NCBI RefSeq assembly: GCF_902506165.1
Contig: NZ_LR733817.1
Span: 1,720,255-1,784,254 of the forward strand
DNA length: 64,000 nt
Reading direction: 5' to 3'
Origin: Bosea sp. 29B
Lineage (GTDB): Bacteria; Pseudomonadota; Alphaproteobacteria; Rhizobiales; Beijerinckiaceae
The position numbers and the translations under genes were made by a program. Under the pieces are notes generated by a model. It was not told the origin of the DNA and ran no database searches. It worked only from the letters and a program-made list of their open reading frames with translations. Positions 1 through 64,000 of this stretch are shown piece after piece (within the stretch, counting starts at the first letter, position 1; each line of letters starts with the position of its first letter).

Positions 1-1
1 C

Positions 2-1084
2 CTGGCCGAGATGGGCGCGAGGGTCATCAAGGTAGAGCGGCCCGGCACAGGCGACGAATCCCGGCAATGGGAACCGCGCGTCGGCGAGGAAAGCGCCTAT
101 TTCTTCGCCTTCAACCGCGGCAAGGAATCGATCGTCCTCGACCTGAAGACGCCGGCTGGCCGCGCCGCGGCGAAAACGCTCGCGCTCCAGGCCGACGTCG
201 TCCTCGAGAACTTCCTGCCCGGCCAGATGGACAAGATGGGGCTGGGCTATGTCGAGCTCGCAAAGGAGAAGCCCGGGCTCGTCTACGTCTCCAATACCGG
301 CTTCGGCCAGAGCGGTCCCTATCGCGACCGCGTCGGCTACGACACCATCTTCCAGGCATTGAGCGGCGTGATGGCGCTGACCGGCCATCCCGATGGCCCG
401 CCCGCCAAGGTCGGCGTGCCAATGGCCGACCTGACGGCCGGGCTCTGGAATGCCGTCGCCATCCTGACCGGGCTGGTCGGCCGTGCCAGCAGCGGCAAGG
501 GCTGCCATGTCGATCTCTCGATGCTCGACACCCAGATCAGCCTGCTGACCATCGCGGCGGCGCGCCTCTTCGCCCTCGGCGAGGACCCACAGCGCACCGG
601 CACCGAGCACCCCGGCCGCGTTCCCTCCGCTGCCTTCGCCTGCGCCAGGGACGAGTGGCTGCATATCAGCGGCAGCGACCAGCACTGGCAGGCGATCTGC
701 TCGGTGCTCGGCCTCGACGAACTCGCCGCCGACACCGCGCTCGCCCGCAATGCCGAGCGGGTGAAACAGCGCGAGCGCGTGATGGCGGCGATGCGCGACG
801 CCTTGGCCGGGCGCAAGCGCGCCGATGTCGCCGAGGCCCTGCGAGCGGCCGGCGTGCCCGCCGGCGAGGTCAACACGGTCGCGCAGGCGCTGGCTGATCC
901 GCATGTGCAGGCGCGCGGCATAGTGGCGGAGTTTCGGCATCCGACGGCCGGCGCCTTCCCGGCATTGCGCAACCCGCTGCGCTTCACCGGCTATGACGCT
1001 CCCTCCCTCGGCACGCCACCGCTGCACGGCGCCGACAACGCTGCCCTCGCCGCCGAATTCGGCCTGAAGGAGATCGGCGCATGA
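2..1084 (+). CDS. CaiB/BaiF family (class III) CoA-transferase, 5' end missing
   Basis: Transfers coenzyme A between carboxylic acids in the cytoplasm through an aspartyl-CoA anhydride. The frame is already open at base 2 (Leu-Ala-Glu before the first visible Met at base 11), so the N-terminus lies outside the window. Family marks are the RVIKVERP and VLENF segments, the SGYGQ-like NTGFGQSGPY stretch, and GVPMADLTAG, whose Asp (about residue 140 of the visible part) is the expected catalytic residue. The stop overlaps the next start by four bases (ATGA), so it is translationally coupled to the enoyl-CoA hydratase. With the acyl-CoA synthetase downstream it suggests breakdown of an organic acid as a CoA thioester; the acid cannot be named. 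Confidence 0.9.
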   Translation: MAEMGARVIKVERPGTGDESRQWEPRVGEESAYFFAFNRGKESIVLDLKTPAGRAAAKTLALQADVVLENFLPGQMDKMGLGYVELAKEKPGLVYVSNTGFGQSGPYRDRVGYDTIFQALSGVMALTGHPDGPPAKVGVPMADLTAGLWNAVAILTGLVGRASSGKGCHVDLSMLDTQISLLTIAAARLFALGEDPQRTGTEHPGRVPSAAFACARDEWLHISGSDQHWQAICSVLGLDELAADTALARNAERVKQRERVMAAMRDALAGRKRADVAEALRAAGVPAGEVNTVAQALADPHVQARGIVAEFRHPTAGAFPALRNPLRFTGYDAPSLGTPPLHGADNAALAAEFGLKEIGA

Positions 1085-1872
1085 GCCAGAGCCCCTTATC
1101 CGGAATGGCGTTCGAGCGCCTGGCGGTCGCCGCCGACGGACCGATCCTGCGGGTGACGCTGAACCGCCCGGAGGCGCGCAATGCGCTCGACCTGACGATG
1201 TGCCGCGAATTGCGGGCCGTGTTCGAGGCGATCGAGGCCGATCCGGCGATCCGCATCGTCCGTGTCGATGGCGCCGGCCCGGTCTTCTGCGCCGGGGCGG
1301 ACCTCAAGGAGCGCAAGGGCAAGGACGAGATCTGGGTGCGGCAACGCCGGCTCGCCTCCTTCGCCGCCTATGACGCGATCGAACGCTCCAGCAAGGCCGT
1401 GGTCTGCGTCGTCGATGGGCCGATCGTCGGCTCCGGCGGCGAGATCGCCATGGCCTGCGACTTCATCATCGCCTCCGAGCGCACCAGCTTCACCTTCCCC
1501 GAAGCGCATTGGGGCACGGTCGGTGCGACGCAGCGCCTCCAGCGCGTCGTCGGCAAAAGGCTGGCCAAAGAGCTGCTCTTCACCGCACGGCGCTGGCCGG
1601 TCGAAGAGGCGCTGGCCGCCGGCCTCGTCAACCGCATCGTCAAGCCGGACGCGCTCGAAACGACCGTCGCCGAGCTGCTCGCTGAGATCGCCAAGGCGCC
1701 GGCGCTGGCGCTGACCCTGGCCAAGCAGTCGATCGAGCTCGGCGAGAAGACCGATCTCGCCACCGGCATCCGCATCGAGCTCGCCGCGATCGAGCGCGCG
1801 CTCGCCGACACCGAATGGCGCAAGGGCCTGGAGGCCTTCGCCGAACGCGACGCACAGGGAAAGAACTCATGA
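1081..1872 (+). CDS. enoyl-CoA hydratase/isomerase (crotonase family)
   Basis: A 263-residue crotonase-fold enzyme, predicted to hydrate or isomerise an enoyl-CoA. Both glutamates used by classical hydratases appear to be present: Glu121 in the GSGGE-IAMACD helix and Glu141 in TFPEAHWG. The oxyanion-hole segments FCAGADLKE (about residue 69) and VDGPIVGSGG (about residue 111) are intact. Length is normal. It overlaps both neighbours by ATGA and sits between a CoA-transferase and an acyl-CoA synthetase, so it should act on the CoA ester they make. Other crotonases (isomerase, methylglutaconyl-CoA hydratase) cannot be excluded. Confidence 0.9.
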   Translation: MSQSPLSGMAFERLAVAADGPILRVTLNRPEARNALDLTMCRELRAVFEAIEADPAIRIVRVDGAGPVFCAGADLKERKGKDEIWVRQRRLASFAAYDAIERSSKAVVCVVDGPIVGSGGEIAMACDFIIASERTSFTFPEAHWGTVGATQRLQRVVGKRLAKELLFTARRWPVEEALAAGLVNRIVKPDALETTVAELLAEIAKAPALALTLAKQSIELGEKTDLATGIRIELAAIERALADTEWRKGLEAFAERDAQGKNS

Positions 1873-3506
1873 GCGCCAGCGAGCTGCCATCCGATTTCTT
1901 CGGCTGCGCCGACACTTTGCCGGAAGCCCTGGCGCGGGCCGTGCGTCTGGCCGGCCAGGAGGAGGCCGTCGTCTGCAATGGCGAGCGCATCAGCTATGCC
2001 GCCCTCGCCGCCCGGGTGGACACGGTCGCCGCCGCGCTCGCCGCCCACGGCGTCGGCAAGGGTGACCATGTCGGCATCTGCCTCGGCAACAGCATTCCCT
2101 GGATCGTGCTGTTCCACGCCATCGCCCGGCTCGGCGCCGTCACCGTGCCGGTCAACACCAGGCTGAAGGCGGAGGAGATCGCCTACACCCTGCGCCAATC
2201 GGACGTCTCGCTGCTGTTCATGACCGACCGGCTGCTCAAGATCGATTTCGTCGAGATTCTCAGGCAGATCTGCCCGGCGGTCGATACAAAACTGCCAGAT
2301 ACGGCCCTGCCCAAGCTGACCCGGGTCATCGTGCTCGGTGAGGCCGTTCCGGCAGGCGCAACTAGCTTCGCAAGCTTCCTCAGCACCGGCGCCGGCCAGT
2401 CGATACCGGCCCCCGTTCCGACAGCCGATGACCCGCTGCTGATCCAGTACACTTCCGGCACCACCTCCTTCCCGAAGGGGGCGGTGCTGACCCATCGCAA
2501 CATGACGTGGGATGCCTATTCCGCCGGCCGCTTCTTCGGCCTGCGCTCGGGCGAGCGCTATTTCAGCCCGCGCCCTTTCTTCCACGTCGCCGGCAGCACG
2601 CTCGCCGTGATCGCCTCGCTGCAGCATCTCGCCTGCCTCGTCAGCTGCGAGCGCTACGAGCCGGGCGACGCCTTGCGCATGATGGAGGAAGAGCGCTGCA
2701 CGCTGATGTCCGGTAACGACACCATCTTCCTGATGCTGCTCGACCATCCCGATCTGCCCCAGCGCAAGCTCTCCCTGCGTGGCGGCTGGGCGGCGGCGAC
2801 GCCCTCGGTGATGGAGCGCATCGCACGCCAGCTCGGCGCGATCGAAATGGCGGTCTGCTACGGCCAGTCGGAAGCCTCGCCGAACATCTGCACCGCCGCC
2901 TGGTGGGACCCGCTCGCCGACCGGATCGCCGGCTGGATGCGCATCCATCCCGGCGTCGAGGTCGAGATCCGGGCGACCGAGGACGGCCCCGAGCCCGGTC
3001 CCGGCGAGGTCGGCGAGATCTATGCGCGCGGCTGGAATGTGATGCAGGGCTATTACGCCAAGCCCGAGGAGACCCGCGCGGTCCTCAGCGAGGACGGTTG
3101 GCTGCGCACCGGCGATCTCGGCCGCCTCTCGCCCGATGGCCGGCTTGCCTTCGTCGGCCGAGCCAAGGACATCATCCGGGTCGGCGGCGAGAACGTCGCC
3201 TCGGCCGATATCGAGAACGTGCTGCACCGCCACCCCGGCATCCAGCAGGCGCAAGTCGTCGGCGTGCCGGACAAGCGCCTGATCGAGGTGCCCGCCGCCT
3301 TCGTGATCCTGGCGAGCGGCACCTCGCTCGCACCCGACGAGATCATCGCCTGGAGCAAGGAGCACCTCGCCGGCTTCAAGGTGCCGCGCTATGTCGAGAT
3401 CGTCGAGAGCTTCGACCAGATCGGCATGACCGCCAGCTCCAAGGTCCAGAAGAACAAGCTCGCCGCCCATGCGCGCCAGCTCTTCGGCCTCGAGGCGGTG
3501 GCATGA
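1869..3506 (+). CDS. AMP-forming acyl-CoA synthetase
   Basis: A 545-residue ANL-superfamily ligase that activates a carboxylic acid with ATP and CoA. The phosphate-binding loop YTSGTTSFPKG is at about residues 194-204. The hinge and C-terminal motifs are RTGDLGRLSPDGRLAFVGR and KDIIRVGGENV, and the expected catalytic lysine lies in TASSKVQKNKL near the C-terminus. The start was placed at the ATG overlapping the previous stop; an ATG 54 bases upstream would lie inside the hydratase gene. The nearest characterised relatives are probably medium-chain, crotonobetaine or cyclohexanecarboxylate ligases, but the substrate is not readable. Confidence 0.9.
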   Translation: MSASELPSDFFGCADTLPEALARAVRLAGQEEAVVCNGERISYAALAARVDTVAAALAAHGVGKGDHVGICLGNSIPWIVLFHAIARLGAVTVPVNTRLKAEEIAYTLRQSDVSLLFMTDRLLKIDFVEILRQICPAVDTKLPDTALPKLTRVIVLGEAVPAGATSFASFLSTGAGQSIPAPVPTADDPLLIQYTSGTTSFPKGAVLTHRNMTWDAYSAGRFFGLRSGERYFSPRPFFHVAGSTLAVIASLQHLACLVSCERYEPGDALRMMEEERCTLMSGNDTIFLMLLDHPDLPQRKLSLRGGWAAATPSVMERIARQLGAIEMAVCYGQSEASPNICTAAWWDPLADRIAGWMRIHPGVEVEIRATEDGPEPGPGEVGEIYARGWNVMQGYYAKPEETRAVLSEDGWLRTGDLGRLSPDGRLAFVGRAKDIIRVGGENVASADIENVLHRHPGIQQAQVVGVPDKRLIEVPAAFVILASGTSLAPDEIIAWSKEHLAGFKVPRYVEIVESFDQIGMTASSKVQKNKLAAHARQLFGLEAVA

Positions 3507-4510
3507 ACACGCGTATCGAGAGCCTGCGCATCGAGACACGCTTCACGCGGCTGGTCGGCATTGACCTGCCGATCGTGCAGGCCGGGATGAGCTGGGCCTC
3601 CTCCTGCGCGGCGCTGCCGGCGGCGGTATCCGGCGCGGGCGGTCTCGGCGTCATCGCCGCCGGGCCGATGCGGCGCGACGACCTCAAGGCGGCGATCGCC
3701 GATGTGCGTGCCGAGACGGACCGGCCCTTTGCCGTCAACGTCCCGCTCTACCGCAAGGAGGTCGACGACATCCTCGCTCTGCTGGTCGACGAGCGCGTCC
3801 CGGTCATCATCGCCTCGCAGGGCGGGCCGGACCGCTATCTCGATCGCTTCAAGGCGATCGGCACGCTCTGCCTGCATGTCGTCGCCTCCGAGGTCCATGC
3901 CGCCAAGGCGGCGGCCAAGGGCGTCGACGGCCTCGTCGTGGTCGGCGGCGAGGCGGGTGGCCACCCGCCGCCAGAGCTGGTCTCGACGCTGGTGATTTGC
4001 CGCGCTGTGGCGAAGGCCGTTCCCGAGCTGCCGATCGTACTGGGCGGCGGCATCGCCGATGGCCACGGCCTCGCAGCGGCGCTTGCCCTTGGCGCCGACG
4101 CCGTGCAGCTCGGCACCCGCTTCATGGCGACGCCGGAGGCACGCCTGCATGACGATTATCGCCGCCGCGTCGTCGGGGCTGCCGTCTCCGACACCATCGT
4201 GGTCGGGCGCGGCTTCGGCATGATCCGCGTGCTGCGCAACCGCTTCGCCGAGGCGATGGCGGCAGCCGAGCGCGCCGGGCGTCCCGACGAGGAACGGCGC
4301 GAGCTGTTCCAGCGCTCGTCGCTGAAGCTCGCCGCCTTCGACGGCGACATCGAGGACGGCAAGGTCGAGGCCGGGCAGAGCGCCGGGCTGGTCGACGACA
4401 TCGTCCCCGCCGGCGAGCTCGTGGCGCGGATCGCCGGGGAATATCAGGCGACGCTGGCGCGGCTCCCTGCAGCTCAAGCCATTCGCGAGCCCGCCTTGCA
4501 GCCTTCGTGA
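3503..4510 (+). CDS. nitronate monooxygenase-like FMN TIM-barrel protein
   Basis: A 335-residue protein of the 2-nitropropane dioxygenase / FabK superfamily, which binds FMN and oxidises nitronates or reduces enoyl thioesters. Visible marks are PIVQAGMSW at the N-terminus, the glycine-rich GGEAGGH loop (about residue 150), PIVLGGGIADG (about residue 178) and LGADAVQLGTRFMAT, which bind FMN phosphate. The start overlaps the acyl-CoA synthetase stop by ATGA; the much longer open frame upstream is a shadow of that gene. In a CoA-ester operon a FabK-like or aromatic-degradation role is as likely as nitronate detoxification. Confidence 0.82.
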   Translation: MNTRIESLRIETRFTRLVGIDLPIVQAGMSWASSCAALPAAVSGAGGLGVIAAGPMRRDDLKAAIADVRAETDRPFAVNVPLYRKEVDDILALLVDERVPVIIASQGGPDRYLDRFKAIGTLCLHVVASEVHAAKAAAKGVDGLVVVGGEAGGHPPPELVSTLVICRAVAKAVPELPIVLGGGIADGHGLAAALALGADAVQLGTRFMATPEARLHDDYRRRVVGAAVSDTIVVGRGFGMIRVLRNRFAEAMAAAERAGRPDEERRELFQRSSLKLAAFDGDIEDGKVEAGQSAGLVDDIVPAGELVARIAGEYQATLARLPAAQAIREPALQPS

Positions 4511-4560
4511 CGACCCGCGCCGCCAGAGCCGGAAAAACCATAAACGGGAGGAGGATCGAG

Positions 4561-5532
4561 ATGGACAGGCGCAGATTCATGGCGACGGCCGGGGCAGCGA
4601 TGCTGGCGCCGCGCAGTGCTGGCGCGCAGGGCTATCCGATCAGGCCGATCCGCCTGATCGTCACCTTCGCCGCCGGCGGCCCTGCCGATCTCTTCGCCCG
4701 CGCGCTCGCCAGCGGCATGAGCGCCCGGCTTGGCCAGCAGGTGGTCATCGACAACCGCCCCGGCGGCGCCGCGGGCTTGCCGGCCATCGACGCGATCGCC
4801 AAGGCCGCGCCGGACGGCTACCAGATCGCTCTTGCCGGCGCGGCCGCGCTCTCGACCGTGCCGTTCATGGTCCCGAAGATGCCGTTCGATTGGGAAACGA
4901 GCCTGACGCCACTCACTTTGGTGTCGCGCGTTCCCGAGGTCATCACCACCAACGCCAAGCTCGGTCTGAAGAGCCTCGCCGACCTCGTCGCCTACGCGAA
5001 GAAGAACCCGGGCAAGGTCAATTTCGGCTCGGCCGGGCTCGGTAGCATCACCCATCTCGCCAGCGAGCTGTTCAAGGCGGAGGCGGGGGTCGACATCACC
5101 CACGTGCCCTATCGCGGCGCGGCACCGGCCGTGAACGACCTGATCGCCGGCCATATCGACATGGTCACGGCCGATATCCCGGTCCTGCTGCCACAGATTC
5201 AGGCCGGCAACGTCAATGCCCTGGCGGTCACCACCGAGAAGCGGATCAAGGCCCTGCCGGATGTTCCCACCACCGCCGAAGTCGGCTTTCCAAAAGTCGT
5301 CTCCGACAACTGGTACGGGCTCGTCGGTCCGGCCGGGATGCCGGCCGAGGTCTCCGGCAGGATCCACGCCGCCGCCCTGGCGACGCTGCGCTCGGAGGAG
5401 CTGCTCAGGCAGTTCGAGAGCCAGGAAGCGATCTCCTCACCGACCTCCCCGGACGAGTTCGTCGCCTTCATCAAGGCCGAGCGGGCGAAATGGGGACCGC
5501 TGATCGCCTCGATCGGCGTCAAGCTCGAATAG
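4561..5532 (+). CDS. TctC/Bug-family periplasmic solute-binding protein
   Basis: A 323-residue extracytoplasmic receptor of the tripartite tricarboxylate transporter type. It has an N-terminal export signal with a twin-arginine-like RRRFMATAGAAM stretch and a probable cleavage after AGA. Family features are PIRLIVTFAAGGPADLFARALA, VVIDNRPGGAAGLPA (about residue 60), and VPYRGAAPAVNDLIAGHIDM. The ATG follows a good GGGAGGAG ribosome site, so I prefer it to a GTG 54 bases upstream. No TctA or TctB membrane subunit is in the window, so it is an orphan receptor here, as is common in this family. It probably supplies an organic acid to the surrounding catabolic genes. Confidence 0.88.
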   Translation: MDRRRFMATAGAAMLAPRSAGAQGYPIRPIRLIVTFAAGGPADLFARALASGMSARLGQQVVIDNRPGGAAGLPAIDAIAKAAPDGYQIALAGAAALSTVPFMVPKMPFDWETSLTPLTLVSRVPEVITTNAKLGLKSLADLVAYAKKNPGKVNFGSAGLGSITHLASELFKAEAGVDITHVPYRGAAPAVNDLIAGHIDMVTADIPVLLPQIQAGNVNALAVTTEKRIKALPDVPTTAEVGFPKVVSDNWYGLVGPAGMPAEVSGRIHAAALATLRSEELLRQFESQEAISSPTSPDEFVAFIKAERAKWGPLIASIGVKLE

Positions 5533-5608
5533 CGCCCGCACGCCTCGTTCGACCAATCGCAGGTCGCGCAACAGCGGCCCAGGCACTTTCAATGCAGGAC
5601 ATCGGATC

Positions 5609-7039
5609 ATGCTCGACAAGCCCCTTCTCATCGCCGGCAGCTGGCGCGCACCATCCGGGTCCCGCACCGGCGACGTCGTTGATCCCGCCACCGGCGCGGT
5701 CATCGGCAAGCTCGGCTTCGCCGAGGCGGCCGATATCGACGCCGCCCTGGAGGCTGCACGCAGGGGCTTCGCCACCTGGCGCGCCATGACTGCGCTCGAA
5801 CGCGCGCGCATCCTGCATCGCGCCGCCGCTTTGGTGCGCGAGCGCGCCGAGGTGATGGCTCAGCATATGACCCGCGAGCAGGGCAAACCGCTGGCCGAGG
5901 CGCGCGGCGAAGCCGCCACGGCGCCGGAGCATATCGAATGGTATGCCGAGGAAGGCCGGCGCGCCTATGGCCGGGTGATCCCCTCGCGCATTCCCGGCGC
6001 ACGCCAGATCGTGGTCAAGGAGCCGGTCGGCCCGGTCGCGGCCTTCAGCCCCTGGAATTTCCCGCTCGCCCAGCTCGTCCGCAAGATCGCCGGAGCCTTG
6101 GCCGCCGGCTGCTCGATCATCGCCAAGCCGCCGGAAGAGGCCCCCTCGGCCTGCATCGAGCTCGCCAAATGCTTCCAGGAGGCCGGCCTGCCGGAGGGCG
6201 CGCTCAACATCCTGTTCGGCGTGCCGGCGGAGATTTCCGAACGGCTGATCGCCTCACCGGTGATCCGCAAGGTCTCGTTCACCGGCTCGGTGCCGGTCGG
6301 CAAGCATCTCGGCGCTCTGGCGGGCGCGCAGGCGAAGCGCGCCACCATGGAGCTCGGCGGCCACGCCCCCTTCATCGTCTGCGACGACGTCGATCTCGAT
6401 GCGGTGGTGAAGCTCGGCGTCGGCCTGAAATTCCGCAATGCCGGCCAGGTCTGCGCCTCGCCGACGCGCTTTTATGTGCAGGATGCCGTCTATGACGGCT
6501 TCCGTGCCGCGTTCACGGAAGCTGCCAAGGCCGTCAAGGTCGGCCCCGGCGCGGCCGAGGGCACGCAAATGGGCCCGCTCGCCAACGCCCGCAGGCTCGA
6601 TGCGCTGCAGGACTTCGTCGCCGACGCCGTCCAGCACGGCGCCAGGCTCGAAACCGGCGGCCACCGGATCGGCAATGAGGGCTTCCTCTTCGAGCCGACC
6701 GTGCTGTCCGACGTGCCCGACAGCGCGAGGATCATGCGCGATGAACCCTTCGGGCCGGTGGCGGCACTGGTGCGAGTCGGCTCGGTCGACGAGGCGATCG
6801 AGCGCTCCAACGCGCTGCCCTTCGGCCTCGCCGCCTTCGCCTTCACCCGCTCGACCCGGCGCGCCGCGCAATTCGCCGATGGGCTCGAGAGCGGCATGGT
6901 CTCGATCAACCATTTCGGCCTCGCCGCGGCCGAGACCCCGTTCGGCGGAATCAAGGATTCCGGCTACGGCAGCGAAGGCGGCACGGAGGGGCTCGAAGCC
7001 TACCTCTCGACCAAGTTCGTCAGTCAGGTCGGCGCCTGA
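5609..7039 (+). CDS. NAD(P)-dependent aldehyde dehydrogenase
   Basis: A 476-residue aldehyde dehydrogenase oxidising an aldehyde to the acid. Catalytic and binding residues are in place: Asn150 in SPWNFP, Lys173 in IAKPPEEAP, SFTGSVPVG at about 223, Glu248 in MELGGHAP and the nucleophile Cys282 in NAGQVCASP. Overall it resembles the succinate-semialdehyde or glycolaldehyde dehydrogenase group. Length is typical. It lies between an organic-acid receptor gene and a RidA gene in the same direction, so the substrate is probably a semialdehyde made in this pathway. Confidence 0.9.
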   Translation: MLDKPLLIAGSWRAPSGSRTGDVVDPATGAVIGKLGFAEAADIDAALEAARRGFATWRAMTALERARILHRAAALVRERAEVMAQHMTREQGKPLAEARGEAATAPEHIEWYAEEGRRAYGRVIPSRIPGARQIVVKEPVGPVAAFSPWNFPLAQLVRKIAGALAAGCSIIAKPPEEAPSACIELAKCFQEAGLPEGALNILFGVPAEISERLIASPVIRKVSFTGSVPVGKHLGALAGAQAKRATMELGGHAPFIVCDDVDLDAVVKLGVGLKFRNAGQVCASPTRFYVQDAVYDGFRAAFTEAAKAVKVGPGAAEGTQMGPLANARRLDALQDFVADAVQHGARLETGGHRIGNEGFLFEPTVLSDVPDSARIMRDEPFGPVAALVRVGSVDEAIERSNALPFGLAAFAFTRSTRRAAQFADGLESGMVSINHFGLAAAETPFGGIKDSGYGSEGGTEGLEAYLSTKFVSQVGA

Positions 7040-7070
7040 CCCCATTCCTTTCCATCTGCGAGAGACGACC

Positions 7071-7466
7071 ATGACCACGCTCCAGCACAACCCGGCCTCG
7101 ATCGCGCCACCCGCCCGCAACCTCTATTCGCATGGGGTCGAGACCCGAGGCCCCGGCCGCCAGCTTTTCATCGCTGGCCAGGTCGGTGTCCGGCCAGACG
7201 GCTCGATCCCCGAAGCCTTCGACGACCAGGTCCGCCAGATGATGGACAATATCGGCGCCGTTCTCGCCTCGGCGAGCATGGGCTTCGACGACATCGTCAA
7301 GATCACCGCCTATTGCCGCAGCGCCGAGGAGATCATCGGCTATGCCGGCATCCGCAACGGTTACTTCTCCGCCAAGCCGCCCGCGACGACGGCCTTCGTG
7401 GTCGGCGGCCTCGCCAATCCCGCCTGGCTGATCGAGGCCGACGCCATCGCCTTCAAGGCGGACTGA
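7071..7466 (+). CDS. RidA/YjgF/YER057c/UK114 family protein
   Basis: A 131-residue protein of the RidA family, whose members hydrolyse reactive enamines and imines or act as catabolic deaminases. The family pattern is seen in LFIAGQVGVRPDG, the QMMDNIGAVLASA helix, DDIVKITAYC and the C-terminal ANPAWLIEADAIAFK. The canonical Arg-105 region reads here as a Gly-Leu-Ala-Asn-Pro segment, so activity on 2-aminoacrylate is uncertain. The start follows GAGACGACC. It is followed four bases later by an alpha/beta-hydrolase, an arrangement often met in pyrimidine- and aromatic-ring pathways. Confidence 0.87.
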   Translation: MTTLQHNPASIAPPARNLYSHGVETRGPGRQLFIAGQVGVRPDGSIPEAFDDQVRQMMDNIGAVLASASMGFDDIVKITAYCRSAEEIIGYAGIRNGYFSAKPPATTAFVVGGLANPAWLIEADAIAFKAD

Positions 7467-7470
7467 ACCG

Positions 7471-8268
7471 ATGAACGCCGCCCTGCCCCCGAGCCGTTCG
7501 CGGCACGAAGCCTTGGTCGATGTCGGCGGCGGCGTGAGGCTATGGGTCTGGGATACGGGCGGCGACGGCCCGGCCATCGTGCTGCTGCATGCCTCAGCCG
7601 GCAGCGGCGAATGCTGGGACCTGCAATGGCCGGTCTTCGCGGAGGCCGGCTACCGCGTCATCGGCTATTCCCGGCGTGGACATTTCGGTTCCGACGATGG
7701 CGATCCGGCCACGACGACACCAGCCTCGACCGACCTGCTGCGGCTGGTCGATACGCTCGGACTCGAGCGCTTTCACCTGATCGGCACCGCCGCCGGCGGC
7801 ATGGTCGCGACCGATTTCGCGGTCTCTTATCCGCAGCGCCTGCTCGGCTTCGTCATCTCCAGCAGCATCGTCGGGCTGGTGGACGACGATTATCAGGCGA
7901 TGTTGCAGCGGCTGCTCCCGCCGGAGTTCGAGCAGCTCCCGCATGATTTCCGCGAGCTCGGCCCGTCCTACCGGGCGCAATGCCCGGAAGGTGTCGCGCA
8001 CTGGAACGCCAAGCTGGCGCGCTCCGGTGTCGACCGCGTTCCCCTGCGCTTCGCCAACCGCGTCCGCTGGGCCGACCTGCAGCGCTTCGACTTCCCCGTC
8101 CTCGTCTTGACCGGTGATGCCGATCTCTACGCACCGCCTGCCAATGCCCGCCTGATTGCCAGCCGAATCCCCAGCGCGCGCCTCGCCATCCTGCCGGGCT
8201 CCGGCCATTCGCCCTGGTGGGAGGTGCCGGAGCTCTACAACCGCGAGATCCTGAATTTTCTCGGCTAG
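7471..8268 (+). CDS. alpha/beta-hydrolase-fold protein with alanine at the nucleophile position
   Basis: A 265-residue alpha/beta-hydrolase fold. It has the oxyanion-region HASAGSGECWD (about residue 40), a probable acid residue in LTGDADLYAPP and the C-terminal histidine in GSGHSPWWEVP. At the nucleophile elbow the usual G-x-S-x-G reads G-T-A-A-G (residues 105-109), so position 107 is Ala instead of Ser; the bases read ggcaccgccgccggc. This argues against ordinary serine esterase chemistry. The protein may be a non-hydrolytic member or use another mechanism. It lies in the operon between RidA and the enolase-superfamily gene. Confidence 0.82.
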   Translation: MNAALPPSRSRHEALVDVGGGVRLWVWDTGGDGPAIVLLHASAGSGECWDLQWPVFAEAGYRVIGYSRRGHFGSDDGDPATTTPASTDLLRLVDTLGLERFHLIGTAAGGMVATDFAVSYPQRLLGFVISSSIVGLVDDDYQAMLQRLLPPEFEQLPHDFRELGPSYRAQCPEGVAHWNAKLARSGVDRVPLRFANRVRWADLQRFDFPVLVLTGDADLYAPPANARLIASRIPSARLAILPGSGHSPWWEVPELYNREILNFLG

Positions 8269-8293
8269 GTAAGCCGCCAGGAGCACCCTGATC

Positions 8294-9394
8294 ATGGATA
8301 GCCCTTCCACGGAGATCGACCGGATCGTCGCCGTCGAGGTCAGGCGCTGCGTCCAGCCGCAGCAGGACCCGGCCTGGCGCTTCGCGCTCGGGGGCATCCC
8401 GCGCCTCGACGGACTGATCGCGACCTTGCGCACGGCTTCCGGTCTCGCCGGCGAGGGGCACGTCGAGGCGATGGCCTTCTATGCCGACGATCTCACGGGA
8501 TCGGAGGCCGCGATCGCGGTGCTGCGCCCCGCTCTGCTCGGCGCCGATCCATTGCGCTATGCCGAAACGCGAGATCGCCTCGACAAGGCGCTGTCCGGGC
8601 ACGAGGCGGTCAAGGCCGGCATCGACAGCGCGCTGCATGAGCTGGCAGCGCGGACCCTACGCGTGCCGCTGCATGTGCTGTTCGGCGGCGCGCGGCGTCA
8701 GAGCGTCGAGCTCCAGCGCATCCTGCCGCTCAAGGATCCCCCGGGCATGGCCGCCGATGCCATCAGGCTCACCGGGCTCGGCTATCGCTGCCTCAAGGTG
8801 AAGGTCGATGGCGATGCCGATCTCGCCGAGGCGCGCGTCAGGGCGGTGCGCGAGAGCGTCGGCCCCGCTGTCAGGCTCTCGGCCGATGCCAATCAGAGCT
8901 ACACGCCGAAGGCCGGCTTGCGCATGATCGAGCGCATCGCCCGTCATGGCGTCGACCTCGTCGAGCAGCCGGTTCCCGCCGCGGACATTGCTGGCCTGGC
9001 CTTCGTCTCGCAGCGCAGCCCGATCGCTATCGAGGCCGATGAAGCGATCCGCTCGCTGCGCGACATCGTCACACTGATCGCCGAAGGCGCCTGCGACAGC
9101 TTCAACCTGAAGAGCTCGGTCCTCGGCGGGATCGGCAAGGTCTTCATCGCCGCACAGATCTGCGAGGCGGCGGGGCGCGCCTACCGCGTCGGGACCGCCT
9201 ATGGCCCCCGCCTGATCGCGGCCCAATGCCTGCATCTGGCCGCCGCGTTGCCCTCCTTTCACTATCCGGTCGAGTTCGCCGAATTCGATCATCTGCTCGA
9301 TGATCCCTTCAGCGGACTGGAGGCCGTGGAAGGCCGGCTCACTCTACCGCAAGGTGTCGGCTCCGGATTGTCGCAACTATCGGAGAATGCTTGA
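8294..9394 (+). CDS. mandelate racemase/muconate lactonizing enzyme family protein
   Basis: A 366-residue enolase-superfamily enzyme of the muconate-lactonizing subgroup, which abstracts a proton next to a carboxylate. The subgroup signature K-x-K is seen as Lys168 and Lys170 (CLKVKVDG). Metal ligands are Asp198 (SADANQSY), Glu224 (LVEQPVP) and Asp249 (IEADEAI), and the second base is Lys273 (FNLKSS). All key residues are present, so it should be active as a cycloisomerase, epimerase, racemase or dehydratase. Its stop precedes the transporter genes by about 150 bases. Confidence 0.87.
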   Translation: MDSPSTEIDRIVAVEVRRCVQPQQDPAWRFALGGIPRLDGLIATLRTASGLAGEGHVEAMAFYADDLTGSEAAIAVLRPALLGADPLRYAETRDRLDKALSGHEAVKAGIDSALHELAARTLRVPLHVLFGGARRQSVELQRILPLKDPPGMAADAIRLTGLGYRCLKVKVDGDADLAEARVRAVRESVGPAVRLSADANQSYTPKAGLRMIERIARHGVDLVEQPVPAADIAGLAFVSQRSPIAIEADEAIRSLRDIVTLIAEGACDSFNLKSSVLGGIGKVFIAAQICEAAGRAYRVGTAYGPRLIAAQCLHLAAALPSFHYPVEFAEFDHLLDDPFSGLEAVEGRLTLPQGVGSGLSQLSENA

Positions 9395-9550
9395 CATTCC
9401 CGAGGTATGGCCTCAGGCTTCAAAGATCAGGCGGTTGGCGATAGCGAGGGTCTCAATCCTCGTTATATCGAGCCTTCCTCACCGACACAGGTCGATCAAA
9501 CGCCGCAGAGCGCGCGACCCGTGATCTCGTTCAGGTGAGGAGCTCATACA

Positions 9551-11143
9551 ATGAACATCCGGACAAGTTTTGCGCGTGCCATACGCACCGCGGGCGTCGT
9601 GGTCGCGGCCAGCATGACGACGCTCGCCGTCGCGCAGGAGAAGGACACCTTCCGCTTCGCCGCAGCGACCGATCTGCGCGTCATCGATCCGGTCTGGTCG
9701 CTGGAATACAACAGCCGCAACCACGGCTATCTCGTCTACGACACGCTGTTCGCCTTCGACTCGAAGTTCCAGGTCAAGCCACAGATGGTCGATACTTGGA
9801 CGATCTCCGACGACAAGCTACGCTATACTTTCAAGTTGCGTCCGGGCCTGACCTGGCATGACGGCACGCCCGTCACCGCCGCCGACTGCGTCGCCTCGAT
9901 CAAGCGCTGGGGCCAGCGTGACTCGATCGGCCAGGCGCTGATCGCCGCCGCCGCCGAGATCAAGGCGACCGGAGCGGACAGCTTCGAGATCGTCCTGAAG
10001 GAGCCGTTCGGCCATGTGCTCTCGGCGCTGGCCAAGACCGGCTCGCCGGTTCCGTTCATGATGCCCGAGCGCATCGCCAAGACCAGCGGCTTCGAGCAGA
10101 TCAAGGAGACCATCGGCTCAGGCCCGTTCATGTTCGCGCGCGACGAATGGATGCCGGGCGACAAGGCGGTCTACAAGAAGTTCAAGGGCTACAAGCCGCG
10201 CTCCGAGCCTTCCGACTTCATGTCCGGCGGCAAGATCGCCAAGGTCGAGCGCATGGAGTGGGTGTTCATCCCGAGCGGCGCCACCGCCGCGGCCGCGCTG
10301 CTGGCCGGCGAGGTCGACTGGCTCGAGCACCCGCCTTCCGACCTGCTGCCGACGCTGCAGAACGACAAGGACATCACCGTCCGCGCCGTCGATCCCTTCG
10401 GCATGCAGACGATGATCCGCTTCAACCATGTCCATCCGCCCTTCGACAACGAGAAGGTCCGGCGCGCCGTGCTGCAGACGATCGAGCAGGGCGAGTATCT
10501 GCGCGTCCTCAGCGACGACAAGCGCAGCTGGGAGCCCTGCCGCAGCTTCTATTTCTGCGGCACCCGTTTCGGCCGGGACCTCGCGCCAGACCAGCTGCTG
10601 TTCAAGAAGAACCTGGACGAGGCGAAGAAGACGCTCGTGGCCTCGGGCTACAAGGGCGAGAAGGTCGTGCTGCTCGACGCCGTCGACGACGCGATCCTGC
10701 ATCCGGTCACCGTCGTGCTGTTCGACAACCTCAAGGCGATCGGCCTGAATGTCGAGCTCCGGGCGACGGACGGCGCCACCATCTTCGCGCTGATGCTGAA
10801 GCAGGAGCCGATCGCGCAGGGCGGCTGGAACATCGGCCCGCAATATGCCGACAGCACCAACTATTCGGTGCCCTTCCTCAACAACGCCCTGCGCGCCGGC
10901 GGCGTCGGCAAGGCCTCGATCGGCTGGCCCAAGAACGAGGCGATCGAGACGCTGCGGGCCGCCTTCCTCAAGGCGCCGGAGGCCGAGCAGGGCGCGATCG
11001 CCGACAAGATCCAGCAGGAGGCCTACGCCGCCTCGATCTACGGGCTGACCGGCCAGTACAAGCAGCTCACCGCCTACCGCAAATCGGTCGAGGGCCTGAT
11101 CGACTCGCCGATCCCGCTGTTCTGGAACGTCAGCAAGAAGTGA
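9551..11143 (+). CDS. dipeptide/oligopeptide-type ABC transporter substrate-binding protein
   Basis: A 530-residue periplasmic receptor of SBP family 5. It has a cleavable signal (hydrophobic TAGVVVAASMTTLAVAQ, cleavage near residue 29). It then shows the family pattern: DLRVIDPVWSLEYNSRNHGYLVYDTLFAFD, KLRPGLTWHDGTPVTAADCVASIKRW, GSGPFMFARDEW, and VRRAVLQTIEQGEYL near the middle. Two permease genes follow in the same direction, but no ATPase genes do; those may lie upstream of the window. The ligand is probably a small organic molecule handled by the preceding catabolic genes. Confidence 0.92.
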   Translation: MNIRTSFARAIRTAGVVVAASMTTLAVAQEKDTFRFAAATDLRVIDPVWSLEYNSRNHGYLVYDTLFAFDSKFQVKPQMVDTWTISDDKLRYTFKLRPGLTWHDGTPVTAADCVASIKRWGQRDSIGQALIAAAAEIKATGADSFEIVLKEPFGHVLSALAKTGSPVPFMMPERIAKTSGFEQIKETIGSGPFMFARDEWMPGDKAVYKKFKGYKPRSEPSDFMSGGKIAKVERMEWVFIPSGATAAAALLAGEVDWLEHPPSDLLPTLQNDKDITVRAVDPFGMQTMIRFNHVHPPFDNEKVRRAVLQTIEQGEYLRVLSDDKRSWEPCRSFYFCGTRFGRDLAPDQLLFKKNLDEAKKTLVASGYKGEKVVLLDAVDDAILHPVTVVLFDNLKAIGLNVELRATDGATIFALMLKQEPIAQGGWNIGPQYADSTNYSVPFLNNALRAGGVGKASIGWPKNEAIETLRAAFLKAPEAEQGAIADKIQQEAYAASIYGLTGQYKQLTAYRKSVEGLIDSPIPLFWNVSKK

Positions 11144-11266
11144 GCGGCCGGCGGCACGCGCCTCCCGCGTGCGCCGCCTCCCATCTCCAGCAGCCACACA
11201 TCGCGCCGGCGGCCCGCAAGATCGGCGGCGCGGGACATGGCCTGCCCTGAGGAACGGAAAACACCG

Positions 11267-12208
11267 ATGCTGGCCTATATCCTCAAGCGCCTGCTCGCGA
11301 CCATCCCGGTGATGGCGACCGTCGCGGTCATCGTCTTCATGCTGCTGCATCTGACGCCCGGCGATCCCGCAGCGCTGATCGGCGGCGACCTCGCCACGCC
11401 CGAGGATTTGCGCCGCATCCGCGAGCAGCTCGGCCTGGAACGCCCGATCGCCGAGCAGTTCCTCGGCTGGCTCTGGCAGGTGCTGCAGGGCGATCTCGGG
11501 ACATCGCTGTTCAACCAGATGCCGGTGTCGCAACTGATCGCGCAGCGGATCGAGCCGACCCTGATCATCGGGCTGACGATCATGACCTTCGCGGTGATCG
11601 TCGCGATCCCGCTCGGCGTGATCGCCGCCTGGAAGGCCGGCAGCTGGATCGATCAATTGATCATGACGCTCGCGGTCATCGCCTTCTCGATGCCGATCTT
11701 CCTGATCGGCTATCTGCTGATCTTCAAGTTCTCGGTCGAGCTGAAATGGTTCCCGGTCCGGGGCTACCAGCCGATGTCGGCCGGGCCGGCGAAATTCTTC
11801 CCGCATATCGTGCTGCCGAGCCTGACCGTCAGCTTCATCTACATCGCCCTGCTGACGCGCATGACGCGGGCGACGGTGCTCGACGTGCTGAACCAGGACT
11901 ATATGCGCACCGCGCGAGCCAAGGGCATGGCGACCCCGCGCATCCTCGCCGTGCACGCGCTGAAGAATGCCGCCGTGCCGATCGTCACCATGGTCGGCAT
12001 CGGGCTTTCCTCGCTGCTCGGCGGCATCGTCGTCACCGAGACCGTCTTCGCCATCCCCGGCATCGGCCGCCTGATGATCGACGCGATCATCCGCCGCGAC
12101 TTCCCGATCCTGCAGGGGGTCATCCTCGTGCTGTCGGCACTCTATGTGCTGATCAACCTCCTGATCGACCTGTCCTATTCGCTGTTCGATCCGCGCATCC
12201 GCTATTGA
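11267..12208 (+). CDS. dipeptide-type ABC transporter permease (DppB-like)
   Basis: A 313-residue inner-membrane permease. The N-terminal helix (YILKRLLATIPVMATVAVIVFMLLHL) is followed by the diagnostic LTPGDPAALIGG segment and the periplasmic EQLGLERPIAEQFLGWL. The coupling loop is DYMRTARAKGMATPRILAVHALKNA, and the C-terminal signature is ETVFAIPGIGRLMIDAIIRRDFP. I placed the start at the ATG after a GGAACGG ribosome site; an in-frame ATG 30 bases earlier would add ten charged residues. It pairs with the next gene. Confidence 0.92.
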   Translation: MLAYILKRLLATIPVMATVAVIVFMLLHLTPGDPAALIGGDLATPEDLRRIREQLGLERPIAEQFLGWLWQVLQGDLGTSLFNQMPVSQLIAQRIEPTLIIGLTIMTFAVIVAIPLGVIAAWKAGSWIDQLIMTLAVIAFSMPIFLIGYLLIFKFSVELKWFPVRGYQPMSAGPAKFFPHIVLPSLTVSFIYIALLTRMTRATVLDVLNQDYMRTARAKGMATPRILAVHALKNAAVPIVTMVGIGLSSLLGGIVVTETVFAIPGIGRLMIDAIIRRDFPILQGVILVLSALYVLINLLIDLSYSLFDPRIRY

Positions 12209-12218
12209 GAACGAGTCC

Positions 12219-13091
12219 ATGAGCATCGCCATCGAGGCCCCTCGCAAGAGCGCCCGCAGCCGGACTTTGACCTACTGGCTCCGGCGCTACCCTCTCTTCA
12301 TCCTCGGCTGCATCGGGCTGGCGGTGATCATCCTGCTCGCGCTGTTCGCGCCACTGATCGCAACGCATGATCCGGTCGCGATCAATCCGGCGGCGCGGCT
12401 GCGCCCGCCGAGCGATGCCTGGCTGTTCGGCTCCGATCCGTTCGGCCGCGACGTCTTCAGCCGCGTCATCTGGGGCGGGCGGGTCTCGCTCACCGTCGGC
12501 ATCGGCGTCGCCGCTTTGTCGGTCTGCCTCGGCCTCGCCATCGGCATGATCGCCGGCTTCAACCGCATCGCGGATGCGGTCCTGATGCGGATCATGGACG
12601 GCATGATGGCGATCCCAGGCATCCTGCTCGCCGTCGCGCTCGTCGCCATCGTCAAGCCCAGCGTCACCACGGTCGTCATCGCGATCGCGATCCCCGAGGT
12701 CCCGCGCGTCGTGCGCCTCGTCCGCTCCGTCGTGCTCAGCATTCGCGAGCAGCCCTATATCGAGGCGGCGCGTCTCAGCGGCGTGCGTTTCCCCGGCCTG
12801 CTGATCAGGCATGTCCTGCCCAACACCATCGCGCCGCTGATCGTGCAGGCGAGCTTCGTCTGCGCCTCCGCGATCCTGTCGGAAGCCTATCTCAGCTTCC
12901 TCGGCCTCGGCATTCCGCCGACCACGCCGACCTGGGGCAGCGTGATCTCGGAAGGGCGCAATGTCGTGCAGCTCGCTTTCTGGGTCGTGCTCTATCCGAG
13001 CCTGTTCCTCGGAGCGACCGTGCTGTTCATCAACCTGATCGGCGACGGCCTGCGCGACATGCTCGATCCGCGCCTGGCGCGGACATTGTGA
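12219..13091 (+). CDS. dipeptide-type ABC transporter permease (DppC-like)
   Basis: A 290-residue inner-membrane permease partner of the previous gene. It shows the DppC pattern: a first helix at about residues 28-48, ATHDPVAINPAARLRPPSDAWLFGSDPFGRDVFSR, a VRSVVLSIREQPYIEAARLSG coupling loop, and the C-terminal ILSEAYLSFLGLGIPPTTPTWG. It is the last gene of the first plus-strand block and ends against a hairpin shared with the convergent cytochrome c gene. Confidence 0.92.
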   Translation: MSIAIEAPRKSARSRTLTYWLRRYPLFILGCIGLAVIILLALFAPLIATHDPVAINPAARLRPPSDAWLFGSDPFGRDVFSRVIWGGRVSLTVGIGVAALSVCLGLAIGMIAGFNRIADAVLMRIMDGMMAIPGILLAVALVAIVKPSVTTVVIAIAIPEVPRVVRLVRSVVLSIREQPYIEAARLSGVRFPGLLIRHVLPNTIAPLIVQASFVCASAILSEAYLSFLGLGIPPTTPTWGSVISEGRNVVQLAFWVVLYPSLFLGATVLFINLIGDGLRDMLDPRLARTL

Positions 13092-13092
13092 A

Positions 13093-13117
13093 AGGGCGCT
13101 GGCAGCGCCAGCGCCCT
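13093..13117. terminator. hairpin between convergent genes (probable terminator)
   Basis: A perfect 11-bp inverted repeat, AGGGCGCTGGC / GCCAGCGCCCT, with a 3-base loop (AGC) fills the 31 bases between a plus-strand permease and a minus-strand cytochrome c gene. It is flanked by AAA on the plus-strand side, which gives a short U-run for transcripts from the minus strand. It could end transcription from both sides; the weak U-run lowers confidence. Confidence 0.6.
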
Positions 13118-13122
13118 CCGGC

Positions 13123-14400
13123 TCAGCGCAGCCGTTTGACTTCGTCGGGGGTGACGCTCGGCTGCTGCCCGCCCCAATTCGCGCGCAGCCAGTTGGAGAG
13201 GTCGGCAACCTGCTGGTCGGAGAGCTGGCCGGCGAAGCCCGGCATGGGTTGCATGCGCTCCAGCCCGGGGAAGCGCTGGGCCGGGATGCCGGTCAGGATG
13301 ACCTTGTTGAGGTTGCGTGCATCGGCCAGCCGCAAAGAGGCATTGGTCGCCAGCGGCACCACGACATGCGGGATGCCCTGCCCCTCGACGCCATGGCAGC
13401 TGGCGCAGACGGCGAGATAGCTGGCGCGGGCCGAGGTCGCGACTTCGGCGGAGACAGCAACCGGCTTCGGCGGCGCCGGCGGGGCCGCGCTTTCCGGCAG
13501 CTTGTCGAGATCGAACAGATAGGCCGACATCGCGGCAAGGTCATCGGCCGTGAAATACTGGGTCGAGAAGTGGACGACCTCGAACATCTGGTTGGTCATC
13601 GCGCCTTGCGCCGAAATGCCCGACTTCATGAAGCCTGCGAAGACCAGCGGACCGAAGCCCATCCGGGTCAACCCGGCCTTGGTGATATCCGGCGCGATCA
13701 CACCTTCGAGCTCCGAGCCCTGGAGGTAGGCGCTCTCCTTCATGCCCATGGCGAGGTTGCGCGGCGTATGGCACTCGCCGCAATGGGCGAGCGCGTCGGT
13801 GAGGTAGCGCCCACGATTCCACGTCGCCGAGCGCCCGGCGACCTCGGTCTTGGTGTCGGAGGAGAGGTTGACCAGATTCCAGAAGGTCAGCCCCTGCCGG
13901 ATGTTGAGCGGGAACGGCATATGGTTGGCGCGGTTCGCCACCTTCATCGGCTCGCGGCTCATCAGGAAGGCATAGACCGCGTCGACATCATCAGCCGTCA
14001 GCTTGCGATAGGAGGCATAGGGCATGGCCGGGTAGAGATGGCCATGCTTGCCGACGCCGTCGCGCACGGCACGGTGGAACTCGGCACGCGTCCAGTTGCC
14101 GATGCCGTGTTCCTTGTCGGGTGAGATATTGGTCGAGAAGATCGTCCCGAGCGGCGTCTCGAACGGCAGGCCGCCGGCCCAAGGCGCGCCGCCCTTGACG
14201 ACGTGGCAGGCATAGCAGTCGGCCGCGACGGCGACATAGGCGCCGCGCTTGGCGAGCGTCTTCATCTGCTCGGCCGAGAGCGGCTGCTCGATCTCCTTGG
14301 CGACCACGCTGCGCTCGAACAGGCCGAGGAAGACGGCTCCAGCCCCAAGCGCACCGACGACAGCGACCGCCAGGGCGGCCAGAAGCAGCTTCCTCGCCAT
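13123..14400 (-). CDS. triheme cytochrome c subunit of a molybdenum dehydrogenase
   Basis: A 425-residue periplasmic, probably membrane-anchored electron-transfer protein. An N-terminal hydrophobic segment (KLLLAALAVAVVGALGAGAVFLG) is followed by three haem-binding motifs: CYACH at 62-66, CGECH at 207-211 and CASCH at 332-336. A proline-rich linker near 305-313 separates the last haem domain. The layout matches cytochrome subunits of membrane-bound alcohol, gluconate and aldehyde dehydrogenases. Start is at the ATG five bases after the 2Fe-2S subunit stop. It should take electrons from that subunit to the respiratory chain. Confidence 0.9.
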   Translation of the reverse strand: MARKLLLAALAVAVVGALGAGAVFLGLFERSVVAKEIEQPLSAEQMKTLAKRGAYVAVAADCYACHVVKGGAPWAGGLPFETPLGTIFSTNISPDKEHGIGNWTRAEFHRAVRDGVGKHGHLYPAMPYASYRKLTADDVDAVYAFLMSREPMKVANRANHMPFPLNIRQGLTFWNLVNLSSDTKTEVAGRSATWNRGRYLTDALAHCGECHTPRNLAMGMKESAYLQGSELEGVIAPDITKAGLTRMGFGPLVFAGFMKSGISAQGAMTNQMFEVVHFSTQYFTADDLAAMSAYLFDLDKLPESAAPPAPPKPVAVSAEVATSARASYLAVCASCHGVEGQGIPHVVVPLATNASLRLADARNLNKVILTGIPAQRFPGLERMQPMPGFAGQLSDQQVADLSNWLRANWGGQQPSVTPDEVKRLR

Positions 14401-14405
14401 CAGCC

Positions 14406-14951
14406 TTACGCCTTCACCAAGCCGGGAGTCCTGAGGACGAGATCGCGCACCGCCTCGAAATAGCGGACATAGCCGGTGCAGCGGCAGATATGACGGTCGA
14501 GCGCCTCGCTGATCACCTGCTCCAGCGCCTCGCGCTTGACCGGGTTGCGCTTCAACTGGTCGAGCAGCACCGTCGCGCCGGTGACGAAGCCGGGCGTGCA
14601 ATAGCCGCACTGGAAGGAGAAATGCTCGATGAAGGCCTGCTGGACCGGCGAGAGCTCGGTGATCGCGCCATTGGCGTCGCGCTTGGCCTGGCCCTCGATG
14701 GTCCTGACCTTACGGCCGGCGAACCAGTGCGCGCCGGTGATGCAGGTCCGCATCTCCTCGAGCGAGCCATCCGCCTTCTTCAGCACCACGGTGCAGGCAT
14801 GGCAGATGCCCTGGCCGCAGCCCATGCGCGAGCCGGTCAGGTTGAGGTACTCGTAGAGGAAGTCCTGCATCATCATCGTCTCGGGCACGTCGATCGGGCC
14901 GACGGCCTTGTCGTTGATGGTGAGGGAAAGCGTCTTGGTCGCGATCGTCAT
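14406..14951 (-). CDS. [2Fe-2S]-binding small subunit of a xanthine-oxidase-family dehydrogenase
   Basis: A 181-residue iron-sulfur subunit carrying electrons from the molybdenum site. The plant-type ferredoxin cluster is bound by Cys45, Cys50, Cys53 and Cys70 (MGCGQGICHAC...RTC). The second cluster is bound by Cys115, Cys118, Cys156 and Cys158 (CGYC...CRC). It resembles the alpha subunit of isoquinoline 1-oxidoreductase and small subunits of acetic-acid-bacterial aldehyde dehydrogenases. It overlaps the large-subunit gene by ATGA. No export signal is visible, so it probably travels with the Tat-exported large subunit. Confidence 0.93.
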   Translation of the reverse strand: MTIATKTLSLTINDKAVGPIDVPETMMMQDFLYEYLNLTGSRMGCGQGICHACTVVLKKADGSLEEMRTCITGAHWFAGRKVRTIEGQAKRDANGAITELSPVQQAFIEHFSFQCGYCTPGFVTGATVLLDQLKRNPVKREALEQVISEALDRHICRCTGYVRYFEAVRDLVLRTPGLVKA

Positions 14952-17776
14952 GCCAGCGCCTCCCTGATTCTCTCGGGCGTGAGCGGCAGGGTGTAGAAGC
15001 GCTTGCCGATCGCGTGGGCGACGCCGTTCACGATCGCCGGCACGACGGCGATCATCACCACCTCGGCCATGCCCTTCGGCGGATCGGTATCGGACAGCGG
15101 CGGCAGCACCTCCGCCGTCTGCTTCCAGACCGCGACATCCCCGGAGGTCGGCAATTCGTAGCGGTTCCAGTTCCAGGTGCCGTCGCCCGGCCCGTCCTCA
15201 TAGAGCGGCAGATACTCCTTCAGGGCGTGGCCGATGCCCATGGCGAGGCCGCCCTGGATCTGGCCGGAGACCAGCTCCGGCACGATCTGATTGCCGCATT
15301 CGAGGATCGAGTGGTGCGAGAGCAGGCTGACCTCGCCGCTGCCGGTGTCGACCACGATCTCGGCCAGCGTTGCCATCGGCGCGTAATAGGTGACGCCGGC
15401 ATTGTTGCGCTGCGCCGGCGGGTAGGAGACCGCGGCGCGCTCGACGAAATGCCAGCCACCTTGCGTCATCAGCGCCTTGCGCTCGCTTGGCGCGCCATCG
15501 CCGTACTTCACCGCCAGTGCGTCGATGGCGAAGCGCCGCCGCCCGGCACCCGGCAGGTCGAACTCCGCCTCCGCCCACTGCCAGCGGTTGAAGCTGTGCA
15601 CGGTGATGCCGGTGACCAGGCCGAGCCGATGCGCTTCGGCCGCGATCTCGGAGAAGGGCAGTGGCTGCATCGCTGCGGCCGTGACCCTGCCGTTGACGAC
15701 ACGCAGATCCTCGCGGCGCACCGCTTCCGGCGCCATCTGGCCGCCGCCGATGCCGCGCGACCAGAGCGAGCGCGCCGCCGGCCAAATCGTCAGATCAACC
15801 AGAATGCGAGCCGCCTCGCGCGTCGCGTGGCCGAGATAGTAGACGCTGTTGGAAGCGCTCATCGGCGAGGTGAAGCTCGGCGTCCAACGCGGATTGGCCA
15901 TCCGCTTGTCTTCTTCTTCCTGCGACAGCGTATAGGGTTCGTCGGTGGTCTCCAGCGGCATTTGCGGCCAGCGCACCTTGCCGAACACGGTCTCGTCGGG
16001 CTGCTTGCCGAGGATGGCGGCGGCCATCACTGCCTGCGAGGTCGTGGCGCCAGTACCGATCTCATGCGCGACATGCGACAACTTCAGCCGCCCGCTCGCA
16101 TCGAGTTCGAGCGCGCAGAGTGCAGCCTCCGCGCCGGTGCCGTAGTCCTTGTGCACATGGCCGTAGCCGACGCCGTATTTCTTGCCGGGATTGGCGGCCT
16201 CGAACTCGGCCTTGCGCTTTTGCCTGCCGGCCCAGAGTGGGTGCTTTTCCGCCTTCGCCAGGATCTCGTCATGGCGCAGCGCTCCCGAGGGGATCGCGCC
16301 CTGCGAGTTCTTCATGCCGGACTTCAGCGCATTGCGCCGGCGGAACTCCATCGGGTCGAGGCCGAGCGCTTCAGCGGCCTCGTCGACCATCATTTCAGTC
16401 GCCGCCATGGTCTGCAGCGTGCCGTAGCCGCGCATCGAGCCCGCATCGACCGCGCGCGAGGACATGATCGCCGCCGAGAAATCGCTCTTCGGCAGATAGT
16501 ATATCGACTGCGCCGCCGTCGCGCCGACCGTGCCGACCGAGACAGAGAAGTTCTCGCGCCCGCCGCCGTCGTTCTGATAGCGCCCGGTCATCGCCCGGAA
16601 CTTACCGGTCTTGCGGTCGATCACCATCACCTTCTCCATCTGGAAGGCATGGCGCTTCAGCGCGGTCTGGAACTGCTCGTAGCGATCATTGGCGAGCCTG
16701 ACCGGGCGCCCCTCGCCATAGAGGCCGGCGAGCACGCAGAAGAATGGGAAGAGCGCGTGGTCCTTGGTGCCGTAGCCGACGGTGTAGCCGATCCTGAGGT
16801 CGATGCTCCCGAGCGCGAACTTCGACTTCGCCAGCATATGAGCCGCCATCTCGGCGACCTCGTGCGGCGACTGCGTCGCGATCAGCGCATGCAGCACGCC
16901 GCTCCCGCGCTCGTACCAGACATTGCCGTTGTCGGCCTCCATGGCGGAGGCATCGGCTGACTGGGTCGAATAGGAGCGCCGCAACACCAGCACGTCGTCG
17001 CCGGCATTGGCGATCTCGCGCTCGATCTCGGCCGCCGCCGCCATGCCGCGCGCCATCGCGTCGCCTTCGCCGGCGGCAGGCCATTGCGGCTGCGTGCCCT
17101 TGAAGCCGGCGCGGATCGTCGTGTCCTTCAGCGCGGAATAACGGTCCTCGGCGTCGGGCTTGCCGCCGTCGATCCGGACATAGCGCGCCGCGCCATAGGG
17201 GCCGGGCGTGGTCGAGGGGCCCTCGGCGCCATAGCGCACGACCTTGTCGTTGAAGCGCAGCTTGCGCTTGGCCGCGTCATAGCGGGCGAAGTCGTGATAG
17301 ATCAGCATCGCGACGGGCTGGCCCAGCAGCCGCGCCGTCTGGCCCTTCGGCACGAAGAAGACGTCGCCATAGAAGCCCGGCCATGGCGCCGGCATCGCGA
17401 CGCCGTCGGCGACGAGGTCCTCCTGCAGCACCAGCCGGTCCGGCTTGAGATCGTCGCCGAGCAAGGCAAGGTCGACGCCGTCGAAGACGCGGTCGACCCG
17501 CGTCGCATGCAGCATGAAGGCGTGCGCCTGCTCCTTCGGCCAGCCGTCGAGATCGCGGGCGCGATAGTCGCGGGTGAAGGTCTTGCCGCCGGTAACCTTG
17601 GCGATGGCGTCGAGCCGGTATTTCGGCTTCCCACGGGCAGTCAGCCAATCGGCGCCTGGACGCGGCGGCGTCTCGATCAGTTCCGCCTGCGTCGCGGAGG
17701 GCAACAGGGAAATCTTGACGGCAATGCCGGCAGCGCCGGCCTTGAGGAAGCTTCTGCGCGACAGATCCGCCTTCAC
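14948..17776 (-). CDS. molybdopterin-binding large subunit (IorB/aldehyde-dehydrogenase-like), Tat-exported
   Basis: A 942-residue catalytic subunit of the xanthine oxidase family. A twin-arginine signal (SRRSFLKAGAAG) near the N-terminus marks export in folded form. The body has duplicated molybdopterin-binding domains, with glycine-rich segments such as GSMRGYGTLQ and IQGGLAMGIGHALKEYLPL. The Glu in that last segment (about residue 854) matches the family's active-site glutamate, and PPKGMAEV near the C-terminus also matches. I chose the GTG start because GGGAGG lies six bases upstream; an ATG at 17806 would add ten residues. Substrate could be an aldehyde or N-heterocycle. Confidence 0.88.
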   Translation of the reverse strand: MKADLSRRSFLKAGAAGIAVKISLLPSATQAELIETPPRPGADWLTARGKPKYRLDAIAKVTGGKTFTRDYRARDLDGWPKEQAHAFMLHATRVDRVFDGVDLALLGDDLKPDRLVLQEDLVADGVAMPAPWPGFYGDVFFVPKGQTARLLGQPVAMLIYHDFARYDAAKRKLRFNDKVVRYGAEGPSTTPGPYGAARYVRIDGGKPDAEDRYSALKDTTIRAGFKGTQPQWPAAGEGDAMARGMAAAAEIEREIANAGDDVLVLRRSYSTQSADASAMEADNGNVWYERGSGVLHALIATQSPHEVAEMAAHMLAKSKFALGSIDLRIGYTVGYGTKDHALFPFFCVLAGLYGEGRPVRLANDRYEQFQTALKRHAFQMEKVMVIDRKTGKFRAMTGRYQNDGGGRENFSVSVGTVGATAAQSIYYLPKSDFSAAIMSSRAVDAGSMRGYGTLQTMAATEMMVDEAAEALGLDPMEFRRRNALKSGMKNSQGAIPSGALRHDEILAKAEKHPLWAGRQKRKAEFEAANPGKKYGVGYGHVHKDYGTGAEAALCALELDASGRLKLSHVAHEIGTGATTSQAVMAAAILGKQPDETVFGKVRWPQMPLETTDEPYTLSQEEEDKRMANPRWTPSFTSPMSASNSVYYLGHATREAARILVDLTIWPAARSLWSRGIGGGQMAPEAVRREDLRVVNGRVTAAAMQPLPFSEIAAEAHRLGLVTGITVHSFNRWQWAEAEFDLPGAGRRRFAIDALAVKYGDGAPSERKALMTQGGWHFVERAAVSYPPAQRNNAGVTYYAPMATLAEIVVDTGSGEVSLLSHHSILECGNQIVPELVSGQIQGGLAMGIGHALKEYLPLYEDGPGDGTWNWNRYELPTSGDVAVWKQTAEVLPPLSDTDPPKGMAEVVMIAVVPAIVNGVAHAIGKRFYTLPLTPERIREALA

Positions 17777-17905
17777 GCGGAACCTCCCACTGTCTTTTAC
17801 GAGCACATCTCGTTTGTCCGAATCATTCTAAAAGCAGACTGCATGCGCGTATATGGGATTGTTGCTCGGACCGGTTGTGCGGCGCGGTGAAGCGCGAGCT
17901 GAGAC

Positions 17906-18778
17906 CTAATAGTGGAAGGTCCAGAGCAGGCTTTCGCTCAAGCCCTTCAGTGCCTCGACCGCATCGGGGCGCTCGCGCGCCAGCGTCGTGATCAGCGCAT
18001 CGGCAACGGCGAAAGCGGCAGTCGGCGAATTCGGCAAGAAGCTGTTGCGGGCGGGAGCGAAGAACGTCATGTCCGCCAGCGGCACCAGCGGCGATGACGG
18101 GCTGTCGGTCAGGGCGACCAGGATGGCGCCGCGCTTCTTGGCAAATTTGGCGAGCTCCAGCGTGGCGCGCGAATAGCGCGGCAGCGAGATCGCGATGACG
18201 ACGTCCTGCGCCCCGGCCGAAAGCATGTGGCGGACGGCGCGCTCAGGCCCGCCGCGCGAGGAGGCGAAGACGACCTCGGCATCGAGATAGAGCGCCAGCC
18301 CATCCTCGAGGAAGGCTCCGACATAATGGCTCGCGCCTGAGCCGACGATGAAGATGCGGCGCGCCTTCAGCATCAGGGCGATGGCGCGGTTGACCGTCGC
18401 CTCCTCCAGCGTCGCGATCGCCTCGTCGAGATTGGCCGCCTCGCCCTTCAGCGTCGTCGCCATGGTGGCGAAGACCGAGCCGGCCGTGGCTCGGGCATCG
18501 GCGAGGCCCTCGACCGGGCCGAGCGCGACCTTGAGCGCCGTCGACAACGCCGCGCGGAAGTCGCCATAGTTGCGGTAGCCGAGCGTCCGGACGAAGCGGG
18601 TCACGGTCGCGGTCGAGGTGCCGCTCTTCTCGGCCAGCCCCTCGATCGTCACCGTCGCGGAATCGAGCGGACTCTGCAGCACGAAGTCCGCCGCCTTGCG
18701 ATGGCCGTCGCTCAGCGAGGGATAGACTTGGGCGATGCGATTGGCGAGATCCGTCGTCGGCTTCAGGGCGCGTGACAT
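17906..18778 (-). CDS. MurR/RpiR family transcriptional regulator
   Basis: A 290-residue regulator with an N-terminal winged-helix domain (LSDGHRKAADFVLQSP; recognition helix near GTSTATVTRFVRTLGY) and a C-terminal SIS sugar-phosphate domain (RRIFIVGSGASHYVGAF; AQDVVIAISLPRYSRATLELA). Start is the ATG preceded by GGGAGA; an in-frame ATG 66 bases upstream lies in the promoter region. It diverges from the transporter operon starting at 18876, which it probably controls through the inverted repeat between them. SIS domains usually sense phosphosugars, but many alphaproteobacterial members next to peptide-type transporters have no known ligand. Confidence 0.9.
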   Translation of the reverse strand: MSRALKPTTDLANRIAQVYPSLSDGHRKAADFVLQSPLDSATVTIEGLAEKSGTSTATVTRFVRTLGYRNYGDFRAALSTALKVALGPVEGLADARATAGSVFATMATTLKGEAANLDEAIATLEEATVNRAIALMLKARRIFIVGSGASHYVGAFLEDGLALYLDAEVVFASSRGGPERAVRHMLSAGAQDVVIAISLPRYSRATLELAKFAKKRGAILVALTDSPSSPLVPLADMTFFAPARNSFLPNSPTAAFAVADALITTLARERPDAVEALKGLSESLLWTFHY

Positions 18779-18805
18779 GGCTCTCCCGCTGATTGACGTC
18801 GGATC

Positions 18806-18833
18806 ATTTTCATGTTTGCTACCGCGTGAAAAT
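18806..18833. promoter_or_regulatory. inverted repeat, candidate operator of the RpiR regulator
   Basis: ATTTTCA at 18806-18812 and TGAAAAT at 18827-18833 form a perfect 7-bp inverted repeat with 14 bases between. The half-site centres are 21 bp apart (two helical turns), as expected for a dimer. It lies between the divergent RpiR gene and transporter operon. A TTGACG at 18793 could be a -35 element, but no convincing -10 was found. Confidence 0.5.
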
Positions 18834-18875
18834 AAAGCTGTCAAAACGACCAGCTACGGGAACGGAGACCGACCG

Positions 18876-20486
18876 ATGCATCAGCGCGCGCTCATCACCA
18901 TTCTGCTCGGCGCCAGCATGCTGAGCGCGCCGGCCATGGCACAGAGCCTGCGCATCGCGCTGGCCTCCGAGCCGACCGCCGTCGACCCGCACTACCACGA
19001 ACTGACGCCCAACAACGCACTCGCGGCCCACATCTTCGACAATCTCGTCCTGCAGGACGAAAACCAGGCGCTGAAGCCGGGCCTCGCCACCTCCTGGGAG
19101 AACGACGGCAAGAACCGCTGGACCTTCAAGCTGCGCCAGGGCGTCAAGTTCACCAACAGCCAGCCGTTCGGCGCGCAGGACGTGGTCTTCACCTTCTGCC
19201 GCACGCTGAAGAACGAGACCAAGGTCTCCGACTCCTTTGCCGACGTCACCAGCAACTTCGCCAAGGTCGAGACACCCGACGCCAGCACCCTGGTGATCGA
19301 GACCAAGGTGCCGGAACCGCTGCTGCCCAATTTGCTCTCCAGCCTGCCGATCCTCTCAGCCTCGATCGTCCAGCATGGCGAGATCAGCTACGATGTCGCC
19401 AAGAATTGCGGCGTCACCGGTCCCTGGCCCGTGGTCAGCAACTTCAACGACGGCACGATGGCGATCGGCACTGGGCCGTACAAGCTGAAGTCCTATGTGC
19501 GCGGCTCGGCGATCGAGCTCGAGCGCAACCCGGACTACTGGGGCGGCCAGCAGCCCTGGGCCACCGTGCGCTTCCTGCCGGTGACCAATGCCGGCCCGCG
19601 CCTCGCCGGCCTGCTCGCCGGCGACTACGACGTGATCGAGAACCCGGCGGCGCGCGACCTTGGCCGCATCAAGAGCGACAAGCGCTTCGGCTCGGTCATC
19701 ACGCCCTCGACCCGCATCGTCTATTTCCAGCTCGACGTCGCCCGCGACGAGAGCCCCTTTGTCAAGGCGCCCGACGGCAAGAACCCGCTGAAGGATGCCC
19801 GCGTGCGCAAGGCGATGTCGCTCGCCATCGACCGCGAGGCGATCGTCAAACGCATCATGGATGGCGCCGCCGAGCCGGCCTACCAGTATCTGCCGACCGG
19901 CATGTTCGGCACGCTGCCGAACCCGCCCAAGCTCGCCTATGATCCCGCCGCAGCGAAGAAGCTGCTGGCCGAGGCCGGCTATCCCAACGGCTTCCAGCTG
20001 ACGCTGTCCTCGACCAATGACCGCTACATCAACGACAGCCAGATCGCCCAGGCGGTCGCGCAGTATCTGACCCAGATCGGCATCAAGGCCGAGGTCGACG
20101 CGATGACGCGCGCGATCTACTTCCCGCGCCGCGCCAAGAAGGAATTCAGCGTCGCGATCGGCGGCTGGGGCTCGGCGACCGGCGAGGCCGCCTCCTTCCT
20201 GCGCCAGTGGCCGCCGACCCCGAACGAGGCCAAGACCCTCGGCGGCTCGAACTATGGCGGCTACAAGAACGACGAATTCGACAAGGTGATCCGCGCCGCG
20301 GTCTCCGAGCTCGACGACAAGAAGCGGGCCGAACTGCTGCAGCAGGCGATGAAGCTCGTCCTCGACGACGGCGCCTTCATCCCGCTCCACTTCGAAAGCG
20401 GCATCTGGGCCTTCAAGTCGGAGCTGGCGGTCGCCGGCCGCGCCGACCAGTACATGCTCGCCATGTCGGTGAAGCCGGCGAAGTAA
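18876..20486 (+). CDS. dipeptide/oligopeptide-type ABC transporter substrate-binding protein
   Basis: A 536-residue SBP family 5 receptor. The signal peptide (ITILLGASMLSAPAMAQ) is probably cleaved after AMA. The mature start SLRIALASEPTAVDPHYHELTPNNALAAHIFDNLV is typical. Further marks are KLRQGVKFTNSQPFGAQDVVFTF, GTGPYKLKSYVRGSAIELERNPDYWGG, and VRKAMSLAIDREAIVKRIMDG. I chose the ATG after GGAGACC; the open frame extends 141 bases further upstream through the operator. It opens a five-gene transporter operon with all subunits present. Confidence 0.93.
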   Translation: MHQRALITILLGASMLSAPAMAQSLRIALASEPTAVDPHYHELTPNNALAAHIFDNLVLQDENQALKPGLATSWENDGKNRWTFKLRQGVKFTNSQPFGAQDVVFTFCRTLKNETKVSDSFADVTSNFAKVETPDASTLVIETKVPEPLLPNLLSSLPILSASIVQHGEISYDVAKNCGVTGPWPVVSNFNDGTMAIGTGPYKLKSYVRGSAIELERNPDYWGGQQPWATVRFLPVTNAGPRLAGLLAGDYDVIENPAARDLGRIKSDKRFGSVITPSTRIVYFQLDVARDESPFVKAPDGKNPLKDARVRKAMSLAIDREAIVKRIMDGAAEPAYQYLPTGMFGTLPNPPKLAYDPAAAKKLLAEAGYPNGFQLTLSSTNDRYINDSQIAQAVAQYLTQIGIKAEVDAMTRAIYFPRRAKKEFSVAIGGWGSATGEAASFLRQWPPTPNEAKTLGGSNYGGYKNDEFDKVIRAAVSELDDKKRAELLQQAMKLVLDDGAFIPLHFESGIWAFKSELAVAGRADQYMLAMSVKPAK

Positions 20487-20517
20487 GCCGGCAAGCACTC
20501 GCCCGAGGCTCGGTGCC

Positions 20518-21495
20518 ATGACCGCCTATGTCCTGCAGCGGCTGATCCAGAGCGTGCTCGTGCTGCTCGCGGTCTCGGTCGTGGTCTTCTTCGCCGTCTA
20601 CGGCATTGGCGACCCGGTAGAGCTGCTGGTCTCGCCCTCGGCCAGCGCGGCCGAGCGCGAGGCGCTGATCCGCCGCCTCGGGCTCGATTTGCCGGTCTGG
20701 CAGCAATACCTGACCTTCATGGCCAATGCGCTGAAGGGCGATCTCGGCCGCTCCTTCGTGCATGGTGTGCCGGCGCTGCAGCTGATCCTGCAGCGGCTGC
20801 CGGCAACGTTCGAACTCGTCCTGCTGGCGATGACGCTGGCGCTCGTCGCCGGCATCCCGCTTGGGCTGATGGCGGGGCTCAATCCCGACAGCCGGCGCGC
20901 CCGCATCGTCATGGCCGGCACCGTGCTCGGCTTCTCGCTGCCGAGCTTCTGGAAGGGCATGATGCTGATCCTGCTCTTCGCCGTCTGGCTCGGCTGGCTG
21001 CCGACCGCCGGGCGCGGCGAGACGGTCTCGCTCCTCGGCATCCAGACCAGCCTGCTGACGCTGGACGGGCTGCAGCACATCGCTTTGCCCGCACTCAATC
21101 TCGCCATCCCGAACCTCGCGCTGATCGTGCGCCTCGTCGCCGCCGGCACCACCGAGACGATGACGCAGGACTACGTCAAATACGCCCGCGCCAAGGGCGT
21201 CCGCCCCAGGCGCATCGTCAACCGGCACATCCTGCGCAACATCCTGATTCCGGTCGTCACCGTGGTCGGCGTCGAGTTCGGAAGCCTCGTCGCCTTCTCG
21301 ACCATCACCGAGACCGTCTTCGCCTGGCCGGGCATGGGCAAGCTCCTGATCGACTCGGTCTATCAGCTCGACCGGCCTGTGGTCGTCGCCTACGTCCTCC
21401 TGGCGACGCTGCTCTTCGTCACCGTCAACTTCCTGGTCGATGTGCTCTATGCCGCGCTCGATCCGCGGGTGAAGCTCGCCGGAGAGCAGGCATGA
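20518..21495 (+). CDS. dipeptide-type ABC transporter permease (DppB-like)
   Basis: A 325-residue membrane protein with the DppB pattern. It has an N-terminal helix (RLIQSVLVLLAVSVVVFFAVYGIGDPVELLV), LGLDLPVWQQYLTFMANALKGDLGRSF, the coupling loop DYVKYARAKGVRPRRIVNRHILRN, and ETVFAWPGMGKLLIDSVYQLDRP. The usual L-x-P-G-D-P reads as Y-G-I-G-D-P here. It overlaps the next permease by ATGA. Confidence 0.92.
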   Translation: MTAYVLQRLIQSVLVLLAVSVVVFFAVYGIGDPVELLVSPSASAAEREALIRRLGLDLPVWQQYLTFMANALKGDLGRSFVHGVPALQLILQRLPATFELVLLAMTLALVAGIPLGLMAGLNPDSRRARIVMAGTVLGFSLPSFWKGMMLILLFAVWLGWLPTAGRGETVSLLGIQTSLLTLDGLQHIALPALNLAIPNLALIVRLVAAGTTETMTQDYVKYARAKGVRPRRIVNRHILRNILIPVVTVVGVEFGSLVAFSTITETVFAWPGMGKLLIDSVYQLDRPVVVAYVLLATLLFVTVNFLVDVLYAALDPRVKLAGEQA

Positions 21496-22400
21496 GCCTC
21501 GACGCTTCCCGCCTCGCTGGCTCGGCGCAGGCCGACACACCCCTTCGCGAGAAGGTGCTGCGCCATCTGCGCAACCGCCCGACCACGCGCGGCGCCGCGA
21601 TCCTCCTGGGGATCATGGTGGCGCTGGCTCTGCTGGCTCCGTTCATCACGCCGCAGAACCCGCATGATCTTGGCTCGCTCAGCGTCATGGACAACCGGCT
21701 GGCGCCGGGCGAGCGCGGTATGGGCGGCTTCACCTACTGGCTTGGCAGCGACGCACAGGGGCGCGACATGCTGAGTGCCATTCTCTACGGACTGCGCACC
21801 AGCCTGCTCGTCGGCCTCGCCTCGACCGTCGGCGCGCTCTCGATCGGCATCCTCGCCGGGCTCGCCGCGGCGCAGTTCGGCGGCGTGGTCGACGCGCTGA
21901 TCATGCGCATCGTCGACTTCATGCTCGGCTTCCCCTCGATCCTGGTCGCGCTGGTCCTGCTCGCCTCGATCGGGCGCGGCGTCGACAAGGTCATCCTCGC
22001 CATCGTCCTGGTGCAATGGGCGCAGTACGCCCGGCTGATGCGGGCGGCGGCGCTGGTCGAGCGGCGCAAGGAATATATCGAGGCGGCCGTGAATTTCGGC
22101 CTGCCGACCCGCCACATCATGCTGGCGCACCTCCTGCCGAATTCGGTCGGCGCGGTGCTCGTTGTCGCCTCGATCAGCATCGCCTCGGCGATCACGCTGG
22201 AAGCGACGCTCTCCTTCCTCGGCGTCGGCGTGCCGGTGACGCAGCCTTCTCTCGGCCTGCTCATCGCCAACGGCTTCGAATTCCTGCTCTCCGGCGAATA
22301 CTGGATCGCCGTCTTCCCCGGCATCGCGCTTGTGCTCCTGATCATGTCGCTCAATCTCGTTGGCGATCGCCTGCGCCGCAGCTTCAACGTGCGCGCATGA
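21492..22400 (+). CDS. dipeptide-type ABC transporter permease (DppC-like)
   Basis: A 302-residue DppC-type permease. It begins with a cytoplasmic stretch (REKVLRHLRNRPTTRGAA) and a first helix at about 35-52. The periplasmic YWLGSDAQGRDMLSAILYGLRTSLLVG and the C-terminal ASAITLEATLSFLGVGVPVTQPSLG are family marks, and RRKEYIEAAVNFGLPTRHIM is the coupling loop. It overlaps both neighbours by ATGA, so subunits should be made in balance. Confidence 0.92.
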   Translation: MSLDASRLAGSAQADTPLREKVLRHLRNRPTTRGAAILLGIMVALALLAPFITPQNPHDLGSLSVMDNRLAPGERGMGGFTYWLGSDAQGRDMLSAILYGLRTSLLVGLASTVGALSIGILAGLAAAQFGGVVDALIMRIVDFMLGFPSILVALVLLASIGRGVDKVILAIVLVQWAQYARLMRAAALVERRKEYIEAAVNFGLPTRHIMLAHLLPNSVGAVLVVASISIASAITLEATLSFLGVGVPVTQPSLGLLIANGFEFLLSGEYWIAVFPGIALVLLIMSLNLVGDRLRRSFNVRA

Positions 22401-23380
22401 GCGACGCCCCTCTCCTTTCCGTGCGCGGCCTCAAGACCGTGTTTCATGCGCAGGATGGCGCCTGGCCGGCGGTCGACGGCGTCGATTTCAGCGTCGCCAA
22501 GGGCGAGGTGCTCGGCCTCGTCGGCGAGTCCGGCTCGGGCAAGTCGGTGACCGGCTTCTCGCTGGTGCAGTTGATCGACCCGCCGGGCGAGGTCGTCGCG
22601 GGCGAGGTGCTGTTCGACGGCAACGATTTGCGCGCCGCCTCGCAGGAACGCCTGCGGCAACTGCGCGGCGACCGGATCGCGATGATTTTCCAGGACCCGC
22701 TGATGACGCTGAACCCGGTGCTCAGCATCGGCGAGCAGATGAGCGAGGCGATCCTCGAGCATCGCGCCTGCAGCCGGCAGGAGGCGCTGGACAAGGCGGC
22801 GAAGGCGCTGGCCCGGGTCGGCATCTCCTCGCCCGAGACCCGGCTGAAGCAGTTCCCGCACGAATTCTCCGGCGGCATGCGCCAGCGCGTCGCGATCGCG
22901 ACCGCGCTCTTGAACGACCCGGACCTGATCATCGCCGATGAGCCGACCACGGCGCTCGACGTCACCATCCAGGCGCAGATCCTCTACGAGGTCCAAAAAC
23001 TCTCGCGCGAGACTGGGGCCGCGGTGATCTGGATCACCCACGACCTCGCCGTCGTCGCCGAGCTCGCCGACCGGGTGGCGGTGATGTATGCCGGCCGCAT
23101 CGTCGAGATCGGCGAGGTCGAGACCGTGCTCGACCGGCCGCGCCATCCCTACACGCTCGGCCTGCTCAACTCCTCGGCCACCATGGTCGAGCCGGGCGAG
23201 CGCCTGCACCAGATCGACGGCATGGCGCCGCGCATCGACTCGCGCCCCTCCGGCTGCCCGTTCCGGCCGCGCTGCGAGCGGGCTTTGCCGATCTGCGCCG
23301 ACAGCGATCCGCAACCGCAGGCCCATGACGGCCGGACCTTGCGCTGCCACAACCCCGTGCCCGACCAGGTGGCGGCATGA
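22397..23380 (+). CDS. dipeptide-type ABC transporter ATP-binding protein (DppD-like)
   Basis: A 327-residue cytoplasmic ATPase. The Walker A motif GESGSGKS is at about residue 43, the Q-loop FQDPLMTLNPV near 98, the signature FSGGMRQRV near 157, Walker B LIIADEPTTALD near 177 and the switch histidine in WITHDLAVV. The C-terminal oligopeptide-transporter domain carries the Cys-rich PFRPRCERALPIC segment. It pairs with the next ATPase. Confidence 0.94.
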   Translation: MSDAPLLSVRGLKTVFHAQDGAWPAVDGVDFSVAKGEVLGLVGESGSGKSVTGFSLVQLIDPPGEVVAGEVLFDGNDLRAASQERLRQLRGDRIAMIFQDPLMTLNPVLSIGEQMSEAILEHRACSRQEALDKAAKALARVGISSPETRLKQFPHEFSGGMRQRVAIATALLNDPDLIIADEPTTALDVTIQAQILYEVQKLSRETGAAVIWITHDLAVVAELADRVAVMYAGRIVEIGEVETVLDRPRHPYTLGLLNSSATMVEPGERLHQIDGMAPRIDSRPSGCPFRPRCERALPICADSDPQPQAHDGRTLRCHNPVPDQVAA

Positions 23381-24384
23381 GCGAGACCCTGTTCGAGCTG
23401 TGCGGTGTCCGCAAATACTTCCGCGGCAAGGCCAATATCGCCGAGCGCATCCTGACCGCGATCGGCCGGCACGCACCGCCTTCGACCCTGAAGGCGGTCG
23501 ACGGCATCGATCTCAGCGTCCGCAAGGGCGAGGTGCTCGGCCTCGTCGGCGAATCCGGCTGCGGTAAGTCGACCCTGGCACGCATCGCCACCGGCATCCT
23601 GCCGCCGACCGAGGGCGAGGTCTTCTACAAGGGGCGCTCCGCCGCGGCACTGAAGGGCAAGGACCGGCTCGATTATCTGCTGAAGGTGCAGATGATCTTC
23701 CAGGACCCTTACGCCTCGCTCGATCCGCGCATGCGGGTGAGCCGCATCGTCGGCGAGGCGCTTTCGGTCCACAAGCTCGTGCCGAAGGCGGAGCTCGACG
23801 GCGCGGTTGATCAAGCGCTCAGCGAGGTCGGGCTCGATCTGGCCTATCGCGAGCGCTACCCGCACCAGTTCTCCGGCGGCCAGCGCCAGCGCATCGGCAT
23901 CGCCCGGGCGCTAGCGGTGAAGCCCGATTTCCTGGTCTGCGACGAGCCGGTCTCGGCGCTCGACGTTTCGATCCAGGCGCAGGTGATCAACCTGTTCATG
24001 GATGTGCGCGAGCGGCACGGGCTGACCTATCTCTTCGTCAGCCATGATCTCGGCCTCGTCCGCCATATCAGCGACCGCGTCGCGATCATGTATCTCGGCC
24101 GAATCGTCGAGATCGGCAGCGCGACCGCGATCTTCGCCGAGCCGGCGCATCCCTATAGCGCCGCCCTGATCAAGGCGATCCCATCGGCAGCACGGCGCAA
24201 GAGCAGCTTCCAGCCGCTCAAGGGCGAACTGCCCTCGCCGCTGGCCCCGCCCCCCGGCTGCCCGTTCCACCCGCGCTGCGAGCACGCGATGGCGGTCTGC
24301 CGCGAGGTCCGCCCGGAGCTCACAGAAATCACGCCCGGCCGCAGCGCCGCCTGCCACCTGCACACGACAGAAAAAGCCGCATGA
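23377..24384 (+). CDS. dipeptide-type ABC transporter ATP-binding protein (DppF-like)
   Basis: A 335-residue second ATPase. Marks are Walker A GESGCGKSTLAR, MIFQDPYASLDPRMRV, signature FSGGQRQRIGIARAL, FLVCDEPVSALDVSIQAQV and VSHDLGLVRHI, then the C-terminal CPFHPRCEHAMAVC. The GCGKST variant and the long insert before the first Walker motif are typical of DppF/OppF. It completes a transporter with receptor, two permeases and two ATPases. Confidence 0.94.
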   Translation: MSETLFELCGVRKYFRGKANIAERILTAIGRHAPPSTLKAVDGIDLSVRKGEVLGLVGESGCGKSTLARIATGILPPTEGEVFYKGRSAAALKGKDRLDYLLKVQMIFQDPYASLDPRMRVSRIVGEALSVHKLVPKAELDGAVDQALSEVGLDLAYRERYPHQFSGGQRQRIGIARALAVKPDFLVCDEPVSALDVSIQAQVINLFMDVRERHGLTYLFVSHDLGLVRHISDRVAIMYLGRIVEIGSATAIFAEPAHPYSAALIKAIPSAARRKSSFQPLKGELPSPLAPPPGCPFHPRCEHAMAVCREVRPELTEITPGRSAACHLHTTEKAA

Positions 24385-25256
24385 CCATGACGCTTACTCT
24401 CGATCCGCCGCAGGGCCGCAGCACCCTGCCCTTCATCGACGCGCGCCACCCGGAGCGGCCGTTCGAGATCAACTTCTACCGGCCGGCACGGCACCGTCCC
24501 GAAGACGAGGTGGTGTTCGTCCAGCACGGCATGCTGCGCAATGGCGACGACTACCGCGACTTCTGGATCGAAGCCGCAGAGACGCACAACCTGCTGATCG
24601 TCGCGCCGACCTTCGGCAACGCGCACTTCCCCAAGGCCGAGGGCTATAATAACGGCCTCGTCGTCGGTGAGGGCGGCGCCATCGCCGCCCAGGACGACTG
24701 GCTCTACGCCGTGCCGGCCCGCGTGCTGGCGGCTTTGCGCCAGGCCGGCGTCACCGCGCGCGACAAGGTCAAATTGTTCGGCCACTCTGCCGGCGGCCAG
24801 TTCGTCCACCGCCTGCTGGCGACGCAGGCCGAGACGCCCTTCGAGACCGCCTTCGCCGCCAATTCCGGCTGGTACACGCTGCCGACGCTGGAAAGGCGTT
24901 TTCCGGAAGGGCTAGGCGGGCTCGGCCTCGGCGAGGCGGAGCTCGCGCGCTGGCTCGCCTGGCCGATGGTGATCTTCGCCGGCGACCAGGACATCGTCAC
25001 CAGCGATCCTAACCTGCCGGCGCAGGCCGAGGCGCTGGCGCAGGGGCCGATGCGCTATGCCCGCGCCCATTTCATGCTCGACTTCGCCAAGGCCGAAGCG
25101 GCCAGGTGCGGCCTGCCCTGCAACTGGTCGCTGATCACCGTGCCCGGCATCGGCCATGACGGGGCGGCGATGTCGCGCGCCGCCGCGGCGTGGTGGTATG
25201 AGGGCCGTATCCCGTCGGTCGAGGAACTGAAGCCGGAGGCGACTGCAGTCGCCTGA
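24381..25256 (+). CDS. alpha/beta-hydrolase (esterase/peptidase-like)
   Basis: A 291-residue alpha/beta-hydrolase coupled to the transporter by ATGA. The nucleophile elbow is GHSAGG with Ser136. The acid is probably in VIFAGDQDIV and the histidine in PGIGHDGAAM. No signal peptide is seen, so it acts in the cytoplasm, probably on the compound imported by the upstream transporter (an ester or amide). An active triad appears intact. Confidence 0.85.
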   Translation: MTMTLTLDPPQGRSTLPFIDARHPERPFEINFYRPARHRPEDEVVFVQHGMLRNGDDYRDFWIEAAETHNLLIVAPTFGNAHFPKAEGYNNGLVVGEGGAIAAQDDWLYAVPARVLAALRQAGVTARDKVKLFGHSAGGQFVHRLLATQAETPFETAFAANSGWYTLPTLERRFPEGLGGLGLGEAELARWLAWPMVIFAGDQDIVTSDPNLPAQAEALAQGPMRYARAHFMLDFAKAEAARCGLPCNWSLITVPGIGHDGAAMSRAAAAWWYEGRIPSVEELKPEATAVA

Positions 25257-25319
25257 GGCTCGACCGGCCAAGCCCGATCTGCAACATCTGGCGTCCGATT
25301 TGGCGGGAGGCCGTTCACG

Positions 25320-25949
25320 ATGAAGCTGCTGCTGGCGGGTGCGACGGGGCTGGTCGGCGGCCATGTGCTGGCACAGGCGCTTGTCGATCCGCGCATCGAT
25401 GCCGTGGTCGCTCCAGCCCGCCGCGCCTTGCCGGCCCATCCGAAGCTGCTCGCGCCGACAGTCGATTTCGAGGCGCTGCCCGAGGATGCGCCATGGTGGG
25501 CGGCCGATGCGGCGATCTCAGCGCTCGGCACGACCATCCGCAAGGCCGGCTCACAGGAGGCCTTCCAGCGGGTCGATCACGATTATCAGCTCGACGTAGC
25601 CCGGCTCGCCAGCCGGCACGGCACGCCGGTCTTCGTCCTGAACTCGGCGCTCGGTGCCGATCCGGCCTCGCGCATCTTCTACAACCGGGTAAAGGGCGAG
25701 CTGGAGCGTGACCTCGCTGGCCTCGACTTCGCCTCGCTCACCTTTGTCAGGCCGGGCCTGATCGGCGGCGAGCGGCAGGAAAGCCGCCCGGCCGAACGCG
25801 CCGCACTCGCCCTGCTCGGCATCCTCGGCCCGGTGCTGCCGCGCGCCTGGCGCATCAATCCGGCGGGGTGCATCGCCGCCGCGATGATCGAGGCCGCCAT
25901 CGCGGCCAAGCCCGGGATGCATGTCGTCAGCTCGGCCGAGCTGGCCTGA
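25320..25949 (+). CDS. NAD(P)-binding Rossmann protein (atypical SDR, NAD(P)H-binding)
   Basis: A 209-residue protein with the nucleotide-binding GATGLVGGHV motif at residues 7-16 and a FYNRVKGELERDL segment that includes the Tyr-x3-Lys pair of short-chain dehydrogenases. It resembles the small NAD(P)-binding group related to HTATIP2 and NmrA-like proteins, which are often redox sensors or chaperones more than enzymes. A ribosome site GGGAGG precedes the ATG. It ends three bases before the convergent stop of the cupin regulator. Confidence 0.8.
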   Translation: MKLLLAGATGLVGGHVLAQALVDPRIDAVVAPARRALPAHPKLLAPTVDFEALPEDAPWWAADAAISALGTTIRKAGSQEAFQRVDHDYQLDVARLASRHGTPVFVLNSALGADPASRIFYNRVKGELERDLAGLDFASLTFVRPGLIGGERQESRPAERAALALLGILGPVLPRAWRINPAGCIAAAMIEAAIAAKPGMHVVSSAELA

Positions 25950-25951
25950 GC

Positions 25952-26563
25952 TCAGGCCGTCTCGCACCAGACCCAGAGCAGGGTCGCGTCGACATCGCCG
26001 GTCGTATAGCAGAGATGGGTCAGCCGGCTGTCGAAATAGAGGCTGTCGCCCGGCTTCAGCCTGATCTCGTCATAGGAGCCGCTGACGAAGGCGACCTCGC
26101 CCGAGAGCACATAGAGGAATTCCTCGCCCCGGTGCGAGGCCGGTTTCTCGAACTGGTGGGCGCTGCGCGCCTTGACCGTGGTCACGAACGGCACCATGCG
26201 CCGGTCCTTGAGCCCGGTGCAGAGATATTCGTGGATGTAATTGGCTTCCTCGCTGCGCCGTCCTTGCCCGGCCGGCGTCGTCGTCAGGCGGCCCGGCTGG
26301 CCGGCGCCCTGTTCGGAGAGCAGGCTGACCAGCGTGACGCCGAGGCCGGCGGCGATCAGCTCCAGGATCTCGAAGGTCGGCGAGGCCCGGCCGTTCTCGA
26401 TCTTCGACAGCGCCGATTTCGACACGCCGCTGCGGCGGCTGACCTCGTCGAGCGTCAGGCGCTGCTCGGTGCGCGAGGCCCGGATCCGCGCCCCGATCCT
26501 CATCTGAGGACGCGCTGATCCGAGGTCCGGCGCATTCACGGGCGGTGTCGCGAGATCCGGCAT
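25952..26563 (-). CDS. XRE-family regulator with C-terminal cupin domain (PuuR-like)
   Basis: A 203-residue regulator. The helix-turn-helix (LTLDEVSRRSGVSKSALSKIENGRASPTFEIL) spans about residues 37-68. A cupin domain follows, with HRGEEFLYVLSGEVAFVSGSY and LKPGDSLYFDSRLTHLCYT. The architecture matches PuuR and related regulators of amine and amino-acid catabolism. It is the last gene of the minus-strand aminotransferase/transporter operon, three bases after the ATPase stop, and probably autoregulates that operon. Confidence 0.88.
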   Translation of the reverse strand: MPDLATPPVNAPDLGSARPQMRIGARIRASRTEQRLTLDEVSRRSGVSKSALSKIENGRASPTFEILELIAAGLGVTLVSLLSEQGAGQPGRLTTTPAGQGRRSEEANYIHEYLCTGLKDRRMVPFVTTVKARSAHQFEKPASHRGEEFLYVLSGEVAFVSGSYDEIRLKPGDSLYFDSRLTHLCYTTGDVDATLLWVWCETA

Positions 26564-26566
26564 GCG

Positions 26567-28225
26567 TCAACGACCTTTCGCTTCATCGGAGCCCGTAGCG
26601 TACACGCTTCGTGACACCGCGCCCGGCACGGCCGCGAGCAACTCGCGCGTGTAGGCATGCTCCGGCGCCGCAAATACCGCAGCAGTCGGGCCGATTTCAA
26701 CGATCCTGCCGCGCTGCATGATCGCGACCCGGTCGCAGATCTGGGCCGCGACGCGCAGGTCATGGGTGATGAACACCAGCGACAGGGCCATCCTGCGCTT
26801 CAGATCAGCGAGGAGCGCCAGCACCTGCGCCTGCACGGAAACGTCGAGCGCCGACACCGCCTCGTCTGCGACGATGATGTCGGGATCGAGCGCCAGCGCC
26901 CGGGCGATGCCGATGCGCTGGCGTTGGCCGCCGGAGAATTCGTGCGGATAGCGCTTCAGCGCGTCGATGCCGAGCCCGACGAGCTCCATCAACTCGCCGG
27001 CGCGCCGCTCGGCCTCGACGCGCGCAACGCCATGGGCGATCGGCCCGTCGGTGATGATCCGGCCGACGCTCTTGCGCGGATTGAGCGAGGCGTAAGGGTC
27101 CTGGAAGATCATCTGGACCTTGCGGCGCAGGGTCCGCAAGGCTTCGCCGCGCTGGGCCAGGAAATCGACCTCGCCGAGCCGGATCGCGCCTGCATCCGCC
27201 GCCAGCAGCCGCACCAGGCATTTGCCGACGGTCGACTTGCCGGAGCCGGATTCCCCGATGATGCCGAGCGTCTCGCCGCGGCGCAGCGTGAAGCTGACCT
27301 CGTCGGCGGCCGCGACCGTGCGCTTGGCTCCGAACAGGCTCGCCCGGCTGACATAGGTCTTGCTGAGACCCTCGACGCTGAGCGCGATCGGCTGCCCCTC
27401 AAGCGTGGCAGCAGGCGGCGGCGTCAGCGAGGGCACCGACGCCAGCAGCGCCTTGGTGTAGGCATGCTGGGGACGCTCCAGGACGCCGCCCGCCACCCCG
27501 CTCTCGACGACGCGGCCCTGATGCATGACCACGACCCGGTCGGCGATCTCGGCGACGACGCCGAAATCATGGGTGATCAGGAGGACGCTCATCCCGCGCT
27601 CGCGCTGGAGCCTTGCGATCAGCTTGAGGATCTGGCCTTGCGTGGTGACGTCGAGCGCCGTGGTCGGCTCGTCGGCGATCAGGAGATGCGGTTCCAGCGC
27701 CACCGCCATCGCGATCATCACGCGCTGGCGCTGGCCGCCTGAGAGCTGGTGCGGAAAGGCCCGCAGCAACTGCTCGGGCTCTGGCAGGCCGACTTCGGCG
27801 AGCAGGGCCAGCGCCTTGGCCCGCCGCTGCGCCGGGGTCAGCACGCCATGCGCCTTGAAGACCTCGACGATCTGTTCGCCGATGCGCTGCACCGGGTTGA
27901 GCGAGGTCATCGGCTCCTGGAAGATCATGCCGATCGAGCGGCCACGGATCGCCCGCCATTCGCGGTCGGAGCATGCGGTCAGCGCCTGCCCGGCCAGCCT
28001 GATCTCGCCGGCGCCGACGCTGAGCCCCTGCGGCAGCAATCCCATCACGGCATGGGCAGTCATCGACTTGCCGGAGCCGGATTCGCCGACGATGCAGAGC
28101 GTCTCGCCGCGCCGGACCTCGAAGCCGACATCGCGGATGGCATGGGCCCGGTCGCCCCCGCCCGGCAGGGCGACGGAGAGGTCGCGGATCGAGAGGACGG
28201 GCTCGCTTGCCTGCACCGCGCTCAT
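26567..28225 (-). CDS. fused dual ATP-binding protein of a dipeptide-type ABC transporter
   Basis: A 552-residue protein carrying both ATPase domains of the transporter in one chain (DppD-DppF order). Domain one has GESGSGKSMT, FQEPMTSLNPV, LSGGQRQRV and LIADEPTTALD. Domain two has GESGSGKSTV, MIFQDPYASLNPRKSV, FSGGQRQRI and VADEAVSALD, with Ala where Pro is usual. The fused form is common in YejF/GsiA-type systems. The start overlaps the permease stop by ATGA; the open frame upstream of it is a shadow. Confidence 0.94.
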   Translation of the reverse strand: MSAVQASEPVLSIRDLSVALPGGGDRAHAIRDVGFEVRRGETLCIVGESGSGKSMTAHAVMGLLPQGLSVGAGEIRLAGQALTACSDREWRAIRGRSIGMIFQEPMTSLNPVQRIGEQIVEVFKAHGVLTPAQRRAKALALLAEVGLPEPEQLLRAFPHQLSGGQRQRVMIAMAVALEPHLLIADEPTTALDVTTQGQILKLIARLQRERGMSVLLITHDFGVVAEIADRVVVMHQGRVVESGVAGGVLERPQHAYTKALLASVPSLTPPPAATLEGQPIALSVEGLSKTYVSRASLFGAKRTVAAADEVSFTLRRGETLGIIGESGSGKSTVGKCLVRLLAADAGAIRLGEVDFLAQRGEALRTLRRKVQMIFQDPYASLNPRKSVGRIITDGPIAHGVARVEAERRAGELMELVGLGIDALKRYPHEFSGGQRQRIGIARALALDPDIIVADEAVSALDVSVQAQVLALLADLKRRMALSLVFITHDLRVAAQICDRVAIMQRGRIVEIGPTAAVFAAPEHAYTRELLAAVPGAVSRSVYATGSDEAKGR

Positions 28226-29061
28226 GTCCGCCTCCCGCGCAGGCTCGGGTTGAAGGCGTCGTTGAGGCCCTCGCCGATCAGGTTCAGCGCCAATACCGTG
28301 ATGAAGATCGCCGTGCCCGGGATGAAGCTGATCCACCACTGGTCGAGCACGCGGCTGCGGCCGGAGCCGACCATGTAGCCCCAGCTCATCACATTGGGAT
28401 CGCCGAGGCCGAGGAAGGAGAGCGAGGATTCCAGCAGGATCGCGGTCGCCGTCATCAGCGAGGCCAGCACGATCACCGGCGAGACCACATTGGGCAGCAC
28501 CTCGGTCAGGATGACCTTGTGGACCGGCTGGCCGGTGACGATCGCCGCCTGGACATAGTCGCGTGTGCGCACGCTCAATACCTCGCCGCGGACGAGGCGC
28601 GCCACCGGCGGCCAGCTCACGATCGCAATCGCGAGCACGATCGAGGCGACCGAGGGCTGCAGGATCGAGACGATGACGATGGCGAGCGCGAAGGACGGGA
28701 TCGTCTGGAAGAACTCAGTCACCCGCATCAGCGCCGCATCGACCCAGCCGCCGAAATAGCCGGAGATCGCGCCGAGCGGCACGCCGACGAGCAGCGCCAC
28801 CAGCGTCGAGACCAGGCCGATCAGCAGCGAGACGCGACTGCCATGCACCAGCCCGGCGAGGATGTCGCGGCCGACCGTATCGGAGCCGAGCGGGGCGCGA
28901 TCGAGCGCGAAGGGCGCGAGGAACGGCCGGTGCACCATCCGCCAGGGCGACCCCGGATAGAGCAGTGGGGCGAGGACGGCGACGGCAACCACGGCGATGA
29001 GGATGCACAGCCCGATCACCGCGCCGCGATTGCGCGCGAAGGTTCGCAGGAAGGAGTTCAC
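28222..29061 (-). CDS. dipeptide-type ABC transporter permease (DppC-like)
   Basis: A 279-residue permease. The start is a GTG that overlaps the stop of the upstream permease by GTGA, with AAGGAG-like bases just upstream. Marks are the first helix AVIGLCILIAVVAVAVLAPLLY, PLGSDTVGRDILAGLVHGSRVSLLIG, VRTRDYVQAAIVTGQPVHKVI and the C-terminal ATAILLESSLSFLGLGDPNVMSWG. The longer open frame upstream is an antisense-like shadow of the partner permease. Confidence 0.9.
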   Translation of the reverse strand: MNSFLRTFARNRGAVIGLCILIAVVAVAVLAPLLYPGSPWRMVHRPFLAPFALDRAPLGSDTVGRDILAGLVHGSRVSLLIGLVSTLVALLVGVPLGAISGYFGGWVDAALMRVTEFFQTIPSFALAIVIVSILQPSVASIVLAIAIVSWPPVARLVRGEVLSVRTRDYVQAAIVTGQPVHKVILTEVLPNVVSPVIVLASLMTATAILLESSLSFLGLGDPNVMSWGYMVGSGRSRVLDQWWISFIPGTAIFITVLALNLIGEGLNDAFNPSLRGRRT

Positions 29062-30035
29062 GAGACCGCCTCGATGCGCGGATCGACGAACCGGTACATC
29101 AGGTCCGTCAGGATGTTGAACAGGATGACCATGGCCGAACAGGTGAAGAACACGCCGAGCAGGACCTGGTAGTCGCGCTGGAGCAGCGCGTCGAAGAGCA
29201 GGCGCCCGATGCCCGGCCAGGCGAAGACGGTCTCGACCAGGAGCGAGCCGCCGACGAGCTGGCCGGCCTGCAGCCCCGCCAGCGTCACCACCGGCAGGAT
29301 CGCGTTCGGGACCATGTGGTGGCGCACCACCGCGCCGGGTGCGAGGCCCTTGGCATGGGCGGTCTTGACGTAGTCGAAGCGCGAGACCTCGATCATCGAG
29401 GAGCGCATCATCCGAGCATAGACGGCGGTGAAGAACAGGCCGAGCGTCGCCGCCGGCATGATCAGGTGCCAGCCGATATCGAGCGCACGCCGGGCGCCGG
29501 TATGGCCCGCGCCCATGCTCTCGTAGCCGACATTGGGCAGCCACCCCAGATATTTGGAGAAGACGATCTGGGCGATGATCGCCAGCCAGAACAGCGGCAT
29601 GGCGTAGAAGACCAGCGAGCCCGTCATGATCGCGCTGTCGGAGGCGCGCCCGACCCGGCGCGCCGCGACGACGCCGAGGGTGACGCCGGCGGCGAGCGAG
29701 ATGATCAGCGCCGTGCCGGTCAGGAGCAGCGTCGCCGGCAGGCGCTCCAGGATCAGGTCGAGCACCGGGCGCTGCTGGCGATAGCTGAAGCCGAGATCGA
29801 GGCTGAGCATGCCCTTGAGATAAAGCCAGAACTGCTCGGCCAGCGAGCGGTCGAGGCCGAAGCGCTCGCGCAATTGCTGCAGGAAGACGGCATCGCCCGC
29901 GCCGGCCTCCCCGGCCATGACCTGGGCGGGATCGCCCGGCGCTAGGCGCAGCAGGAAGAAGTTCAGCGTGGCGATGGCGATCAGGATGACCGCCGCCCCC
30001 GACGCCTTGCGAAGCAGCAACAATGCGAACGTCAC
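29058..30035 (-). CDS. dipeptide-type ABC transporter permease (DppB-like)
   Basis: A 325-residue permease with the DppB pattern. It has the N-terminal helix KASGAAVILIAIATLNFFLLRL, APGDPAQVMAGEAGAG, LSLDLGFSYRQQRPV, SRFDYVKTAHAKGLAPGAVVRHHMVPNA and ETVFAWPGIGRLLFDALLQRDYQ. It follows the binding-protein gene after 64 bases in which no other feature was seen. Confidence 0.92.
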   Translation of the reverse strand: MTFALLLLRKASGAAVILIAIATLNFFLLRLAPGDPAQVMAGEAGAGDAVFLQQLRERFGLDRSLAEQFWLYLKGMLSLDLGFSYRQQRPVLDLILERLPATLLLTGTALIISLAAGVTLGVVAARRVGRASDSAIMTGSLVFYAMPLFWLAIIAQIVFSKYLGWLPNVGYESMGAGHTGARRALDIGWHLIMPAATLGLFFTAVYARMMRSSMIEVSRFDYVKTAHAKGLAPGAVVRHHMVPNAILPVVTLAGLQAGQLVGGSLLVETVFAWPGIGRLLFDALLQRDYQVLLGVFFTCSAMVILFNILTDLMYRFVDPRIEAVS

Positions 30036-30099
30036 GCGTTCCCTCCGCGGTCCCGCGGCGGTAAGGGAATGCCCCTTCCCGCCGACGGCCGGTCCAATG

Positions 30100-31704
30100 T
30101 CAGGCCTTCCAGGCGTCCTGGAAGGCGTCGTTCATGCCGGTCGCGGTCTTGATCAGGTTGTTGAAATTGCTGCGATAGATCGTCGGGAACTCGAGCTCGA
30201 GCATCCAGGCGACCGGCAGGTCGTCGACCAGGATCTGCTGGACCTTGGTGTAGAGCTCCTGCCGGGCGACATCGCCATTGGCAGCAGCGGCTTCCGCGAA
30301 CAGCCGGTCGACCTCCGGATTGGAATAACCGGCGACATTGTTCCAGGGCGAGCCCTTGGCGATGTTGCTGGAGACGTAAGTTCGCGCGACGCCGAGGGCG
30401 GGATCGCCGAACTGCGACAGCCAGGTGAAGGCGAGGTCGAAATCCCAGTCCGAGAGGCGCTGGCCGTAGCCGGCGACATCGGTCGTCACCAGCTGGATAT
30501 TCATGCCGATATCGGTGAGGTTCTGCTTCACCGCCTCGGCCCAGCGCGTCCAGGCCTCGCCATAGGGCAGCGCCAGCAGGCGGATCGGCTCGCCCTTATA
30601 GCCGGACTCCTTCAGCAATGCCTTGGCCTTGGCCGGATCGAAACCGTAGGCCGCGACCTTGTCGCTGTAGAAGCGGGTCTTCGAGCTGACCGGGCCGGTG
30701 GCGAGGCGCGCCAGCCCGTTCCAGATTACGTCCTTGGCGAACTCCCGGTCCATCCCGTACATCACCGCCTGACGGAACGACTTCTTCGCCATCAGGCCCT
30801 GGCGATGGTTGAACCAGAGCCAGGACAGGGGCGCGATCATCTCCCAGCCCTTGCCGGTGACTGTGGTGTTCTTCATCTTCGCGAGCTTGGCGACGTCGAA
30901 ATTCTCGACGGTGCCGCCGGTCAGGATGTCGACCGCGCCGGTCTCGTAGGCGACGACGCGGGCCGCGGCGTCCGGGATGATCTGCCAGTAGATCTCGTCG
31001 AGATGGGGCAGGCCCTGGACATGGTAGTCCGGGTTGCGCGTGAGCTTGATGTGCGAGCCGCGCGTCCACTCCGCCAGCTTGAACGGGCCGGTGCCGATTG
31101 GCGTGTTGTTGTTCGGGTTGGTCTTGTAGTCGGTGCCGGCATAGAGGTGCTTGGGCACGATCGGCGTCGTGCTCAGTTCGAACATCAGGATGAACGGGCC
31201 GAACGGGTTCTTCAGCTGGTAGCGCACCGTGAAGTCGTCGAGCTTCTCGATACGCTCGACATGGGTGGTCGCGACCGGCCGCCAACGCGGATGCAGCTCG
31301 CGCAGGAAGACGTCGGTCGAGAAGACGACGTCGTCGGCGGTGAAGGGCTTGCCGTCATGCCAGGTGACGTTGCGCTTGAGATGGAAGGTATAGGCCTTGC
31401 CGTCTTCGGAAATCTCCCAGCGCTCGGCCAAAGACGGGATCGGCTTCAGGTCGTGGCCGTATTTCAGCAGGCTCTCATAGATGCTGCCGGCGACCATCTG
31501 CGTCGGCGTGTTCTGGACGAGGCCGAGCATCAGGCTCGACGGCTCGGGATGGACGACCGCCCGCACGACGCCGCCGCGCTTGGGCGTCTGCGCCAACGCC
31601 GTGATCGAGCCGGTCGCCAGCGGGCTCAGCCCGAAGAACAATTCCCCCGCCGCAAGGCCGGCGGCGCCGGCCTTGAGCAGCTCGCGCTTGCTGATATCAG
31701 TCAT
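30100..31704 (-). CDS. dipeptide-type ABC transporter substrate-binding protein
   Basis: A 534-residue SBP family 5 receptor. The N-terminus (ISKRELLKAGAAGLAAGELFFGLSPLA) resembles a twin-arginine signal, but with KR in place of RR. Marks are RAVVHPEPSSLMLGLVQNTPTQMVAGSIYESLL, HLKRNVTWHDGKPFTADDVVFSTDVFL and GTGPFKLAEWTRGSHIKLTRNPDY. The start has a good GGGAGG site. It lies between the aminotransferase gene and its permeases, linking uptake to amine metabolism. Confidence 0.92.
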   Translation of the reverse strand: MTDISKRELLKAGAAGLAAGELFFGLSPLATGSITALAQTPKRGGVVRAVVHPEPSSLMLGLVQNTPTQMVAGSIYESLLKYGHDLKPIPSLAERWEISEDGKAYTFHLKRNVTWHDGKPFTADDVVFSTDVFLRELHPRWRPVATTHVERIEKLDDFTVRYQLKNPFGPFILMFELSTTPIVPKHLYAGTDYKTNPNNNTPIGTGPFKLAEWTRGSHIKLTRNPDYHVQGLPHLDEIYWQIIPDAAARVVAYETGAVDILTGGTVENFDVAKLAKMKNTTVTGKGWEMIAPLSWLWFNHRQGLMAKKSFRQAVMYGMDREFAKDVIWNGLARLATGPVSSKTRFYSDKVAAYGFDPAKAKALLKESGYKGEPIRLLALPYGEAWTRWAEAVKQNLTDIGMNIQLVTTDVAGYGQRLSDWDFDLAFTWLSQFGDPALGVARTYVSSNIAKGSPWNNVAGYSNPEVDRLFAEAAAANGDVARQELYTKVQQILVDDLPVAWMLELEFPTIYRSNFNNLIKTATGMNDAFQDAWKA

Positions 31705-31740
31705 GACATCCTCCCCTTGTTGATTGTTTGGCGCAGTTGG

Positions 31741-31759
31741 GCGGGCGTTGATCGCCCGC
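31741..31759 (-). terminator. intergenic hairpin downstream of the aminotransferase gene
   Basis: A perfect 7-bp GC-rich stem (GCGGGCG / CGCCCGC) with a 5-base loop lies in the 61 bases between the aminotransferase stop and the binding-protein start. There is no clear U-run, so it may weaken read-through or protect a processed mRNA end more than stop transcription. A partial terminator before a highly expressed receptor gene is common in transporter operons. Confidence 0.35.
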
Positions 31760-31765
31760 TCCGTC

Positions 31766-33088
31766 TCAGAGCGTCGCAAGTGTGCGCGCCACCGCCTCGG
31801 CGGTCGCCTTGACCTCGGCCTCGCCATGGGCGAGCGAGCTCAGGCTGTGCAGCGTGTTGGCCGGCGACATGTAGACGCCCTCCTGCATCAGGGCGTTGGC
31901 GAAGGCCTTGAACTTCGCCCGGTCGACATGCGTGCAGAACTCGCGGTAGTCGGTGATCTCGTCACGGTCGGTGAAGTAGATCTGGAAGACCGAACCAACA
32001 TTCTGGACGATGGCGCGATGGCGCTTCTGGGCGCCGATGACCTCGCGCAGCGCGCTCGCCATCGCCGTGCCGCAGGCCTGCAATTGCTTGAAGCCGGCCG
32101 CCTTGTCGGCGGTCATGATCTCCAGCATCGTCTTGGTGGCGTAGAGCCCGAGCCGCGGCGCGTTATGGCTGCCGTAATGCAGGATCTTGCCCCATTCGAG
32201 CCCGGCCATGATGTGGTCTGGGCCGCAGATCGCCGCGATCGGAAAACCCTGGCCGAGCGCCTTGCCATAGGTCACGATATCCGGCGAGAGCCCGTAGCGC
32301 TCGGCGCAGCCGCCGGCGCCGAGCCGGAAACCGGTCACCGTCTCGTCGAGATAGAACAGCGCGCCATATGCCTTGCAGATCGACTGGATGAACTGGAGAT
32401 AGCCCTCCTTCGGCGGGATCACGCCCATATTGGTCATGACGCCCTCGGTGACGATGCAGGCGACGTCGCGGCCATGGGCTTCCATCACCCGGGTCAGCGC
32501 CGCCTCGTCGTTCCACGGCACGACCAGCGTGTCGGCCCAGGAGCCGGCCGTCAGCCCCGAGCTGTCGGGGATGCGGATCGGATCGTTGGGATGCCCCAAC
32601 GAGGTGGGCAGCTGCGGATTGCTGTTGAGCAGCACCGCGTCGTACCAACCATGGTAATGGCCCTCGAACTTCAGGATCTTCGAGCGTCCGGTCAGGCCGC
32701 GGGCCAGGCGGAAGGCCGCCATGCAGGCCTCGGTGCCGGTGTTGGCGAAGCGGATCTTCTGGGCATGCGGCAGCAGGTCGACCAGCATCTCGGCGACCTC
32801 GACCTCGACCTCGAGCGCCGTGGCGAAATGGGTGCCATGCACGACCTCGCGCTGCACCGCCTCGACGATCGCCGGATGAGCATGGCCGAGCGGCAAAGCG
32901 CCGAAGGACATCATCCAGTCGATGTATTCATTGCCGTCGACATCGCGGAGGCGGGCGCCCGAACCGCCGCGCATATACGGCGGGTAGGGCGCATAATTGG
33001 TCGGCCCGCGCGAGGCCGAGCTGACCCCCTCGACAAGCACCTTCATCGCCCGCTCGAAGAGCTGGCCCGAAGCCGTATTCCGCAGCAT
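31766..33088 (-). CDS. class III aminotransferase (glutamate-1-semialdehyde aminomutase-like)
   Basis: A 440-residue PLP enzyme. The cofactor lysine is Lys276 in VTYGKALGQGFP, and Asp248 in LFYLDETVTGFR should bind the pyridine nitrogen. ANTGTEACMAAFRLAR (about 115-130) contacts the phosphate, and the active-site FEGHYHGWYD is typical of the HemL-like branch. It is first in an operon with an oligopeptide-type transporter and a cupin regulator, so catabolic transamination of an imported amine is more likely than haem synthesis. The ATG at 33088 follows GAGGAAA; an ATG at 33148 would add 20 residues. Confidence 0.9.
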   Translation of the reverse strand: MLRNTASGQLFERAMKVLVEGVSSASRGPTNYAPYPPYMRGGSGARLRDVDGNEYIDWMMSFGALPLGHAHPAIVEAVQREVVHGTHFATALEVEVEVAEMLVDLLPHAQKIRFANTGTEACMAAFRLARGLTGRSKILKFEGHYHGWYDAVLLNSNPQLPTSLGHPNDPIRIPDSSGLTAGSWADTLVVPWNDEAALTRVMEAHGRDVACIVTEGVMTNMGVIPPKEGYLQFIQSICKAYGALFYLDETVTGFRLGAGGCAERYGLSPDIVTYGKALGQGFPIAAICGPDHIMAGLEWGKILHYGSHNAPRLGLYATKTMLEIMTADKAAGFKQLQACGTAMASALREVIGAQKRHRAIVQNVGSVFQIYFTDRDEITDYREFCTHVDRAKFKAFANALMQEGVYMSPANTLHSLSSLAHGEAEVKATAEAVARTLATL

Positions 33089-33166
33089 TTCTAGCGTTTC
33101 CTCGCCTTGCGGCCGGTGCGCCTTCAGTGGGCGGCGCGCCTTGACCAATGTTCTCTATTATGCTCA

Positions 33167-33188
33167 CTTGTTCACTATAGGAAACAAG
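33167..33188. promoter_or_regulatory. palindrome in the divergent control region
   Basis: CTTGTT (33167-33172) and AACAAG (33183-33188) form an inverted repeat around ten AT-rich bases, in the 147 bases between the minus-strand aminotransferase operon and the plus-strand deacetylase operon. On the minus strand a TTGTTT and a CATAAT 19 bases apart could be a weak promoter overlapping it. The PuuR-like regulator at 25952 is the obvious local candidate to bind here. Confidence 0.4.
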
Positions 33189-33235
33189 CCGATTTGCGTT
33201 GTCAAGGCGCTTCGCCGGAGAAAAAGAGAGAACGG

Positions 33236-34252
33236 ATGCAAGTCGTTTGGTCGGCTACGCAACTGGCGCATCGCGAGACGCGCTTCGTCCGCTCCGGAGA
33301 GATTGTGCCCAGCCCGGAGACCGCCGAGCGGGCGACTTTCATCCGCGATGCGTTGGTGCGGCACAGTCATTCATTGATCGAGCCGCGCGAGATCGGCCTC
33401 GCTCCAATCCTCGCCGTACACGACGCCGACTTCGTCTCGTTCCTGCAGGGCGCGCGCTCCGGCTGGTCCGCCTTCGCCGGCCCCGAGGCCGCCGTCATGC
33501 CGAACGTCCACCCGCGCGGCCCGGATGCGCGCCGCCCGTCCGGCCCGGTCGGCCAGCTCGGCTGGTACACCGGCGACATGGCCTGCGAGATCACCGACGG
33601 CACCTGGCAGGCCGCCTGCGCTGCGGCACAGGGCGCTACGACCGCCGCCCAGCTCGTCGCCGAGGGCGCCCGTTCCGTCTACGCGCTCTGTCGCCCGCCC
33701 GGCCATCATGCCGGCAGCGATCGTGCCATGGGCTTCTGCTATCTCAACAACGCCGCCATCGCCGCCCAAGAGCTGCGTAGGAGCTTCGATCGCGTCGCCA
33801 TTCTCGATGTCGACGTCCATCACGGCAACGGCACGCAGGAGATCTTCTATGGCCGCGGCGACGTCTATTTCGCCTCGATCCATGGCGATCCCGACCAGTA
33901 TTACCCGTTCTACTGGGGCTATGCCGACCAGGCCGGCGAGGGCGAAGGCCTGGGAGCGACACTGAACGTGCCCTTCCCCGTCGGCTCGGGCGACGGGCCC
34001 TTCCTTGATGCGCTGGCGACCGCACTCGCCGGCATCCGCCGCTTCGCGCCACAGGCGCTGGTGCTTTCGCTTGGCGTCGACGCCTCCATCCACGACCCTC
34101 ACGGACGCCACGCCGTCAGCGACGCCGGCTTCCGGCAAATGGCCGCGCTGATCGCCGGCTTGGAGCTGCCGACCGCGATCGTGCAGGAAGGCGGCTACGC
34201 CTCGGCCGAGCTTGGCGAGACTGTCGCCGATATCCTCGACATTCTGGGATGA
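33236..34252 (+). CDS. histone-deacetylase-family amidohydrolase (acetylpolyamine amidohydrolase-like)
   Basis: A 338-residue zinc amidohydrolase removing acyl groups from amines. Catalytic residues appear complete: the His157-His158 pair in RPPGHHAG, zinc ligands Asp193 and His195 in LDVDVHHGNGT, Asp282 in LGVDASIHD, and Tyr321 in QEGGYA. The start is the ATG after AGAGAGAACGG. It diverges from a transporter/aminotransferase operon and is coupled by ATGA to the next gene. A natural role is deacylating an imported N-acyl amine, such as an acetylpolyamine, before transamination. That is inference from context. Confidence 0.9.
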   Translation: MQVVWSATQLAHRETRFVRSGEIVPSPETAERATFIRDALVRHSHSLIEPREIGLAPILAVHDADFVSFLQGARSGWSAFAGPEAAVMPNVHPRGPDARRPSGPVGQLGWYTGDMACEITDGTWQAACAAAQGATTAAQLVAEGARSVYALCRPPGHHAGSDRAMGFCYLNNAAIAAQELRRSFDRVAILDVDVHHGNGTQEIFYGRGDVYFASIHGDPDQYYPFYWGYADQAGEGEGLGATLNVPFPVGSGDGPFLDALATALAGIRRFAPQALVLSLGVDASIHDPHGRHAVSDAGFRQMAALIAGLELPTAIVQEGGYASAELGETVADILDILG

Positions 34253-35343
34253 TCATGCCTGCCACGCTTCTCATCGTCTCGCTCGGCGAGCTCGGCACCC
34301 ATGTGCTCGAAGCGGCCGGCCGCAGCGGCCTGTTCGACCGGATCGTGGTGGCGAGCCGCTCGGTCGAGAAGGCCCGCGCTCGGATCAACAATGCCCTGAT
34401 CGGCTGCGGGATCGACGGTTTCTTCCCGCGCTTCGAGGCGATCGGTCTCGACTTCAACGAACCCTCTTGTGCCGCGACCTTGCGCGCCCTCGCCCCCGAC
34501 ATCGTCTTCTGCGCGCCGACGCTGCTGCCCTGGTGGAAGGTCGGCGGCCTCGACAGCTCAGCGGGAACCCCCGCGGAAAAGGTGCCGTTCGGCGGCTATG
34601 TCAGCCTCCAGCTCGCGCCGATGGCGATCTTCCGGGCACGGATGGCCGATGCCGGCCTCGCCGCGCGCTGGATTGCCGCCTCCTTCCCTGATGTGATCAA
34701 TCCCAGCCTGGCGCGCACGGGCCCCGGCCCCGATTGCGGCATCGGCAATGTCCGCGAGCCGATCGCCAAGATCCAGGTCTCGGTCGGCCGCCAACTCCGT
34801 GTATCCCCGAAGCAAGTAGAGGTCCGGCTCGTCGCGCAGCACGCCTTCGAATACGGCGTGTTCCAACCCCAACCATCAGCCGAATTGCCGCCCTATCTCC
34901 TAGACGTGACCGTCGGCGGGCAGGATCATACCGAGATGGGCCACGCGGCGCTGCGCGAGCCGTTCCCCTTCCCCTACGACCTGCATTTCAACCGCATCAC
35001 CGCCTCGGCGGCGATCGACGGGATGCGCGCTTTGCTCAGCGCGTCGCCGGTGCGCACGCATCTGCCGGGCGTGCTCGGCCTGGTCGGCGGCTATCCAGTC
35101 GCCGTCGAGGCCGGCCGGATCCGGCTCGACCTGCCCGCCCATTGGAGCGAGGCGCAGGCGATCGCTACCAATGAGGCCTCGCTGCCCTGGGACGGCATCG
35201 CGCGCATCGAGCCGGACGGCACCATCGTCTTCACGCCCGAGACGGTGGAAGCCCTGCGCACCCTGACCGGCGCGACCATCGAATCCGCCCATCCCGCGAC
35301 GGCCGCGAACCAGGCTGCATTAATCCTGAAGCACCTGGCCTGA
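34249..35343 (+). CDS. Rossmann-fold protein of unknown function
   Basis: A 364-residue protein that I do not recognise. The N-terminus (LLIVSLGELGTHVLEAAGRSG) looks like a dinucleotide-binding fold with a G-x-L-G-x-x-V loop. Then come IVVASRSVEKARARINNAL and PDIVFCAPTLLPWW, as in saccharopine-dehydrogenase-like proteins. The C-terminal half has no motif I know. There is no signal peptide or membrane helix. It starts by ATGA overlap with the deacetylase; a second ATG lies six bases later. Position suggests an NAD(P)-dependent step in acyl-amine breakdown. Confidence 0.7.
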   Translation: MIMPATLLIVSLGELGTHVLEAAGRSGLFDRIVVASRSVEKARARINNALIGCGIDGFFPRFEAIGLDFNEPSCAATLRALAPDIVFCAPTLLPWWKVGGLDSSAGTPAEKVPFGGYVSLQLAPMAIFRARMADAGLAARWIAASFPDVINPSLARTGPGPDCGIGNVREPIAKIQVSVGRQLRVSPKQVEVRLVAQHAFEYGVFQPQPSAELPPYLLDVTVGGQDHTEMGHAALREPFPFPYDLHFNRITASAAIDGMRALLSASPVRTHLPGVLGLVGGYPVAVEAGRIRLDLPAHWSEAQAIATNEASLPWDGIARIEPDGTIVFTPETVEALRTLTGATIESAHPATAANQAALILKHLA

Positions 35344-35446
35344 GCAGGGCAACGCCAGGACGGTCATCGTCTTGCAAACCACGCCGAATTGAGGCTCGGT
35401 GCCGGCGTGCTCGTTTCGGGCCTCTGGAGACGGGCGCGGCCGGGCG

Positions 35447-36706
35447 ATGACGACGGCAGGACGACAGGCGGATGTGATCGTGCTCGGGGCCGGCATCGTC
35501 GGCGTCAGCATCGCCGTGCATCTGCAGGAGCGCGGCCGCACCGTCCTGCTGGTCGACCGTGGCGAGCCCGGGGCCGAGACCAGCCATGGCAATGCCGGGC
35601 TGATCGAACGCGCCTCGGTCATTCCCTATGCCTTCCCGCGTGGCCTCGCGACGCTCGCCGCCTTCGCCTCGAATCGCTCGATCGCGGTGCGCTACCGACC
35701 TGCGACGCTGCTGCGGATGGCGCCCTGGCTGGCACGCTATTGGTGGAATTCGGCGCCCGGCCGGCTCGACAGCCTAGGGCAGGCCATCCTGCCGCTGATC
35801 GAGCGCTGCCTCGACGAGCATCGCCACTGGACCAAGGCCGCCGGCACCGAGGCGCTGATGCGCGGCGAGGGCTGGATGGAGCTCTATCGCAGCCGCCGCG
35901 GCCTGCAAGAGGCAGTCAATGCGGCAGGGGAGCTTGCGGCCTACCGTCTCACCTATGATGTCCTCGACGAGGCCGCGCTGCGGGCGCGCGAGCCGGGCCT
36001 GCTACCGGGCATCGTCGCCGGCGCCGTGCATTGGCGCGATCCTGAGACCGTCAGCGATCCCGGGGCGGTGACACGCGCCTATGCCACCCTTTTCACCGCG
36101 CGTGGCGGCGAACTACGACGCGCCGACGCAACCGGCCTGCAGCAGGGCGGCACGGGCTGGCGCCTATCGGCCGGCGGCGAGGATTGGCGCGCTCCCGAAG
36201 CCGTCGTCGCGCTGGGCCCCTGGTCGAACGATCTCTACGAACGGCTCGGCTATCGCTTTCCGCTCGGCTTCAAGCGCGGCTATCACATGCATTACGCAGC
36301 CACGGACGGTGCTGCCCCGCGGCATCCGCTCTGCGATGTCGAGGCCGGCTTCGTACTGACCCCGATGACGCGCGGCATCCGCCTGACCACCGGCATCGAG
36401 CTCGCGGCACGCGACGCACCCTCCGATTCCTGGCAACTCGACCAGGCCGAGCGCGTCGCCCGCCGGATCATGCCGCTCGGCGAGCGCCTCGATGCCGAGC
36501 CCTGGCGCGGCGCGCGGCCCTGCCTGCCGGACATGCTGCCGATCATCGGGCCGGCGCCCCGGCATAGCGACCTCTGGCTCGCCTTCGGCCATGCCCATCA
36601 CGGCTTCACGCTCGGCCCCGCGACCGGGCGGCTTTTGGCCGAGATGATGACCGGGCAGATGCCGTTCTGCGATCCCGCCCCCTTCGCGGCCGCCCGCTTC
36701 GCTTAG
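35447..36706 (+). CDS. FAD-dependent amino-acid/amine oxidoreductase (DadA/DAO family)
   Basis: A 419-residue flavoenzyme. The FAD-binding motif VIVLGAGIVGVSIAVHLQERG is near the N-terminus, followed by VLLVDRGEPGAETSHGNAG, as in D-amino-acid dehydrogenases. The C-terminal LPDMLPIIGPAP and AFGHAHHGFTLGPATGRLLAEM complete the flavin site. The start is the ATG at 35447; upstream codons look untranslated. It probably oxidises an amine or amino acid from the same pathway. Its stop overlaps the convergent stop of the siderophore-interacting protein by three bases. Confidence 0.88.
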   Translation: MTTAGRQADVIVLGAGIVGVSIAVHLQERGRTVLLVDRGEPGAETSHGNAGLIERASVIPYAFPRGLATLAAFASNRSIAVRYRPATLLRMAPWLARYWWNSAPGRLDSLGQAILPLIERCLDEHRHWTKAAGTEALMRGEGWMELYRSRRGLQEAVNAAGELAAYRLTYDVLDEAALRAREPGLLPGIVAGAVHWRDPETVSDPGAVTRAYATLFTARGGELRRADATGLQQGGTGWRLSAGGEDWRAPEAVVALGPWSNDLYERLGYRFPLGFKRGYHMHYAATDGAAPRHPLCDVEAGFVLTPMTRGIRLTTGIELAARDAPSDSWQLDQAERVARRIMPLGERLDAEPWRGARPCLPDMLPIIGPAPRHSDLWLAFGHAHHGFTLGPATGRLLAEMMTGQMPFCDPAPFAAARFA

Positions 36707-37806
36707 GCCGCCTTGCGCTTCTCCGCCGCGTGCTGTTCCTCCGAGGCGCCGGCGCGCCAGTAGCTGACGACGAGATGCGCATCGATCTCCGGCCGCAGAT
36801 ATTGGCGTGCCGCGGCGCGGATCTGGCGGAAGGCGGCATGCTCGCAGGCGGCCCAGAGATAGAGGCTGCCCTCGCCCGCCGGCCATTCCAGCGTCGCCAG
36901 CGCGTCCGTCAGCAGGCTCGTCGAGCCCGGCGTCGCGCCGTCGCGCTGGAGCCAGCGCAGGTTGATTCCCTCCGGCACCGCGAGAGACTGACGCTCGGCC
37001 GCGTCGGCGATCTCGACCAGTGCGAGCCCCGAAGCGCCCGCTGGCAGATGCTCCAGCATGCGGGCGAGCGCCGGCAGGCCGGTCTCGTCGGCGAGGAAGA
37101 GGTAGCGCTGCGCCTGCTTCAGCCCGCGCCCGCCCGGCCCGGCCATGCCGACGCGGTCACCGACCTGCACGCGCGCGGCGAAGGCCGAGCCCGGACCGGC
37201 ATCGTCATGCAGCACGAAATCGATGGCGAGCGTGCCGGCGGCGGCGTCGATCTCGCGGATCGTGTATTTGCGGATCGCCGGCCGCTGCCCCTCGGGCGGC
37301 GCCTGCAACAGCCCGTCCACGCCGATCATCGGCCAGACCGGCTCGGCGAGGCCCGCCGGCGGGATGAACAGGCGCACATGCAGCGCCTCCAGCGAGTCGT
37401 AACGGGCAAGATCCTCGCCGCGGAAGCGGATGCGGCGCATATGCGGCGTCAATTGCTCGATAGCCGTCACGCTCAGCACGCGGAAATCCGGTGGCAGCAT
37501 CGGCTCCGTGCCGTCACCGCGCCAGAGGATTGTGGGCGCGGGGTCGGTCGGCGCGAACTCGACGACATGGCTCGCAATGGCGAACTTGTTGCCTTGCAGC
37601 GCCGCGAGATCGGCGGCCTCGATCACGACGGACAGGGCGCCCGGCTCGGCCGTCAGCTCCGCCCGGCTCGCGCCGAAGCTGATCACCGTCACGCCGCCGG
37701 CCTCGCTTACTTCAGCCGCATGCTCGAGCAGGTGCTCGCAGAGGGGCCGTAGCACCGCAGTGGGATCAGGCAAGGCGATACGCGTTTGCGCACGAAGCAT
37801 GGTCAT
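36703..37806 (-). CDS. siderophore-interacting protein with N-terminal DUF2218-like domain
   Basis: A 367-residue cytoplasmic flavin reductase of the ViuB/FhuF-independent SIP type, which reduces ferric siderophores to release iron. Residues 1-100 resemble the small DUF2218 domain. The rest has the SIP fold: FRVLSVTAIEQLTPHMRRIRF, IRKYTIREIDAAAGTLAIDFVLH, VGMAGPGGRG for FAD, and the C-terminal HLVVSYWRAGASEEQHA. It is last in the iron operon, 27 bases after the binding-protein gene. Confidence 0.88.
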   Translation of the reverse strand: MTMLRAQTRIALPDPTAVLRPLCEHLLEHAAEVSEAGGVTVISFGASRAELTAEPGALSVVIEAADLAALQGNKFAIASHVVEFAPTDPAPTILWRGDGTEPMLPPDFRVLSVTAIEQLTPHMRRIRFRGEDLARYDSLEALHVRLFIPPAGLAEPVWPMIGVDGLLQAPPEGQRPAIRKYTIREIDAAAGTLAIDFVLHDDAGPGSAFAARVQVGDRVGMAGPGGRGLKQAQRYLFLADETGLPALARMLEHLPAGASGLALVEIADAAERQSLAVPEGINLRWLQRDGATPGSTSLLTDALATLEWPAGEGSLYLWAACEHAAFRQIRAAARQYLRPEIDAHLVVSYWRAGASEEQHAAEKRKAA

Positions 37807-37833
37807 GGGAGGTATCCTGTCGCTGCCCTGACT

Positions 37834-38973
37834 TCAGGGCTTGGCCGGGCCGGCGCCGTCGATCCAGAGCGCGCCGTCGAGCGGGATCGCCGAGAAGCGG
37901 CGGGAGATCTCGTCCAGCGTCGCCAGTGGGTCGACATCGGCGAAGCGCTCGGGGTGGAACCAGGTCGCCAGACGCTCGATCGCGACGATATGGAGCGGGG
38001 TGTCGTTGAACAGGTGCCAGAGCCCATAGGCCCGGCGATTGCGCACCGCCGCCAGCGCGGCGATGCCGGGCTTGCCCAGCAGCGCGGCAAAGCTCGGCGC
38101 CGCGGTCTCGCGGGAGACGCCGAGTCCGAGGACGAGGCCATTCAGCTTTGCCAGATGCGTTCCGCCGGTCGCGACATAGATCGCAGGATCAGCGGCAAGG
38201 AGCTGCTCCAGGCTGATCTGCCCGGTCGCACCGGGCAGGATCGCAGCGGCGATGTTGCGCCCGCCTGCGGCAGTGATGAAATCGTCGAAGGTGCCCTTGC
38301 CCGGCGTCTGGCAGCAATCGAAGCCACCCGCATGGGCATGCATGAACACCGAGGGGCGCTCCGCCCCGCGCAGCCGATCCTCGATCAGGCGCCGGCGCTC
38401 CTCGTAGAAGCGGATATAGGCTTCCGCCTGCTCCTCCCGGCCGATCAGCTTGCCGAGGATGCGCAGGCTCGGCAGCGTGTCGCGCATCGGCTGCAGGTAG
38501 AAGTCGACGACGGCAACCTTGATGCCGGCGGCCTCGAAGCGCTCGACGAGATCGCCCGGCCCGCGCCGCGTGCCGGCAAGCGAGCTGCTGAGGATGACGA
38601 GGTCGGGCGAGAGCGACACCGCCTTCTCGAAGGAGAAGCCGTCCTGCATCCCGCCATCGCCGACGGTCGGCACGCTCTCGATCGCCGGGAATTTGGCGTG
38701 ATAGCGCGCATAGGCGTCGGGGTTCTGGCGGCGATGGTCGGCGCCCCAGCCGGCCAGCAGGCTGATCGGATCGGGATGGAGGAGACCGAGTGCATTGAGC
38801 TGGCGCCCCTGCGCCAGCACGATCCGCTTCGCCGGAGCCGGCAAGGTCACGTTGCGCCCGAGCAGGTCGGTCACAGTGATGGGCTCGGCACCGACCGGCA
38901 GCGCCAGCACGCAAAGCAAGGCGGCGGCAGCGAGCAGCAACCGCATCAGGGACTGTAGCGGCAAGGCGGTCAT
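37834..38973 (-). CDS. periplasmic iron-siderophore binding protein (FepB/FecB-like)
   Basis: A 379-residue class III periplasmic receptor. The signal peptide MRLLLAAAALLCVLALPVGA is cleaved near residue 30. The mature protein begins ITVTDLLGRNVTLPAPAKRIVLA, the usual opening of siderophore and cobalamin receptors. The centre has PDLVILSSSLAG and the rigid interdomain helix region. It overlaps the esterase gene by ATGA. No inner-membrane permease or ATPase for it is present in the window. Confidence 0.87.
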   Translation of the reverse strand: MTALPLQSLMRLLLAAAALLCVLALPVGAEPITVTDLLGRNVTLPAPAKRIVLAQGRQLNALGLLHPDPISLLAGWGADHRRQNPDAYARYHAKFPAIESVPTVGDGGMQDGFSFEKAVSLSPDLVILSSSLAGTRRGPGDLVERFEAAGIKVAVVDFYLQPMRDTLPSLRILGKLIGREEQAEAYIRFYEERRRLIEDRLRGAERPSVFMHAHAGGFDCCQTPGKGTFDDFITAAGGRNIAAAILPGATGQISLEQLLAADPAIYVATGGTHLAKLNGLVLGLGVSRETAAPSFAALLGKPGIAALAAVRNRRAYGLWHLFNDTPLHIVAIERLATWFHPERFADVDPLATLDEISRRFSAIPLDGALWIDGAGPAKP

Positions 38974-39827
38974 GGCAGATCTTTCTGAGCGATGCCTTCG
39001 CCGAGCGTGAAAGCGACCGCGCGCGACAGCATGGCCGGAAGGACCGAAATGTGGTTCTCGCCCGCGAAGACGACATGCTCGCAAGCAACCCGCCCGGACG
39101 CTGTCAGCGCCTGTGCCATCTCGGCGGCGTTGTCGAGCATCCGCGCCATGCGCAGGCGCGCCGCCCGCTGCGGATCACGCTGCTCGTCGCCGTTCTGCTC
39201 GTCGCCGCCGACGGTGATCAGCAGGCGCGGCAGCGGTGCCGCTGCAGGCGAGTTCAGGAAGCGTTCGCGCGTCTTGAGGATGGCGCGCTCCTCCCACCAG
39301 ATCGACGGGCTGCCGGCGACATGGCTGCGAAACAGGCCGGGCCGCGCGAACAGCGCGTAGAGGGCGAAGAGCCCACCGAAGGAATGGCCGGCCAGCGACA
39401 GCCGCGCCCGGTCGATCGGCACGAGTCGTTCGACCTGCGCCAGGATTGCGCCTTCGATCAGGTCGAGAAAGCGGTCGGCGCCGCCATCCGTCCGTAGGAG
39501 GTCACGCCGGCGCCGCTCGGCATCGAAGGGCGCCGCGCCAGGATAGCCTATGCCGAGGATCACAGCCGGACCGACGCCGGTCACCTCGGGGCGACCGCCC
39601 TGCAACCGCGCCGCGGACAGCGCCGTCGGGAACAGCGCATCGCCATCGACGACAATCAGGACCGGAAAGCCCGCAGCCGGCGCCGACCCGGACGGGACCG
39701 CCACCAGGAGCCGGTACTCGGCTCCTCCAGGCGCGATGAAGCCAAGGCTGTGCGTCTGCGGCAGCACGACCGGCCGGGAAGCCGGGAGGCCATGCCCCGC
39801 AAATGCAACCGGCTCCGGGCGCAGCAT
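38970..39827 (-). CDS. enterochelin-esterase-like alpha/beta-hydrolase
   Basis: A 285-residue hydrolase of the IroE/Fes-like esterase group (COG2819 type). The nucleophile elbow is GHSFGG in RLSLAGHSFGGLFALYALF. The conserved SPSIWWEERAIL, ITVGGDEQ and the histidine in AGENHISVLPAML complete the pattern. No signal peptide is visible with the chosen ATG (GAGGACAGGCGAG upstream), so it is probably cytoplasmic and cleaves an imported ferric siderophore. A GTG 15 bases upstream would overlap the receptor stop. Confidence 0.85.
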   Translation of the reverse strand: MLRPEPVAFAGHGLPASRPVVLPQTHSLGFIAPGGAEYRLLVAVPSGSAPAAGFPVLIVVDGDALFPTALSAARLQGGRPEVTGVGPAVILGIGYPGAAPFDAERRRRDLLRTDGGADRFLDLIEGAILAQVERLVPIDRARLSLAGHSFGGLFALYALFARPGLFRSHVAGSPSIWWEERAILKTRERFLNSPAAAPLPRLLITVGGDEQNGDEQRDPQRAARLRMARMLDNAAEMAQALTASGRVACEHVVFAGENHISVLPAMLSRAVAFTLGEGIAQKDLP

Positions 39828-39838
39828 CTCGCCTGTCC

Positions 39839-42016
39839 TCACCAGCGATAGGACAGGGTCGCCAGCACGGTGCGGCGTAGACCGAAGGAGCACTGCACAG
39901 CGCCATAGCAGCCGGAGACATATTCCTTGTCGAACAGGTTCTGGGCGTTGACCTGCACCTTCCAGCCCTTCATCGCGGCATTGGCGGCACCGAGGTCATA
40001 GCTGATCGCGGCATCGACAAGCGCGTAGTCGTCGGTGAAGAAGGTGTTGCCGGGGTCGCCGGCGCCCTTGCCGACATAGCGCACGCCGGCCCCAAGGCCG
40101 AGCCCTGAGAACAGGCCGGTCTTGAAGGTGTAATGCGCCCAGAGCGAAGCCATGTGGCGCGGCACAACCGTCGGCCGCTTGCCGAGATCGATGCCGGTGC
40201 TCTTGGTCACCTCGGCATCGGTATAGGTATACGCCGCAACGAGATCGAGATTGTCGAAGACGGTCGCCCTGGCCTCGACCTCGACGCCGCGCGCCCTGAC
40301 TTCGCCGGTCTGGACCTGGAAGCCGGGATTGTTGGTGTCGGTTGTCGGGACGTTGGTCTGAGTCAGCTGATAGACAGCCGCCTGCAGGAAGGCGCTGGAA
40401 CCGGGCGGCTGGTACTTGAAGCCGGCCTCGTATTGCTCGCCCTCGGTCGGCTTGAACGCCGCTCCGGCAAAGGTCGCCCCTGTCTGCGGGTCGAACGATG
40501 TCGAGTAGCTCGCATAAGGCGCAAAGCCATTGTCGAAATTGTACATGACCGCGACGCGGCCGGTATTGGCGTTGTCGTCCTGCTTGGTCAGGGCGGCATT
40601 GGTGAGGTTGCGGGCGCGCGACATGGCGCGATCGAAACGGCCGCCGAGCACGACCGACAACCGGTCGATCTTGATCTCGTCCTGCAGGTAGATGCCGTAT
40701 TGCTGCGACTCGTACTTCGTTCCGGGGACGGCCGGCACCGCGAATGGGGTGCGACCATAAACCGGCCTGAACAAGTCGAGCGTCTGTACCGTGCCGCCGG
40801 CGCCGGTGAAGGCCGTGGCGTCCGACCAGTAGCCGTCGACACCGAAGAGTACCTTGTGGGTCAGCGGGCCGGTGCGGAAATCGGCCTGGAGCTGGTTGTC
40901 GATACCGAAGGTCTTGGCCTTCTCGTTCGAAGCGGTGACGCGGCGCATGACAGTGCGCTGGTCGGCTCCCAGCGAGGCTGCCGCCACCGTCCGGAAGCGC
41001 GAGTCGAGATCGCTGTAGCGGACGTTCTGGCGGACGCTGAAGACGTCGTTGAAGCGGTGCTCGAAGGCATAGCCGGCGGTCAGGTGGTTGCGGCTATAGC
41101 CCTCATAGTTCGGCTCCCCCGGGAAGACATTGCTGCGGATGCGGCCGTTGCGGTTCGGCAGCACGGTGCCGACCGAGGGCATGAAACCATAGAAGCCGGT
41201 TTCCGGGTCGCGCTGGAACGAGGTCAGCAGCGTCAGGCTGGTCGCCGCATTCGGCCGGAAGGTCAGCGAGGGAGCGATATAGAGGCGCTCTTCCTTGGTG
41301 AAGTCGACCTGCGTGTCGGCGGCGCGACCGAGCCCGACGATGCGGTAGAGCACGGTCTTGTCGGCTGTCACCGGTCCGCCGATGTCGAAGGCGAGCTGCT
41401 TGCGCTCGAAGCTGCCGAACTGGACCTGGACCTCGCCATGCGCTTCGTCCCGCGGCCGCTTGCTGATCATGTTGATCAGGCCGCCGGGCTTGACCTGGCC
41501 GAAGACGACCGAGGCCGGGCCGCGGATCACCTCGACGCGCTCGAGACCCCAGGGATCGACGCTCGGCACGAGGAAATTGTAGCCGCGCAGCAGGCGCAGG
41601 CCGTCGAGATTGTTGACGAAGCCGGCGCCGGTGCCGGCGCCGCCGAAGCCGCGGATGAAGACGCTGTCATAGCGCCCCATCGACAAGCGGGTCTCGCCGA
41701 GCACGCTCGCCGAATAGCGCAGCGCCTGGCTGACGCTCTGCGCGCCCTGGTCGTCCATCTGGTCGCGGGTGACGACGGTGACCGATTGCGGCGTCTCGAT
41801 CAGTGGCGTGTCGGTCTTGGTCGCAGACGCGCTCCTGCGGGCGACATAGCCATTGACCGGCCCACCGGCGCGCTCGCCCTGAACCTCGATCGTGTCCAGG
41901 TTGACCGCTTCACTGCTCTGCGCGAGCACGGCGCTCGGCCAGGCTGCGATGAGCGCGCCGAAGGCGACGCCGGTCGCCAAGGCAGCGCGGTTGCCCGTGA
42001 TGAAAACCCTGGTCAT
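39839..42016 (-). CDS. TonB-dependent siderophore receptor
   Basis: A 725-residue outer-membrane receptor. A signal peptide (ALATGVAFGALIAAWPSAVLAQ) is followed by a plug domain (DTPLIETPQSVTVVTRDQMDDQGAQSVSQAL; VERVEVIRGPASVVFGQVKPGGLINMISKRP). The 22-strand barrel ends with LATLSYRW and its terminal aromatic. It belongs to the ferrichrome/hydroxamate type (TIGR01783-like). It is transcribed after an AraC regulator on the same strand, with direct repeats in the gap, and heads the iron operon. Confidence 0.95.
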   Translation of the reverse strand: MTRVFITGNRAALATGVAFGALIAAWPSAVLAQSSEAVNLDTIEVQGERAGGPVNGYVARRSASATKTDTPLIETPQSVTVVTRDQMDDQGAQSVSQALRYSASVLGETRLSMGRYDSVFIRGFGGAGTGAGFVNNLDGLRLLRGYNFLVPSVDPWGLERVEVIRGPASVVFGQVKPGGLINMISKRPRDEAHGEVQVQFGSFERKQLAFDIGGPVTADKTVLYRIVGLGRAADTQVDFTKEERLYIAPSLTFRPNAATSLTLLTSFQRDPETGFYGFMPSVGTVLPNRNGRIRSNVFPGEPNYEGYSRNHLTAGYAFEHRFNDVFSVRQNVRYSDLDSRFRTVAAASLGADQRTVMRRVTASNEKAKTFGIDNQLQADFRTGPLTHKVLFGVDGYWSDATAFTGAGGTVQTLDLFRPVYGRTPFAVPAVPGTKYESQQYGIYLQDEIKIDRLSVVLGGRFDRAMSRARNLTNAALTKQDDNANTGRVAVMYNFDNGFAPYASYSTSFDPQTGATFAGAAFKPTEGEQYEAGFKYQPPGSSAFLQAAVYQLTQTNVPTTDTNNPGFQVQTGEVRARGVEVEARATVFDNLDLVAAYTYTDAEVTKSTGIDLGKRPTVVPRHMASLWAHYTFKTGLFSGLGLGAGVRYVGKGAGDPGNTFFTDDYALVDAAISYDLGAANAAMKGWKVQVNAQNLFDKEYVSGCYGAVQCSFGLRRTVLATLSYRW

Positions 42017-42100
42017 GCCGATACTCTTGCCCCTTCGCCATCCTGGCGACCCATTGGCAGGGTTCTTTCAGGAAGCATGCTTGGCCGGCAACGCTGTCGG

Positions 42101-42147
42101 CTTTCGATCGCGGCAGTATTTCTTTCGCTGCAGTTTCGAGGCTTTCC
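42101..42147 (-). promoter_or_regulatory. phased direct repeats upstream of the TonB receptor
   Basis: Read on the minus strand, the element GGAAAG/CGAAAG occurs at 42142-42147, 42122-42127 and 42101-42106, with start spacing of 20 and 21 bp, so all copies face the same side of the helix. Direct repeats at about two turns are typical AraC-family binding sites, and an AraC gene lies immediately upstream. A further CGAAAC lies at 42133. No clear -35/-10 pair was found. Confidence 0.45.
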
Positions 42148-42170
42148 AGCTCTGAAACGCGAGGCGTCCC

Positions 42171-43055
42171 TCAACGCAGCGCGCTCGGCGGCATGCCGAA
42201 GCGCTTGCGGAACAGGCTGGAGAAATGCGCCGGTGTATAACCGACACGGAAGGCAGCTTCCGCGATGCTCGCCTCACCTTGAGCGATCAGCGCATGGGCC
42301 TGCTGCAGCCGCTGCTCCTGCAGATAGCCGAAGACACTGTCACCAAACTCGGCGCGGAAGGCAGCGGTCAGCTTGGTCGGATTGAGACCCGTCGCACGGG
42401 CAAGCTCGGCCAGGCTCGGTGGCTCCTGCATCGCGACGACGAGCATGTCCCGGGCCGCATGAACCTGCTCGCGCGTCCGGGCGGGCAGTCGCGCCGGCCG
42501 CAAGGGGGGCTGGCCGACGATCCGGTCGAGCGCCATCGCCGTCAGCTCCAGCGCCTTGCCGGCGAGGTAGAGCCGCCGCAGCGGCGCCGCCACCGGCGAC
42601 TCCGCGATCTGGAGGGCGAGCGCGCAGAGCTCGGCATCGGCCGGGCGCACCCAGATGCCGGCATCCCCTGCCCCCGCCAGCGTGAACAATTGCTGCATCG
42701 GCGCGGCGAATTCCCGTTCGACGAAATCGAGGTCGAACTGCATCAGCACGCAGCGGACCATGCCGCCGCTGAGACCGGTGCGCTGCTGGACGTGGTCGCC
42801 GACATTGGCGGTGACCAGCAGCGCCGGCCCGCGGACCATGACGGCCGGCTGGTCGTCGATTTCCAGAGATTGCCGCCCATCGAGCATGACCGCGATCTTG
42901 AGGCCCCGGCGCATCGGCCCGGTGATGCGCTCGCCTTCGGGAATCGGAAATGTCCCGGCCGACAGCGACAGCTGCCGCGAGAACAGCGGCAAGCCCACCA
43001 AGGATTCAGGATCGGAAAAGGTCTGAATGGCGTTCACCGGCGCAGCATAGTTCAA
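42171..43055 (-). CDS. AraC-family regulator (PchR-like)
   Basis: A 294-residue regulator. The C-terminal pair of helix-turn-helix motifs is seen in PSLAELARATGLNPTKLTAAFRAEFG and SIAEAAFRVGYTPAHFSSLFRKRFGMPPSALR. The N-terminal ligand domain (PIPEGERITGPMRRGLKIAVMLDG) resembles siderophore-sensing activators such as PchR. It sits directly upstream of the TonB receptor, which it probably activates when ferric siderophore is present. Confidence 0.9.
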   Translation of the reverse strand: MNYAAPVNAIQTFSDPESLVGLPLFSRQLSLSAGTFPIPEGERITGPMRRGLKIAVMLDGRQSLEIDDQPAVMVRGPALLVTANVGDHVQQRTGLSGGMVRCVLMQFDLDFVEREFAAPMQQLFTLAGAGDAGIWVRPADAELCALALQIAESPVAAPLRRLYLAGKALELTAMALDRIVGQPPLRPARLPARTREQVHAARDMLVVAMQEPPSLAELARATGLNPTKLTAAFRAEFGDSVFGYLQEQRLQQAHALIAQGEASIAEAAFRVGYTPAHFSSLFRKRFGMPPSALR

Positions 43056-43292
43056 TTGCCTCCCGCCTCAAGACTTCGCCATCAGATTGCAGGTCTTCTA
43101 AACTGGGCGGTTCAGCGAGCTACTCTCCCGAGAATTTCATCGCCTGCACCATTTGCACATCGATAATCCTCGGTCGTGCATTTCACACCACTGCTCGTTG
43201 CAGACAGCGCCCAACCTCGCCGGACGCCGATCCGGCTTCATCGCTCCCACCGCGTCACATCACGGTCATCGAAGCGCGTCTATCCCGCTGCG

Positions 43293-44372
43293 ATGACGCT
43301 CCCGACCACAGGCGATCGCTCCGGCATGGCTGCACTGCTGCCCGGCATGCAGGCACGCACAACCCCGCTGCTGGCGCTGGATAGCTTTTCCGTCGCTTTC
43401 CCTGGAGCCTACGGCCCCGTCCCGGTCGTACGAGGCATCGACCTGTCGCTTGCTCCCGGCGAGGCGCTCGGCATCGTCGGGGAATCCGGCTGCGGCAAGA
43501 GCGTGACCTGGCTCGCGGCGCTGCGCCTGCTCGGTCGTGGCGTCGTAACCTCCGGCGCGGTCCGGCTCGGCGGGGAGGACATCACCCGCCTGCCGGAACG
43601 CGCGCTCGCAAGGATACGCGGCGGGCGCATCGGGCTGATCTTCCAGGACCCGACCAGCTCGCTCAATCCGGTCCAGCGCATCGGCACCCAGCTCACGGAG
43701 GTGCTGCGCCTGCACCGCGGATTGCGCGGCGATGCTGCCCACCGCGAGGCCCTGCGCCTGCTCGATCGCGTCGGCATCGCCGATGCGCCGCGGCGGTTGC
43801 GGCAATACCCGCATGAGTTCTCGGGCGGCATGAACCAGCGCGTGATGATCGCGCTGGCGCTCGCCGGCGAGCCCGAGGTCCTGATCGCCGACGAGCCGAC
43901 CACCGCGCTCGACGCGACGATCCAGGCGCAGATTCTCGACCTGATCCGCGACATCCGCCGCGAGAGCGGCATGGGGCTGGTGCTGATCTCGCACGATATC
44001 GGCGTCGTCGCCGATCTCTGCGACCGTGTCGCGGTGATGTATGCCGGCCGCGTCGTCGAGACCGCAGCGACGCAGGACCTGCTCGGCCGGCCGCGCCATC
44101 CCTATACGCGCGGCCTGCTCGCCGCCCTGCCGAGCCTCGATGGGCCGCGCCGCCAGTTGACGCCGATCGCGGGCACAGTTCCCGCGCCCGACCGGATGCC
44201 GCCGGGCTGCGCCTTCGCGCCGCGCTGTTCGCTGGCGATCGACGAGTGCCGGACACAGACGCCTGCGCTGGTACTGGCGGCACAGGACCAGCGCGCCGCC
44301 TGCCTGCGCCTCGCCGAGACGGCGCTGATGCCGGACGCGCATGCGCCGGCTCCGGCCGGAGCCTTCGCATGA
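43293..44372 (+). CDS. dipeptide-type ABC transporter ATP-binding protein (DppD-like)
   Basis: An ATPase of about 359 residues. It has Walker A GESGCGKSVTW, FQDPTSSLNPVQRI, signature FSGGMNQRVMIALAL, LIADEPTTALDATIQ and ISHDIGVV, then the C-terminal FAPRCSLAIDEC. The start is uncertain: ATGs at 43293, 43326 and 43347 are all in frame and none has a strong ribosome site; homology begins near 43370. The 237 bases upstream, towards the AraC gene, hold no clear feature. Its permeases and receptor are on the other strand from 46916 to 51137. Confidence 0.9.
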   Translation: MTLPTTGDRSGMAALLPGMQARTTPLLALDSFSVAFPGAYGPVPVVRGIDLSLAPGEALGIVGESGCGKSVTWLAALRLLGRGVVTSGAVRLGGEDITRLPERALARIRGGRIGLIFQDPTSSLNPVQRIGTQLTEVLRLHRGLRGDAAHREALRLLDRVGIADAPRRLRQYPHEFSGGMNQRVMIALALAGEPEVLIADEPTTALDATIQAQILDLIRDIRRESGMGLVLISHDIGVVADLCDRVAVMYAGRVVETAATQDLLGRPRHPYTRGLLAALPSLDGPRRQLTPIAGTVPAPDRMPPGCAFAPRCSLAIDECRTQTPALVLAAQDQRAACLRLAETALMPDAHAPAPAGAFA

Positions 44373-45358
44373 CCCCGCTCCTGCGCGTCGACGATCTCGC
44401 CCGCCACTATCCGGTCGCGACGGCGACCGGGCAGAAGCTCATGCTCCACGCAGTAGACGGCGTCAGCTTCACCCTGGCCGCCGGCAGGACGCTCGGCCTG
44501 GTCGGCGAATCCGGCTGCGGCAAGTCGACCACCGCGCGGCTCGTGCTCGGCCTGCTGCCAGCGACGCGCGGGCGGATCACATTCGCCGGCGAGGAGGTCA
44601 GCGCGACGCGCGATCGCCATTGGCGGGCCCTGCGCCGGCGGATGCAACTGGTGCATCAGGACCCGCTCGCGGCGCTCGATCGGCGCCTGCCCGTCGGCGA
44701 GCAGATCGTCGAGCCGCTCGCCATCCACGGGCTCGAAGCCGGCGCCGAAGCCCGACGGCAAAAGGCGCTCGAGCTGTTCGAGGCGGTCGGCCTGAGGGCG
44801 GACCTGTTCGAGCGCTATCCGCATGAGCTCTCCGGCGGCCAGCGCCAGCGCGTCGTGCTCGCCCGGGCGCTGATCCTTGGTCCGGAGCTGCTGGTCTGCG
44901 ACGAGCCGATCTCGGCGCTCGACGTCTCGGTCGCGGCCCAGGTTATCAACCTGCTGCAGGACCTGCAGGCGCGCTTCGGCATGGCCTATCTCTTCATTAG
45001 CCACGATCTGAAGGTCGTCCGGCAGATCGCCGACGAGGTCGCGGTGATGTATCTCGGTGGGATCGTCGAGCAGGGCCCGCCGGAGGCGCTGTTCCATGCC
45101 CCGGCCCATCCCTACACCGAGGCGCTGGTCTCGGCCGTGCCGACGCTCCAGCGCGGCACGGCCGAGCGCATCACCCTGCGCGGCGACCCGCCCAATCCGG
45201 TCGACCGGCCGGCGGGTTGCGCCTTCCATCCGCGCTGTCCGCGCGCCATCGCCCGCTGCCGCGAGGAAGCGCCGGCGCTCCGTCCCACCAGCGACGGGCG
45301 ACTCGCCGCCTGCCATCTGGTACCCGTGGCTGCCGACGCCAGAGCGGCAGCCGCCTGA
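44369..45358 (+). CDS. dipeptide-type ABC transporter ATP-binding protein (DppF-like)
   Basis: A 329-residue second ATPase, overlapping the first by ATGA. Marks are GESGCGKSTTARLV, HQDPLAALDRRLPV (a Gln-loop with His before it), signature LSGGQRQRVVLARAL, LVCDEPISALDVSV and ISHDLKVV, then CAFHPRCPRAIARC. It is followed after 25 bases by a phosphodiesterase gene on the same strand. Confidence 0.92.
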   Translation: MTPLLRVDDLARHYPVATATGQKLMLHAVDGVSFTLAAGRTLGLVGESGCGKSTTARLVLGLLPATRGRITFAGEEVSATRDRHWRALRRRMQLVHQDPLAALDRRLPVGEQIVEPLAIHGLEAGAEARRQKALELFEAVGLRADLFERYPHELSGGQRQRVVLARALILGPELLVCDEPISALDVSVAAQVINLLQDLQARFGMAYLFISHDLKVVRQIADEVAVMYLGGIVEQGPPEALFHAPAHPYTEALVSAVPTLQRGTAERITLRGDPPNPVDRPAGCAFHPRCPRAIARCREEAPALRPTSDGRLAACHLVPVAADARAAAA

Positions 45359-45383
45359 CCCTATCGACCGACCGGATACCGAC

Positions 45384-46850
45384 ATGGCCCAAGATGATCG
45401 CTCCCCAGCCACACGCGTCATCGTCGCGGTCTTCGATGGCCTGCGGCCCGATCTGGTCACGCCCGAGCTGACGCCCAACATCCTACGGCTGGCCGCGCGC
45501 GGCACCTGGTTCCGCCAGGCGCGCAGCGTCTTCCCCTCGGTGACCCGTGTCGCGACCAGCGCGATCGCCACTGGCGCACCTCCCGGCGTGCATGGGATCG
45601 TCGGCAACGCCTTCTACCTTGCCGACGCCATCCCCGAGCGCATCTTCGACACCAGCGACATCGGCATGCTGCGTCGGGCGGAAGCGCATCATGGCGGCCG
45701 GCTGATCGCGGTCGACACCTTCGGTGATGTGCTGGCGCGGGCGGGCAAGCGGCTCGCTGTCGTCCATACCGGCTCAGCCGGCTCAGCGCATTTCATCAAC
45801 CCGCGCGCCCGCGCCAACGGGCACTGGACCTTCACGATGCTTGGCCCCGAGGCAACACAGACGCCGGAGGCGGTCGAGGACGCGATCGCCAAGCTCGGCC
45901 CGCTGCCGGAGCGCCAGCTGCCGCGCCTCGATGAGCTTGCCTATGGTGGCCGGCTGATGGTCGAGCATGTCCTGCCGGTGCTGAAGCCCGATGTCGCGCT
46001 GATCTGGTTCAACGAACCCGACACCACCTTCCATTATCGCGGGCTCGGCTCGCCGGAGGCCAAGGCCGGCCTGCAGCAGGCGGACCGCGCCTTCGGCGCC
46101 ATCCTCGACTGGGTCGAGGCGCAGCCCGATGGCGAGCGCATCGCGGTGATCGCAGCCTCCGACCACGGCCAGATCTCGACCGGCGCGGTCGAGCCGCTGT
46201 TCGACGCGGCGCGCCAGGCCGGCTTCGACCTCAGCAACACCAAGGCTGTCGACGGTGCCGCCTTCCTCGCGACCGGCGGCATCAGCGGCGAGATCCGCCT
46301 GCGCAACGGCGAGCGCAGCCAGCTCGAGCGCATCGCCGCCTGGCTGATGGAGCAGCCGACGATCGGCCACGTCTTCGCGCGCGGCAGCGGCGAGGAGGGC
46401 GACATTCCCGGCACCCTGTCGCTCGACCTGATCGGCGCCGGCCATGCCGCGCGCCAGCCCGACCTGATGTTCATCCTGAAATCGTCGCTGGAGACCGACC
46501 AGTACGGTCTGCCCGGCCTCGGCGCGATGACGCCGGGCGATGTCCCGCTCGGTGGCGGCATGCATGGCGGCATCAACCCGCACGAACTCAACACCGTGCT
46601 GATCATCGGCACGGGCACTGGCGAGGTCGGCAGCGTCTCGCAGGAGCCGGCCGGGATCATCGACATCGGCCCGACCGTGCTCGGCCTCTCCGGTCTGGCC
46701 AAGGCGCCGAGCATGGTCGGCCGCGACCTTACCCGCCCGGCCCAGGAGGAAGCGCGCATCCGCCGCGTTTCGACCGGGCACGGCGCCTTCAGCCAGTACG
46801 TCGAGTTCGCCGAGCAGGACGGCCGCCGTTTCATCCTCGGCGGGCACTGA
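45384..46850 (+). CDS. nucleotide pyrophosphatase/phosphodiesterase (alkaline phosphatase superfamily)
   Basis: A 488-residue metal hydrolase of the type I phosphodiesterase family. Two-metal site residues are visible: VAVFDGLRPD near the N-terminus, the nucleophile Thr in FPSVTRVATSA, Asp and His in FNEPDTTFHYRG, the Asp-His pair in AASDHGQIS, and His in GGGMHGGIN. No signal peptide is seen, so it is probably cytoplasmic. It shares its operon with two transporter ATPases and converges on genes that include a glycerophosphodiester phosphodiesterase, which points to a phosphodiester substrate. Confidence 0.87.
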   Translation: MAQDDRSPATRVIVAVFDGLRPDLVTPELTPNILRLAARGTWFRQARSVFPSVTRVATSAIATGAPPGVHGIVGNAFYLADAIPERIFDTSDIGMLRRAEAHHGGRLIAVDTFGDVLARAGKRLAVVHTGSAGSAHFINPRARANGHWTFTMLGPEATQTPEAVEDAIAKLGPLPERQLPRLDELAYGGRLMVEHVLPVLKPDVALIWFNEPDTTFHYRGLGSPEAKAGLQQADRAFGAILDWVEAQPDGERIAVIAASDHGQISTGAVEPLFDAARQAGFDLSNTKAVDGAAFLATGGISGEIRLRNGERSQLERIAAWLMEQPTIGHVFARGSGEEGDIPGTLSLDLIGAGHAARQPDLMFILKSSLETDQYGLPGLGAMTPGDVPLGGGMHGGINPHELNTVLIIGTGTGEVGSVSQEPAGIIDIGPTVLGLSGLAKAPSMVGRDLTRPAQEEARIRRVSTGHGAFSQYVEFAEQDGRRFILGGH

Positions 46851-46862
46851 TCCGAGGAAACG

Positions 46863-46899
46863 AATGAAAAAGGGGCGGCTGAGCCGCCCCTTTTTCATT
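46863..46899. terminator. bidirectional rho-independent terminator
   Basis: A perfect 17-bp inverted repeat with a 3-base TGA loop lies between two convergent genes. The core is GGGGCGGC/GCCGCCCC flanked by A5 on the left and T5 on the right, so each strand's transcript ends in a GC stem followed by a U-run. It is the clearest terminator in the window and should stop both the phosphodiesterase and the binding-protein transcripts. Confidence 0.93.
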
Positions 46900-46915
46900 G
46901 TGCGTTCGCGCCTGC

Positions 46916-48478
46916 TCAGCTGCGGGCGAAGGACAGGTTGTCCGGGCGCAGATCCATGAAATAGAAGGTTGTCGGCCGCCAGCCGATTGCCTTCTTGATC
47001 GCATAGGCCTCGCTCGGCTGGTAGAGGATCGTCGCCGGCGCCTCGTCCTCCCAGATGTCGAGCATCTCAGCGAACAGCGCCTTGCGCTTCACCGGATCGA
47101 CCTCCGCCTCCAGCGCCGTGCCGGCCTTGTTGAAGCCATCCGCCGAGGTCCAGAACTTCGAGATCTGGTGCTCGCCGGCCGGCCCCCAGGCGACCCAGAT
47201 CGCGCCGAGCGGGTCGGGCAGGCGCGTCGAGTTCGACCAGTTGAAGATCTGCGCACCGGCGCCGCGCATCTGGGTCGAGTTCTCGACGACCTGCAGCGAA
47301 GCGTTGATGCCGACGGCCTTCCACTGCTCGACCAGGATCTGCGCCGCTTCCAGCGCATTGGTGTAGTAGTTCGCCATGGTGCGGTAGACGATCGGCTCGC
47401 CCTTGTAGCCGGCCTGCTGCAGCAGCGCCTTGGCCTTGGCCGGATCGTAGGGGAGCTTGCGGCCCTCGACGAACATCTGGCCGTATTCGGGGAAGTTGTG
47501 GCTCGCCGGCACCCGCGCAGTGCCCTGCCAGAGCGCGTCGACCAGCTTCTGCCGGTCGATGGCGCAGTTCAGCGCCTGCCTCACCCGCTTGTCGGCCAGC
47601 ACCTTGTCCTGCTCGTTATAGGCGAGGACATGGACGTTCGCGAGCACGACGGAGCGCACGTCGATGTCCTTGTAGGCGCCGACCACACTCATCTGGTCGG
47701 GCGGGATATTGGTGATCAGGTCGTAGTCGCCGGCAACGAGGCCGGCGACGCGTGCCGCCAGCTCCGGCACGCGCCGGAAGGTGACGTGCTTCGCGGTCGG
47801 CTTGCCCATGAAATAATCGTCGAAGGCTTCCAGCACCGTGGCTTCAGCGGCGGAATGCGAGACGACGCGATAGGGGCCGGTCGCCACCGGCTTGCGCGAA
47901 TAGGCCTCGAAGCCCATCGCCTCATAGGCGCGCTTGTTGACGATCCAGGCGCACCAGGAGGCCAGCCGCTGCTCCAGCAGCACGTCGGCGACCTTGGTGC
48001 GGAAGCGGACGCTATAGCGGTCGATCGGCTCGACGCTGGCGAGGATGCCGAAATAGGGCTTGCCGCCGGGGATCTGGGCCTTGTCGCCCCAGAGACGGCC
48101 GTCGCGGAAGGTGTAGGCGACGTCCTCCGAGGTCAGCTCGTCGCCATTGTGAAACTTGACGCCCTGGCGCAGCGTGACGACCAATTCCTGCGGCGAGACG
48201 CGCTCCCACTTGATCGCCAGATGCGGCTTCAGCTCGGAGCCGCCGCCATCGGCCGCGCCGAGGAAGTCGCGCCGGATCAGCGTGTCGAAGATCGAATAGG
48301 TGACGCGCGTGCCGACATTGGAGAGCTCGCGCGCCGGCTCCAGCGTCGCCGGCAGGTCGGCGACCGCGACGGTGAAGTTCGGGCGCGTCTCGCCGGCAGC
48401 GAAGGTCTGCGGGGCGGCGAGCAGCGCCGAAGCAGCGGAGGCGCCTTCAAGGAAGCGGCGGCGCGAAAGGGTGATCAT
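46916..48478 (-). CDS. dipeptide-type ABC transporter substrate-binding protein, Tat signal
   Basis: A 520-residue SBP family 5 receptor with a twin-arginine signal (SRRRFLEGASAASALLAAPQTFA). Marks are TLRQGVKFHNGDELTSEDVAYTFRD, PVATGPYRVVSHSAAEATVLEAFDDY and VRQALNCAIDRQKLVDALWQG. It is last in a minus-strand operon with a GDPD phosphodiesterase and two permeases; the matching ATPases are across the terminator on the other strand. Tat export is unusual for this family outside the alphaproteobacteria and suggests folding before export. Confidence 0.92.
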   Translation of the reverse strand: MITLSRRRFLEGASAASALLAAPQTFAAGETRPNFTVAVADLPATLEPARELSNVGTRVTYSIFDTLIRRDFLGAADGGGSELKPHLAIKWERVSPQELVVTLRQGVKFHNGDELTSEDVAYTFRDGRLWGDKAQIPGGKPYFGILASVEPIDRYSVRFRTKVADVLLEQRLASWCAWIVNKRAYEAMGFEAYSRKPVATGPYRVVSHSAAEATVLEAFDDYFMGKPTAKHVTFRRVPELAARVAGLVAGDYDLITNIPPDQMSVVGAYKDIDVRSVVLANVHVLAYNEQDKVLADKRVRQALNCAIDRQKLVDALWQGTARVPASHNFPEYGQMFVEGRKLPYDPAKAKALLQQAGYKGEPIVYRTMANYYTNALEAAQILVEQWKAVGINASLQVVENSTQMRGAGAQIFNWSNSTRLPDPLGAIWVAWGPAGEHQISKFWTSADGFNKAGTALEAEVDPVKRKALFAEMLDIWEDEAPATILYQPSEAYAIKKAIGWRPTTFYFMDLRPDNLSFARS

Positions 48479-48545
48479 GGCATGTCTCGCATTGAGGTCG
48501 GCAGCGGTATTGATCCGGCCCGCCGCGCAATCGCGCTGCCATGCC

Positions 48546-49316
48546 TCAGCTTGACGACAGGGCCGTGACGGAGCGGGTAGAGAGCAGCTGCCGGGGATCG
48601 TCGAGCATCACCGCATCGGGCGCGAGCGCGAGAACGCGGCCGATCCCCTCCGCATCGATCCGCCCGACCGGAAAGGGCGGATAGCCGGGCTCGGCGACCG
48701 AACGCGGCTGCCCGACCATAACCACGGTCCGCAGGCCAAGGCCGCGCGCGGCCACAATCCGTTCGGTCGTCGCTTCGCCCTGCCAGAAGCGGAACCAGTC
48801 TGCGCCAAGGGCCTTCGACTGCCCGCAGGACTGCGGGTCCGGAACCAGCGCGAGGATCGCGATCTCCGCCTGCAGGGCCCGCGCCGCCGCGATCAGGTCG
48901 AGCGAGCGCAGGCCGAGCAGAACGCGCTCACTGGCCCCTGCCGCCGCGACGACATCGAGTATACGCGGCAGCACGGCCGGGCCTGTCAGCTTCACATCGA
49001 GCAGCAAGCCCAGCGGCGCGGAGGCAGCGATCGCCTCGTCCAGCGTCAGCAAATCGGGCAGGATCGCCCGCAATTCCGCGAGCTCGATCTCTGCGACGAG
49101 GCGCCGATCGCCGGCGATGCGCTTGAGATCCGCGTCGTGCAGGCAGACCAGCGCGCCATCAGCGCTCAGCCGCACGTCGGTCTCGACCATCTCGGCGCCA
49201 ATGGCCCTGGCCTTGTCGAAGGCCTCGGCACTGTTTTCAGACGCGAGCAGGGCCCCGCCTCGATGGGCGATGGCGAGCGGCAGCGGGCCGGCGATGCTGC
49301 GAATAGCGAAGCTCAT
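48546..49316 (-). CDS. glycerophosphodiester phosphodiesterase family protein
   Basis: A 256-residue TIM-barrel phosphodiesterase. The GDPD signature is seen as AIAHRGGALLASENS at the N-terminus, then MVETDVRLSADGALVCLHD with the second histidine and LGLLLDVKLTG. No signal peptide, so it is cytoplasmic (UgpQ-like). It lies between the receptor and the permeases of a dipeptide-type transporter, so the transporter probably imports a phosphodiester that this enzyme splits into an alcohol and a phosphate ester. Confidence 0.9.
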   Translation of the reverse strand: MSFAIRSIAGPLPLAIAHRGGALLASENSAEAFDKARAIGAEMVETDVRLSADGALVCLHDADLKRIAGDRRLVAEIELAELRAILPDLLTLDEAIAASAPLGLLLDVKLTGPAVLPRILDVVAAAGASERVLLGLRSLDLIAAARALQAEIAILALVPDPQSCGQSKALGADWFRFWQGEATTERIVAARGLGLRTVVMVGQPRSVAEPGYPPFPVGRIDAEGIGRVLALAPDAVMLDDPRQLLSTRSVTALSSS

Positions 49317-49320
49317 GGTC

Positions 49321-50199
49321 TCAATGCCGCTCGCTGGTCGGGTCGAAACGGTCGCGCAACCAGTCGCCGAACAGGCTCATCGACAGCGTCGTCAGGAAGA
49401 TCACCAGGCCGGGGAAGACGGCGATCCACCAAGCGTTGAGAAGATAGCGCCTGCCTTCACCGAGCATCAGGCCGAGCGAGGTGCCGGGCGGCTGCACGCC
49501 GAGGCCAAGGAAGGAGAGCGAGGTCTCGAGCAGGATCGTGCCGGGGAAGTTGAGCGTCGCCTGCACCACCAGCGCCGCGATGATATTAGGCAGGAGATGG
49601 CGCAGGATCACGCGCGGCGTGCTGGCACCCAGCGCCTCGACCGCGTTGACGTAATCGCTCTCCTGCTCGGAGGCGACGAGGCCGCGGGCGAGGCGGGTAT
49701 AGCGGTCCCAGCCGTCGATGCTGACGAGGATGATGAACAGCACGATGTTATTGCCGAAGAAAGCGAGCATTGTCAGCGCCAGGAACAGCGCCGGAATCGC
49801 CGCCTGCGCATCGACCAGCATCATGATCGCCTGGTCGACGATGCCGCGCATCCGTGCCGCGATGAAGCCGAGCAGCGTGCCGAACACCGCCCCGATCAGT
49901 GTGCCCATCACCGCGATCAGGATCGAGGTCCGCACCGCATAGATCATGCGGCTGAGGATATCGCGGCCGAGCTGGTCGGTGCCAAGCCAGTAGGTCGTGC
50001 CGCCGCTCTGCGTCAGCGGCGGCTTCAGCCGGGCCAGCAGATTCTGGGTGGTGTAGTGGAGCGGCGCCAGCCAGTCGGCCAGGATCGCGACGAGCACGAC
50101 CAGAATCAGGAAGCCGGCCGAGAGCTTCACCACCGGCGACATGCGCCGTCCGCGCGGACGGGAGGCCGGAGCGGCGCCAAGATCGAGGCTCGCGCTCAT
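49321..50199 (-). CDS. dipeptide-type ABC transporter permease (DppC-like)
   Basis: A 292-residue permease. The first helix (LSAGFLILVVLVAILADWLAPL) is followed by YWLGTDQLGRDILSRMIYAVRTSILIA. The coupling loop is EQESDYVNAVEALGASTPRVILRHLLPN, and PGTILLETSLSFLGLGVQPPGTSLG lies near the C-terminus. It overlaps the other permease by ATGA and ends four bases before the GDPD start. Confidence 0.92.
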   Translation of the reverse strand: MSASLDLGAAPASRPRGRRMSPVVKLSAGFLILVVLVAILADWLAPLHYTTQNLLARLKPPLTQSGGTTYWLGTDQLGRDILSRMIYAVRTSILIAVMGTLIGAVFGTLLGFIAARMRGIVDQAIMMLVDAQAAIPALFLALTMLAFFGNNIVLFIILVSIDGWDRYTRLARGLVASEQESDYVNAVEALGASTPRVILRHLLPNIIAALVVQATLNFPGTILLETSLSFLGLGVQPPGTSLGLMLGEGRRYLLNAWWIAVFPGLVIFLTTLSMSLFGDWLRDRFDPTSERH

Positions 50200-51137
50200 G
50201 CCGGCTTGCCCAGGCTGCGCGAGAAGCCGCCGAGGCGCGGATCGAGCAGGATGTGCAGGATGTCGACCAGGAGGTTGGCGGTGACCATGACGACGGTGAC
50301 CGTCAGGATCACTGCCTGGACCACGGCGAGATCGCGCGACGAGACGGAATCGACCAATAGCCGGCCGATGCCCGGCCAGGCGAAGATCGTCTCGACCACG
50401 GCGCTGCCGGCGAGGATATGGCCGATCTCGATGCCGATGAACATCAAGAGCGGCACAGCGGCATTGGGCAGCGCGTGGCGCAGGATGACCGAGAGCGGCA
50501 TCACCCCGCGGGCACGCGCCGCGCGGATGAATGGCTTGCCAAGCACTTCGAGCGTGGCGGTACGCGCGAAGCGGGCGAGGCGCCCGGCGAGCGGCAAGGC
50601 CAGCGTCACCACCGGCAGAATCAAGTGCCAGAGCGTCTCGGATCCCGCCGAGGGAAGGACGCGCAGCTTCAATGCAAAGAGCAGGATCAGCAGGATGCCG
50701 AGGAAGAAGATCGGAATCGCATAGCCGAGCACGGCGACCGCCATGGCGAAGCGGTCGACCGCAGTGTTGTGGCGCAGCGCCGCCAGGACGCCGAGCGGCA
50801 TGCCGATCAGCAGAGCCAGCAGCAGCGCGCAGGCCCCGAGCAGGAAGGTCTTCGGCAGCGCGTCGACGACGGCGGCGAAGGCCGGCCGGTCATCGGCGAA
50901 GGAGAGGCCGAAATCACCCCGGGCCACGCTGGCGAGATAGCGCAGATACTGTTCCGCCAGCGGCCGATCGAGCCCCCAGAGCTCGCGGTAGTGGGCGCGC
51001 ACATCCGGCGGCGTCTCGATCGAAAGCATGATGTCGGCTGGATCTCCGGCCAGGCGCAGCGCCAGGAACACCGCCGAGACGCAGATCGCGACCGTCAGCA
51101 GCGCGCGCAGGAAGCGAAGGATCAGGAAACGCAGCAT
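50196..51137 (-). CDS. dipeptide-type ABC transporter permease (DppB-like)
   Basis: A 313-residue permease with the DppB pattern: LTVAICVSAVFLALRLAGDPADIML, LWGLDRPLAEQYLRYLASVARGDFGLSF, GKPFIRAARARGVMPLSVILRHALPNA and ETIFAWPGIGRLLVDSVSSRDLA. It is first in its minus-strand operon and diverges from leuA; the 295 bases between carry the possible leuA leader. Confidence 0.92.
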   Translation of the reverse strand: MLRFLILRFLRALLTVAICVSAVFLALRLAGDPADIMLSIETPPDVRAHYRELWGLDRPLAEQYLRYLASVARGDFGLSFADDRPAFAAVVDALPKTFLLGACALLLALLIGMPLGVLAALRHNTAVDRFAMAVAVLGYAIPIFFLGILLILLFALKLRVLPSAGSETLWHLILPVVTLALPLAGRLARFARTATLEVLGKPFIRAARARGVMPLSVILRHALPNAAVPLLMFIGIEIGHILAGSAVVETIFAWPGIGRLLVDSVSSRDLAVVQAVILTVTVVMVTANLLVDILHILLDPRLGGFSRSLGKPA

Positions 51138-51281
51138 CGACGAGGGCTCGTTGATCGAAGGCGAGCTTGTGCGGATGCTTACGCGACAAACGAATGACAG
51201 TTCGCCTTCGAGGCGGAGGCCGCGGACATCGGCGGCAGCGTCGAGGTTGATCTTCCTCCGCCATGATGGTTAGGTCCGGTC

Positions 51282-51332
51282 ATGCGATTTCGGTCCGCCA
51301 TCCGGGGCCTGACCCTGCGACTTAGCCGCCCG

Positions 51333-51341
<9 letters not shown>
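51282..51341 (+). CDS. possible leucine leader peptide upstream of leuA
   Basis: A 19-codon open frame beginning ATG with AGG seven bases upstream. Codons 10, 12 and 14 are leucine (CTG, CTG, CTT), so three of five consecutive codons call for leucine, 90 bases before the leucine-biosynthesis gene. Its last bases (GCGCCGT, 51333-51339) can pair with ACGGCGC at 51376-51382. This is the arrangement of an amino-acid attenuation leader. It is short and could be chance, and no terminator U-run is seen. Confidence 0.3.
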
Positions 51342-53109
<1,768 letters not shown>

Positions 53110-53150
53110 GCCATTGCCGGAAGTGGCGGGCTCGCCCGCCGCTTTCGTGC

Positions 53151-54200
53151 TTATTTCCCGACGGCCTTGCGGCGCTCAGCTGGCTCCGCACCACGCCAGC
53201 CGAGGGCCGGCGCGATCAGCGTGACGAAGTCGGCGATGATCTGGCGGTAATCCACGATCGAGAAGTTGTAAGGCAGCTCCAGCCGCAGCGTATCGACCAG
53301 CGGCAGGACCGGATCAGCGGCGAGCCAGTCGACGATCTCGGCCGCCGTGCCGACGAGATCGGGCGTGAACAACGTCCGGCGCTCGCCTTGCGGCGCGAGC
53401 GTGCGCGCATGCCGGCTTTGCGCATAGTCGCGATAGCGTTGGCGCGTCGCTGCGTCGGCGCTGTCGAGCGGCACGATCACGCGGCCGACCGCGACCTTAG
53501 GCTCGTCCTCGCCACGCCAATGAGCGCGGAACGTCTCGATATGACGGCGCTGCGCCACAAAGAAATCGTCGGTCTCCTCACCGGTGTTGAGATTGCCGAC
53601 GAGCAGCTGGAAGCCGCTCTCGCCGGCCCAGCGAGCCGAGCGCAGCGAGCCGCCGCCATACCAGAGCCGCTGCCTCAGCCCCGGCGCATGGGGGCGCAGG
53701 CGCGGGCGATGCTCGCCGGCAGCTGAGGTGATGCGGCTGTCGGCATCGCCGAGCCAGTCGCCATCGAGATTCCTGGCGAGGCGGGCGACGCGGGCATGCG
53801 AGAAATCGTAAAGCCCCGGATCGGCATCGAAGAAGCGCTCGCCCAGGAGCTTGCCGAAAGGCGGCGGGCCGGCGCTCAGGCCGACATTGAGCCGCCCGCC
53901 GGAAAGCACGTCGACCAGCGACAGGTCCTCGGCCAGCCGGAATGGGTTCTCGTAGCCGATCTGGATCACGGCGGTGCCGAGCCCGATCCGGTTGGTGCGC
54001 TGGGATGCGGCCGCGAGGAAGGTCGCGGCAGAGGAGACGCCGGGTTCGAGATGGCGCTGGCGCACCCAGGCGCTGTCGAAGCCGAGCGCCTCGCCATGCT
54101 CGAAGAGCGCGAGCGTCTCTTCCAGCCCGGCGCGCGGATCGGCGTCGTCGTAATTGCCTGGAGTCAGGAAGGTGATGTGCCGGATGGCGAGCTTGGACAT
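53151..54200 (-). CDS. luciferase-like (LLM) flavin-dependent oxidoreductase
   Basis: A 349-residue FMNH2-dependent monooxygenase-type TIM barrel. The family pattern is in LALFEHGEALGFDSAWVRQRHLEPG, TNRIGLGTAVIQIGYENPFRLAEDLSLVDVLSGGRLNVGLS (about residues 70-110) and RLWYGGGSLRSARWAGESGFQLLVG. It is last in the minus-strand block with two other luciferase-like genes and a flavin reductase. Its exact substrate, probably an organosulfur or related compound, is unknown. Confidence 0.88.
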   Translation of the reverse strand: MSKLAIRHITFLTPGNYDDADPRAGLEETLALFEHGEALGFDSAWVRQRHLEPGVSSAATFLAAASQRTNRIGLGTAVIQIGYENPFRLAEDLSLVDVLSGGRLNVGLSAGPPPFGKLLGERFFDADPGLYDFSHARVARLARNLDGDWLGDADSRITSAAGEHRPRLRPHAPGLRQRLWYGGGSLRSARWAGESGFQLLVGNLNTGEETDDFFVAQRRHIETFRAHWRGEDEPKVAVGRVIVPLDSADAATRQRYRDYAQSRHARTLAPQGERRTLFTPDLVGTAAEIVDWLAADPVLPLVDTLRLELPYNFSIVDYRQIIADFVTLIAPALGWRGAEPAERRKAVGK

Positions 54201-54209
54201 GGCGCTTCT

Positions 54210-55151
54210 TCAGTATTTCGGCAGGCCGGGCGGGTTGGTCTCGGAGCGGTCGAGCGCCTCCTCCTCCAGGCCCCAGCGCACCAGCGATGCCCGGAACTTG
54301 CCGTTGGCGATCAGCCCGTTGGTGGCGACGGTCAGCGCATCGACCAGGCCGCTGCCCTTGCGGGTGGTGATCGCGACATCCGACTTCAGCGGCCAGCCGG
54401 CGCTGAGCGTGCCGACGCGCCTGATATCCTTGTCACGTGCCGCGATGAAGACGAGCTGGGCATGCGGCTGGACGATGACGTCGACACGGCCCGAGCGCAG
54501 CGCGACGAGGCGGCCAGCCTCGTCGTCGAAGAGCTGCAGCTCGATCGGCTTCAGGCCCGCAGCGACATTCTGCTTGCTCCATTCGACCAGAATGCGCTCC
54601 TGATTGGTGCCGCCGCCGACGCTGATCTTGAGGCCGGCGGCATCCTTCGGCTCGCTGATCTGCGTGACCCTGCTGTCGGCCCGGACGAAGAAGCCATGCA
54701 GGCCCTTGCGATAGGTCGAGAAGTCGAACTTCTCCTTGCGCTGCTCGGTCACGCCGACATTGGAAATGACCGCATCGTACTTGCCGGACGCCAGCCCGAG
54801 CGGCCAGTCGGCCCAGGCGATCGGCTGCAGGTCGAGCTTGAGCCCGAGACTGTCGGCGACCAGCTGGGCGAAATCGGCGTCGGCGCCGACCACGGTCCTG
54901 GCATCGGTGGCATAGGTCGCGAGCGGCGGCCTACCAGGGCTGACCGCCACGGTGAGCACACCGGGTGTCACGAATTTGAAGCCCTTCGGGATGGCGGCGA
55001 TCGCCTCCGGCTGCTTCTCGGCCCGGACTCTGCCGGGCTGTTCCGGCCCGAGATCGAACGGCGCCTGGGCCAAAGCCCGATCCTGCGTTTGGCCAAAGAC
55101 AGCCCAGCCACCGAGGAGAAGTGCCAGCATGGCACGCGCTCGCAACATCAT
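54210..55151 (-). CDS. polar amino-acid-type ABC transporter substrate-binding protein (copy 1)
   Basis: A 313-residue SBP family 3 receptor with a signal peptide (RARAMLALLLGGWAVFGQTQDRALA). Body marks are [58 protein letters not shown] and GGGTNQERILVEWSKQNV. It is closely similar along its whole length to the next gene, including the C-terminal R/E-TNPPGLP ending, so the pair is a tandem duplication. Both probably feed the fused permease/ATPase with related ligands. Confidence 0.92.
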   Translation of the reverse strand: MMLRARAMLALLLGGWAVFGQTQDRALAQAPFDLGPEQPGRVRAEKQPEAIAAIPKGFKFVTPGVLTVAVSPGRPPLATYATDARTVVGADADFAQLVADSLGLKLDLQPIAWADWPLGLASGKYDAVISNVGVTEQRKEKFDFSTYRKGLHGFFVRADSRVTQISEPKDAAGLKISVGGGTNQERILVEWSKQNVAAGLKPIELQLFDDEAGRLVALRSGRVDVIVQPHAQLVFIAARDKDIRRVGTLSAGWPLKSDVAITTRKGSGLVDALTVATNGLIANGKFRASLVRWGLEEEALDRSETNPPGLPKY

Positions 55152-55200
55152 TGTCTTCCGTCTTCTCTAATGGACTAGACCGCAACGACGCCCGCCGCCT

Positions 55201-56133
55201 TCACTTCGCCGGCAGGCCGGGCGGGTTGGTGCGCGACTGCTCGATCGCCTCGGCGGCGAGGTTCCAGCGCCCGAGCGCCTTGGCGTAGTTGCCGTTGCCG
55301 ATCTGGGCGTTGACGGCGTGGGCGATCGCCTCGGCAAGGCCGGCGCCCTTGCGGGTCGTCACCGCGATCTCGGCCAGCAGCGGCCAGCCGCCGGAGAAAT
55401 TGCCGGCGAGGCGGGTCTTGTTCTCCTGGGCCGCCTTGAAGCTGAGCAGCGCATTCGGGCCGAGATAGGCGTCGGCGCGGCCGGTCTCTAGCGCGAGATA
55501 GAGCACGACATCGTCGTCATAGTACTGGACCTCGGCCGGCTTCAGCCCGTCCTTCACGTTCTGCTCGTTCCAGCGCAGCAGGATCTGCTCCTGATTGGTG
55601 CCGGAGCCGACGATGATCTTGAGGCCGGCGATGTCGCGCGGCTCGCGGATCTGGATCTCGTTGTCCTTCTTCACATAGAAGCCGAGCAGGTCCTTGCGGT
55701 AGGTCGAGAAGTCGAACTTCTCCTTGCGCTGCTCGGTGACCGTGATGTTGGAGATCGCCGCATCGTATTTGCCGGAGGCGACGCCGAGCGGCCAGTCGGC
55801 CCAGGAGACCGGGACGATCTCGAGCTTGCGGCCGAGCGCATCGGCGACGAGCTGAGCGATATCGGGCTCGGAGCCGACGATGCTCTTGGTGTCGCTCGCA
55901 TAACCAGCGAAGGGCAACCGGCCGGTAGCGTTGGCGACAGTGAAGACGCCCTCCTTCACGAACTTGGCGTCCTTGCCGATCAGCTTGATCGCGGCGGCGT
56001 CGCGCTGCGCCCGCGGCCGGCCGGGCTGCTCGGGCGAAAGATCGATCGCCTGCTGGGCGAAGCCGAGCGAGGGGAGCAGCGCGCCAGCCGAGGCGGCGCC
56101 AAGAAGGGAGAGCGCATTGCGTCTGGTGATCAT
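55201..56133 (-). CDS. polar amino-acid-type ABC transporter substrate-binding protein (copy 2)
   Basis: A 310-residue SBP family 3 receptor, paralogue of its downstream neighbour. The N-terminus ([27 protein letters not shown]) has an RR pair and may be Tat-exported, unlike copy 1. Shared core: [41 protein letters not shown]. Ligand-contact segments differ between copies (for example [20 protein letters not shown] against LFDDEAGRLVALRSGRVDVI), so ligand range may differ. It directly follows the permease/ATPase gene. Confidence 0.92.
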
Positions 56134-56157
56134 GACTTGGCTCCTTGGAAACGAGAT

Positions 56158-57960
56158 TCAGAGGACCTTGGCGAGGAATTCGCGGGTGCGGGGATGGTCG
56201 GGCTCGGCGAGGACGCGGGCCGGCGGACCGACTTCGAGGATGCGGCCGGCTTCCATGAAGACGACCTCGTCGGCGACCTCGCGGGCAAAGCCGATCTCGT
56301 GGGTGACGATCACAAGCGTCGTGCCGGAGCGGGCGAGCTCCTTGATCACGTCGAGCACCTCGTTGACGAGCTCGGGGTCGAGCGCCGAGGTCGGTTCGTC
56401 GAAGAGCAGCACTTTGGGCTTCAAAGCGAGCGCCCGGGCGATGGCGACGCGCTGCTGCTGGCCGCCGGAGAGCTGGCGCGGATAGGCGTCGACCTTGTCG
56501 GCAAGGCCGACGCGGGCGAGCAGCTCGCGCGCCTCGGCCAGAGCCTGCTCGCGGCTGACACCGCGCACCGAAAGCGGGGCTTCGATGACGTTCTCGATCG
56601 CGGTGAGATGCGGGAACAGGTTGAAGCTCTGGAAGACCATGCCGACATCGACGCGGCGCTTCAGGATCTCGCGCTCCTTGAGCTCGTAGAGCGTGTCGCC
56701 GTCCTGGCGGTAGCCGATCAGCTCGCCGTCGATGGCGATGAAGCCCTCGTCGACGCGCTCGAGATGGTTGATCGAGCGCAGCAGCGTCGACTTGCCCGAG
56801 CCGGATTGACCTATGATCGCGGTGACGCTGCCCGGCCGCAGCGCCAGGCTGACATCGTCGAGCACCTTGAGCGGACCGAAGCTCTTCGAGATGTTGCTGA
56901 TGCGGATCTCGCCGCCGGCACGAGGCGACAAGCTCGCCAGCGAAGGAGCGACTGCGGCGGACGAACCCGTCTGTGCCAGCGCGGCCTCGGTACGGCGCGC
57001 CGCGGCGGCGTCACGTGAGCGGCTGAAGCGTGCCAGCACCAACCCGATCAGCGAGGGCGGCGGATTGCGCAGCGCGCCACGCGAGTAATAGCGCTCGATA
57101 TGGTGCTGGACGAAGGACAGCACGCTGAGGATGACGAGGTACCAAACCGTCGCCACCATCAGGAGCGGGATCACCTCGAGATTGCGCCGGTAGATGATCT
57201 GGATGGTGTAGAACAGCTCCGGCAGCGCCAGGATGTAGACTTGGGACGTGCCCTTCGCCAGCAGGATGATCTCGTTGAAGCCGTTGGGCAGGATGGTACG
57301 CATCGCCTGCGGCAGCACGATCCGCGAGAACTGGCGTCGTCGCGGCAGGCCGAGCGCGGCCGCAGCCTCGTGCTGGCCCTGGTCGACCGAGAGGATGCCG
57401 CCGCGCACGATCTCCGAGGAGAAGGCGCCGGCATGCAGGGTGAGCCCGAGCACCGCCGCGAAGAACGGCGTGATCAGCTGCGTCGTCGACCAGCTCGCGA
57501 AGGTGATCTCGGTGAAGGGAATGCCGAGCCAGACCGTCGAGTAGAGATAGCCGAGATTGTTGAGGATCAGCAGCAGCACGATCAGCGGGATCGAGCGGAA
57601 CAGCCAGACATAGGCCCAGGACAGCGAGGCCAGCAGTGGCGAACCCGAGACGCGCGCCAGGGCAAGGCCGGTGCCCAGCAAGAAGCCCAGCACCGTGCCG
57701 AACAGGGTCAGTAGCAGCGTGCGCGCCAGGCCCGCCAGCACCGGCTCGGAGAAGAACCATTCGGCGAAGACGTCCCAGCCCCAGCGCGGGTTGGAAAGGA
57801 CCGAATTCGCGACCGCGAAGATGACGACGACCGCGAAGGCTGTGCCGATCGCGCGGGCCGGATAACGTGCCGGCACGATACGGTAGCGGCTGAAATCGCG
57901 GGTCGGCGGAGTGCTATCGGCGCGCGTCGGCAGGCCCGCGAAATCGCTGGCGAGGCTCAT
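56158..57960 (-). CDS. fused amino-acid ABC transporter permease and ATP-binding protein
   Basis: A 600-residue fusion. Residues 1 to about 320 form a HisM/GlnP-type permease ([68 protein letters not shown] is the coupling loop). From about 360 on there is a GlnQ-type ATPase: [68 protein letters not shown] and [13 protein letters not shown]. Such fusions are known in rhizobia and relatives. Start is the ATG at 57960, with the first helix about 35 residues in. It serves the tandem receptors downstream. Confidence 0.93.
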
Positions 57961-58001
57961 GGCTGGGACTCGTTTTCTGTTTGCTGGGGTAAGCGGCGCG
58001 A

Positions 58002-58535
58002 TCAGGCCGCGCTGGCAGGCAATTGCTCGGCCGGCGGCCGCAGCGTGTAGGCCGCGACAGCAAGATCCTTCTCGAAGGCGAGCTTCTTGTAGACCTCCGG
58101 ATCGACAGCGGGGTCGAAAAGCGGCGTGTAGCCGGTGCTGAGGTAGAGGTCCCTCGCCTCGGGCTGGCGAAAGCCCGTGGTCAGGAAGATCTTGCCATAG
58201 CCCTGGCGCGCAGCCTGCGCCTCCAGCTCCTCGACGACGCGGCGGGCCAGGCCCTGGCGACGGAAGGCGCTGTCGGTCCACATCCGCTTCAGCTCGGCGG
58301 TCTGCGCGTCATAGCGCTTGAAGGCACCGCCGGCGATGGCGCGGCCATCACGCAACAGCAGGACGAAATTGCCTTCGGGCGGCGCGAACAGCGAAGCCGG
58401 ATAACGGCTCATCTCGGCGCCGGGCGGCTCGCCGAAATAGCTGCCGTAGCGGGTGGCGTACTCCCAGGTGAGCTGCTCGACCAAAGGCTGCGCGAGCGGA
58501 TCGAGCGGGGTGGTGTAGAGGAACTGGTCGGACAT
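58002..58535 (-). CDS. GNAT-family N-acetyltransferase
   Basis: A 177-residue acetyl-CoA-dependent acetyltransferase. The acetyl-CoA loop is RRQGLARRVVEELEAQAARQGY (about residues 94-115), after TAELKRMWTDSAF on the central strand, with LYLSTGYTPL near the C-terminus. The position, between an amino-acid importer and luciferase-like monooxygenases, recalls SnaA of the Bacillus S-alkyl-cysteine operon, which acetylates the imported amino acid before oxidation. That assignment is from context only. Confidence 0.87.
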   Translation of the reverse strand: MSDQFLYTTPLDPLAQPLVEQLTWEYATRYGSYFGEPPGAEMSRYPASLFAPPEGNFVLLLRDGRAIAGGAFKRYDAQTAELKRMWTDSAFRRQGLARRVVEELEAQAARQGYGKIFLTTGFRQPEARDLYLSTGYTPLFDPAVDPEVYKKLAFEKDLAVAAYTLRPPAEQLPASAA

Positions 58536-58585
58536 GGGACAGCCTCTCGGATCGCTGGGTTCTGAAAACGGGTTCTGCGGAGCTT

Positions 58586-59929
58586 TCAGCCGGCCTTGCG
58601 CGGCACGGATGAAGGAGCTGGACGCGCATAGCGGCTCTCGCGGCGCGGCAGGCCGAGATGGTCGCGCAGCGTCTCCCCCGGCAGGTTGCGGTCGTAGACG
58701 CCGCGCGCCTCCAGCTCCGGGATGACCAGCTCGACGAAATCATCCAGGCCCTGGCCGATCACCGGGAAGCCGAGGATGAAGCCGTCCGCCGCCTGCTTCT
58801 CGACGCGCTCGATCATGATATCGGCGATCTCCTTGGTGGAGCCGATCAGGTCAGCGCGCGGTGTCGCCGCCTCCAGTGCCGCCTCGCGCAGGGTCTGGCG
58901 CTTCAGGGCGGCGGTGCGCTTGATCCGATCGGTGGTCGAGCGGAAGCTGTTCTTGCCGATATCGCCGAGCTCCGGGAAGGGCGCATCGAGCGGATAGGCG
59001 CTGAAGTCGTGATGGTCGAAATAGCGGCCGAGATAGGCGAGCGCCTCGTCGATCGAGACGAGATCGCGGATCGCCTGGTACTTGTCCTCGGCCTCCTTGC
59101 GGGTGCGCCCGACGATCGGCCCGGCGCTCGGGAAGATCTTGACGTCGTCGGCGAGCCGCCCCTGCGCGATCGCACTGGTCTTGATGCTGCGGTAGAAGGC
59201 CTGGCCCTCCTCCAGCGAGACGTGGTTGGCGAAGACCGCATCGGCATGGCGGCCGGCGAGGCCGATGCCGGCATCGGAAGCCCCGGCCTGGAACAGCACC
59301 GGCTGGCCCTGTGGCGAGCGCTGGATGTTGAGCGGACCCTCGACCTGGAAGAAGCGGCCCTTGTAGCCGAGCGTGTGCAGCTTCTCGCGATCGAAGAAGC
59401 GGCCGGCCTTGCGGTCGCGGACGAAGGCGTCGTCGTCCCAGGAATCCCAGAGGCCCTTGGCGATGTCGAGATATTCATGCGCGATCTCGTAGCGCAGCGA
59501 GTGCTCGGGATGCGGACGGCCATAGTTGCGGCCCGAGCCTTCCAGCGGCGAGGTCACCGCATTCCAGCCCGCCCGCCCGCCAATTCGCCTCGCTCGACCT
59601 GATCTCGGGCGGGCGATGGTGAAGGGGTCGCTGTAGGAGGTCGAGACCGTGCCGACGAGGCCAAGCTTATTCGTCGCCGTCGCCAGCGCCGAGAGGATGG
59701 TCAGCGGCTCGAAGCGGTTGAGGAAATGCGGGATCGACTTCTCGTTGATGTAGAGCCCATCGGCGACGAAGGCGAAGGCGATGCCGTTTTCCTCGGCCTT
59801 GCGGGCGTTGCGGATGAAGAAGTCGAGATTGACGCTGGCATCGGCCGGATTGCTCGGATGGCGCCAGGCATTCATGTGGCTGCCGGGGCCCTGCAGCATC
59901 AGGCCGAAGGTGAGACGGGTCTTGCTCAT
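58586..59929 (-). CDS. NtaA/SnaA/DszA-family flavin monooxygenase with a flipped segment
   Basis: A 447-residue FMNH2-dependent monooxygenase. Family marks are LTFGLMLQGPGSHMNAWRHP at the N-terminus, AFAFVADGLYINEKS, GRAGWNAVTSPLEGSGRNYGR, YEIAHEYLDIAKGLWDSWDDDA and PVLFQAGASDAGIGLAGRHADAVFA. Residues 108-116 read PRSGRARRI where the family has a motif of the form QFASLDLIS. The missing motif is encoded on the opposite strand of the same bases, between inverted repeats (see 59575-59614). The frame stays open, but the altered stretch lies next to the flavin/active-site region, so this allele may be inactive. Start is the ATG after GGAGACTTCC. Confidence 0.9.
   Translation of the reverse strand: MSKTRLTFGLMLQGPGSHMNAWRHPSNPADASVNLDFFIRNARKAEENGIAFAFVADGLYINEKSIPHFLNRFEPLTILSALATATNKLGLVGTVSTSYSDPFTIARPRSGRARRIGGRAGWNAVTSPLEGSGRNYGRPHPEHSLRYEIAHEYLDIAKGLWDSWDDDAFVRDRKAGRFFDREKLHTLGYKGRFFQVEGPLNIQRSPQGQPVLFQAGASDAGIGLAGRHADAVFANHVSLEEGQAFYRSIKTSAIAQGRLADDVKIFPSAGPIVGRTRKEAEDKYQAIRDLVSIDEALAYLGRYFDHHDFSAYPLDAPFPELGDIGKNSFRSTTDRIKRTAALKRQTLREAALEAATPRADLIGSTKEIADIMIERVEKQAADGFILGFPVIGQGLDDFVELVIPELEARGVYDRNLPGETLRDHLGLPRRESRYARPAPSSVPRKAG
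59575..59614. repeat. inverted-repeat-bounded segment in apparent reverse orientation
   Basis: GCCCGCC (59575-59581) and GGCGGGC (59608-59614) are perfect 7-bp inverted repeats bounding a 26-base spacer; both arms extend into (GCCC)n-like repeats. Read on the plus strand the spacer encodes the motif QFASLDLIS expected in the minus-strand monooxygenase. Reversing exactly these 40 bases restores ARQFASLDLISGGRAGWN in frame on the minus strand with no net length change. This is direct evidence of an inversion relative to the family's usual sequence. Confidence 0.85.
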
Positions 59930-59946
59930 GGAAGTCTCCTGTCGGC

Positions 59947-60951
59947 TCAAGCAGCGAGCGCCGGCGCATCGCCAGCGAGCAGCGTGATCGAGGCGAGGCG
60001 CTGGGCAGTCGCCGCAGCCGGCGTGTCGATGACAAATTCGGTGATGCCGAAGCGGGCGGAGAGCGCATTGAGCTCGCGCCGAATGTCTTCGGCGGTTCCG
60101 GCGAGGATGCTCGGACGGCGGATCTCGGTGGTGTAGGAGGCAGCGCCGGCCTGGCGCGCGAATTCGGCGGCCTGTTCCTCGCTGCCGAGATTGACGCTCT
60201 GGCCGGTGTCGAGCGTCAGCCTGACGACGCGCAGCGGGTCGGTCAGCGCCCTCGCCTCCTCGGCCGTCGCGGCAGCGAGGGCAGCGAGGCCGAACAGCGG
60301 TGGCTGCTTGGCTCCGGCCTTTGAATGGGCATCGAGACTGGCTTCGATCGCCTTCGGATCGCCGTTGAGCTGGCCGGCGAAGACGAAGCGCCAGCCGCGC
60401 TCGGCGGCGAGCCGGGCGCTGTCCGGGCTGGCGCCGAGCAGGAAGCGCTCCACTGGCGCAGGCGGCTTCGGCAGGGCCTGCGCGCCGGCAAGCGGATCAC
60501 CCGCATCGAGCGAACCCGAAAGGAAGCCGTCGAGCTCCGCCAGCAGCACGTCGAAGGAGCGGGCGCCCTTGGGATCGTGCTGGACCCGCAGCGCCCGGGT
60601 CGAGAGCGGCAGGCCGCCCGGCGCCTTGCCGATGCCGAGATCGATCCGGTCCGGCGCCAGCGCCGCGAGCAGGTTGAAGGTCTCGGCAACCTTGTAGGGG
60701 CTGTAGTGCTGCAAGAGCACGCCGCCGGAACCGATGCGGATGCGGCGGGTGCGAGCGACCAGATGCGCCACCACGATTTCAGGCGCCGAGCTGGCGAGGC
60801 CGGGAAAGCCGTGATGCTCGGCGAGCCAGAAGCGGCGATAGCCCAGTCGCTCGGCCGCCTGCGCCAGAGCGATCGTGCGCTGCAGGGCATCGACAGCGCT
60901 CTCGCCGTCGAGGATCGGGCTCTTGTCGAGCAGGCTGAGGGAATAGGCCAT
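59947..60951 (-). CDS. luciferase-like monooxygenase (MsnO8-type)
   Basis: A 334-residue LLM enzyme of the group exemplified by LLDKSPILDGESAVDALQRTIALAQAAERLGYRRFWLAEHHG at the N-terminus. Further marks are RIRIGSGGVLLQHYSPYKVAETFNLLAALAPDRIDLGIGKAPGG (about residues 75-118) and FLLGASPDSARLAAERGW. The ATG at 60951 begins where family similarity begins; the 31 codons before it are a shadow. It lies between the flavin reductase and the DszA-like gene, as CmoO does in the Bacillus operon. Confidence 0.88.
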   Translation of the reverse strand: MAYSLSLLDKSPILDGESAVDALQRTIALAQAAERLGYRRFWLAEHHGFPGLASSAPEIVVAHLVARTRRIRIGSGGVLLQHYSPYKVAETFNLLAALAPDRIDLGIGKAPGGLPLSTRALRVQHDPKGARSFDVLLAELDGFLSGSLDAGDPLAGAQALPKPPAPVERFLLGASPDSARLAAERGWRFVFAGQLNGDPKAIEASLDAHSKAGAKQPPLFGLAALAAATAEEARALTDPLRVVRLTLDTGQSVNLGSEEQAAEFARQAGAASYTTEIRRPSILAGTAEDIRRELNALSARFGITEFVIDTPAAATAQRLASITLLAGDAPALAA

Positions 60952-60968
60952 GAGGTTTCTCGCCAGGG

Positions 60969-61562
60969 TCAGATGCCGCGCAGGCCGCAGGCCGTGCGCG
61001 CCTCCTCGGCCATCCAGCCGAGGCGTTCGTAATCGCCGCGCCAATAGACGAGTGCCGCATCGTCGCCGCCGAGCCGGACCTCGCGCACCCGGCCGATGAC
61101 GATGGCGTGCGAATGCCGCTCGATCAGCTCCTCGACCTCGCAGTCGAGCGCAGCCAAAGCGCCTTCGAGCAGCGGCGCACCGGTGACGCCTTGCGTCCAG
61201 TTCGCCCCGGCATAACGCGCCTCGCCCTTCTCGCCGGCACGGCCGGCGAAGCGGTCGGCGATCTGCTTCTGCGTCGCGTTGAGGAAGTTGACGCCGAAGC
61301 TGCGATGGCGGGCGAGCACCGGAAAGCTCGACGAGCTCAGATTGAGCCCGAACATCACCGTCGGCGGCTCGGCCGAGAGCGAGGACAGCGAGGTGACAGT
61401 GAGGCCGGTACGATCGACTCCCTGCCCGGCCGTGATCACGCTGACGCCGCCGGCGAGATGGCGCAGCGCCGATCGGAAGTTCGGTGCCTCGGCTTGCGCC
61501 GACGCGGCGCGGCCGAACGAGCGGGAGGCGGATGCTGGAGTGACGAGCGAGACGACGGTCAT
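60969..61562 (-). CDS. flavin reductase (FMN-binding split-barrel, DIM6/NTAB family)
   Basis: A 197-residue flavin:NAD(P)H oxidoreductase, expected to supply FMNH2 to the luciferase-like monooxygenases downstream. Family marks are FRSALRHLAGGVSVITAG, TGLTVTSLSSLSAEPPTVMFGLNLSSSSFPVLARHRSFGVNFL, and the C-terminal HAIVIGRVREVRLGGDDAALVYWRGDYERL. It is the first gene of the minus-strand operon. Its upstream region has palindromes and a possible promoter. Confidence 0.9.
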   Translation of the reverse strand: MTVVSLVTPASASRSFGRAASAQAEAPNFRSALRHLAGGVSVITAGQGVDRTGLTVTSLSSLSAEPPTVMFGLNLSSSSFPVLARHRSFGVNFLNATQKQIADRFAGRAGEKGEARYAGANWTQGVTGAPLLEGALAALDCEVEELIERHSHAIVIGRVREVRLGGDDAALVYWRGDYERLGWMAEEARTACGLRGI

Positions 61563-61742
61563 GCAGGCCTCGGCTGGCGGGAGGACGCAGCGAGGCGCGC
61601 GTCGTCAGGAGACGACGCTCAGGCCGGGCGAACCGGGACGCGGACGCTGCTAGGGAATGACGAACTCGGCGGTCAGACCGCAGAACGAAGGATCAGGAAC
61701 ATCGCGGCTGGCCGCCCGATCGCTCAGGATCCAAGGCATTAC

Positions 61743-61792
61743 GTGATTTCATCACCGCGTCTCCGCATTCGGAGCCCACGATTTCATCGTGG
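61743..61792. promoter_or_regulatory. three adjacent palindromes, two sharing GATTTCATC
   Basis: GTGATTTCATCAC (61743-61755), CTCCGCATTCGGAG (61761-61774) and CCACGATTTCATCGTGG (61776-61792) are perfect inverted repeats with 3-, 4- and 3-base centres. The first and third share the core GATTTCATC, with centres 35 bp apart. They lie 180-230 bases before the flavin reductase start. They could be two operator copies for an unknown regulator, or hairpins in the mRNA leader if the promoter at 61874 is used. Confidence 0.5.
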
Positions 61793-61873
61793 TGCTTTTA
61801 GCATTGTTGACGCGGCGCAAGCTGCTCCAGCAAATCCCGCGACCGGGCGCGGTTATCGGCGCTCGATACTGGC

Positions 61874-61902
61874 ATTCTTCCTGCGAAAACTGGCAGGGTC
61901 AA
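61874..61902 (-). promoter_or_regulatory. possible sigma-70 promoter for the flavin reductase operon
   Basis: On the minus strand TTGACC (61897-61902) and AAGAAT (61874-61879) are separated by 17 bases. The -35 matches five of six consensus bases, the -10 four of six. It would give a leader of about 300 bases carrying the palindromes at 61743-61792. Confidence 0.3.
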
Positions 61903-62166
61903 TGAAATGTCTTTTCAAAGATGCCGGCAACCGGAGGCGGAAGCGCCTGCGAGCGATGGCCGGGATGGGAGAATTCCGTTCCGCCATCCAACCTCCCGCT
62001 GGCGCGCGCTTCGACGATGCCCGAGCCGACATGGCCTGGCGACAGTCGGGTCGATCGATGGGTTTCGAACCGCCGGCGCCGCCGAAACGGCAACGCCCAA
62101 GGATAATGCGTCGAGCTACGGCCAGGTCACGACCTTTGGTAGGAACGGAGCGTCGCAAACAGCCGA

Positions 62167-62194
62167 TTGACAGTTTTGCAATCGATTACATAAT
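62167..62194 (+). promoter_or_regulatory. strong promoter with overlapping LacI-type palindrome
   Basis: TTGACA (62167-62172) and CATAAT (62189-62194) are 16 bases apart, a near-consensus sigma-70 promoter. Between them TGCAATCGATTACA (62177-62190) is an almost perfect palindrome centred on CG, the typical shape of LacI/GalR-family operators. A repressor bound here would block RNA polymerase. Downstream are an isomerase and a sugar ABC ATPase, so sugar-induced control is likely; the regulator gene is not in the window. Confidence 0.65.
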
Positions 62195-62246
62195 CACTTT
62201 CGAAGCGGCTCCGCAGAATGAGCCATTCTTGGGAGGAGCACCGATC

Positions 62247-62312
62247 ATGCACATCGGCACCGTCGATTCATCGGCATTCTCCGGCGGCGCGACCGCGCTG
62301 CGGCTGCGCTGA
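62247..62312 (+). CDS. small open frame (21 residues) behind a strong ribosome site
   Basis: GGGAGGAG precedes this ATG by eight bases; the frame encodes 21 residues (starting MHIGTVDSS, ending in ALRLR) and stops 21 bases before the isomerase start. No similarity is recognised. It may be a leader peptide coupling translation to the isomerase, or a remnant of a deleted gene. The ribosome site is better than that of the isomerase itself, which argues that it is translated. Confidence 0.4.
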   Translation: MHIGTVDSSAFSGGATALRLR

Positions 62313-62333
62313 TCAGCACGCGTAAGCTCAGCC

Positions 62334-63191
62334 ATGGTCCAGATCGGCTTCAACCTGTTGACGGTCGGCGGCTTCATCGACGAGGCGCATCTGCCCTTGT
62401 GCGAGCGCATCCGCGAGATCGGCTATGATGGCGTCGAGATTCCCGTGTTCGAGGGCGATGTCGGCCATTACGAACGGCTCGGCCGCCGGCTCGATGCGAT
62501 CGGCCTTGCGCGCACCATCGTCACCATCGTCGCCGAGGACAGCAACCCGCTCTCGCCCGATCCGGCCATCCGCCAGAAGGCTCGCGAACGGCATCGCTGG
62601 GCAGTCGACTGCGCCGCGGCGCTCGGCGCCAGCGTCATCGCCGGCCCCTATCACTCGCCGGTCGGCGTCTTCACCGGCGAAGGGCCGCGCGAGGACGAGC
62701 TCGCTCATCTCGCCGAGGCACTGCACGCCATGGCGGACGATGCCGGCGAGGCCGGGATCGCGCTTTCGCTGGAGGCGATCAACCGCTTCGAATGCTACGC
62801 GCTGAACACGATGGAGGCTGCGAGCGCGCTGAAGGCGAAGATCGCGCATCCGAACTTCGGCTACATGTACGACACCTTCCACGCCAACATCGAGGAACGC
62901 GATCCGGTCGGCGCCTACGCGCGCTACGCTCCCGAGATCAACCACATCCATCTCTCGGAGAACGATCGCGGCATCGTCGGGCGCGGCCATGTGCCCTGGA
63001 GCGAGACGTTCCGTGCAATCCGCGCCACCGGCTATGATGGCTGGCTGACGGTCGAGGCCTTTGGCCGGGCGCTGCCCTCGCTCGCCGCGGCAACGCGCGT
63101 CTGGCGCGACCTCTTCCCCGATCTCGACACGCTGCTCACCGAGAGTCACGATTTCATCCGGCGCGGCTGGGCGCAGGCAGGTGCGGCATGA
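62334..63191 (+). CDS. sugar isomerase/epimerase TIM-barrel (xylose-isomerase-like, AP endonuclease 2 fold)
   Basis: A 285-residue metal-dependent isomerase or epimerase of the tagatose-3-epimerase / hydroxypyruvate-isomerase superfamily. Metal-site segments are ALSLEAINRFECYALNTM (Glu), YMYDTFHANIEE (Asp-x2-His), NHIHLSENDRGIVGRGHVPW (His) and LTVEAFGRALPSL (Glu). The set resembles D-psicose/tagatose 3-epimerases. It is coupled by ATGA to a sugar ABC ATPase, so it probably converts the imported sugar. Confidence 0.87.
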   Translation: MVQIGFNLLTVGGFIDEAHLPLCERIREIGYDGVEIPVFEGDVGHYERLGRRLDAIGLARTIVTIVAEDSNPLSPDPAIRQKARERHRWAVDCAAALGASVIAGPYHSPVGVFTGEGPREDELAHLAEALHAMADDAGEAGIALSLEAINRFECYALNTMEAASALKAKIAHPNFGYMYDTFHANIEERDPVGAYARYAPEINHIHLSENDRGIVGRGHVPWSETFRAIRATGYDGWLTVEAFGRALPSLAAATRVWRDLFPDLDTLLTESHDFIRRGWAQAGAA

Positions 63192-64000
63192 GCGCGAGCA
63201 CGCCGGTCCTTTCGATGCGCGGCATCGGCAAGAGCTTCACCGGCGTGCGAGCGCTCGACGATGTCAGCCTCGATTGCCAGGCCGGCGAGGTCCACGCCAT
63301 CTGCGGCGAAAACGGTGCCGGCAAATCGACGTTGATGAAGGTGCTGGGCGGCGTCTATCGCCCCGATGAAGGCGAGATACTGCTCGGCGGCCAGCCTGTC
63401 GCGTTCCGGCACCCGGTCGAGGCGCGCCGGGCCGGGATCAGCATCATCCATCAGGAACTCAGCTTGCTGCCCGAGCGCAGCGTCGCCGACAACATCTTCC
63501 TCGGCCTGGAGCCGACCCGCAGCGGCCTGCTCGACCGCGCCGCGATGCAGGAGGGCGCGCGCAAGCTGCTGGAGCGTGTCGGTGCCAGGCTGCATCCGGG
63601 CGCTCCGGTGAAATCGCTCTCGATCGCCGAGCAGCAACTGGTCGAAATCGCCAAGGCGCTGGCGCTCGATTCACAGATCATCGTCATGGACGAGCCGACC
63701 GCGGCACTCGACGAGCGCGATGCCGGCCGACTTCTGGAACTGGTCGGGACGCTCAAGCGCGAGGGCGCTGCGATCCTCTACATCTCCCACCGCATGGCCG
63801 AATTGAAGGCGATCGCCGACCGCATCACCGTGCTGAAGGACGGCAAGCTCGTCGCGACGCGCCCCGCCTCGGCGCTGACGCCAGCGATGATCGTTCGGCT
63901 GATGGTCGGGCGCGACCTCGCCGATTTCTTCCCGCCACCGGGTGACCCGGCAAAGCTTGGCCCCGTCGTCCTGTCGATACAGGACGCCGGCAACGCCATC
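63188..64000 (+). CDS. sugar ABC transporter ATP-binding protein (RbsA/XylG type), 3' end missing
   Basis: The frame stays open for 271 codons to the window edge. It encodes the first ATPase domain of a ribose-type dual-domain importer. Seen are Walker A CGENGAGKSTLMKVLGG (about residue 40), IIHQELSLLPERSVADNIFLG, the signature region SLSIAEQQLVEIAKALA, Walker B IIVMDEPTAAL and ISHRMAELKAIADRI; the second domain should follow. The ATG overlaps the isomerase stop. Transport of a pentose or similar sugar is inferred. Confidence 0.92.
   Translation, partial: MSASTPVLSMRGIGKSFTGVRALDDVSLDCQAGEVHAICGENGAGKSTLMKVLGGVYRPDEGEILLGGQPVAFRHPVEARRAGISIIHQELSLLPERSVADNIFLGLEPTRSGLLDRAAMQEGARKLLERVGARLHPGAPVKSLSIAEQQLVEIAKALALDSQIIVMDEPTAALDERDAGRLLELVGTLKREGAAILYISHRMAELKAIADRITVLKDGKLVATRPASALTPAMIVRLMVGRDLADFFPPPGDPAKLGPVVLSIQDAGNAI

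Follow-up and report, generated by a model that had tools for sequence, protein, structure and literature searches.

A private in-frame microinversion in a monooxygenase gene of Bosea sp. 29B, probably left by a replicative template switch

The window, a stretch of 64,000 nucleotides from Bosea sp. 29B, contains a monooxygenase gene in which a short segment of coding sequence is inverted in place. The inversion is absent from the examined relatives, it lies between inverted-repeat arms that are longer than theirs, and it is the lone event of its kind in the aligned sequence. The likely origin, in our view, is one recent event in which replication switched template between short inverted repeats and so flipped the segment in place. 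The inversion is most likely a bacterial case of a kind of mutation that is already known, with a candidate trigger that can be tested; its presence in living cells and its fixation in the strain are presumed. The features on which the analysis turns are collected in Table 1.

Table 1. Positions (in the window) of the monooxygenase gene, the inverted block and the flanking repeats
Feature	Position	Strand	Description
NtaA/DmoA-family FMN-dependent monooxygenase gene	58586..59929	-	447 aa from ATG at 59929; frame open throughout
Inverted block, widest placement	59574..59615	-	opposite-strand match in 29/29 full-length genus orthologs; 59575-59614 and narrower symmetric placements equivalent
Third base of the Arg codon in GGR	59573	-	just outside the block; unlike nine nearest relatives; completes a GGGC run in the opposite orientation
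Base expected from a four-point template switch, not from clean inversion of nearest-relative-like sequence	59580	-	
Inverted-repeat arm CGCCCGCCCG (+ strand)	59570..59579	.	perfect, 10 nt
Inverted-repeat arm CGGGCGGGCG (+ strand)	59606..59615	.	perfect, 10 nt
Spacer between the 10-nt arms	59580..59605	.	26 nt; + strand carries family-like residues

An inverted block seen in a single genome

The encoded protein matched the TIGR03860 (NtaA/DmoA) profile with 476.1 bits against a curated cut-off of 279.7, in agreement with the DszA/NtaA family assignment made in a preliminary description of this DNA, and it also matched PF00296. With a score so far above the cut-off despite nine swapped residues, gene calling and annotation would probably accept the gene as intact. 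In the middle of the protein, however, the minus-strand translation reads TIAR-PRSGRARRI-GGRAGWN where the nearest relatives read TIAR-QFASLDLIS-GGRAGWN. The former reading had been given in the preliminary description, and the bases and the frame proved correct when rechecked; the plus strand of the same bases had been said to encode QFASLDLIS, and family-like residues were indeed found on that strand of the spacer.

We took a comparative approach to evaluate the orientation of this segment among relatives. Matches were obtained in 57 of the 67 genomes of the genus that were searched, the window's own included, with a sharp gap between 30 full-length orthologs (own gene included; at least 887 bits) and partial matches (at most 191 bits), and all 29 other full-length orthologs formed the comparison set. 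Over the block, the coding strand is the reverse complement of the segment in each of the 29, with the same length. Accordingly, the full-length match of every one of them contained, at the block, a short opposite-strand match of 31-43 nt with 81-98% identity; all 29 carry the family-like orientation and none is flipped. The protein search covered about 5.8 billion proteins, from which 8000 candidates were scored and 2710 passed a threshold of 1e-150. The best 120 of these 2710 were inspected; all had an ARQF or ARQL motif, none was flipped, and the named matches among them at 85-86% identity were mostly from Bosea. The closest of these 120 (P0002, a cluster of 105 member sequences compared as one entry) agrees with the window's protein at 427 of 446 positions, the inverted residues making up nine of the 19 differences.

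These comparisons bear out an in-frame micro-inversion that leaves the length unchanged, as originally proposed, and the family motif that had been given as TIARQFASLDxISGGRAGWN (29/29 genus orthologs and the best 120 of 2710 proteins are family-like). The comparison with close relatives that had been suggested at the same time showed the flipped form in none of the 29 orthologs, and the possibility that PRSGRARRI is simply normal for the family is contradicted by the ARQF or ARQL of the best 120 of 2710 proteins. Chance had been called an implausible source of the wrong-strand residues, and we concur: four relatives (L009, L014, L015 and L016) match the block on the wrong strand over 34 nt without a mismatch, and scans of aligned sequence, given below, yielded no second block.

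The best-fitting relative was L015, an ortholog from genome G066. Over 90 nt, 25 mismatches to it remained in a linear alignment, three under a clean inversion and two under a four-point template-switch model, which copies 34 nt without a mismatch. Two of the three residual differences from L015 have G in place of C at the arms, at 59580 and 59573 (coding strand), and these bases set the genome apart from all nine of its nearest relatives (L007-L015); the base at 59580 is shared with L028-L030 and that at 59573 with L018 and L034. The four-point model thus beats the clean inversion by a single base, since it explains the base at 59580 without an extra mutation. This one base of evidence is not decisive, and an earlier synonymous change would account for it equally well, the same base being present in L028-L030. 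An exact flip of 59575-59614 had been put forward and is a valid placement, but it is one of several equivalents because the flanking repeats make the exact ends of the block undecidable. The open frame after the flip is unremarkable because 963 of the 1299 possible 42-nt inversions within the gene produce no stop codon.

Flanking arms and the origin of the inversion

Perfect repeats bound the block, as had been noted, but the arms extend beyond the GCCCGCC/GGCGGGC first recognized. Perfect arms flanking the segment reach no more than 5 nt in 12 of the 29 relatives, 6 nt in another 14 and 7 nt in the other three, and their sequence varies; among these relatives the repeat has not been conserved. 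The difference between 10 nt in this genome and 5-7 nt in the relatives may stem from the same event. Sequence of this kind (67% G+C) does not make such 10-nt repeats rare: 10-nt arms lying 20-40 nt apart began at 75 positions in 400 kb, compared with 52 in one first-order Markov simulation. The hairpin that the arms can form was evaluated by folding. As found, the coding strand (61 nt) gave -16.7 kcal/mol (z = -2.0; 9 of 200 shuffles folded as well) and the other strand (61 nt) -15.2 kcal/mol (z = -1.63; 13 of 200), and the fold in a 111-nt context was unremarkable (z = -0.38; 65 of 200 shuffles as good).

In a template switch, the growing strand would leave its own template within one GCCCG-type arm during synthesis, be extended backwards over the spacer on the complementary strand and rejoin its template via the other arm. 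The outcome would be a length-neutral inversion, flanked by arms that match each other better than the arms of relatives do, in which nine conserved residues (QFASLDLIS in relatives) become PRSGRARRI. We infer both this mechanism and the fixation of its product in the strain. Among the three origins listed in the preliminary description (a reversible switch, a fixed template-switch inversion and an assembly artefact), the template-switch inversion gives the best fit to the orthologs, the model comparison and the arms. One replication error can then replace nine adjacent conserved residues with frame and length untouched, and the mutation clusters left by such events can mimic rapid protein evolution.

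Related events are described in eukaryotes. In yeast genes, template switching homogenises arms and inverts spacers (PMC8604942), and the present case is like the spacer inversions reported there in that it lies in coding sequence, is flanked by short inverted repeats and has its spacer inverted in place; in that yeast set, the arms also became more alike in one of ten genes. It differs in its bacterial host, its 26-nt spacer and its nine residues, the yeast spacers described being 2-5 bp with no more than five residues (PMC8604942), and the longer spacer is a point against template switching. Between human and chimpanzee, PMC8755829 reports microinversions of 17-33 nt, all of them with inverted repeats of 3-75 nt on either side. 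These are of similar size, reverse-complemented in place and bounded by inverted repeats, whereas here the region is conserved bacterial coding sequence and the arms are longer than those of relatives. The loop of a short hairpin also flips in the small inversions of chloroplast genomes (5-50 bp, with repeats of 11-24 bp; Kim and Lee 2005, cited in PMC12928735), which that account has as widespread in land plants, unlike the one event seen here, absent from the 29 orthologs compared.

Template switching is held in PMC8755829 to make imperfect repeats perfect, yet the same source argues that short or imperfect repeats, the type found in the 29 relatives compared here, are hard for it to use. 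It proposes for microinversions with such repeats other repair routes, for example microhomology-mediated break-induced replication inside the segment, and the 5-7 nt arms of the relatives would suit a real inversion made in this way. Perfect arms that are longer than those of relatives are predicted more directly by template switching, and we consider another repair route very improbable; the product alone is not able to separate the two.

The segment might instead be a reversible intragenic switch, turning the enzyme on and off through a site-specific recombinase or through frequent template switching without one. Intragenic invertons, which Chanin and colleagues are said to have described in 2024 in a study cited by PMC11868660, reportedly consist of inverted repeats inside a gene whose flip recodes the protein without a frameshift. 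The present gene is like them in both respects, with perfect 10-nt arms and a frame kept in both orientations; it departs from them in having no nearby integrase- or resolvase-family match, no conserved repeats and no sign of both orientations. Integrase- and resolvase-family genes are present elsewhere in the genome, but searches for PF00589 and PF00239, the two recombinase families considered, returned no match in the window; the closest match lies at a distance of about 295 kb for the former (phage-integrase-type) and about 693 kb for the latter (resolvase-type). The inverton definition given in PMC11892184 calls for flanking inverted repeats of 10-40 nt, so that our arms stand at the lower limit of this range, and in the yeast set spacers were inverted only where arms exceeded 9 bp, with some sites flipping repeatedly (PMC8604942). 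By analogy with yeast template switching, the 10-nt arms could flip again. Against a switch, the arms are conserved in 0 of 29 relatives, a 10-nt repeat is by itself not special given the counts above, and neither the 29 orthologs nor the best 120 of 2710 proteins included a flipped form. In addition, segments below 33 bp have been argued to be too short for the DNA looping of recombination (PMC8755829), the present gene having a 26-nt spacer and a block of at most 42 nt. With arms that are not conserved, no match in the window to either recombinase family searched and no flipped form among the relatives examined, the switch suggested in the preliminary description is not supported, and we consider it quite unlikely.

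Recency, assembly quality and further flipped blocks

Outside the block, private codon changes of the gene numbered four synonymous and two nonsynonymous, ten relatives together having 76 and 11 (Fisher p = 0.20). The gene thus has no significant relaxation in its codon changes outside the block, on small counts, and the lack of visible decay implies that the event is either recent or not real. If not real, it would be an assembly or library artefact, a chimera formed by fold-back at the GC-rich hairpin having found its way into the consensus. Template switching by polymerases can also occur in vitro, and both this and the GC-rich hairpin with its 10-nt arms lend the artefact some credit, as does the undecayed remainder of the gene. 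We also counted 94 indels private to the window's genome (G000) over 88,149 shared bases; 74 of these are not multiples of three, two of them arising from the inversion itself, compared with 19 such indels in genome G022 and 30 in G066. Of the three genomes, G000 is the most divergent by a small margin.

The general quality of the assembly speaks otherwise. It comprises seven contigs (one of 6,325,261 bases and six small ones) totalling 6.33 Mb, with 100% completeness and 0.72% contamination. No frameshift was seen in any of the 87 scorable conserved ORFs in a 400-kb region of G000, nor in the 79 scored in G022 or the 80 in G066, in a test that leaves out ORFs with partial matches only and no frameshift signature. 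A rare chimera could moreover have entered the consensus only by dominating the reads, and no second wrong-strand block was present in the aligned sequence. We rate an artefact as unlikely. Short private indels are in excess at C1:1700832-1827839 of G000, many of them, by eye, in compensating pairs within variable stretches.

The scan for wrong-strand blocks was sensitive to blocks of at least 12-20 nt with a poor direct match and an offset of up to 30. Aligned to G022 (140,648 bases) and to G066 (128,343 bases), G000 contained one block in each case, that of the monooxygenase gene, and none occurred between G022 and G066 in 475,167 aligned bases. The G000 figures refer to the aligned part, most of the 800 kb examined having no alignment. 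Genome-wide inverton activity was rejected at this sensitivity, the aligned G000 sequence holding a single event. Flips of the same site in other genomes were also considered: a scan of genome contigs for the flipped motif, using a pattern with one codon-level form and possibly omitting the window's own genome, returned 11 stretches. These were rejected as chance matches, since no family member emerged when their six-frame translations were searched with a profile.

A candidate trigger, the enzyme and its neighbourhood

Read in the opposite orientation, the widest block together with the private base at 59573 gives (GGGC)4, or G3N1G3N1G3N1G3, a tight G-quadruplex motif. The general form of this motif was found neither in the 400 kb examined from each of G000, G022 and G066, nor in three 400-kb Markov simulations, nor within the 90-nt segment of any of the 29 orthologs. 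The exact run does not occur anywhere in G000 as sequenced and is present in four of the 67 genus genomes; the reversed pattern, which served as a control, is present in five of the 67. The run is rare, yet not unusually so for its own composition. Quadruplexes with very short loops are those reported to cause replication-dependent instability (PMC8472537). A possible though doubtful scenario is that a synonymous change completed (GGGC)4, with its one-base loops, in the coding sequence, and that replication then stalled and switched template. The switch would have destroyed the motif and left longer arms, making this a self-removing fragile site that would now be able to flip back without a recombinase. 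The base at 59573 may equally have changed during or after the event, and the lead, which was found post hoc and comes from the motif by itself, may point to a trigger. If true, it would provide a concrete and testable trigger for microinversions in GC-rich bacteria.

For the enzyme, the inverted residues are likely to matter. Q108, D113 and S116 (P0002 numbering) are invariant in a 34-row alignment, and all three are missing from the flipped protein, as is the conserved RQ(F/L)..LD..S stretch before GGRAGWN. This stretch reads RQFASLDLIS in the PDB relative 3sdo and RQLMSLDHIS in the PDB relative 1tvl (YtnJ). Because the replaced residues are invariant, we infer from sequence a loss of activity, and the inversion has likely disabled one copy of the enzyme. 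Two other places in the genome, at weak paralog matches, fit the pattern in its family orientation.

The neighbours of the gene encode an acetyltransferase, an ABC permease-ATPase fusion, an MsnO8-type luciferase-like oxidoreductase and a flavin reductase. They form part of a minus-strand cluster at 53151-61562 of luciferase-like oxidoreductase, flavin reductase, acetyltransferase and ABC transporter genes, assigned by family search over 56158-61562 and by eye over 53151-56133. We take this gene set to resemble sulfur-compound salvage operons. Within it, at 56158-57960 on the minus strand, the ABC permease and ATPase domains share one reading frame in an apparent fusion.
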